Below, in pieces: positions 1 to 39,982 of a stretch of DNA of 39,982 nucleotides. The notes below the pieces were generated by a model. It saw nothing but the letters and a program-made list of their open reading frames with translations, made no database searches and had not been told where the DNA came from. The stretch comes from Actinomycetota bacterium. GTDB lineage: Bacteria > Actinomycetota > Acidimicrobiia > Acidimicrobiales > AC-9. A program made the position numbers and the translations under genes. Positions within the stretch are counted from its first letter, which is position 1; each line of letters opens with the position of its first letter. The DNA lies in assembly GCA_005888295.1 (NCBI GenBank), contig VAWP01000045.1, positions 3,342 to 43,323 on the forward strand, read 5' to 3'.

Positions 1-2
1 CC

Positions 3-275
3 GTGCCGCTCACGTTCTCCGAGGCCGCCCTGGGGTCGACGATCAGGGTGCCGACCCTCGAGGGGCCCGTGACCCTTCGCATCCCACCGGGGACGCCGTC
101 GGGTCGGACCTTCCGCGTGCGCGGTCGGGGCGTCAAGAGCGGAAAGTCGGCGGGAGACCTGCTCGTCACCGTCGAGGTGGCCGTGCCGCCGCACCTGACC
201 GACGCCCAGCGGGAGGCGGTGGAGGCGCTGGCATCGGCCTCCGAGGAGTCTCCGAGATCGCATCTGGGGGTGTGA
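3..275 (+). CDS. dnaJ: DnaJ/CbpA C-terminal peptide-binding domain (5' truncated by window edge)
   Basis: Translation PLTFSEAALGSTIRVPTLEGPVTLRIPPGTPSGRTFRVRGRGV...GDLLVTVEVAVP is typical of the DnaJ C-terminal domain; followed by hspR. Confidence 0.9.
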   Translation: MPLTFSEAALGSTIRVPTLEGPVTLRIPPGTPSGRTFRVRGRGVKSGKSAGDLLVTVEVAVPPHLTDAQREAVEALASASEESPRSHLGV

Positions 276-282
276 CACGACG

Positions 283-687
283 ATGGCGAGCATGCGACGG
301 CCGGACCCGCAACGCCAGACCGTGAGCAGCCGTGCCGTCTACGTGATCTCGGTGGCGGCCGAGCTGGCGGGCGTCCATCCCCAGACGCTGCGCATCTACG
401 AGCGCAAGGGCCTGGTCGACCCGGCTCGCACCGGTGGCGGGAGCCGCCGGTACAGCGAGCGCGACATCCAGCGCCTGCAGAGGATCCAGGAGCTGACCAA
501 CGCCGGCCTCAATCTCGAGGGGGTGCGCCGGGTGATCGAGCTCGAGGACCTGGTCCAGCGCCTGGGCCGGGAGCTGGTGGAGGCCCGCCGCGAGGCGCGT
601 GAGGCGGTCGAGCGCACCCACCGCCAGTACCGGCGGGACCTGGTGCCCCTCAGCCAGGCGCCCGTCCCGTACCGGGGCCGCCGCTAG
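283..687 (+). CDS. hspR: MerR-family heat shock repressor HspR
   Basis: VYVISVAAELAGVHPQTLRIYERKGLVDPARTGGGSRRYSERDIQRLQRIQEL motif; directly downstream of dnaJ. Confidence 0.93.
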   Translation: MASMRRPDPQRQTVSSRAVYVISVAAELAGVHPQTLRIYERKGLVDPARTGGGSRRYSERDIQRLQRIQELTNAGLNLEGVRRVIELEDLVQRLGRELVEARREAREAVERTHRQYRRDLVPLSQAPVPYRGRR

Positions 688-3289
<2,602 letters not shown>

Positions 3290-3293
<4 letters not shown>

Positions 3294-3736
3294 GGGTCGC
3301 CGTGCTCATGGGCTCTCCGAGCGATCGCGAGCGCATGGCGCCCGCCGTGCACATGCTGGAGCGCTTCGGGGTGGAGGCGGACGAGCGCGTGCTCTCGGCC
3401 CACCGGAGCCCCGACGAGCTCGCCGCCTTCGCCCGCTCTGCCCGTGAGGAAGGCTTCGCGGCGATCATCTGTGGCGCCGGCCTCGCCGCCCACCTGGCCG
3501 GTGCCGCCGCAGCCCACACGACCCTGCCGGTCATTGGCGTGCCGTTGTCCGGCGGTCCCCTGACCGGCGTGGACGCCCTGTACTCGACCGTGCAGATGCC
3601 GCGCGGGATACCAGTCGCCACGGTGTCCATCGACGGCGCCGCCAACGCTGCCATCCTGGCCGTGGAGATGCTGGCCGTGACCGACGAGACGCTGGCCCGT
3701 CAGCTGGTCGAGTTCCGGGCGGGCGGGGCGAGGTGA
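3290..3736 (+). CDS. purE: N5-carboxyaminoimidazole ribonucleotide mutase
   Basis: [14 protein letters not shown]...[10 protein letters not shown]...[30 protein letters not shown]; overlaps purD by 4 nt. Confidence 0.94.
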
Positions 3737-3743
3737 CGACGGG

Positions 3744-4992
3744 ATGATCTCCCGCTACTCCCTGCCCGAGATGGCTGCGTTGTTCAGCGACGAGGCGAAG
3801 TTCCGCACCTGGCTGGAGATCGAGATACTCGCCGTGGAAGCCTGGTCCGAGCTCGGCGTGGTCCCGGCGGCAGACGCCGCCGCCGTGCGGGAACGGGCGC
3901 CGGCCATCACCCCGGCGACCATCGCCGCCATCGGCGAGCGGGAACGGGTGACCGACCACGACGTGGCCGCCTTCGTCGACGTGGTGCAGGACGCCATTGG
4001 CCCCCCGGCCGGGGCCTGGGTCCACTACGGCCTGACATCCTCCGACGTGGTCGACACGGCGCTGGGGGTCGCGCTCACCACGGCCGCCGAGCTTCTCCTG
4101 CAGGCCAGCGCCGACCTCGTCTCCTCGCTGGCGCGTCGCGCCCGCGAGCTGGCCGACGTCGCCATGGTGGGTCGCACCCACGGGGTCCACGCCGAGCCGA
4201 TCACCTTCGGTGCCAAGCTCGCCCTCTGGTGCCTCCAGGCCGACCGCGACCGACCCGGCCGTGGAGGCCCGCGTGTGTGCCGCCATGGGCCTGCGTCCGG
4301 TACCGGCCAGCCAGGTGGTCGCTCGTGACCGGCACGCCGAGTACCTGTGGGCCTGCGCGTCGGTCGGCGCCAGCATCGAGAGCTTCGCCACCGAGATCCG
4401 GCACCTGCAGCGCACCGAGGTTGGTGAGGTCGAGGAGCCGTTCGCGTCGGGGCAGAAGGGCAGCTCGGCCATGCCCCACAAGCGCAATCCCATCGTGGCC
4501 GAGCGGCTGTCGGGCCTGGCCCGGGTGCTCCGCGGCTACCTGGGGGCGGGGCTGGAGGACGTCGCCCTCTGGCACGAGCGCGACATCTCGCACAGCTCGG
4601 TGGAGCGCGTGGTCCTGCCCGATGCCAGCCTCCTCGCCTATTACCTTGTGAGGAAGATGACCGCGCTCGTCGACGGCCTCGTCGTCCACCGTGACCGGAT
4701 GCTCGAGAACCTCGATCGTTCGCACGGGCTGGTGTTCAGCCAGGCCGTGCTGCTCGCCCTGGTGGCGTCTGGCATGGACCGGGACTCCGCCTACCGGATC
4801 GTGCAGCGCGACGCCCGCCTGGCCTGGGACGAGGCCAAGCCGCTGCGCATGGTGCTCGAGTCCGATCCCGAGGTACCACTCGACGCAGGGCAGCTCGACG
4901 AGGCCTTCAGCCTCGAGCGGGCCCTGCGCCACGCCCGGCGAGCCGTCGACGCCCTCGACCGGATCGGCTCGATTGACGAGGAGGCCCCGTGA
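3744..4992 (+). pseudogene. purB: Adenylosuccinate lyase, disrupted: 5' part in frame from 3744, 3' part in a shifted frame, conserved segment missing near 4243-4255
   Basis: N-terminal part MISRYSLPEMAALFSDEAKFRTWLEIE...MVGRTHGVHAEPITFGAKLALWCLQADRD continues in the +1 frame as DPAVEARVCAAMGLRPVPASQVVARDRHAEY...GQKGSSAMPHKRNPIVAERL...; the segment with the SGAVG(T/N)YAN-type motif of PurB is absent. Confidence 0.85.
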
Positions 4993-5879
4993 CACTGACC
5001 CACGTTCACTCCGGCAAGGTCAGGGACGTCTACGGCCACGGCGACGAGTGTCTGCTGATGGTGGCTACCGACCGGATCTCGGCCTTCGACGTCGTGCTGG
5101 CGGAGCCCATCCCCGACAAGGGCCGCGTCCTCACCGCCATGACCGTGTTCTGGCTGGACCAGCTCGCCGATCTCGCGCCCAGCCACCTGGTGAGCGCCGA
5201 TCCCGCCGACTTTCCCTCCGACGCCAGCCGACTGGAGCAGGTCGACGGACGGGCGATGCTCGTGCGAAGGGCGGAGATGCTCCCCATCGAGTGCATCGTG
5301 CGCGGCTACCTGTCCGGGTCGGCGTGGAAGGAGTACCGGCAGTCGGGCACCGTGCACGGGGTGCGCCAGCCGGCCGGCCTGCGGGAGTCGGACCGGCTGC
5401 CGGACGCGCTCTTCACGCCCTCGACCAAGGCGACCGAAGGCCACGACGTCAACATCGGCTTCGACGACGCCGTCGCCATGGTCGGCGCGGCGGTGGCCGA
5501 GGAAGCCCGCGACATCTGCCTGGCCGCGTACCGACGCGGCGCCGAGTGGGCGGCTGCCCGCGGGATCATCATGGCCGACACCAAGTTCGAGCTCGGCTTC
5601 ATCGACGGACGACTGGCGCTCTGTGACGAGGTCCTCACCCCGGACTCGTCGAGGTTCTGGCCCGCCGACGCCTGGGCACCGGGTGCCACGCCGCCGTCGT
5701 TCGACAAGCAGCCCGTCCGCGACTGCCTCGAGGCGACGGGCTGGGACAAGTCGCCGCCCCCCCCTCCACTGCCCGACGGGGTGGTGAAGGCCACCAGCGA
5801 GCGCTACCGTGCCGCCTACGAGCAGATCACGGGGCTGCGCCTGGCCGACTGGTACGGCGACGGAGCGCGCCCGTCGTGA
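4989..5879 (+). CDS. purC: Phosphoribosylaminoimidazole-succinocarboxamide synthase (SAICAR synthetase)
   Basis: HSGKVRDVYGHGDECLLMVATDRISAFDVVL...IECIVRGYLSGSAWKEY; GTG start. Confidence 0.95.
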   Translation: MTLTHVHSGKVRDVYGHGDECLLMVATDRISAFDVVLAEPIPDKGRVLTAMTVFWLDQLADLAPSHLVSADPADFPSDASRLEQVDGRAMLVRRAEMLPIECIVRGYLSGSAWKEYRQSGTVHGVRQPAGLRESDRLPDALFTPSTKATEGHDVNIGFDDAVAMVGAAVAEEARDICLAAYRRGAEWAAARGIIMADTKFELGFIDGRLALCDEVLTPDSSRFWPADAWAPGATPPSFDKQPVRDCLEATGWDKSPPPPPLPDGVVKATSERYRAAYEQITGLRLADWYGDGARPS

Positions 5880-6160
5880 GGTTCCACGCCCTGGTCGAGG
5901 TGCGGCTCCGCGCCGGGATCGCCGACCCCCAGGGAGCCACCCTCGAGCGGGCCCTGCCCGCCTTGGGCTTCGAGAGCGTCGAGGGTGTGCGCGTCGGCAA
6001 GGCGATCCGCTTCGACGTCGACGCCTTCGACGAGGCCGCGGCGCGCGCCGAGATCGACGAGCTGTGCCGGCGGCTGCTGGCCAACCCGGTGATCGAGGAG
6101 GCCGACGTCAGCATCTCGCCCGAGCCGGGCTCGATGGCGGCGGGAGGTCGTGCCGGGTGA
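5876..6160 (+). CDS. purS: Phosphoribosylformylglycinamidine synthase subunit PurS
   Basis: FHALVEVRLRAGIADPQGATLERALPALGFESVEGVRVGKAIRFDVD; between purC and purQ with 4-nt overlaps. Confidence 0.92.
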   Translation: MRFHALVEVRLRAGIADPQGATLERALPALGFESVEGVRVGKAIRFDVDAFDEAAARAEIDELCRRLLANPVIEEADVSISPEPGSMAAGGRAG

Positions 6161-6888
6161 GCGGGCGCGTGGGCGTGGTGGTCTTTCCGGGATCCAACTG
6201 CGAGCACGACGTCGTCGAGGCGATCGAAGGTCTCGGCGGGGATGCCGAGCTGGTCTGGCACGGCGCCCGGTCGGTCGCGCAGGTCGACGCCCTCGTCCTG
6301 CCGGGTGGGTTTGCCCACGGCGACTACCTCCGCCCGGGCGCCATCGCCCGGTTCTCTCCCGTAATGGACGCGGTGCGGTCGTTCGCCGCCGACGGTGGGC
6401 TGGTACTGGGGGTGTGCAACGGCTTTCAGGTTCTCACCGAGGCGGGCATGCTCCCCGGCGCTCTCCAGAAGAACCGTCACTTGAGGTTCCTCTGCACGAC
6501 CGTGAGCGTCCGTATAGAGCGCAGTCGATCCTTCATCTCACGGTTGGCTCGACCGGGAACAGTGCTCCGGCTTCCCATCAATCACTTCGAAGGGAATTAC
6601 ACCTGCGAACCAGAGACACTGGCCGAGCTTCGCGCCGAAGAGCGAATCGTCGCCCGCTACTGCGACAATCCCAACGGCTCGATCGACGACATTGCGGGGA
6701 TCACGAACGAGGCTGGGAACGTCGTCGGGCTCATGCCCCATCCCGAGCGTGCTTACGACGCTCTGCTCGGGTCCTCCGACGGAGCGATCCTGCTGCGAAC
6801 GATGGTGGAGCCGCCGCGAGGGCGATCGCGGGCTGCGACCGCCGAGGCAGGGGCTACCCCTGGGCCCGCTGGATCCCGGCTCGTCTGA
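6157..6888 (+). CDS. purQ: Phosphoribosylformylglycinamidine synthase, glutaminase subunit PurQ
   Basis: GVVVFPGSNCEHDVVEAIEGLG...GLVLGVCNGFQVLTEAGMLPGAL...LMPHPERAYDALLG; GTG start; C-terminal extension overlaps the convergent gene. Confidence 0.94.
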   Translation: MSGRVGVVVFPGSNCEHDVVEAIEGLGGDAELVWHGARSVAQVDALVLPGGFAHGDYLRPGAIARFSPVMDAVRSFAADGGLVLGVCNGFQVLTEAGMLPGALQKNRHLRFLCTTVSVRIERSRSFISRLARPGTVLRLPINHFEGNYTCEPETLAELRAEERIVARYCDNPNGSIDDIAGITNEAGNVVGLMPHPERAYDALLGSSDGAILLRTMVEPPRGRSRAATAEAGATPGPAGSRLV

Positions 6889-7276
6889 GCACGGCGGCGC
6901 TCACGCCAGCCTCTCTCCAGGCCGCATAACTGATGCCTTTGCGCTCGCCGTAGGAGGGCGCCGCCTTGACGAACTCGCGCTCGAGGGCGGCGATGTCGAC
7001 GGAGCGGTCCTTGCGATCGAGCTCCTCCTTCAGGTTCCTCCGCTCTTGGACCAGATGGAGCCGATTGAGCGGATCGGCCGAATCGAGGCGTTGCTCCACC
7101 GCGGCCAGCTGGCGTTTCACCGAGTCAGTGGTGCGCTTGCGGCCTCGTTTGGGCCGGTTGGCCTCGAGGGCTTCGAGATAGCGCCGGACGGCCCTCCCCT
7201 GTTCACGACCGACCGCCAGCGCCTCTTTGTGCTGAGCTGACATGGGAGATTTCGCGCGCTTCTGCGTCCGGGCCAT
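6854..7276 (-). CDS. Conserved uncharacterised small basic protein (predicted helical, AT-hook-like KRGRKRT)
   Basis: ATG at 7276 (MARTQKRAKSPMSAQHKEALAVGREQGRAVRRYLEALEANRPKRGRKRT...ERKGISYAAWREAGVSAAVLRRAGIQRAQG), stop TAG at 6854-6856. Only the C-terminal 140 aa of the supplied 270-aa ORF look like protein; the upstream part is shadow translation of purL. Confidence 0.75.
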   Translation of the reverse strand: MARTQKRAKSPMSAQHKEALAVGREQGRAVRRYLEALEANRPKRGRKRTTDSVKRQLAAVEQRLDSADPLNRLHLVQERRNLKEELDRKDRSVDIAALEREFVKAAPSYGERKGISYAAWREAGVSAAVLRRAGIQRAQG

Positions 7277-7377
7277 CGATGAAGTATTGCGCAGTGACCA
7301 CGCGGAATTCAATTCGTGATTCGGGAAAAACACGGTTGCTTGAGCGATGAGGGAAGGCCCCCGATTACGGTGTCGGC

Positions 7378-9618
7378 GTGGGTGAGGTGATCCATCGGGC
7401 ACTGGGGTTGAGCGACGAGGAAGCGGCGGAGATCGAGTCGGTGCTCGGCCGCCCGCCCAACCATCTCGAGCTGGCCATGTTCGCCGTGATGTGGAGCGAG
7501 CACTGCTCGTACAAATCCTCCCGGCTGCACCTCCGACGCCTGCCGAGCGAGGGGGAGGCGGTCCTCGTCGGGCCGGGAGAGAACGCCGGTGTCGTCGATG
7601 CCGGTGACGGGATCGCCGTCGCCGTTCGCATCGAGAGCCACAATCACCCCTCCGCCATAGAGCCATATCAGGGTGCGGCGACCGGTGTCGGCGGGATCCT
7701 GCGCGACGTGTTCACGATGGGCGCCCGGCCGATCGCGGTGATGGACTCCCTCCGCTTCGGGCCGCTCGACGACGCCCGGAACCGGTGGCTCCTCGAGGGC
7801 GTGGTGAGCGGCATCTCCGGCTACGGCAACTCCGTCGGCGTCCCCACGGTCGGCGGCGAGGTCGGCTTCGACCCCTGCTACTCGGGGAACCCGTTGGTGA
7901 ACGTGTTGTGCCTCGGCGTGCTGCCCGTCGGGCGGTTGGTGCGGGGTCGCGCCAGCGGCGTCGGCAACCTCGCCGTCCTCCTCGGTGCGAGCACCGGCCG
8001 GGACGGCATCGGAGGGGTGAGCGTGCTGGCGTCGGCGGGCTTCGGCGCCACGGGCGATGGGCGGGCACCGTCGGCCAACGGGTCGGAGTCCCTGCGACCG
8101 AGCGTGCAGGTCGGCGACCCCTTCGAGGAGAAGCGGCTGCTGGAGGCGTGCCTGGAGCTGTTGGACGCGGGCCTCGTGGTGGGGATCCAGGACCTCGGTG
8201 GCGCCGGCCTGACCTGTGCCACCTCGGAGACGGCCGCGCGCGGTGGTGTGGGCATGGACGTCGACGTGTCGGCCGTGCCGCGCCGCGAGCCGGCCATGGA
8301 GCCGTTCGAGGTGATGACCAGCGAGAGCCAGGAGCGGATGCTGGCCATCGTCGCTCCCCGCGACCTGTCCCGCCTACTCGAGGTGTGCGCCCGTTGGGAG
8401 GTCTCGGCCAGCGTGGTGGGGCGGGTGACACCGGGCCAACCCGACGGCGGCGGGGGCCGGCTGCGGGTCCTCGACGGGTGGGACGGAGCGGTCCTCGCCG
8501 ACGTCCCCGCTGCCGCCCTGGCTGACGACGCCCCCGTCTACGACCGGCCCCGAAGGGCTCCGGCACCGATCGCCGCGGTGGCGCCGGACGGGCCCGAGGC
8601 CGACCGCACGGACTGCGGCGCCGACCTGCTCGCCCTCGTGGCCGACGCCTCGTGGGTGTACCAGCAGTACGACCACCAGCTGTTCCTCAACACCGTCGAA
8701 GGACCCGGTGGCGACGCTGCCGTGCTGCGTCTGAAGGCACCCGGGCTCCCCGCCAGCCGTCGTGGGCTCGCCCTCTCCACCGACGGCAACAGCCGGTGGT
8801 GCCGTCTCGACCCCCGCCAGGGCGCGGCGATGACCGTCGCCGAGTCGGCGCTCAACGTGGCCTGTGCCGGAGCCCGGCCGGTGGCCGCGGTCGACTGCCT
8901 CAACCTCGGCAACCCCGAGCACCCCGAGGTCATGTGGCAGCTGTCGGAGGTCGTGGACGGGCTGGCCGAGGCGTGTCGCGCCCTCGAACTGCCCGTCGTC
9001 GGAGGCAACGTCAGCCTCTACAACGAGAGCCAGGGACGCGACATCGATCCGACGCCCGTCGTCGGGGTCGTCGGGCTCATCGACCGGCTCGAGCGTCGCC
9101 TGCCGGGCCTGACTCTGGTGCCGGGGGAGCGCCTCCTGCTGCTGGGGCACACCGTGGCGTCGCTGAGCGGGTCCCGGTGGGCGGCCGAGCGCGGCAGCGG
9201 CGCCGCGTCCGGTGGCGGGCGTCTGCCACCGCTCGATCTCGCCGTGCACCGCGCCCTGGTCGAGCTCGTCGTCGACCTGGTGAGCGACGGTGTCGTGACC
9301 GGCCTGCACGACGTGTCCGACGGGGGCCTCGGTGTAGCCCTGGCCGAGCTGGCCGTGCAGTCGGGGACGGGTCTGGTCGCGCGCGGGATCGCCGGTCATG
9401 CCGAGCTGTTCTCCGAGTCGCCGTCGCGCGTCGTGGTGTGCACGGCGAACCCCGAGGGGATCGCCGCCCGGGCCAGGTCGGCCGGGTTGGCGGTGAGCGA
9501 GCTCGGCATTGCCAGAGGCGACCGGCTCGTCGTCGAGGGCCTCGTCGATGTCGCCCTGGCCGACCTCGAGCAGGCCTGGCGATCGACGTTGCCCGATCGC
9601 GTCGCCGGCCGCCACTAG
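7378..9618 (+). CDS. purL: Phosphoribosylformylglycinamidine synthase, large subunit PurL
   Basis: [16 protein letters not shown]...[40 protein letters not shown] start. Confidence 0.96.
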
Positions 9619-9626
9619 TGGTGGCT

Positions 9627-10463
9627 CTAGGGGCGACGCTCGGCGAGGGACGTGACCGTCGTCTCCGGTACCGACAGGTCCCCCTGTCCCGTGCCGACGG
9701 TGAGGTCGGGCTTGTACGTGCCGTGGTAGTCGGACCCGCCGGTGGCGACGAGGCCGTGACGGTGGGCGATGTCCGCCAGTCCCGCCCGCTCGTCCGGTGA
9801 GTACCGGCCGTACAGCGCTTCGAGGCCCGAGAGCCCGGCGTCGGCCAGCTCCGCCACGGTCGAGTCCAGCTCGCGCTCGCCCAGCTGCAGGCTGAGCGGA
9901 TGGGCGAGCACGGCGACGCCACCGGAGCCACGGGCCTGCTCGGCCACGGTCCTGGGGGAGAGGCGGGCCTTGCTCACGTAGCCGGGCCGTCCTCGGGCGA
10001 GGTAGCGGTCGAAGGCCTCCTGGACGGATCCCACGACGCCCTTGCGAACGAGGATCGACGCCATGTGCGGACGCCCGGCCCCGTCACCGCCGGCCTCGGC
10101 CGCCAGCTCCTCGAGGGTCACCGGGAGCCCCAGAACCGACAGGCGCTCGACCATCTGCCGGTTTCGCTCGGTCCGATCGGTCTGGAGCCGGGCCAGCTCG
10201 TCCTGGAGGGGCCCCTCACCCGGCTCGACGAAATAGACCAGCACGTGGAGCGTGCCCGGCGCCCACTCGCACGAGACCTCGCACCCCGGGACCAGCTCCA
10301 CACCCAGCGCCTCGGCCCGCGCCCGGGCCTCCGCCAACCCGTCCAGGCGGTCGTGGTCGGTGAGGGCGACGGCGCTGCACCCGGCCGCCGCCGCCAGCTC
10401 GGGTATGCGCGCTGGTGGATCGGATCCGTCGGAAACGGTCGAATGGGTATGGAGATCGATCAT
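9627..10463 (-). CDS. PHP-domain phosphoesterase (nucleoside bisphosphate phosphatase-like)
   Basis: MIDLHTHSTVSDGSDPP...VALTDHDRLDG...ELVPGCEVSCE...GGSDYHGTYKPDLTVG. Confidence 0.88.
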   Translation of the reverse strand: MIDLHTHSTVSDGSDPPARIPELAAAAGCSAVALTDHDRLDGLAEARARAEALGVELVPGCEVSCEWAPGTLHVLVYFVEPGEGPLQDELARLQTDRTERNRQMVERLSVLGLPVTLEELAAEAGGDGAGRPHMASILVRKGVVGSVQEAFDRYLARGRPGYVSKARLSPRTVAEQARGSGGVAVLAHPLSLQLGERELDSTVAELADAGLSGLEALYGRYSPDERAGLADIAHRHGLVATGGSDYHGTYKPDLTVGTGQGDLSVPETTVTSLAERRP

Positions 10464-10524
10464 GCGCAGAGCAGGCTAGCTTCGCCTGGCCGAAGAACGG
10501 CCGGGGCTGTGGGAGACTGAAGTA

Positions 10525-12030
10525 GTGAGGGCAGGCCAGCCGGGCGGGGAGAAGGCGCACCTCACGTCCCCGACTCCAGTGCCGCTACCGCGGCCCGGCC
10601 TCCGAGATGATGCCCTGCGGGAGGCCTGCGGGGTGTTCGGCGTGCTCGCGCCCGGTGCGCCGGTCGCCCAGCTGACCTTCGACGGGCTCTATTCCCTTCA
10701 GCACCGGGGGCAGGAGTCGGCCGGGATGGCGGTCAGCGACGGCGAGACCATCACCGTCGTCAAGGACATGGGTCTGGTCACCAACGTGTTCGACGAGCGG
10801 ACGGTGGCGGCGCTCGAAGGCGACCTCGCCATCGGGCACACCCGGTACTCGACGACCGGGTCCAGCACGTGGCGCAACGCCCAGCCGGCCTACCGTTCGG
10901 TCGGCACGGCCGGCTTCGCCCTGGGTCACAACGGCAACCTCACCAACACGGCGGCGCTGGCCGAGCGGGCGGGGATGCTGCCCGGCGTCGTGGCCAGCGA
11001 CAGCGACCTGGTGGCCGAGCTGCTCTCCCTGGCGTTCTCCCCCGACGGGGCGGACGGCGGTGGTGAGCTGGAGGCGACGCTCACCAAGGTGTTGCCCGAC
11101 ATCGAGGGAGCGTTCTCGTTCGTGCTCATGGACGCAGAGCACCTCGTCGGTGTGCGCGACCCCAACGGCTTCCGCCCGCTGTGCCTGGGGCGCCTGGACG
11201 ATGGCTGGGTGCTGGCGTCGGAGACACCCGCGCTGGACGTGGTGGGCGCCCGCTTCGTGCGGGAGCTCGAGCCGGGCGAGATGGTCCTGATCGACCGGAC
11301 CGGCGTGCGCTCGGTCCATCCGTTCCCGGCGGAGAGGGTCGATCCCAAGCTGTGCATCTTCGAGCTGGTGTACTTCGCCCGCCCCGACAGCTTGCTCTAC
11401 GGCAAGGAGGTGCACGGGGCCCGCCGGCGCATGGGAGAGCTGCTGGCCGAGCAGGCTCCGGTCGACGCCGATCTCGTCATGGGCGTACCGGAGTCCGGCG
11501 TACCCGCGGCCGAGGGCTACGCCCGTCGGAGCGGCATCCCCTACGGGCAGGGGCTGGTGAAGAACCGCTACATCGGGCGCACGTTCATCGCGCCCACCCC
11601 CGAGGCGCGTGCCCGAGGCGTGCGGCGCAAGCTCAACCCCCTACGGGAGAACATCGTCGGCAAGCGGCTGATCGTCGTGGACGACTCGGTGATCCGGGGT
11701 ACGACGACGCGCGCCATGGTCGAGATGCTGCGCGACGCCGGCGCGGCGGAGATCCACCTCCGGGTGTCGTCCCCGCCCTACGCCTGGCCCTGCTTCTACG
11801 GCATCGACACGCCCAGCCGGGAGGACCTGCTCGCCGCCCAACTGTCGGTGGAGGAGATCGGCGCGTACCTGGGGACCGACTCCATCGCCTACCTCACCCT
11901 CGACAACCTGGAGCGGGCCATCGACGCTCCCGGGGCCGGGTTCTGCAGCGCCTGTCTCACCGGTGACTACCCGGTCGAGATCTCGCCCGCTCCCGCCAAG
12001 GAGGTCCTCGAGGTTGCCATCCGGGCCTGA
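10525..12030 (+). CDS. purF: Amidophosphoribosyltransferase
   Basis: ACGVFGVLAPG...YSLQHRGQESAGMAV...IGHTRYSTTG...LIVVDDSVIRGTTTRAMVEMLRDAGA. Confidence 0.96.
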   Translation: MRAGQPGGEKAHLTSPTPVPLPRPGLRDDALREACGVFGVLAPGAPVAQLTFDGLYSLQHRGQESAGMAVSDGETITVVKDMGLVTNVFDERTVAALEGDLAIGHTRYSTTGSSTWRNAQPAYRSVGTAGFALGHNGNLTNTAALAERAGMLPGVVASDSDLVAELLSLAFSPDGADGGGELEATLTKVLPDIEGAFSFVLMDAEHLVGVRDPNGFRPLCLGRLDDGWVLASETPALDVVGARFVRELEPGEMVLIDRTGVRSVHPFPAERVDPKLCIFELVYFARPDSLLYGKEVHGARRRMGELLAEQAPVDADLVMGVPESGVPAAEGYARRSGIPYGQGLVKNRYIGRTFIAPTPEARARGVRRKLNPLRENIVGKRLIVVDDSVIRGTTTRAMVEMLRDAGAAEIHLRVSSPPYAWPCFYGIDTPSREDLLAAQLSVEEIGAYLGTDSIAYLTLDNLERAIDAPGAGFCSACLTGDYPVEISPAPAKEVLEVAIRA

Positions 12031-13087
12031 CGGGGCTGGCCCGGGCAGCCGCGGGCTGACCTATGCCGACGCCGGCGTGGACATCGGCGCCGGCGAGCAG
12101 GCGGTGAAGCGCATCAAGGACGTCGTCCGGACGACCTACCGGCCCGAGGTCATGGGCGACCTGGGCGGCTTCGGCGGCATGTTCGCCCTGGCGAGCGAGC
12201 GCTACCGCCAGCCGGTCCTGGTCGCCGCCACCGACGGCGTCGGGACCAAGGCGCTGCTGGCGTCGATGACGGCGCGGCTGGACACCATCGGCATCGACCT
12301 GGTCGCCATGTGCGTCGACGACCTGGTGTGCCAGGGAGCCGAGCCGCTGTTCCTGCTGGACTACCTGGCGACGGGGCGGCTGGACCCCGATCGCGCCGAG
12401 CGGGTGGTCAGCGGGATCGCCGAGGGGTGCCGGCAGGCGGGCTGCGCGCTCATCGGCGGAGAGATGGCCGAGCACCCCGACGCCATGGCCGCCGACACGT
12501 TCGATCTCGCCGGCTTCGCCGTCGGGGTCGTCGAGCGGGACGAGGTCCTCGGCGCCGCGCGCGTCCGTCCGGGCGACGTGCTCATCGGCCTGGTGTCCCC
12601 GGGGTTGCGCTGCAACGGGTACTCGCTCGCCCGGCGGGCGCTGCTCGAGGTGGGAGGCCGGTCGCTCGACGACCCGGCGTACGCGGGAGCCGCCCACAGC
12701 CTGGCCCAGGAGCTGATGGAGCCCTCGGTCATCTACGCCCCTGCGGTCCTCGCCCTGGCGAGGGAGGTGGGGGTGAGGGCCCTGGCCCACGTCACCGGCG
12801 GAGGCATCGCCGCCAACCTGGCCCGGGTGCTCCCCGGCGCATGCGACGCGGTGGTCGACCGTTCGACCTGGGAGGTGCCGCCGCTGTTCGCGGAGATCCA
12901 GCGGGCCGGCAGGGTGCCCGATACCGAGATGGATCGTGTCTTCAACCTCGGGGTGGGTATGGTCGCTGTGGTGGATGCCGCGGACGCTGGCCGAGCTCTT
13001 GACGTGCTGGGGGAGAATGGCCGGCGGGCCGTACCCATAGGCCGGATCCTGTCGAGCGGGGCGGGACAGGTCCACATGGAGGGCTGA
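12014..13087 (+). CDS. purM: Phosphoribosylformylglycinamidine cyclo-ligase
   Basis: LTYADAGVDIGAGEQAVKRIKDVVRTTYRPEVMGDLGGFGGMF...LVAATDGVGTKALLA; probable TTG start at 12014 overlapping the purF end (start uncertain). Confidence 0.94.
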   Translation: MPSGPDGAGPGSRGLTYADAGVDIGAGEQAVKRIKDVVRTTYRPEVMGDLGGFGGMFALASERYRQPVLVAATDGVGTKALLASMTARLDTIGIDLVAMCVDDLVCQGAEPLFLLDYLATGRLDPDRAERVVSGIAEGCRQAGCALIGGEMAEHPDAMAADTFDLAGFAVGVVERDEVLGAARVRPGDVLIGLVSPGLRCNGYSLARRALLEVGGRSLDDPAYAGAAHSLAQELMEPSVIYAPAVLALAREVGVRALAHVTGGGIAANLARVLPGACDAVVDRSTWEVPPLFAEIQRAGRVPDTEMDRVFNLGVGMVAVVDAADAGRALDVLGENGRRAVPIGRILSSGAGQVHMEG

Positions 13088-13091
13088 GCGG

Positions 13092-13496
13092 ATGCCCAGG
13101 GTGCTCGTGGTGGAGGACGAGCCCGTCATCCTGCGTCTCCTCGAGGAGACGCTGGCGGGTGACGGTGCAGACGTGGTCACCGTCCGCGACGCCGACGAGG
13201 CCCTCAAGGCCCTGGGTCAGCAGCGGTTCGACGTCGTGCTCGTCGACCTGCTGCTCCCGGGCCAGCCGGGCTGGAGGGTGGTCGAGCAGTTGCGGGACGG
13301 GACCCCGGTGGTGGTCGTGTCGGCCCGAGCCACCCCGACCAACCTGACCCGGGCCTTCGACCTCGGCGCCGTCGACGTCTTCGGCAAGCCCTTCGACCCG
13401 CTCGAGCTGAGCGCCTGCGTGAACAAGGTCGCCGGGCTGGCGGCCGAGGGTCTCGACGCCCACCGGCAGGCGGCGCGGACCCGGCGCAACGCGTGA
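13092..13496 (+). CDS. Stand-alone response regulator receiver protein
   Basis: PRVLVVEDEPVILRLLEETL...FDVVLVDLLLPGQPGWRVVEQL...VVVVSARA...DVFGKPFDPLEL: acidic pair, phospho-Asp and Lys retained; no output domain. Confidence 0.9.
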   Translation: MPRVLVVEDEPVILRLLEETLAGDGADVVTVRDADEALKALGQQRFDVVLVDLLLPGQPGWRVVEQLRDGTPVVVVSARATPTNLTRAFDLGAVDVFGKPFDPLELSACVNKVAGLAAEGLDAHRQAARTRRNA

Positions 13497-14059
13497 GGCC
13501 GGACGCTCCTCCTTCCCTGTCGGCCCTGCGTGACCACCTGCTCGCCCACTCCGTGCGTCGCGGCGACTTCGTGCTCAAGTCGGGCCGCCGGAGCAACTGG
13601 TTCGTCGACGCCAAGCAGACGGCGTGCCGGCCCGAGGGCATGCTGCTCATGGTCGACGGCGTGCTCTCGGTGCTGCCCGAGGACGTGACGGCGATCGGCG
13701 GGCTCACGATGGGTGCCGACCCGGTGGCCTTCGCCACCGCGGCTGTCGGCAACCTGCGGGGGTGGTCGCTCAAGTCCTTCAGCGTGCGCAAGGAGGCCAA
13801 GGACCACGGCGGCGGCGGGCGCATCGCCGGCGCCGTCGACCCCGGAGACCGGGTGGTGCTGACCGAGGACGCCGTGACCCGGGGGACCTCGCTGCTCGAG
13901 GCCGCCGCCGTCGTGCGGGCGGCCGGGGCCGACCCGGTGATGATCGTGACGGTCGTCGACCGCGGTGGGACGTGCGCGGCCATGGCCGAAGCCGAGGGCA
14001 TCGACTTCCGTGCCCTCGTCACCGCCCCCGACCTCGGTTTCGACTACGAGGGGCCGTAG
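13493..14059 (+). CDS. pyrE: Orotate phosphoribosyltransferase
   Basis: RRGDFVLKSGRRSNWFVDAKQTACRPEGM...VVLTEDAVTRGTSLLEAAAVVRAAGADPVMIVTVVDRGG; GTG start. Confidence 0.93.
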   Translation: MRPDAPPSLSALRDHLLAHSVRRGDFVLKSGRRSNWFVDAKQTACRPEGMLLMVDGVLSVLPEDVTAIGGLTMGADPVAFATAAVGNLRGWSLKSFSVRKEAKDHGGGGRIAGAVDPGDRVVLTEDAVTRGTSLLEAAAVVRAAGADPVMIVTVVDRGGTCAAMAEAEGIDFRALVTAPDLGFDYEGP

Positions 14060-14242
14060 GCCGGCTCGACCGTTTCTCCTCGCGACAAGTTCGGCACGCC
14101 GCAGCTCCGTCAGGCCAACCTGCAGTGCCTATACCGCATTTCCGTGGCATCAACGCGACGAGAACGAGTCGTGGCGACGGGTGGGGCGAACCTGCAGCGG
14201 TTGGACCCGGGCCCCGGACTTCCGGCGCCCGCCGCCCTCGTG

Positions 14243-16243
14243 CTACTCCGCCAGCAGAGAACGCGCCGCGACCAGGATCTCGTCGGTGCCGATGGAGACG
14301 GCGGCCTCGAGGGGGGCGGCGTAGGGCATGGCGGGGACGTCGGCCATGGCCAGGCGTCGCACGGGCGCGTCGAGGTCGAAGAAGGCGTCGGCCGCGACCA
14401 GGGCGGCCACCTCGGCGCCGACCCCGAAGCTGACGTTGTCCTCGTGCACGACCAGGACCCGCCCGCAGCGCCGGGCCGAGTCCACCACGGTGTCCCGGTC
14501 GAGGGGATTGATCGTGCGCAGGTCGACCACCTCGATCGACGCCTCGCCCTCCAGGGCCTCGGCCGCCTCGAGGGCCAGGTGGCGGTGCAGCCCGTAGGTG
14601 ACGATGGCCAGGTCGCGGCCTTCGCGGACCACCTCGGCGACCCCGATGGGGACGGTCCAGTCGCCCTCGGGGACCGGTCCCTTGATCAGGCGGTAGGTCT
14701 TCTTGTGCTCGAGGAACAGCACCGGGTCGGGATCAGCCACGGCCTCCCGGAGCATCCCGGCCACGTCCGCGGGCGTCGAGGGCACGACGACCTTGAGCCC
14801 GGCGACGTGGCCGTAGAAGGCCTCGACGGCCTGCGAGTGATAGAGGGCACCGTGGACGCCGCCTCCCCAGGGCGCCCTGATGACCAGGGGAACCTCGAAG
14901 GCGCCGTTGGAGCGGTAGTGGAGCTTGGCGGCCTCGCTCACGATCTGGTCGAACGCCGAGTGGATGAAGTCGGCGAACTGGATCTCAGCGATGGGGCGCA
15001 GCCCGGCGAGCGCCAGCCCGATACCGATCCCCACGATCGAGGACTCGGCCAGCGGTGTGTCGATCACCCGCGCGTCCCCGAAGGTCGCGTGGAGCCCCTC
15101 AGTTGCCCGAAAGACGCCGCCTCTCGGCCCCACGTCCTCGCCCAGGATCATCACCCGCTCGTCGGCGGCGAGCAGGTCGTGCTGGGCCTGGCGGAGGGCG
15201 TCCACGATCGTGCGCTCGGGGCCCGGACCCGCCGGCGGGCGCCGGTCGGATCTCGGCGGGCGGGGCTCGGCCAGATCGGCGGGCGCCCCCGGGATGGCGC
15301 CCAGGGGGCGGGCCCACACCCTGGTGAACGCGGTCGTCGCCTCGCTCGCGGCAGCCGCCTCGGCCCTGTTGGCGGCGTCCTCCACCTCGGCCTTGACCTC
15401 GGCCTCGAGCTCCTCCTCGCGTCGCTCGGACAGGAGGCGCTGCTCGATGAGGTACTGCCGCATGCGCACCAACGGGTCCTTCTTGCGCCACAGCTCGACC
15501 TCGGCGGGAGTGCGGTAGCTGCGGTCGTCGTCGTCGGAGGTGTGCCCCAGGTAGCGGTAGGTCTTGCACTCGACCAGAACGGCGCCCTCACCCTTGCGGG
15601 CGTGGCGGATGGCCGAGTGGGTCGCGGCGTAGACGTCGATGGGATCGTTGCCGTCCACGATCACGCCGGTCAACCGGTAGGAGTGGGCGTGCTCGGCGAT
15701 GTTCTCGACCGCCGACTCCTTGGAGAGGGGAACGGAGATGGCGTAGCCGTTGTTCTCGCACACGAAGACGATGGGCAGGCGGTGGATCCCGGCGAAGTTG
15801 AGCGACTCGTGGAAGTCGCCCTTCGAGGCGGCGCCGTCGCCGAAGTAGCACATGACGACGTCGTCGCGTTCCGCGTGCTTGGCCGCCAGGGCCATGCCGA
15901 CGGCGTGGGGAAGGTGGGTAGCGATCGGCGACGAGCCGCTGATGATCCGCCGGCCGGCGTGCCCCCAGTGGTTCGGCATCTGACGGCCACCCGAGCACGG
16001 GTCGTCGGGGCGGGCGAAGACCCCGAGCAGCACCTCGTACGGCGTCATCCCCAGGGCGAGCACGACCCCGAGGTCTCGGTAGTAGGGCAGGACCGGATCG
16101 ACGCCCGCCCGGGTGGCCCAGGCGGAGCCGACCTGAGCTCCCTCGTGGCCCTGCGAGCTCACCACGAAGGGGGCCTTGCCCATACGGTTGAGGGCCCAGG
16201 TCTTCTGGTCGAGCACCCGCGCCAACAGGATGGTGCGGTACAT
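14243..16243 (-). CDS. 2-oxoacid (branched-chain) dehydrogenase E1, alpha and beta subunits fused; true N-terminus probably up to about 16361 (frameshift suspected)
   Basis: Alpha part: SQGHEGAQVGSAWA...YYRDLGVVLALGMTPYEVL...VMCYFGDGAASKGDFHESLNFAG. Beta part: TIVDALRQAQHDLLAADERVMILGEDVGPRGGVFRATEGL...APWGGGVHGALYHSQAVEAFYGHVAGLKVVVPSTP. Confidence 0.92.
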   Translation of the reverse strand: MYRTILLARVLDQKTWALNRMGKAPFVVSSQGHEGAQVGSAWATRAGVDPVLPYYRDLGVVLALGMTPYEVLLGVFARPDDPCSGGRQMPNHWGHAGRRIISGSSPIATHLPHAVGMALAAKHAERDDVVMCYFGDGAASKGDFHESLNFAGIHRLPIVFVCENNGYAISVPLSKESAVENIAEHAHSYRLTGVIVDGNDPIDVYAATHSAIRHARKGEGAVLVECKTYRYLGHTSDDDDRSYRTPAEVELWRKKDPLVRMRQYLIEQRLLSERREEELEAEVKAEVEDAANRAEAAAASEATTAFTRVWARPLGAIPGAPADLAEPRPPRSDRRPPAGPGPERTIVDALRQAQHDLLAADERVMILGEDVGPRGGVFRATEGLHATFGDARVIDTPLAESSIVGIGIGLALAGLRPIAEIQFADFIHSAFDQIVSEAAKLHYRSNGAFEVPLVIRAPWGGGVHGALYHSQAVEAFYGHVAGLKVVVPSTPADVAGMLREAVADPDPVLFLEHKKTYRLIKGPVPEGDWTVPIGVAEVVREGRDLAIVTYGLHRHLALEAAEALEGEASIEVVDLRTINPLDRDTVVDSARRCGRVLVVHEDNVSFGVGAEVAALVAADAFFDLDAPVRRLAMADVPAMPYAAPLEAAVSIGTDEILVAARSLLAE

Positions 16244-16360
16244 CCCGAGCAGGTCGGCGTCGGTCAGGCCGAGCTCGCTGTGACGGTCGTGGATGTGGAG
16301 TGCGGCCAGCTCTTCCGCGCTCGTCGAGCGGGCCGGCTCAGCGATCGAGGACAGAGGCCA

Positions 16361-17449
16361 TCACCCCCCTGTGACGGTGGCTCGCGCCGCTCCGGCACGT
16401 CCCGACCGACCGTACCCCGCCAGCCTGCGCTCGGCCATGCGGTCGGCCACGTTCGTCGGGCTCGCGCCCTCGGTCTTCGCCTCGTCCAGTACCGCCATGG
16501 TGGTGTCGAAGATGGTGCGGACCCTGGTGGAGGCCAGCTCGCGCCGGTGGCTGACGAGCTCCTGGGCGATGTTGATGATCCCGCCCGCGTTGGCGACGTA
16601 GTCGGGCACGAAGGTGATGCCGGCCTCGACGAGCAGCCGGGCGCACTGCGGCTCGGCGAGCTGGTTGTTGGCCGCCCCGACGATCGCCTCGCAGCGAAGC
16701 TCGCTGATGCGCTCGGGCGTGATCACCCCCCCGAGGGCGCACGGCGAGAAGATGTCGCACTCGGCGGCGTGGGCCTGCTCGGGAGGCACCGACGCCAGCC
16801 CGAGAGCGCTCGTGGCCCTCGCCACGACGGCCTCGTCGACGTCGCTGGCCACGACGACCGCTCCCTCATCCACCAGGTGGCGGGCCAGGGCGAGACCCAC
16901 CTTGCCCACACCGCTGACCACGACGCGCCGGCCCCGGAGGTCGGGCGAGCCCCACAGGTGGGTCGCGAGCGCCAGCATGGCCTGGAGGACGCCGAGGGCG
17001 GTGGCGGCCGAGGGGTCCCCCGAACCACCCAGCGAGCGGCTGGTGCCCGTCACGTACCTGGTCTCCTGGCGCATCAGGTCCATGTCGGCCTGGGTCGTGC
17101 CCACGTCCTCGGCGGTGAGGTAGCTCCCCCCGAGGCGCTCGACGTGGCGGGCGTACGCCCGCAGCAGGGCCTCGGTCTTGATCAGGGCCGGGTCACCGAG
17201 GATCACCGCCTTGCCGCCGCCGAGGTCGAGCCCGGCGACCGCCGCCTTGTAGGTCATGGCCCTGGACAGGGCCAGCACGTCCTCCAGGGCGTCGTCCTCG
17301 TTGGCGTAGGAGCGGAAGCGGACGCCGCCGAGCGCCGGGCCCAGCTGGGTCGAGTGCACGGCGATGATCGCCCGCAGGCCGCTCGCCCCGTCGTGGCAGA
17401 ACACGACTTCCTCGTGTCCATCGCCAGCGATGCGGTCGAAGAGGTGCAC
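16361..17449 (-). CDS. Leucine/valine-type amino acid dehydrogenase (Glu/Leu/Phe/Val dehydrogenase family)
   Basis: VVFCHDGASGLRAIIAVHSTQLGPALGGVRFRSYANEDDALEDVLALSRAMTYKAAVAGLDLGGGKAVILGD...; GTG start chosen at 17449. Confidence 0.92.
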   Translation of the reverse strand: MHLFDRIAGDGHEEVVFCHDGASGLRAIIAVHSTQLGPALGGVRFRSYANEDDALEDVLALSRAMTYKAAVAGLDLGGGKAVILGDPALIKTEALLRAYARHVERLGGSYLTAEDVGTTQADMDLMRQETRYVTGTSRSLGGSGDPSAATALGVLQAMLALATHLWGSPDLRGRRVVVSGVGKVGLALARHLVDEGAVVVASDVDEAVVARATSALGLASVPPEQAHAAECDIFSPCALGGVITPERISELRCEAIVGAANNQLAEPQCARLLVEAGITFVPDYVANAGGIINIAQELVSHRRELASTRVRTIFDTTMAVLDEAKTEGASPTNVADRMAERRLAGYGRSGRAGAARATVTGG

Positions 17450-17564
17450 CTGGATCCAGGGTAGCCCCGCCGACGCCCGGTCCCGAGCGCCCCAGGGAAC
17501 GGCGGTTGGCAGCGTCCCTGGCCAGGAACTAGTCGCTCCGGGCCACAGAGATGGTCCGCTTGGT

Positions 17565-17580
17565 CTATCGACCAACAATC
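17565..17580. promoter_or_regulatory. Short perfect inverted repeat TTGGTC-tatc-GACCAA in the divergent promoter region, candidate operator
   Basis: Read directly from sequence between the Leu/Val dehydrogenase and BldC-like gene starts; function inferred only. Confidence 0.35.
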
Positions 17581-17628
17581 GGTCGTGTCGTACCTTCGAG
17601 GGAGAAACCGGACCCTGAAGGGAACTCC

Positions 17629-17868
17629 ATGCCAACCAATCCACAGCCGACACCCACCCGCGACGGGAGCTCCGCCGACCAGGGCCAGCCCGATGCCTTG
17701 CTCACGCCGGGCGAAGTGGCGACGTTGTTTCGCGTCAATCCCAAGACCGTGACCCGCTGGGCACGGGCCGGCAAGCTCACGGCCATCCGCACGCTGGGGG
17801 GACACCGGCGCTTCCGGGCGTCGGAGATCCGCGACTGCCTCGATCGCACCGAGTACGAAGAGGCCTGA
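17629..17868 (+). CDS. bldC: BldC-like MerR-type helix-turn-helix regulator
   Basis: DALLTPGEVATLFRVNPKTVTRWARAGKLTAIRTLGGHRRFRASEIRDCL closely matches Streptomyces BldC as remembered. Confidence 0.9.
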   Translation: MPTNPQPTPTRDGSSADQGQPDALLTPGEVATLFRVNPKTVTRWARAGKLTAIRTLGGHRRFRASEIRDCLDRTEYEEA

Positions 17869-18045
17869 TCCGGGGCGATCCCATCGGGCCTGCCGAGCGG
17901 GCCCGACCGACTCTCGAGGACCCGGTGGCGGCCGGGTGTGACGGGCGCCGGTGGCGGCCGGCAGGGGTGGGCTCTTGGCGGGTGCAAGCGTGGGGGGCGA
18001 CGAGGCGTTGGCCGCCCTCCTGGTAGGGCTGTACCTTCGCGGCCC

Positions 18046-19476
18046 ATGGGGACACCCAATGTGTCGTATTCCGTGTCGATCCGCGTCTCTCTCAAGCACT
18101 CGCCGGGGGCGCTCGGCCGCCTGACCACGGCGATCGGCGAGGCGGGGGGGAACATCCTCGGGCTCGACATGATCGACGTCGCCGACGACCGTATGGTGCG
18201 CGACATCACGGTGCTCGCCGTCGACGACGAGCACGTGGCCCGCATCACCAAGGCCATCGAGGCCATGGGCGAGGTGACCGTCCACAGCGTGCTCGACCGG
18301 ACGTTCCGCATGCACGTGGGCGGCAAGATCGAGGTGACCTCCAAGTCCCCGCTGGCAACCCGCGACGATCTGTCGATGGCCTACACCCCGGGGGTGGCGC
18401 GGGTCTGCCTGTCCATCGCGGACAACCCCCCGGAGGTCCACCGCTACACCATCAAGGCGAACACGGTGGCGGTGGTCACCGACGGGACCGCCGTGCTGGG
18501 GCTCGGCAACATCGGGCCCCACGCCGCCCTCCCCGTGATGGAGGGCAAGGCCATGCTGTTCAAGGAGTTCGCCGGCATCGACGCCTGGCCCGTCTGTCTG
18601 CGGGCGGACTCCGCCGACGACCTGGTCGAGGCGGTCGAGCGCCTGGAGCCCGTGTACGGAGGCATCAACCTCGAGGACATCGCCGCCCCCCGCTGCTTCG
18701 AGGTGGAGGAGCGGCTCAAGGCCAGCCTCGACATCCCCGTCTTCCACGACGACCAGCACGGCACCGCCGTCGTCGTGCTCGCTGCTCTCCGCAACGCCAT
18801 GCGGGTCGTCGGCAAGGAGATGAAAGATCTCTCGATCGTGATCGGCGGGGCCGGAGCGGCCGGGGTAGCCGTAGCCAAGATCCTCTCCGAGGCCGGGGTG
18901 GGCCACATCGTGGGCGTCGACCGCAAGGGTGCCATCTACGCCGGTCGGGGCGACACCGACGTGTCCAAGCTGTGGATGGGCGAGAACACCAACTCCGAGA
19001 TGCGCAAGGGATCGATGGGCGACGTCCTTGCAGGCGCGGACGTCTTCGTCGGAGTGAGCGGACCGGGGCTCGTCACCCGCGACCAGCTCGCGGCGATGGC
19101 CAGTAAGCCCATCGTCTTCGCCCTGGCCAACCCCGATCCCGAGATCGCCCCCGAGGACGCCGAGGGCATCGCCGCCGTGGTGGCCACGGGGCGCAGCGAC
19201 TACCCCAACCAGATCAACAACGTCCTGTGTTTCCCGGGCATCTTCCGGGGCGCCCTCGACGCCGGGGCCGTCGCCATCACCGAGCCCATGAAGCTGGCGG
19301 CGGCCGAGGCCATCGCCGCCACGGTGCCCTCGGACGAGCTCTCCCCGAGCTACATCGTCCCGTCGGTGTTCAACAAGTCTGTCGTGGCCAAGGTCGCCCA
19401 AGCCGTGGCCGAGATCGCCCGGGCCGACGATGTCGTCAGGGACAGCCCTCCGGGCCCCCTGACCCCGGCCGGCTGA
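18046..19476 (+). CDS. NAD(P)-dependent malic enzyme with N-terminal ACT domain
   Basis: ACT-like SYSVSIRVSLKHSPGALGRLTTAIGEAGGNILGLDMIDV...; malic enzyme YTPGVARVCLSIADNPPEVHRYTIKANTVAVVTDGTAVLGLGNIGPHAALPVMEGKAMLFKEFAGIDAWP. Confidence 0.94.
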   Translation: MGTPNVSYSVSIRVSLKHSPGALGRLTTAIGEAGGNILGLDMIDVADDRMVRDITVLAVDDEHVARITKAIEAMGEVTVHSVLDRTFRMHVGGKIEVTSKSPLATRDDLSMAYTPGVARVCLSIADNPPEVHRYTIKANTVAVVTDGTAVLGLGNIGPHAALPVMEGKAMLFKEFAGIDAWPVCLRADSADDLVEAVERLEPVYGGINLEDIAAPRCFEVEERLKASLDIPVFHDDQHGTAVVVLAALRNAMRVVGKEMKDLSIVIGGAGAAGVAVAKILSEAGVGHIVGVDRKGAIYAGRGDTDVSKLWMGENTNSEMRKGSMGDVLAGADVFVGVSGPGLVTRDQLAAMASKPIVFALANPDPEIAPEDAEGIAAVVATGRSDYPNQINNVLCFPGIFRGALDAGAVAITEPMKLAAAEAIAATVPSDELSPSYIVPSVFNKSVVAKVAQAVAEIARADDVVRDSPPGPLTPAG

Positions 19477-19519
19477 CGACCCCTCGCCGGCGTGCCCGGC
19501 GGCGCCGCCGGGTGACACC

Positions 19520-20344
19520 ATGGCGGCCATGACGGCCGTGATCGACGCCTGGATGCAGCACCCGACGCTCCGCTTCCTCGGCCAGGACATGTTCGAGTCG
19601 TTGCGTCGGTGGGCGGGGACCGAGATCCCCACCGAGGAGCTTCCGCTGGAGCTCACGATGGCGGCGATGGACCAGGCCTCGGTGGAGCGTGGGCTCATAT
19701 CCGCCTGGTACGGACCGGACGGTCCGCTCATCACCAACGACGAGGTGGCAGGCTTCGTCGCCCGGTACCCCGACCGACTCGTCGGCGTGGCCTCCGTCGA
19801 TCTCCGCCAACCCGTTGCCGCCGTGCGGGAGCTGCGGCGAGCGGTGCAGGATCTCGGCTTCCGGGCCCTGCGCGTCGTGCCATGGCTGTGGGGGCTCCCG
19901 CCCAACGATCGGCGTTACTACCCCCTGTACGCCGAGTGCGTGGAGCTGGGAATCCCGGTCTGCACCCAGGTCGGGCACACCGGGCCGCTGCGCACGTCGG
20001 AGACCGGTCGCCCGATCCCGTACCTGGACGACGGCGCGCTCGAGCTGCCGGACCTCGTCATCGTGGGTGGGCACATCGGGTACCCGTGGACCACGGAGAT
20101 GATCGCGCTGGCGACCAAGTACCCCAACGTGTACATCGACACCTCTGCCTACGTCTCCCACCGGTACCCGGCCGAGCTGGTGCAGTACCTACGAGGCCAC
20201 GGCCGGCGCAAGGTGTTGTTCGGCACCAACTATCCGATGATCTCGCCGGAGCGGGCCCTGGCCAAGCTCGACGCGCTCGGCCTCGACGACGAGGCGACCG
20301 ATCTGTTCCTCGCCGGCAACGCCCGGCGCGTGTTCGGCCTCTGA
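19520..20344 (+). CDS. Amidohydrolase family 2 (TIM-barrel metal-dependent hydrolase)
   Basis: GVASVDLRQPVAAVRELRRAVQDLGFRALRVVPWL...YPLYAECVELGIPVCTQVGHTGP...VIVGGHIGYPWTTEMIALATKYPNVYIDTSAY...VLFGTNYPM. Confidence 0.87.
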   Translation: MAAMTAVIDAWMQHPTLRFLGQDMFESLRRWAGTEIPTEELPLELTMAAMDQASVERGLISAWYGPDGPLITNDEVAGFVARYPDRLVGVASVDLRQPVAAVRELRRAVQDLGFRALRVVPWLWGLPPNDRRYYPLYAECVELGIPVCTQVGHTGPLRTSETGRPIPYLDDGALELPDLVIVGGHIGYPWTTEMIALATKYPNVYIDTSAYVSHRYPAELVQYLRGHGRRKVLFGTNYPMISPERALAKLDALGLDDEATDLFLAGNARRVFGL

Positions 20345-20381
20345 GAAGCTGGCGGCGGGCCTGCGTCAAGCCGCTTCGCAG

Positions 20382-20454
20382 TGGTCGGGCGCGGCATCGA
20401 TCCGCGGACCTCACGCTTTTCAGGCGCGCGCTCTACCAACTGAGCTACCCGACC
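20382..20454 (-). tRNA. tRNA-Phe (GAA)
   Basis: Minus strand GGTCGGG-TA-GCTC-AGTTGGTA-GAGC-G-CGCGC-CTGAAAA-GCGTG-AGGTC-CGCGG-ATCGATG-CCGCG-CCCGACC-A folds as a cloverleaf; CCA not encoded. Confidence 0.93.
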
Positions 20455-20489
20455 GTGGCCAGTGACCCTACCGCGATAGGAGGGTTTGG

Positions 20490-20564
20490 CGGACCTGACG
20501 GGATTTGAACCCGCGACCTCCGGCTTGACAGGCCGGCGTGCACTCCAAACTGCACCACAGGTCC
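20490..20564 (-). tRNA. tRNA-Asp (GTC)
   Basis: Minus strand GGACCTG...CTGTCAA anticodon loop...GCGGGTTCAAATCCCGT-CAGGTCC-G; CCA is encoded immediately after. Confidence 0.94.
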
Positions 20565-20598
20565 CTGGCTGGCGGGACGGCGTCCCGACGAATCCGCG

Positions 20599-20671
20599 CA
20601 CCCCCAACGGGATTCGAACCCGTGCTACCGCCTTGAAAGGGCGGCGTCCTGGGCCGCTAGACGATGGGGGC
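20599..20671 (-). tRNA. tRNA-Glu (TTC)
   Basis: Minus strand GCCCCCATCGTCTAGCGGCCCAGGACGCCGCCCTTTCAAGGCGGTAGCACGGGTTCGAATCCCGTTGGGGGTG; anticodon loop CTTTCAA. Confidence 0.95.
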
Positions 20672-20697
20672 TCGAGCTGCCCACGGGCCCTGCGAGC

Positions 20698-22032
20698 CTA
20701 GCAGGGTCGCCCCTCGGCCTCGCCGGTCACGATCCATTCGGTGCCGTCGGGGCTGTCCCGCACCTCGACCCCGAGCTGGGCGAGCCGGTCCCGCGCCACG
20801 TCGGCGTCGTGCCAGCGCCGGTCGGCGCGGGCGTCTGCCCGCATGCCGAGGACAGCCTCCACGAAAGGCCCGATCACCTCGCGCGGGTCGCGCGCTCCCA
20901 CTTGGGCCAGCTCGCCCAGCCGCACGACCATCGACCGCAGAGCCGCCCGCCCGCGATCCATCTCGTCGGACTGGAGCGTGTCACGGGACCAGGCCTGCAG
21001 CTCGCCGTCGAGGTCCAGGATCGTCCTGACCGCCGACTCGACGTCGCGCGCGGCCACGGCGGCGGCGAACGCCTCCTCGTGGGCGCGCACCGACTCCATG
21101 AGCGGCGACCCCGACGGCTGCGGCTCGGCGTCCCCGACCGGCGACGGCTGGCTCGCGTCGGAACGGTCTCCTTCAGGGGCCTGGCGATCGGCGCGAGGCG
21201 CCCGACCGGCGGCCACATCGGCGATCTCGGAGATGGTCACGGTGCTCCCAGCGGGGATCTCAGTCGAGCGACCATCGGAGCGGACCGTGACCACGCCCAG
21301 CCCGGCGATCGTGGCGTCCCCCGCGTCGAGATCGATCACCACGGCCGTGTGCTCGTCCACCCCGAGCACGAACGCATCCTCCGGTAGCTCGCGCTCCATG
21401 ACCGCCAGCCGCTGCTCGCCGAGGTAGCAGTAGCGGGTGTCGTGGTTCCCGCCTTCGGCGTTGTTGTAGTGCGGGATGACCGCGGCGTGCAGGCCGGTGG
21501 CGGCCAGCAGGTCGAGGCCCTCGAGCCAGTGCGGGTCGGCGCCGACCTTGTAGATCTCGTAGACGGGGACGGTCGCCACCCCGAGCGTCAGGGCGGCGGC
21601 GCTGGCGAAGGTCACCACCCCACCCCGGGCCAGCTTGTCGGCCAGCAGTTGCGGGACGACCGTTCCGGTCCAGTGGCGCAGGGCGTAGCTCGGGCTGCCA
21701 GGCCCGGCAAAGACGTACCGAGCCTCGCCGAGCCTCGCCAGCATCGTCTCGTTGCGGACGGTGTCGGCCTCCGCGGACGACCGTATGTCGGCCACCTCGA
21801 TCTCGGCGTTCACGCTCTCCCGGAAGTACTCGACCGCCTTCGCCGCCACGTCCGCCGCGTTCATCTGGAACCCGAACGGCGTGCTCAGCAGCACCGCCGG
21901 GACCGGCGGCGGGCCCAGGCGGGCCAGGAGCTGGCGGTGCATCTTCACCATGGTGGGGCTGGTCTCCCCCGAGCCCATGATGGTGAGCAGGCGGGTCACA
22001 CCCGTGGCCAACGTCCCGGTCGGAAGGGCCAT
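20698..22032 (-). CDS. Peptidase S51 (cyanophycinase/dipeptidase E)-like domain fused to a cysteinyl-tRNA synthetase C-terminal (DALR-like) domain
   Basis: N-terminal TRLLTIMGSGETSPTMVKMHRQLLARLG...VFAGPGSPSYALRHW...GGVVTFASAAALTLG...VLGVDEHTAVVIDL; C-terminal HEEAFAAAVAARDVESAVRTILDLDGELQ...FVEAVLGMRADARADRRWHDADVARDRLAQLGVEVRDSPDGTEW. ATG at 22032 chosen. Confidence 0.8.
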   Translation of the reverse strand: MALPTGTLATGVTRLLTIMGSGETSPTMVKMHRQLLARLGPPPVPAVLLSTPFGFQMNAADVAAKAVEYFRESVNAEIEVADIRSSAEADTVRNETMLARLGEARYVFAGPGSPSYALRHWTGTVVPQLLADKLARGGVVTFASAAALTLGVATVPVYEIYKVGADPHWLEGLDLLAATGLHAAVIPHYNNAEGGNHDTRYCYLGEQRLAVMERELPEDAFVLGVDEHTAVVIDLDAGDATIAGLGVVTVRSDGRSTEIPAGSTVTISEIADVAAGRAPRADRQAPEGDRSDASQPSPVGDAEPQPSGSPLMESVRAHEEAFAAAVAARDVESAVRTILDLDGELQAWSRDTLQSDEMDRGRAALRSMVVRLGELAQVGARDPREVIGPFVEAVLGMRADARADRRWHDADVARDRLAQLGVEVRDSPDGTEWIVTGEAEGRPC

Positions 22033-22054
22033 TCCGGCACCGGCACCGGTACCG

Positions 22055-23698
22055 TCAACCGCCTCGCACGTCGACCGGTGTACCGGCCCGCTCCGACGAC
22101 CGGTGGGCGGCCTCGAGGAGGACCACGATCCTCCGGCCCTCGTCGGGGGTGACGGCCAGCGGCTCGCCGAGGGCGAGGTGATCGGCGAGGTTGCGCTGGA
22201 AGGCAAAGGGCTGCGGCGCCGCGAGCGGGAGGCGGGTCTCGCTCAGGCCGTGGTCGCTCTCGTACCGGGCCAGCGTGAGCTCGGCCGGCGCCTCGGCGTG
22301 ATGCGCCCGTTCGACGACGAGACCCACCCCGGGCTCGAGGCGCTCGAAGGTCCGTGGTCGGTACCAGCCCGCGAGTGTGCCCGCCGCACCCTGCAGATAG
22401 AACTTCGGTCGCCTGATGCCGGCCACGGAGCTGTCGACGAACTCCGCCTCCCTTCCGTCGTCCCACCGGAGGCGGACCCGCAGCTGGTCGAGGTTGGTGA
22501 CGTCGTGCCAGACCCGCTTGTGCCCGTGGGCCTCGACGACGGCTGGCATGTCGCCCATGAGGAGGAGGATCCAGTCGAGGTGGTGCGAGCCCCAGTCGAA
22601 GACGGTTCCCCCCGAGATCGACTCCTCCGAGTGCCACGCCCGACACGGGTGCTCGAAGCCCCCCACGAACGTCTCGACGTTGAACAGCTCGCCCAGCATC
22701 CCGGCGCGAACGGCGCGCTGAATGGCGACGAAGTCGGTGTCCCATCGCCTGCTCTGGTTGACTGTCAGAACACGGTCGTGCGCCTGCGCCGTCGCCAGCA
22801 TCTCGTCGGCCTCGCCCACGGTGAGGCACAAGGGCTTCTCGCAGGCCACGTGCTTTCCGGCGCGCAGCAGCTCGATCGAGATGCTGGCGTGCGACACCGG
22901 TGGGGTGGCGACCACCACCACCTCCACGTCGTCGTCCCTGGCCAGCTCGGCCACTGTCGTGTACGCCCGGATGCCAGGGAACTCCTCCTCGGCGGCCTTG
23001 CGCCGTTCGGCGCTCTCGTCGCAGGCCGCCACCAGGTCGAGACCGGCTGTGGCCCGGGCGGCGGCGCCGTGGTGGTAGCCCATGCCGCCGTAGGGGCCGT
23101 ACCCCACGACGGCCAGACCGACAGGTCGGCCCCCGCGGTCCGGTGCATGGCGGGAGCGCAGGGCCCGACGCAGGATCGTCGCCAGCTCCTCGTTCTCGAG
23201 CGCGCCCTCGGTGTTCCCGAGGCCCGAGGTCACGATCCGGCCTCGTCCTGCGGCCACCTCGGTGATCACCGGCTGATCCTCGTAGCCCACGCTCACCGAC
23301 ACACAGACCTGCGCCGCCGGGGCCGACCTCAGCGGCCGGAGGCGGTCCACGATCGGGAACTCGTCGCGCACCCGTTGGGTCAGCACGCTCGTCGGCGACA
23401 CCACCTTGGCGAACCACTCACCGAGGCGCCCGGCGTCCGCACCGAGGCGCCCGTCGCCACCAATGTGCAGCAGCGACGCGCCGGCCTCGACGTGACCGTG
23501 CAGCGCCCGCAGCCAGTCGTCGTTCAGGCCGTCGGTCCCGCCGTCCACCACCACGGCCCCGTACCCCCCAGGTGGCGGGACATCGGGGCCCGCGGGCACG
23601 ACGTCGGTACGGGTGACGCCGACTGCCCTCGCGGCAACGGCCGTCAGAGCCGAGCGGCGCCGGTCGGTCAGGCGCGAGGACACGATCAGGACGGGCAT
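22055..23698 (-). CDS. ThuA-like N-terminal domain fused to Gfo/Idh/MocA oxidoreductase
   Basis: N-terminal PVLIVSSRLTD...GGYGAVVVDGG...LRALHGHVEAGASLLHIGGDGRLG; C-terminal GLAVVGYGPYGGMGYHHGAAARATAGLDLVAACDES...VEVVVVATPPVSHASISIELLRAGKHVACEKPLCLTVGEADEM. Confidence 0.86.
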   Translation of the reverse strand: MPVLIVSSRLTDRRRSALTAVAARAVGVTRTDVVPAGPDVPPPGGYGAVVVDGGTDGLNDDWLRALHGHVEAGASLLHIGGDGRLGADAGRLGEWFAKVVSPTSVLTQRVRDEFPIVDRLRPLRSAPAAQVCVSVSVGYEDQPVITEVAAGRGRIVTSGLGNTEGALENEELATILRRALRSRHAPDRGGRPVGLAVVGYGPYGGMGYHHGAAARATAGLDLVAACDESAERRKAAEEEFPGIRAYTTVAELARDDDVEVVVVATPPVSHASISIELLRAGKHVACEKPLCLTVGEADEMLATAQAHDRVLTVNQSRRWDTDFVAIQRAVRAGMLGELFNVETFVGGFEHPCRAWHSEESISGGTVFDWGSHHLDWILLLMGDMPAVVEAHGHKRVWHDVTNLDQLRVRLRWDDGREAEFVDSSVAGIRRPKFYLQGAAGTLAGWYRPRTFERLEPGVGLVVERAHHAEAPAELTLARYESDHGLSETRLPLAAPQPFAFQRNLADHLALGEPLAVTPDEGRRIVVLLEAAHRSSERAGTPVDVRGG

Positions 23699-23787
23699 CG
23701 GCTCGTTCACGGTGGGCGGTGCCATAGGGGCGACCATCTTCTACCCACCGGCGATCCGTCGTGGACACCGCAGTAGGGTGACGCCCG

Positions 23788-24438
23788 ATGGGAGCCGTGC
23801 GAGCAGCGCGACGTGGCCCCCTCGCCGGCGCTGCCCGCCTGACCGGCACCGCCCTCGCCGGGTACGCCCTGGGTGGGCTGCCCTCGGCCGACGTGGCGAC
23901 CCGGCTGGCCACCGGGGGCGGGACCGACCTGCGGACGGCGGGGTCGGGGAACCCCGGCGCCGTGAACGCCATGCAGGTGCTGGGCGGGGGCTGGGGCACG
24001 GCCGTCCTGGCGGCGGACATCGCCAAGGGGGCGATGGCGTGCGCCGTCGGTCGGGCCGTGGGCGGCGGGACCGGTGCTCACCTGGGCGGCACCGCCGCGG
24101 TCCTGGGTCACTGCTTCCCGGCTGCGAGCGGGTTCAAAGGCGGCAAGGGCGTGGCGGCGAGCGTGGGACAGTGCCTCGCGACCTTCCCCGCCTACTTTCC
24201 GGTCGACCTCGCCGTCGCCGCCCTGAGCTCGACGGGGCCGTGGCGGCGGCGCGCGTCGGTCGCCACGCAGCTCTCGTCGGCCGCCTGGATCGGTGGGGCG
24301 ATCCTGTGGTGGCGGAAAGGATGGCCCAACCTCTGGGGGCCGCGCCCGACGGCGGCGCTGCCGTTGGCGGTCGGTGCCAGCAGCGCCGTCATCCTGTACC
24401 GCTTCGCCACCGCGCGCGCACCGAAACGCGAGGAGTGA
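23788..24438 (+). CDS. plsY: PlsY-type glycerol-3-phosphate acyltransferase
   Basis: GYALGGLPSADVATRLATGGGTDLRTAGSGNPGAVNAMQVLGG...GHCFPAASGFKGGKGVAASVG. Confidence 0.87.
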   Translation: MGAVRAARRGPLAGAARLTGTALAGYALGGLPSADVATRLATGGGTDLRTAGSGNPGAVNAMQVLGGGWGTAVLAADIAKGAMACAVGRAVGGGTGAHLGGTAAVLGHCFPAASGFKGGKGVAASVGQCLATFPAYFPVDLAVAALSSTGPWRRRASVATQLSSAAWIGGAILWWRKGWPNLWGPRPTAALPLAVGASSAVILYRFATARAPKREE

Positions 24439-25277
24439 ACGTGATCGGCCTGTGCACCGACTCGAACGCCCAGCTGCCACCCGAGCTGGTCGAGCGCTAC
24501 GGGGTGGAGGTCGTGCCCTTGACGGTGACCCTTGACGGTGACGACTTCCTCGAAGGGGTCGATCTCGACGCCGACGGCTTCTACGCCCGGTTCGAGCACG
24601 GGGTGACCCAGGTGTCGACGGCGGCGCCCTCGCCGGGCCGGTTCGTGCTCGCCTACGAGGCGCTGGTGGAGCGGGGCGCCTCGGAGATCCTGTCGGTCCA
24701 CCTCGGATCCTCTGTGTCGAGCACGCTGGACGCGGCTCGCGTGGCGTCCCGCGGTGCCGGTGTCCCGGTGCGGCTGGTCGACACCGGGACGGCGTCGTTC
24801 GGAGTGGCGTGCTGTGTCTGGGAGGCCGCCGAGGCGGCGGCCAAGGGTGCCGGGGCCGAGGAGGCGGCGTCGGTGGCCGAGGCGGTGGCGGCACGGACCG
24901 GCAACGTCTTCGTGGTGGGGGCCCTGGAGCTGGCCCGCAGTGGCGGGAGGCTGGCGGCTCCGTCGGGGTCCGGCGGCTCTGCTGGTATCCCCGTGCTCAC
25001 GCTGGCCGAGGGACGGATGGTGCCCGTCGGCGAGGTGGCCACGATGGACGAGGCGGCGCGGGTCATGGCTACGACCGTCCGCGACGCCGGCACCGCCCTG
25101 CGCGTCGGGCTCGGGATCGCCGACGCCGGTGCGGCGCCGCTGTGGCACGCGCTCGAGGCAGCCCTCGTGGACGCGCCGGAGGTGCTCGAGGTGGTGCGAT
25201 ACCGGATCGGCCCCAGCGTGGGTGCCCACACGGGCCCAGGGTCCGCCGGCGCCATCTACTACCCGTCTGGCGTCTGA
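24435..25277 (+). CDS. DegV family fatty-acid-binding protein
   Basis: VIGLCTDSNAQLPPELVERYGVEVVPLTVTLDGDDFLEGVDLDADGFYARF...VSTAAPSPGRFVLAYEALVERGASEILSVHLGSSVSSTLDAAR; GTG start at 24435 or 24441. Confidence 0.91.
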   Translation: MNVIGLCTDSNAQLPPELVERYGVEVVPLTVTLDGDDFLEGVDLDADGFYARFEHGVTQVSTAAPSPGRFVLAYEALVERGASEILSVHLGSSVSSTLDAARVASRGAGVPVRLVDTGTASFGVACCVWEAAEAAAKGAGAEEAASVAEAVAARTGNVFVVGALELARSGGRLAAPSGSGGSAGIPVLTLAEGRMVPVGEVATMDEAARVMATTVRDAGTALRVGLGIADAGAAPLWHALEAALVDAPEVLEVVRYRIGPSVGAHTGPGSAGAIYYPSGV

Positions 25278-25304
25278 GGCCGCCGCCGTCCGCACACTCC
25301 TCCT

Positions 25305-25374
25305 GTTCCGCATCTGGTCGAAAGTGGGCGGTTCGCTCGCAGCCGCGGTGACCACTTTCGACCAGATGTGGAAC
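25305..25374. repeat. Inverted repeat, 23-nt arms with one mismatch and 24-nt spacer; palindromic element copy 1
   Basis: GTTCCGCATCTGGTCGAAAGTGG at 25305-25327 versus CCACTTTCGACCAGATGTGGAAC at 25352-25374, in the convergent intergenic region. Confidence 0.93.
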
Positions 25375-25408
25375 GGCAGGACTGTCCGAGCTCGCCGCCC
25401 GCCGCTCC

Positions 25409-25882
25409 TCAGAGCGTGGTCTCGAGGGCCTCGACCACCTGCTCCTCGAGCCAACTGAGGTAGCCGTAGAGGGCGAGCCCGGGGGCCCGCGGATCGCTCG
25501 TGTCGACCGGCTCGAGACCCTCGCTGACGTCGAGATTGGTGCCGAGCACGAGGCGCAGCTCGTTGAGCGCCGAGAGCCAGCTGACGACCTGACCCTCGTC
25601 GAGCCGGTCGGCGTCGATGGTCTCCTCCATCACCGTGAGGGCCTGGCGGTGGTGCTCGAGGAGTTCGGCGTGCACGAGCTCCTGGTAGTCCGCCTCGGCC
25701 TTTTCCTCGTCGCGGTAGGCCGGGGGGAACAGGCGACGCACGCTCGGATCGGCGGGATCGGTCGAGTCGATCAGCTCCCGCACCTGGCCGGGTAGCGAGC
25801 GGAGCAGGTCCCGTTCCGCCTTCGACAGTCGCAGTTGGTACTGACCCGCCCTGGTGCGGCGCAGGCGGCGGCCGAGCTTCAC
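25409..25882 (-). CDS. DUF2017 family protein
   Basis: Acidic helical protein MKLGRRLRRTRAGQYQLRLSKAERDLLRSLPGQVRELI...SWLSALNELRLVLGTNLDV, directly downstream of clpS as is usual in actinobacteria. Confidence 0.8.
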   Translation of the reverse strand: MKLGRRLRRTRAGQYQLRLSKAERDLLRSLPGQVRELIDSTDPADPSVRRLFPPAYRDEEKAEADYQELVHAELLEHHRQALTVMEETIDADRLDEGQVVSWLSALNELRLVLGTNLDVSEGLEPVDTSDPRAPGLALYGYLSWLEEQVVEALETTL

Positions 25883-25889
25883 CCGGACC

Positions 25890-26195
25890 TCACGCCTCGT
25901 GCTCCATCGTCGCCCACAGGCCGTGCTCGTGCAGCCGGAAGACGTCGAGCTCCGCCCGTTCCCGGGACCCGCTCGAGACGATGGCGCGTCCCTTCTGGTG
26001 CACGTCCAGCATCAGCTTGGTGGCCTTCGCCTTGCTGTAGCCGAACAGCTTCTGGAACACGAAGGTGACGTAGGACATGAGGTTGATCGGGTCGTTCCAG
26101 ACGATGACGATCCACGGCCGATCGGGCTCGACGGCGCGGCCCCCGACGGGCTCCTCGATCTCGGTCGGAAGCGTGTCCGGCACCGCTGTCGGCAT
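25890..26195 (-). CDS. clpS: ATP-dependent Clp protease adaptor ClpS
   Basis: [72 protein letters not shown]. Confidence 0.94.
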
Positions 26196-26256
26196 ACCCC
26201 GATTCTGCCCCCTCCGAGGGGGGTGAGGGAATCCCCAGGTCGGGCCCGATTCGGGC

Positions 26257-27204
26257 TCAGGTGCCCGCCAGCACCTCCGGGGCGCGCTCGTCGGGGGCGA
26301 TCTCGGCGAGGCTCGCCGGCGCCGGGGCCGGGTGGACGAACAGCCCGAGGTTGTAGCGCAGGACGGCGATCCACAGGGCGGTGGCCCCGGCGAGGTGCAT
26401 GGCGACCAGGTAGGCCGGCACCCGGGTGAAGTACTGGGTGTACCCGATGGCGGCCTGGGCGGCGATCACCCCGAGCACGATGCGAGCCCGGCGTTGGACG
26501 TCCGCCGGGGCGCGAGCGTGGTGGAGGGCGAACAGCGTGGCGATGGTGAGACCGATCAGCACCATGACCACACTCGAGTGGAGCTCGGCGACGCCCTGGA
26601 AGTGGAACGGGAGCCGCTTGGCGTGGATGTCACCGCTGTGGGGGCCGCTGCCGGTGACGGCGGTTCCGAGGATCACGACGACGCCCACGGTGGCCAGGAC
26701 GAGCCACCCCAGCCTGACCAGGTCGCGACTGACGACCGGGCGGGCGCGGGTCACGGGTCGGCCGGCTCGGTGGTGGAGCACCACGGCGTCGGCCAGCACG
26801 GCGAACGACAGCACGAAGTGGCCCATGACCCAGGGGGGGTCGAGCTTGTACAGCACGGTGAGTCCGCCCAGCACCACCTGCGCGAGGACCCCGGCCACGA
26901 GACCGCTCGACAGCCAGACCAGGTCGCGCCGCCGCGGCCGCCGCACCAGGGCGCCGACCACCGCCGCCACCACGGCGGCGGTGACCGCCACGGTGATGAC
27001 CCGGTTGGTGAACTCGATCATCGGGTGGAGGCTCCAGGCCGCCACGATGCGGTGCCCGGTGCAGGTCGGCCAGTCTGGGCACCCCAGCCCCGACCCGGTC
27101 AGCCGCACGGCACCGCCCGTCACCACGATCGCCGAGAGGGCGATCACGGCGCCCAGGGTCACGCGGCGGTACGCATCCGGGGTGAGGCGGCGGGTACCCG
27201 ACAC
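26257..27204 (-). CDS. ctaA: Heme A synthase, COX15/CtaA family
   Basis: [34 protein letters not shown]...[13 protein letters not shown]...[28 protein letters not shown] start at 27204. Confidence 0.9.
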
Positions 27205-27240
27205 TGGGCGCGATGCTACGGCCCGGCCTCCCGACCGACA

Positions 27241-27302
27241 CATCGGAGCGGGGGTGGGCGGCCCGCTGACGGCCGCGGGGCCACTTTTGAGCAGATGACA
27301 GG
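27241..27302. repeat. Degenerate second copy of the palindromic element at 25305-25374
   Basis: catcggagcgggggtgggcggcccgctgacggccgcggggccacttttgagcagatgacagg aligns with catctggtcgaaagtgggcggttcgctcgcagccgcggtgaccactttcgaccagatgtgg. Confidence 0.65.
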
Positions 27303-27324
27303 GCCGTCGTATTGTCGGACCTCG

Positions 27325-28178
27325 ATGGCGACCCTCGCCCCTCCTGCTCCTCTCGCCCGTCTGCGGGGCTATGCACGACGGTGCCCACCATGGTCGTGGC
27401 GGCACGAGGTCTGCCGTCGGGCTGGCTCGTGCTGACCACCCTCGTCGGTGGCTCCCTCGCCGCCGGCGGCGCCAACGCCGCCAACATGTACGTCGATCGC
27501 GACATCGACCGGGTGATGCATCGCACCCGCGACCGGCCGCTGGTGACCGGCATCGTGACGCCGAGGGCTGCGCTGATCTTCGCCGCCGCACTCGAGGTGG
27601 TGGCCTTCGCCGAGCTGTGGAGGTTCGTCAACCTGCTGAGCGCGGTGCTCGCCGTGAGCGCCACGCTCTTCTACGTCTTCGTGTACAGCCTCTGGCTGAA
27701 GAGGACCTCGAGCCAGAACATCGTCATCGGTGGGGCCGCCGGAGCCGTGCCCACGCTGGTCGGGTGGTCGGCGGTGACCGGTCATCTGGCCCTGGCGCCG
27801 TTCGTGCTCTTCGCCGTGATCTTCGTCTGGACACCACCGCACTTCTGGGCCCTCGCCGTGCGCTACCGCGACGACTACGCCGCCGCCCACGTTCCGATGC
27901 TCCCGGTCGTCGCCTCCTTCACCGGCACGGCCCGACGGATCCTCGCCTACACCGTCGCCCTCTGGGTGGTGTCCGTCGCATTCGCGCCGATCGGCGGGAT
28001 GGGGGCGATCTATCTCGGCGCCGCCATCGTGCTCGGCGGTGTGTTCGTGGCCTACGCCGTGCATCTGCTCCGCGAGAGCACGGCGTCGGCCGCCATGCGC
28101 CTGTTCGGCTATTCGATCTCCTATGTGACGCTGCTCTTCTCCGCCATGGCCGTGGACGAGCTGGTGCGCCACCACTGA
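27325..28178 (+). pseudogene. ctaB: Protoheme IX farnesyltransferase (heme O synthase), disrupted near the N-terminus: conserved TKPR-containing segment missing, frame change at about 27373-27377
   Basis: MATLAPPAPLARLRGYA (frame of 27325), then TTVPTMVVAARGLPSGWLVLTTLVGGSLAAGGANAANMYVDRDIDRVMHRTRDRPL... in another frame; the typical xLTKPRIIELLLVTT linker is absent. Confidence 0.8.
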
Positions 28179-28181
28179 GCG

Positions 28182-28772
28182 GTGGGCGCGGTCGAGGCGG
28201 CCCAGCCCCCGGCCGGGTCCGGGCGGGCGCCCAAGAGGGGCCCCGGGTGGTTGCGATCCTGGCGCTGGCGGGCGCTGGCCTTCGGGCTGATCGTGCTCGT
28301 GGCCGTGATCGGGGCGATCATCCTCACCACCGGGCGGCCGGTCGAGGGCAACGCCGCTCCGGCGTTCTCGGTCGCCCGCCTCGGACAGTCGGGCTCGACG
28401 GTGAGCCTGGGCGACTTTCGGGGCCGGCCGGTGGTGATGAACTTCTTCGCCTCGTGGTGCCCGCCGTGCCGGGACGAGCTGCCGATCCTCTCCGCCGCCC
28501 AGCGCCGCCTGGGCGGGAGCGTGGTCTTCCTCGGCATCGACGTCGCCGACTCGACCCCGGCGGCCCTCGATCTGGTCAGGGCCAGCGGCGTGACGTATCC
28601 GCTGGGCGTGGACCCCGACTACAAGGTCGCCGACAGCCTGTACCACCTGCGAGGGCTGCCGTCGACGGTCTTCATCGACGCCAAGGGGAACGTCGCCGCC
28701 ACGGTCCTCGGCCAGCTCAGCCCCCGCGTCCTCGACGACCGGCTGGCGGGGCTCACCGGCCACCCCGCCTGA
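28182..28772 (+). CDS. TlpA-like membrane-anchored thioredoxin (CPPC active site)
   Basis: Single N-terminal TM segment; VVMNFFASWCPPCRDELPILSAAQRRLGGSVVFLGIDVADS...GLPSTVFIDAKGNV. Confidence 0.91.
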   Translation: MGAVEAAQPPAGSGRAPKRGPGWLRSWRWRALAFGLIVLVAVIGAIILTTGRPVEGNAAPAFSVARLGQSGSTVSLGDFRGRPVVMNFFASWCPPCRDELPILSAAQRRLGGSVVFLGIDVADSTPAALDLVRASGVTYPLGVDPDYKVADSLYHLRGLPSTVFIDAKGNVAATVLGQLSPRVLDDRLAGLTGHPA

Positions 28773-28801
28773 GCGCTGGCGCGCTGGCGGCAGTTCCCTT
28801 G

Positions 28802-28822
28802 GGCCGGCCTCCCGGGCCGGCC
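28802..28822. terminator. GC-rich hairpin GGCCGGCC-tcccg-GGCCGGCC between convergent genes, possible bidirectional terminator
   Basis: Seen directly; lies between the ends of the TlpA-like gene and the ABC permease gene. Confidence 0.45.
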
Positions 28823-28840
28823 TGAGCGCCGGCGCGCCCG

Positions 28841-29563
28841 CTATTCCCAGCGGAACGTGAGCGCGGCGGCGACCGGGGCGGCCACGGCCCAGACGAGCAG
28901 GACGAGCCACGACTCGAGTGGGATGCCCCCACCGACCCCCAGGGCGTGGAAGAGCGAGTCCGAGAGGGCGGCCGCGGGCAGCAGGCGGGCGGCGTCCGCC
29001 AGCCCACCCGGAAGCTTCGACAGCGGCACGATCATCCCGCCCAGCAGGAGCAGGACGAGGTAGACGCCGTTGGCGGCGGCGAGGGTCACCTCGGCCCGGA
29101 GGGTGCCCGCCATGAGCAGACCGAGGCCGGCGAAGGCCACGGTGGCGGCGAAGAAGGCGACCATGCCGGGCACGACGTCGCCGTGCGGGTCCCAGCCGAG
29201 GCCGAGGGCCACGGGGACGAGGACCACGACCTGGACCACCTCGACCAGTGCGATCGCCGTGATCTTGGCCGCGAGCAGCGAGGGGCGGCCGAGCGGCGTC
29301 GTGCCGAGACGCTTGAGCACCCCGTGGCTGCGTTCGAAGCCGGTGGCGATGCCGAGGCTCACCATGGCCGTCGACATCACGGCCAGGGCGAGGATGCCAG
29401 GGGCGAGGAAGTCGATGGGCTCCTTCGTCGTGGTCGGCAGCACGTGCACCAGCGAGAAGAAGACGAGGAGAAGGACCGGGATGCCGAGGGTGAGCAGCAC
29501 GGCGTCGCCGCGCCGCAGCGTCATCGTCACCTCGGCGCGCGTCTGGGCGACGTACCCCCTCAC
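28841..29563 (-). CDS. ABC-2 type transporter permease
   Basis: VRGYVAQTRAEVTMTLRRGDAVLLTLGIPVLLLVFFSLVHVL...FLAPGILALAVMSTAMVSLGIATGFERSHGVLKRLGTTPL; GTG start at 29563. Confidence 0.88.
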   Translation of the reverse strand: MRGYVAQTRAEVTMTLRRGDAVLLTLGIPVLLLVFFSLVHVLPTTTKEPIDFLAPGILALAVMSTAMVSLGIATGFERSHGVLKRLGTTPLGRPSLLAAKITAIALVEVVQVVVLVPVALGLGWDPHGDVVPGMVAFFAATVAFAGLGLLMAGTLRAEVTLAAANGVYLVLLLLGGMIVPLSKLPGGLADAARLLPAAALSDSLFHALGVGGGIPLESWLVLLVWAVAAPVAAALTFRWE

Positions 29564-30483
29564 CGATCCCGCCGTTCCGGGGAGGCGGCCGTGAGCCGCA
29601 GGAAGACGTCCTCGAGGCGTTGCCGGCCGGCCCGCAGGTCGGCCAGGGGCAGGTCGCGGGCGGCCAGCCAGGCGGTGAGGGCGGCCACGGCCGCCGGCGT
29701 CGCTTCCGTGGCGACGCGGTACTCGCCGGGTTGGTCCTCGGTGACGGGGGCGCCGAGCGAGGCGCCGAGGTCGGCGACCGCCAACCCGGGCGGAGCGCCG
29801 AAACGGATCTCTCGTCCCGCTCCCGCCGTCATCAGCTCCGCCGGGCTGCCCATGGCGACGACGGCACCGCTGTCGATGATCACGACGCGGTCGGCCAACC
29901 GCTCGGCTTCCTCCATCTCGTGGGTCGTGAGGAGCACGGCGACGCCCCGGTCCCGGAGCTCTCTGACGGCTTGGCGGATGGCCAGGCGGCCGGCGGGGTC
30001 CACGCCGGCCGTCGGCTCGTCGAGGAACGCCGCCCTGGGCCGGCCCACGAGAGCCAGGGCGAGCGACAGCCGCTGCTGCTCGCCTCCCGACAGGCGTCGC
30101 CACGGTGTCTGTCCCACGTCGCGGAGCGCCATCCGCTCCACGAGGGTGTCGGGGTCCTCCGCATCCTCGTAGTAGGCGGCGAACAGCCGGAGCGCTTCGC
30201 GCGCGTTCATCGCCGGGTAGACGCCGCCACGCTGCAGCATGACCCCGATGCTCGGAGCCAGCGCCCGCCGGTCGGCAATGGGATCGAGGCCGAGCACCCG
30301 CGCCCGGCCCGCCGTGGGCCGCCGGTACCCCTCGAGGGTCTCCACCGTCGTGGTCTTGCCGGCGCCGTTGGGCCCGAGGAGGGCGAGCACCTCGCCTGCC
30401 TCGGAGCTGAAGGTCAGACCGTCGACGGCGGTGAGCGGGCCGTAGCGCACGACGAGATCCGTGACCTCGATGGCGGATGGCAT
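29560..30483 (-). CDS. ABC transporter ATP-binding protein (ABC-2 type exporter)
   Basis: LALLGPNGAGKTTTVETLEGY...RLSGGEQQRLSLALALVGRPRAAFLDEPTAGVDPAGR. Confidence 0.94.
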   Translation of the reverse strand: MPSAIEVTDLVVRYGPLTAVDGLTFSSEAGEVLALLGPNGAGKTTTVETLEGYRRPTAGRARVLGLDPIADRRALAPSIGVMLQRGGVYPAMNAREALRLFAAYYEDAEDPDTLVERMALRDVGQTPWRRLSGGEQQRLSLALALVGRPRAAFLDEPTAGVDPAGRLAIRQAVRELRDRGVAVLLTTHEMEEAERLADRVVIIDSGAVVAMGSPAELMTAGAGREIRFGAPPGLAVADLGASLGAPVTEDQPGEYRVATEATPAAVAALTAWLAARDLPLADLRAGRQRLEDVFLRLTAASPERRDR

Positions 30484-30512
30484 TTGGCCAGCACGCTACC
30501 GTTCCACCCACG

Positions 30513-31829
30513 ATGATCGACATTCAGCTGGTCAGACGCGACCCCGAGCGGGTGCGTGCCGCGCTGGCCCGGCGGGGCGACGACTTCGACCTGGATCGCC
30601 TCATCGCCAGCGACGCCAGATGGCGGGCGCAGACCGGCCGCCGGGACGAGGTGCGGGGCAGGATCAAGTCGCTGTCGAGGGATGTCGGCGAGGCCCGGCG
30701 GGCCGAGGACGCCGGACGGACAGAGGAGCTGGCGGGGCAGAGCCGGTCCCTCGGCCAGGAGGAGAAGTCCCTCGACGCCGAGGTGGCGGCCCTGGAGGCC
30801 GAGCGGCGCGAGCTGCTGCTCCTGATCCCGAACCTCCCCGATCCCGAGGTGCCTGACGGCAGGTCCCCGGCCGACAACGGCGTCCGGCGCTGGTGGTCGC
30901 CCGGTCCCGGTAGCGAGGGTCGCTCGGAGCCGCCTGATCCGTCCGAGTACGGGCCCCATCAGCGGGTGCCGCACTGGGAGATCGGGGCCCAGCTGGGAGT
31001 GCTCGACATGGAGCGCGGATCCAAGCTGTCGGGGTCGATGTTCCCGGTGTACCGGGGCTTGGGAGCCAAGCTCCTGCGGGCTATGAACGCGATGGCCCTG
31101 GATCGCCACGCCGACGCCTTCGAGGAGATCCGGCCGCCGACCCTCGTCCGCACCGACACCATGGTGTCGACGGGCCACCTGCCCAAGTTCGCCGACGACG
31201 CCTACCACATCGAGCGCGACGATCTGTGGGCCATACCGACGTCCGAGGTTCCCCTGGCGTCGCTTCGGCGGGGGGAGATCCTCGCCGAAGGCGACCTGCC
31301 GGTGCGGCTGACGGCGGGGACGTCGTGCTTTCGCCGGGAGGCGGGGTCGGCGGGGCGGGAGACCCGCGGCGTGCTGAGGGTCCACGAGTTCGACAAGGTC
31401 GAGCTGTTCGCCTACACGACGCCCCGGCAGGCGCAGGAGATGTTCGGCGAGATCGTCGGCCGGGCCGAGGGTCTGCTGCGCGAGCTCGGCCTCGCCTATC
31501 GGGTGGTGGACCTGTGCGCGGGCGACCTCGGCCAGGCGTCGGCGCGGACCTATGACCTCGAGGTGTACGCCCCGGGGTCGGATCAGTGGCTCGAGGTGTC
31601 GTCGGTGTCGTGGTGCGGCGACTACCAGGCCCGGCGGGCCAGCATCCGCTACCGGCCCGCGGACGGATCGGGCCCCGCGTACGTCCACACCCTCAACGGG
31701 TCGGCCCTTGCGCCCGGACGTCCGTGGGCGGCGCTGGTGGAGACGGGTCGCCAGGAGGACGGATCGGTTCGCCTACCCGAGTGCTTGCGTCCCTACCTGG
31801 GAGGCGCCGCCGAGATCCCCGCCCCCTAG
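30513..31829 (+). CDS. serS: Seryl-tRNA synthetase
   Basis: MIDIQLVRRDPERVRAALARRG...TSCFRREAGSAGRETRGVLRVHEFDKVELF...TLNGSALAPGRPWAALVETGRQEDGSVRLPECLRPYLGG. Confidence 0.96.
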   Translation: MIDIQLVRRDPERVRAALARRGDDFDLDRLIASDARWRAQTGRRDEVRGRIKSLSRDVGEARRAEDAGRTEELAGQSRSLGQEEKSLDAEVAALEAERRELLLLIPNLPDPEVPDGRSPADNGVRRWWSPGPGSEGRSEPPDPSEYGPHQRVPHWEIGAQLGVLDMERGSKLSGSMFPVYRGLGAKLLRAMNAMALDRHADAFEEIRPPTLVRTDTMVSTGHLPKFADDAYHIERDDLWAIPTSEVPLASLRRGEILAEGDLPVRLTAGTSCFRREAGSAGRETRGVLRVHEFDKVELFAYTTPRQAQEMFGEIVGRAEGLLRELGLAYRVVDLCAGDLGQASARTYDLEVYAPGSDQWLEVSSVSWCGDYQARRASIRYRPADGSGPAYVHTLNGSALAPGRPWAALVETGRQEDGSVRLPECLRPYLGGAAEIPAP

Positions 31830-32254
31830 TCGCGAGCGCAGGCCCGGCAGCGCCCGAGCACGGCGAAGTGGTTGGGGCGGATGGTGAACCCGTAGCGGCG
31901 GTGGAGGTTGTCGCCCAGCTCGGCGAAGGTGGCGTCGGGAACCTCGACCACCGCACCGCAGACCTCGCACACCAGGTGCTGATGGGGCTCGTCGGCCAGG
32001 TGGTACACGGCCCGCCCGTGTCCGAGGTGCACGTGGTCGACGACCCCGATGCGCTCGAGGGCGTCGAGGCTCCGGTAGATGGTGGACAGGTGGACGTCCG
32101 GCTGGGCCTTCTGCACCAGCGCGGCCAGGTCGTCGGCGGTGACGTGCCCCTTCGCCTGCACCAGCGCGGTGACCAGCGCTCGTCTCGCCGTGGTGACCCG
32201 CTCGCCCTGCTCGCGGATCAGGGCGATGAGCCGGTCGCGTCTGGCCGCGTCCAT
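31826..32254 (-). CDS. Fur family transcriptional regulator
   Basis: ERVTTARRALVTALVQAKGHVTADDLAALVQKAQPDVHLSTIYRSLDALERIGVVDHVHLGHGRAVYHLAD..HQHLVCEVCGAVVEV. Confidence 0.93.
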   Translation of the reverse strand: MDAARRDRLIALIREQGERVTTARRALVTALVQAKGHVTADDLAALVQKAQPDVHLSTIYRSLDALERIGVVDHVHLGHGRAVYHLADEPHQHLVCEVCGAVVEVPDATFAELGDNLHRRYGFTIRPNHFAVLGRCRACARD

Positions 32255-32278
32255 CGACGGCCGCGTCGCCGGCGTCGC

Positions 32279-32965
32279 CTACTCCGTGGATGCCGACGCG
32301 TAGTCGTCGGACGTCGGCATCTGCCCCGTGACCATGAAGGTGACCCGTTCCCCGATCGTGACCGCGTGGTCGGCGGTGCGTTCGAAGAAGCGCCCGACGA
32401 GCGCCATCTGCACCGCCTGCTGCAGTGCAGGTTCCTCGGTCTTGCTCGTGCTCAGGATGGCGCGGAACAGGTCCTTCTGCAGGTCGTCCATGATGCCGTT
32501 CATGTCCCCGAGGGCCGCGGCCCGAGTGGCGTCGAGGTCGGCGAACGCGTCCATGGCCACCCGGAGCTGCACCGTCGCCTGCTCCCTCATGCGGTCGATG
32601 ATGCCTCTCACCTTGGGCTCGAGCTCGTGAGGGTAGAGGCGGCGCGAGGCCCTGGTCGTGTTCACCATGAGGTGGCCGGACAGCTCGAGCTCGTTGATCA
32701 CCCGCAGGATGCTGACCAGGGTGCGCAGGTCGACAGCCAGCGGCTGCTGCTGGGCGAGGAGGTAGAAGACGTGCTCCTCGATCTTGTGCCGGAGGGCGTC
32801 GATGTCGCGACCCACCCGTAGCACCTGCTCGCCGGCCGTGAGGTCCCGCTCGAGCAGGGCGGCGGTGGCTCCCTGGATCGACTCCAGGACCATCGCGCCC
32901 AGCCGGGTGACGTCGTTGCGGACGTCGTTCAGCTCCTCGTGGAATGCTTTGCGGGTCTCGGTCAT
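32279..32965 (-). CDS. phoU: Phosphate uptake regulator PhoU
   Basis: MTETRKAFHEELNDVRNDVTRLGAMVLESIQGATAALLERD...GRFFERTADHAVTIGERVTFMVTG. Confidence 0.93.
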   Translation of the reverse strand: MTETRKAFHEELNDVRNDVTRLGAMVLESIQGATAALLERDLTAGEQVLRVGRDIDALRHKIEEHVFYLLAQQQPLAVDLRTLVSILRVINELELSGHLMVNTTRASRRLYPHELEPKVRGIIDRMREQATVQLRVAMDAFADLDATRAAALGDMNGIMDDLQKDLFRAILSTSKTEEPALQQAVQMALVGRFFERTADHAVTIGERVTFMVTGQMPTSDDYASASTE

Positions 32966-32987
32966 GGTGACCACCACCTCCGGTGTG

Positions 32988-33701
32988 TCAGTTCCGCCGC
33001 CCCGCTTCGAAGCGGTACCCGAGGCCGCGGATCGTGGTGATGAGCGTCGGGTTGGAGGGGTCCTCCTCGATCTTGGCCCGGAGCCGCTTGATGTGGACGT
33101 CGAGGGTCTTGGTGTCCCCGACGTAGTGCGGCCCCCAGATCCGGTCGATCAGCGTGTCCCGGGTGAGCACCCGACCCGCGTTGGCCAGGAGCAGCTCGAG
33201 CAGCTCGAACTCCTTGAGCGGCAGGGTGACGTCGCTCGAGCGCACCATGACCTCGTGACGGCCCGGGTCGAGCCTGACCTCGCCGACCTGGAGGACCTCG
33301 ATGGCCGCCGAGGCTTCGTCCTCGTCGCGCGGCGCACGGCGCAGGGCGGCTCGCATGCGGGCGACCAGCTCCCGCAGTCGGTAGGGCTTGGAGACGTAGT
33401 CGTCCGCGCCCACCTCGAGGCCGACGACGGTGTCCAGCTCGGTGCCCTTGGCCGTGACCATGATGATGGGCACCGACGACCGGGCCCTGATGTCGCGGCA
33501 CACGTCGATGCCCGACAGCTTGGGCAGCATCACGTCGAGCAGCACGAGGTCGGGTTGCACGGCGTCGAACAGGGTCAGCGCCTCGACACCGTCGTGAGCG
33601 ACCGTCGTGAGGAAGCCTTCGCGCCGGAGGCCCAGCACGAGGGCGTCGACGAAGGAGTCCTCGTCCTCGGCGATGAGCACGTTGGCCTGCGACTCGCTCA
33701 C
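32988..33701 (-). CDS. OmpR/PhoB-family response regulator (RegX3/PhoP-like)
   Basis: ANVLIAEDEDSFVDALVLGLRREGF...PDLVLLDVMLPKLSGIDVCRDIRARSSVPIIMVTAKG...winged-helix TLIDRIWGPHYVGDTKTLDVHIKRLRAKIEEDPSNPTLITTIRGLGYRFE. Confidence 0.94.
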   Translation of the reverse strand: MSESQANVLIAEDEDSFVDALVLGLRREGFLTTVAHDGVEALTLFDAVQPDLVLLDVMLPKLSGIDVCRDIRARSSVPIIMVTAKGTELDTVVGLEVGADDYVSKPYRLRELVARMRAALRRAPRDEDEASAAIEVLQVGEVRLDPGRHEVMVRSSDVTLPLKEFELLELLLANAGRVLTRDTLIDRIWGPHYVGDTKTLDVHIKRLRAKIEEDPSNPTLITTIRGLGYRFEAGRRN

Positions 33702-34930
33702 CGGACCGGCACCGCGGCGGCAGGTAGGCGCAGGGTGAAGGTGGATCCCTCGCCCTCGCGGGACTCCACGTGGACGAGACCCTGGTGGTTGTTGGCCACG
33801 TGCCTGACGATCGACAGTCCCAAGCCCGTACCTCCCGTCTGTCGGCTGCGACCGTGGTCGACACGGTAGAAGCGCTCGAAGATGCGCTCGAGGTCACGGC
33901 TCGGGATCCCGATCCCCTGGTCGCGCACCACCAGCTCCACCCAGCCCCCGCTGGCCTGTCCGAACACCTCGACGGTCGACCCCTCGTCGGAGTACTTGAC
34001 GGCGTTCTCGAGGAGGCTGTTCAGCGCCGCGACCAGCTGCCGTCGGTCGCCCATGACCGTGACATGCGTCTCGGGCTCGTCGACGAGCAGCTTGACGTCC
34101 CGCTGCTCGGCGGCCGACCGCACCCGCTCGACGGCTTCGGCCATGACGAGGCTGGCCAGCAGGGGCTCTCGCGGGGGATGCTCCTCGGCCTCGATACGGC
34201 TCAGGTCGAGCAGGTCCTCGATGATGCGGTTGACCCGCAGGGATTCGGCCTGGACCCGACCGGCGAGGCGTCGGGAGACGTCGGGGTCGTTCTCGGCCAG
34301 CAGGGTCTCGGCCAGGAGGCTGAGCGCCCCCACCGGCGTCTTCAGCTCGTGGCTGACGTTGGCGACGAAGTCGCGGCGGACGGCCTCGAGGCGGCGACGG
34401 TCCGATACGTCGTCGAGCACGGCGACGACACCGAGGGGACGGTCAGCGTCGTCGATGACCTCGCTGCGCATCATCAGGGTGCGCCGGGGTGGGCCGTAGA
34501 GCTCGAGCGTGCGCTCGGCCGGGGCCCCGTTCCACGACTGGGCGAGGAGCTCGTCGACGGCCTGGGCGGCGAGGGCGTCGCCGTGCCGGGTCCCCATGAC
34601 CTCGGTCGCCCGGCGGTTGCGGAAGACGACCTGACCCTCTCCGTCGCTGATGACCACCCCCTGAGGGATGGCATCGAGGGCCCGTCGCAACCGGATGCCC
34701 TCGGACGTGACGACACTGATGGTCTCCAGGGTGCTGGCAGCCGAGCGCTCCAGGCGGCTCAGCGCCCCCGCCATGCCCTGGCCGTTCGGGCTGCCGTTCT
34801 CGCCCAGGCGGGTGCCCACGGCGAGCAGTCGCTCGCGCATCCCTCGCCGGCTCATCGAGGCCACGAGCCACCCTATGGCGATGCCGGCGACACCGGCAGC
34901 GACGACGATGCCGGCGTCAGCCGCGGTCAT
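33698..34930 (-). CDS. Sensor histidine kinase (SenX3/PhoR-like)
   Basis: PAS-like region, [52 protein letters not shown]. Confidence 0.94.
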
Positions 34931-35703
34931 CCGAACCGACCGGTGATGTACGCCTCAGTTCTCTCCTCGGAGGGGTTGGTGAACATCATCGAGGTGGGGC
35001 CGATCTCCACGAGGTGGCCCGGCTCGCCGGCCGCGTCGATGGTGAAGAAACCGGTCGAGTCGCTCACGCGCGCCGCCTGCTGGAGGTTGTGGGTGACGAT
35101 GACGATGGTGTAGTTGTCCTTCAGCTCGCTGATCAGGTCCTCGATGATGAGCGTGGAGATCGGGTCGAGGGCCGAGCAGGGCTCGTCCATGAGCAGGACG
35201 GCCGGCTCCACCGCGATCGCCCGGGCGATGCACAGACGCTGCTGCTGTCCGCCGGAGAGGCCACCGGCCTTGTCTCCCAGGCGCTTGCTCACCTCGTCCC
35301 AGAGGCCCGTCTGCCGCAGGGCGCGCTCGGCCGTGTCGTCGAGATCGTGCCTGCGCCGCTGGCCGTTCAGGCGCATCCCGGCGACCACGTTGTCCCGGAT
35401 GGACATGGTCGGGAACGGGTTGGGGCGCTGGAACACCATCCCGACCGTGCGCCGCACGGCGGTGGGATCGATGCCCTGGGCGTAGATGTCCTCACCGTCC
35501 AGCAGGACCTGGCCGGAGATCCCGGCGCCCACGATGACCTCGTGCATGCGGTTGAGCGTGCGGAGGAAGGTCGACTTCCCGCAGCCGGAGGGACCGATCA
35601 GGGCGGTGACCCGCTTGGCGTCGACGGTCAGGGTGACGTTGTCGATCGCCCGGGTGGACCCGTACCAGGCGTTGACGCCTACGGCTTCGATCGATTTGGA
35701 CAT
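34927..35703 (-). CDS. pstB: Phosphate ABC transporter ATP-binding protein PstB
   Basis: [47 protein letters not shown]...[27 protein letters not shown]; start at 35703. Confidence 0.95.
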
Positions 35704-35800
35704 GGTCTTTCCTCGGCGGTCATGCGCGACGGCTCGTGTGGCCATGGAGTCGGGAGATCCTCTGTGTCGCCAGCACGATGATACGGCCGCCCGTTCTGAT

Positions 35801-35880
35801 GGGCCGGCCTCCCGGGCCGCCCGCGCTCATGGGCCGACCTCCCGGGCCGCCCGCGCTCATGGGCCGACCTCCCGGGCCGC
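35801..35880. repeat. 30-bp tandem repeat, two full copies plus a 20-nt third copy (unit gggccgacctcccgggccgcccgcgctcat)
   Basis: Copies at 35801-35830, 35831-35860 and 35861-35880, differing at one position (g/a). Confidence 0.95.
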
Positions 35881-36029
35881 CTGTGCGGTCGTCCGCAGCC
35901 CATGTCGCGAAGGCTACGGCCCCCGCCGGTCGGGACCGCGACCCGGAGTTGAACAGCCGATGAACGATCGACGAAATGCTGGCGACGGTGGCGCCTCGCG
36001 CCCACCCCATCTCTGGAGGCGCGAGCGGG

Positions 36030-36320
36030 ATGGCGGAGTGGCTGAGCGACGTGAGCATGACCCCGGACACCAGGGGGCTGCCAGGCATCGACGAGCTGAC
36101 GAGGCTCACCAACGGGCTCGGAGCCTGGGCCCTCGGCCTCGCTCTGGCCGCCCTCGTGGTAGGAGCGGCCCTGTGGGCAGTCGGCGCCCACGCCCAGAAC
36201 TTCCAGCAGTCGCTCGTGGGGCGTCGGGCGGTGCTGCTCGCCGGCCTGGCCGCGCTCCTCATCGGGGCGGCGCCGGCGCTGGTCAACTTCTTCTTCCACG
36301 CCGGCTTGCGGGTCAACTGA
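36030..36320 (+). CDS. Small integral membrane protein, DUF6112/TrbC-pilin-like, T4SS-associated
   Basis: VSMTPDTRGLPGIDELTRLTNGLGAWALGLALAALVVGAALWAVGAHAQNFQQSLVGRRAVLLAGLAALLIGAAPALVNFFFHAG; resembles small proteins encoded next to SCO6880-like genes. Confidence 0.7.
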   Translation: MAEWLSDVSMTPDTRGLPGIDELTRLTNGLGAWALGLALAALVVGAALWAVGAHAQNFQQSLVGRRAVLLAGLAALLIGAAPALVNFFFHAGLRVN

Positions 36321-36322
36321 TC

Positions 36323-37534
36323 GTGATCGTGGCGGCTGGGGGGATCGTGGACCGGGTGGTCGGCTTCGGCGTCAACGAGGTGCTGGACGGCATCGGTCAG
36401 TGGGTGGGGCGCGGCGCCTCCGAGATGCTGACGCAGGCGGGGAACGCCCTCTCGGCCTCCACGAGACCGGAGTTGGGCAAGCCGTGGTTCGCGCAGCACT
36501 TCGCCGACATGACGCGCGTGGCCGCGCTGGTCGTGCTGCCGATGCTCTTCGTGTCGATCATCAGGGCGATCGTCCGCCAGGACCTCTCCGTGTTGCTGCG
36601 CTCCGCCCTGGTGCACCTGCCGCTGGCCGCGCTGCTCACGGCCGTCGCCGTCGAGCTGGTCCAGCTCTCGCTGGCGGCCACGGACATGATGTGCACCTAC
36701 GTCTCGCGTTCCACGGGCGGCGACGCCCAGGCCGTGGTCAGCAGCGTGGCCGGCGCCCTGGACCGGACGGCGCTCGCCGTCGGCCAGCCTGCGGTGGCCT
36801 CGTTCGCGCTGTTCATCAGCGGGGTGGTCATCGCCGTGGGCGCGCTGCTCCTGTGGGTCGAGCTGGTCCTGCGCACCGCGGCCATCTACGTGGCCGTGCT
36901 CTTCCTCCCGCTCGCCCTGGCCACGCTGGTGTGGCCATCCGTGTCGCACTGGTGCCGCCGCCTCGCCGAGACGCTCGCCGCCCTCGTGCTGTCGAAGCTC
37001 GTCGTCGTCGCAACGCTGAGCCTGGCCGCAGGCGCCCTGGCGGGCCACGACGGCTCGGCCGACCTCTCCGGGGTCGTGAGCGGGGCGGCGCTCCTCCTGC
37101 TCGCCGCCTTGTCGCCGTACGCGCTGCTCCGCCTCATCCCCGCCGTCGAGGCGGGTGCCGTCATGCACCTCGAGGGGGCGTCGCGGCGGGCGTCGTCGTT
37201 CGCGGTGGAGTCGGGCTCGTCGCTGCCGTTGCCGTCGTTCGGGGGCTCGGCTGGCGACGAGCCGTTGACGGTGTCCGTCGGTCAGGTCGAGGGCGAGCCG
37301 GGCCTGGGGTCCACCTTCGTCGGGGCTGGGGCCGTGGCCGCATCGGGAGGCGCGGCCGCCGCCGCGGGCGGCGCCAGCGCCGCGGCCGAAGGAGCGGGTG
37401 GCACCGCCGGTGGAGCCGGCGCCGCGGCCGGCGGGACGGGCGCCGCCAGCCGCGTCGAGCTCCTCCGTCAGCCTCTGCCGCCTCCGCCGCACAGCGATCG
37501 CGGTGACGACGCCGGCCCCGGCGATGAGCGCTGA
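36323..37534 (+). CDS. Polytopic membrane protein, VirB6/TrbL-like, with Ala/Gly-rich C-terminal tail
   Basis: GTG start at 36323; multiple TM segments (VAALVVLPMLFVSIIRAIV, VASFALFISGVVIAVGALLLWVELVLRTAAIYVAVLFLPLALATLVWP); position in T4SS-like cluster. Confidence 0.72.
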   Translation: MIVAAGGIVDRVVGFGVNEVLDGIGQWVGRGASEMLTQAGNALSASTRPELGKPWFAQHFADMTRVAALVVLPMLFVSIIRAIVRQDLSVLLRSALVHLPLAALLTAVAVELVQLSLAATDMMCTYVSRSTGGDAQAVVSSVAGALDRTALAVGQPAVASFALFISGVVIAVGALLLWVELVLRTAAIYVAVLFLPLALATLVWPSVSHWCRRLAETLAALVLSKLVVVATLSLAAGALAGHDGSADLSGVVSGAALLLLAALSPYALLRLIPAVEAGAVMHLEGASRRASSFAVESGSSLPLPSFGGSAGDEPLTVSVGQVEGEPGLGSTFVGAGAVAASGGAAAAAGGASAAAEGAGGTAGGAGAAAGGTGAASRVELLRQPLPPPPHSDRGDDAGPGDER

Positions 37535-39026
37535 GCTTCCTCGGTACCGCTTCGGTCCGCTCGAGCGCCGCGGGCTCGTCGCCGGCTGGCGCGGGGGCCA
37601 GCTGGGGGCGGTGGCGCTGAGCCTGGTCGTCGCGGTCGGGGTCTTGCGGGCCCACTCCTCGGTCGTCGGCGTCGTCGTTTCCCTCGCCGGGGTCGGGTTG
37701 GGGCTCGCCCTCGCGTGCTGGCCGCTCGGTGGACGCACGGCCGAGCAGTGGGCACCCGTGGTCACGCGGTGGTCGGCCCTCGGCGTGAGGGGACGGCGCC
37801 GCTACCTGTCGGAGGTCCCGCGTCTCGGGATCGTGTCGCGCCACGGCGGCGACACCCGATCGGCGCCAGCGCCGCCACCGGTGCTCACGGGCTGTCGCAT
37901 CCTCCAGCCACCCGTCGGGGTGGGTGGCATGCGCATCGGGGTCGTGCACGACGCCCGGGCCCGCACGTACACGGCGGTGCTCACCGTGCAGAGCCACGCC
38001 TTCGTCCTCCTCGGCGCCGACGACAAGCACCGGCGGGTCGACGCCTGGGCGCGCGTGCTGGCCGGCCTGGCGCGCGAGGGCTCGGCCGTGCACCGCGTGC
38101 AGTGGGTCGAGCGCAGCCTGCCCGACGACGGCGACGCCATGGCCCGCTACCTGGCAGAGGGTCTGACCGTGCCCCGCGCGAGTCCCGCCGCCCGCTCCTA
38201 CCTCGACCTGCTCAACCGGGCGGCGCCGGTGACCGAACGCCACGACGTCCTGCTGGCCGTCGCCGTCCACGCCGGCCGGTCGCGCCGCGCCATCCAGGCC
38301 GCGGGCGGTGGTGACGAGGGTGCCTGCGCCGTGCTCGTGCGGGAGCTCCAGTCTCTCGAGGCTCAGCTTCGGGCAGCCGACATCACGGTCGAGGGGACCC
38401 TGGCTCACTCGGCGCTGGTCCAGGTGCTGCGCCAGGCCGTCGACCGCCACCCCCGGGCCGTCGTCGCCCGCCAGCCCGACCACGGTGCTGCCGGTCGTCA
38501 GGCCGTGGCCAGCTGGCCCTGGCCGCTGGCGTCCGACGCCACCTGGTCGGGCTACCGCACCGACGGGACCTGCCACGCCACCTACTGGGTGTCGGAGTGG
38601 CCGCGGGTGGACGTTGGCCCCGATTTCCTGCGACCGCTGCTCCTCCAGTCGGGCGCCAGACGGACCGTCGGGGTGACGATGGAGCCGATCAGCCCCTCGC
38701 GGGCGACCCGTGAGGTCGAGCAGGCGCGGACGGCCGACGCGGCCGACACCGAGTTGCGTCGTCGCACCGGGTTCATGGTCACCGCCCGGCGACGGCGCGA
38801 GCAGGAGACGGTCGCGCACCGGGAGACCGAGCTGGCCGACGGCCACGCCCAGTACCGGTTCTCGGGCTACGTGACGGTGACCGCCGACACCTGGCACGAG
38901 CTGGACGTGGCGGCGGGACGGGTCGAGCAGGCGGCGGGACAGGCGCACCTGGAGCTCCGGCGTCTCTACGGCGAGCAGGACGAGGCGTTCACCTGGACCC
39001 TGCCCCTGGCCCGAGGCCTGGCGTGA
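37524..39026 (+). CDS. SCO6880 family protein (PrgI-like/T4SS-associated)
   Basis: ELPRYRFGPLERRGLVAGWRGGQLGAVALSLVVAV... and TYWVSEWPRVDVGPDFLRPLLLQSGARRTVGVTMEPISPSRATREVEQARTADAADTELRRRTGFMVTARRRREQE are characteristic. Confidence 0.8.
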   Translation: MSAELPRYRFGPLERRGLVAGWRGGQLGAVALSLVVAVGVLRAHSSVVGVVVSLAGVGLGLALACWPLGGRTAEQWAPVVTRWSALGVRGRRRYLSEVPRLGIVSRHGGDTRSAPAPPPVLTGCRILQPPVGVGGMRIGVVHDARARTYTAVLTVQSHAFVLLGADDKHRRVDAWARVLAGLAREGSAVHRVQWVERSLPDDGDAMARYLAEGLTVPRASPAARSYLDLLNRAAPVTERHDVLLAVAVHAGRSRRAIQAAGGGDEGACAVLVRELQSLEAQLRAADITVEGTLAHSALVQVLRQAVDRHPRAVVARQPDHGAAGRQAVASWPWPLASDATWSGYRTDGTCHATYWVSEWPRVDVGPDFLRPLLLQSGARRTVGVTMEPISPSRATREVEQARTADAADTELRRRTGFMVTARRRREQETVAHRETELADGHAQYRFSGYVTVTADTWHELDVAAGRVEQAAGQAHLELRRLYGEQDEAFTWTLPLARGLA

Positions 39027-39982
39027 CCCCGGCCGCCCACCGGGTCACCACGGCTCAGCTGGGCGCCGCCTATCCGTTCGTCTCCGAAGGCGGGCTGGGC
39101 GGCCGGGGCGTCCTCGTCGGGCGGGACCTGCTCGGCGGCTCGTTCACCTACGACCCGTTCGAGCTCTACGCCCGGGGGACGCTGACGAACCCCAACATGG
39201 TGGTCATCGGCCAGATCGGCCGGGGCAAGAGCTCCTTCGTCAAGTCCTACCTCTGGCGGCAGTCGCTGTTCGGCCGGCGGGCCTGGGTCGTGGACCCCAA
39301 GGGGGAGTACGCCGATCTCGCCCGGGCGTGGGGCGTCGAGCCCGTGTGCCTGCGTCCCGGTGGCTCGGTCCGGCTCAATCCCCTCGACGCCGCCGCGGGT
39401 GACGACAGCGCACCCGGGCAGGCCGGTCGCCGTCGTTCGGAGCTCCTCGGGTCACTCGGCACCGCGTGCCTCGGCCGGCCGTTGCAGCCCCGCGAGCGGG
39501 CGGCCCTGGACCTGGCGGTGGACACGGCTGCCCCACCGGGCAGCGACCGCCCGACGACGTTGCCGGCGGTGGTCGACGCCCTGCTGGCGCCGACGGACGA
39601 GGCGGCGCGCGCCATCCGGACCGACACCGCCACGCTGGCGACCGACGGCAGAGACGTCGCCCTCGAGCTCCGCCGCCTCGTCCACGGCGACCTCAGCGGG
39701 ATGTTCGACGGCCCGACGACGCCGGGCGTCGACCTCGATGCGTCGCTCGTCGTGCTCGACCTGTCCGCCGTGTACGGCTCCGACGCCCTGGGCATCCTCA
39801 TGACCTGCGCCACAGCCTGGTTGCAGGCCGCGCTCTCGAGGCGGGACGGTCAGCGGCGCTTCGTCGTGGTGGACGAGGCCTGGGTGATCCTCACCAACCT
39901 CGGCGTGGCCCGATGGCTGCAGTCGTCATGGAAGCTCTCGCGCGCCTACGGCGTGGCCAACGTGGCCGTGCTCCACCGGCTC
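39023..39982 (+). CDS. VirB4/TraC-like ATPase, 3' truncated by window end (not in the supplied ORF list)
   Basis: Manual translation from GTG 39023 is open to the window end: MVVIGQIGRGKSSFVKSYLWRQSLFGRRAWVVDPKGEYADLARAWG...VVVDEAWVILTNLGVARWLQSSWKLSRAYGVANVAVLHRL; Walker A and B present. Confidence 0.87.
   Translation, partial: MTPAAHRVTTAQLGAAYPFVSEGGLGGRGVLVGRDLLGGSFTYDPFELYARGTLTNPNMVVIGQIGRGKSSFVKSYLWRQSLFGRRAWVVDPKGEYADLARAWGVEPVCLRPGGSVRLNPLDAAAGDDSAPGQAGRRRSELLGSLGTACLGRPLQPRERAALDLAVDTAAPPGSDRPTTLPAVVDALLAPTDEAARAIRTDTATLATDGRDVALELRRLVHGDLSGMFDGPTTPGVDLDASLVVLDLSAVYGSDALGILMTCATAWLQAALSRRDGQRRFVVVDEAWVILTNLGVARWLQSSWKLSRAYGVANVAVLHRL

Follow-up and report, generated by a model that had tools for sequence, protein, structure and literature searches.

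A peptidase S51-like hydrolase fused to a cysteinyl-tRNA synthetase tail in environmental actinobacteria

The stretch of 39,982 nucleotides from an Actinomycetota genome that was analysed here (the window) encodes a protein in which a hydrolase domain of the peptidase S51 type is followed by the C-terminal region of cysteinyl-tRNA synthetase (CysRS). The fusion is a real, widely conserved two-part protein of environmental actinobacteria and their neighbours, and its architecture is a variant on known families for which no published description was found in the open-access literature searched. As to its function, we tentatively favour a tRNA(Cys)-targeted serine hydrolase, which would act on a group borne by the tRNA.

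Conservation of the fusion gene

The fusion is encoded as follows:
20698..22032, minus strand: S51-like hydrolase and CysRS tail fusion gene, 444 aa, kept in more than 110 homologues

The preliminary description placed an open reading frame at 20698-22032 without giving its strand; the gene is real and is read on the minus strand, from 22032 to 20698. The start codon possibly lies a few codons further in (V12, GTG); homologues begin just before the motif MGSGE. Because more than 110 relatives from independent assemblies carry both halves in a single uninterrupted frame, the false fusion by frameshift that was raised at the outset, like any chance in-frame joining of two genes through assembly or annotation, is ruled out.

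Relatives occur in the Acidimicrobiia, in other Actinomycetota and on contigs labelled Dormibacterota. Of 40 related genomes, 17 match the S51 half and have the tail close by; among 397 genomes drawn evenly across the phylum, strong matches to that half were obtained in 29, almost always accompanied by the tail. Scanning of named genome contigs recovered 80 loci at 46-62% identity, mostly from Acidimicrobiia and unclassified Actinomycetota; the fusion contigs labelled Dormibacterota or Chloroflexi form one clade, and a single-contig genome (G033) also carries the fusion.

The S51-like hydrolase half

The N-terminal half contains the following features, with conservation counted over 62 aligned proteins:
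21235..21993, minus strand: S51 (PepE/cyanophycinase-like) domain, residues 14-266 (the fold as a whole spans 14-270), from profile and AlphaFold fold matches
21601..21603, minus strand: codon of Ser144, the predicted nucleophile (FASAAAL replaces GxSAGA), 62/62, aligned with the Ser of CSAGAM in 6nqc
21469..21471, minus strand: codon of His188 (IPHYNN), the predicted catalytic His, 62/62, aligned with the His of VIPHFN in 6nqc
21352..21357, minus strand: Asp226-Glu227 (GVDEH), the predicted triad acid, 62/62, aligned with GIDEVT in 6nqc

An S51-like fold had been proposed for this half on sight, with a retained serine in TFASAAALTLG and a VDEHTAVV motif; both motifs are present (Ser144; residues 225-232), and profile and structure comparisons confirm the proposal. 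The family profile matches 6nqc, a cyanophycinase-like exopeptidase (E 9.4e-10), with S144, H188 and D226-E227 falling on its SAG, PHF and DE motifs, and the AlphaFold model of the whole protein (mean pLDDT 85.8) retrieves in Foldseek 6nqc (E 2e-13), 7ffp, 3en0 and 1fy2, matches that include Xenopus and Salmonella PepE and CphB. Single-sequence scores are lower: Pfam Peptidase_S51 (PF03575) aligns to residues 57-234 below its cut-off (E 0.003, 17.7 bits versus 23.9), and NCBIfam cyanophycinase (TIGR02069) matches weakly at residues 217-264 (E 3e-4).

The protein thus shares with the S51 family (PepE/dipeptidase E, CphB, MccG; 6nqc) the fold and the order and alignment of Ser, His and DE, whereas it differs in its FASAA in place of GxSAG, in the additional invariant stretches YEIYK and NNAEGG.HDT..C, in its C-terminal CysRS tail and in its score below the Pfam S51 cut-off. 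Invariant positions include G20-S-G-E, P111-G-S-P, S144-A-A, Y158-E, Y161-K and H188, and further N191, G194, D198-T, C202, R208 and D226-E-H; the nucleophile motif of the family is [AGS]-S-A-A-A, in which the Ser-Ala of GxSAGA is kept and its flanking Gly residues are lost. Triads described for S51 enzymes consist of Ser-His-Glu or Ser-His-Asp (PMC9239234, PMC11078827). On the strength of these published triads, the fold match and the invariant putative triad aligned with 6nqc, we predict that the S51 half is catalytically active as a serine hydrolase and that its substrate pocket is unusual.

The CysRS-like tail and its G34-contact residues

The C-terminal part comprises two features:
20878..21105, minus strand: CysRS DALR-like four-helix bundle, residues 310-385, from hhalign (against CysRS columns 335-452) and AlphaFold helices
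20734..20862, minus strand: CysS_C anticodon-binding-type domain, residues 391-433, from Pfam, phmmer and conservation

Domain searches establish the relationship to CysRS that the preliminary description had noticed in this region. Pfam CysS_C (PF23493) matches residues 391-433 above its cut-off (E 2.7e-9, 37.4 bits versus 23), NCBIfam CysRS matches residues 331-434 weakly, and phmmer against the PDB finds CysRS chains only, including 1li5, aligned to the last ~50 residues. The homology also covers the helical bundle: in hhalign, the profile built from 46 tails aligns with one built from 27 CysRS proteins of related genomes over 117 columns (E 2.7e-14), with bundle and terminal domain in order, so that residues 310-433 are colinear with the CysRS helical bundle and anticodon-binding domain. 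The AlphaFold helices of the tail span residues 310-327, 331-351, 356-380 and 383-403. Modelled alone, the tail (mean pLDDT 90.3) has as its sole significant PDB match 1u0b (E 7e-4, probability 1.0), the complex of CysRS with tRNA(Cys); the rmsd of this alignment is high, which indicates that the two sub-domains are arranged differently. As had been claimed, the CysRS catalytic core is absent: Pfam tRNA-synt_1e, the class I core with HIGH and KMSKS, is not matched in the fusion protein, although it is matched in the CysRS of the host. Compared with the CysRS C-terminal region (DALR_2 and CysS_C, PF23493; 1u0b), the fusion therefore keeps the colinear bundle and anticodon domain together with the residues that contact G34, but lacks the class I core and has an S51 hydrolase in place of the N-terminal half.

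In Escherichia coli CysRS, Arg427 and Asp436 hydrogen-bond with G34 of the tRNA, Trp432 stacks on it and Arg423 takes part in a water network (PMC12684709). By phmmer alignment the equivalents in the fusion are R402, D411, W407 and R398, respectively. Across 62 aligned relatives R402, D411 and R398 are invariant (62/62 each), as are R414, D426 and W433, and position 407 is aromatic in 61/62, the remaining protein having Met. The corresponding positions in the CysRS proteins of related genomes are conserved in 25/27 (R402), 27/27 (D411), 27/27 (W407, aromatic) and 25/27 (R398), so that the two pocket arginines are slightly less conserved there than in the fusion; the terminal Trp433, invariant in the fusion, is variable in host CysRS. 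Six relatives have an eroded helical bundle of only 32-61 aa, but all six keep CysS_C. Fusion tails and CysRS tails form two groups, with support 99, and on this separation the fusion tails may have a single origin.

A second non-synthetase architecture, found in several actinobacterial families, joins an N-terminal CysS_C to a GT2-like glycosyltransferase in proteins of about 305-330 aa (L186, L187, L188 and L190-L198; the GT2 annotation was checked on L186 and extended to the rest by sequence likeness). These proteins resemble the S51 fusion in placing the same CysS_C module, with the same conserved R/R/aromatic/D/R/D pattern, on an enzyme that is not a synthetase; they differ in the N-terminal position of CysS_C, in having neither helical bundle nor terminal Trp, and in the unrelated enzyme. 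The pattern may indicate tRNA binding in the glycosyltransferases too, or a structural role or one in binding another ligand. Because these proteins keep the same residues, retention of the G34 pocket is weakened as an argument for tRNA binding by the S51 fusion and is no proof of it.

Gene neighbourhood and candidate functions

The neighbours of the fusion gene in the window are:
22055..23737, minus strand: Gfo/Idh/MocA oxidoreductase gene, 22 bp upstream of the fusion, with Gfo/Idh/MocA domains at residues 208-556
20598..20671, minus strand: tRNA-Glu(TTC) gene, 26 bp downstream of the fusion
20487..20564, minus strand: tRNA-Asp(GTC) gene, in the same tRNA cluster as tRNA-Glu
20381..20454, minus strand: tRNA-Phe(GAA) gene, in the same tRNA cluster as tRNA-Glu
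25409-25882 and 25890-26195, minus strand (that of the fusion): DUF2017 gene and ClpS gene, a pair upstream of the fusion

The Gfo/Idh/MocA gene is a putative operon partner of the fusion in the window's genome; in the first ~200 residues of its product no Pfam family passes the cut-off applied, and by eye this part resembles ThuA. In 33 of 118 loci (a set that includes a few near-duplicates) the gene directly 3' of the fusion is a same-strand tRNA-Glu, typically within about 160 bp and often followed by tRNA-Asp and tRNA-Phe; given this limited share, the arrangement is read as lineage synteny, and a functional link to tRNA-Glu was discarded. About 20 other loci likewise have DUF2017 and ClpS genes close to the fusion. 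In another large set of loci there is a tight coupling with an alpha/beta hydrolase gene (for example L055:5165-5992, with equivalents in 55 loci), whose stop codon is 21-45 nt before the GSGE codon of the fusion in 54/55 loci, so that the two genes overlap or abut. Such coupling is typical of partners and points to a lead for function, although in the window no alpha/beta hydrolase gene lies directly upstream of the fusion. None of these neighbours (oxidoreductase, tRNA-Glu, alpha/beta hydrolase, ClpS/DUF2017) is universal across fusion loci.

From the features of the two halves we infer tRNA binding, specificity for tRNA(Cys), catalytic activity and a substrate as follows. The CysRS bundle and anticodon-binding domain would serve the S51-fold hydrolase as a grip on tRNA(Cys), the tail holding the GCA anticodon arm with the G34 pocket that CysRS uses; the S51 domain, occupying the place of the synthetase core, would cleave an ester or amide bond on the cargo of the tRNA, such as an aminoacyl or peptidyl group that is wrong or modified. 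The invariant putative triad on an S51 fold, the CysRS-colinear tail with its G34-contact residues, the persistence of CysS_C where the bundle is eroded, the grouping of the fusion tails and the presence of a full-length CysRS in most of the genomes are consistent with this model. There are also precedents for its elements. Anticodon-binding domains direct the editing sites of aminoacyl-tRNA synthetases, and ThrRS-ed, a freestanding archaeal editing protein, likewise consists of a hydrolytic domain and a synthetase anticodon-binding domain, with no synthetase activity (PMC11295145); the hydrolase fold of the fusion is unrelated to that of ThrRS-ed, the tRNA is different, and any editing by the fusion is putative. 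MccG, which belongs to S51, cleaves a mimic of an aminoacyl-nucleotide (PMC9239234).

Against the tRNA(Cys) model stand the occurrence of the pocket pattern in the CysS_C-glycosyltransferases, the net charge of the tail (-9), which is atypical for an RNA grip, the change of the GxSAG nucleophile motif to FASAA, and the identity of the nearest tRNA genes, which are Glu, Asp and Phe rather than Cys and whose synteny is lineage-limited. Moreover, no need of CysRS for an editing partner is known, and the enzyme is usually regarded as accurate enough without one. The preliminary description had taken the tRNA-binding module as a hint, expressly speculative, that aminoacyl-tRNA or amino-acid conjugates are what the S51-like enzyme acts on. 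The retained G34-contact residues strengthen that suggestion, which is still the best single mechanism, whereas the glycosyltransferases that share these residues detract from it.

Because the glycosyltransferase fusions keep the pocket residues and the tail is so acidic, the tRNA(Cys) model is held tentatively, and a function that does not involve tRNA is almost as likely. CysS_C would then be a mobile module for oligomerisation, protein docking or binding of some other ligand, and the enzyme a cytoplasmic peptidase of aspartyl or isoaspartyl type acting on small peptides, often together with the upstream alpha/beta hydrolase. Known S51 enzymes act on Asp and isoAsp peptides (PMC9239234, PMC11078827), the abutting alpha/beta hydrolase would suit a metabolic pair, and both the use of CysS_C, with the same residues, N-terminal to a GT2-like domain in other actinobacterial families and the charge of the tail fit a module of this kind. 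Against it, the homology to CysRS is not confined to CysS_C but includes the helical bundle, and the residues equivalent to those contacting G34 are no less invariant than in CysRS. Nor is an ordinary Asp-Xaa dipeptidase obvious, because the protein departs from PepE in its nucleophile motif and in several invariants peculiar to the fusion (Y158-E159-x-Y161-K162, N191, D198-T199, C202).

An improbable alternative to both is an MccG-like hydrolase, serving resistance or housekeeping, that would act on aminoacyl-nucleotide inhibitors of CysRS and be localised by its tail to CysRS or tRNA(Cys). MccG enzymes of the S51 family, mostly encoded by standalone genes, do cleave an aminoacyl-nucleotide toxin, MccG itself acting against an isoaspartyl-nucleotide inhibitor of AspRS (PMC9239234). 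However, no biosynthetic cluster was seen beside the fusion gene, its stable, lineage-following presence is more like that of a housekeeping gene than of a resistance gene, and an aminoacyl-adenylate does not bind at the anticodon-binding end of CysRS. PADLOC gave no match, and a defence-system reading was dropped on that account.

Far less probable still is a split CysRS, in which the tail would complement a tail-less CysRS-like enzyme in trans, or would regulate CysRS or MshC. The order also has tail-less CysRS-like proteins of ~380 aa, with MshC as best match, and no full-length CysRS was found in three fusion genomes close to that of the window (G001, G002 and G023), which have only the tail-less MshC-like protein and the fusion. 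These three are draft assemblies, 88-97% complete, and we tentatively attribute the missing CysRS to their draft state; the tail-less proteins fit the mycothiol ligase better. The window's genome, which also encodes an MshC-like protein without a tail, has a full-length CysRS next to a ValRS, the latter recognised by its sequence, on a contig (C160) whose tetranucleotide make-up resembles that of the window, and in most other genomes with the fusion, too, there is a full-length CysRS that bears its own tail. Because the two coexist, the fusion adds to CysRS rather than replacing it, and a replacement or a split enzyme is disfavoured.

That these proteins form a hitherto undescribed class of serine hydrolases directed at tRNA(Cys), with an S51 fold replacing the CysRS catalytic core, is a more specific proposal, and we regard it as doubtful. 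If it were true, no earlier S51 enzyme would be known to act on a tRNA-linked substrate, and the fusion would point to an unrecognised step of Cys-tRNA proofreading or recycling in Actinomycetota and Dormibacterota. Should the fusion bind tRNA(Cys), it would reveal an unsuspected tRNA-linked hydrolytic step and add tRNA to the peptides and aminoacyl-nucleotides on which S51 enzymes act, and the parallel fusion to glycosyltransferases suggests that several enzymes have taken up the anticodon module of CysRS.
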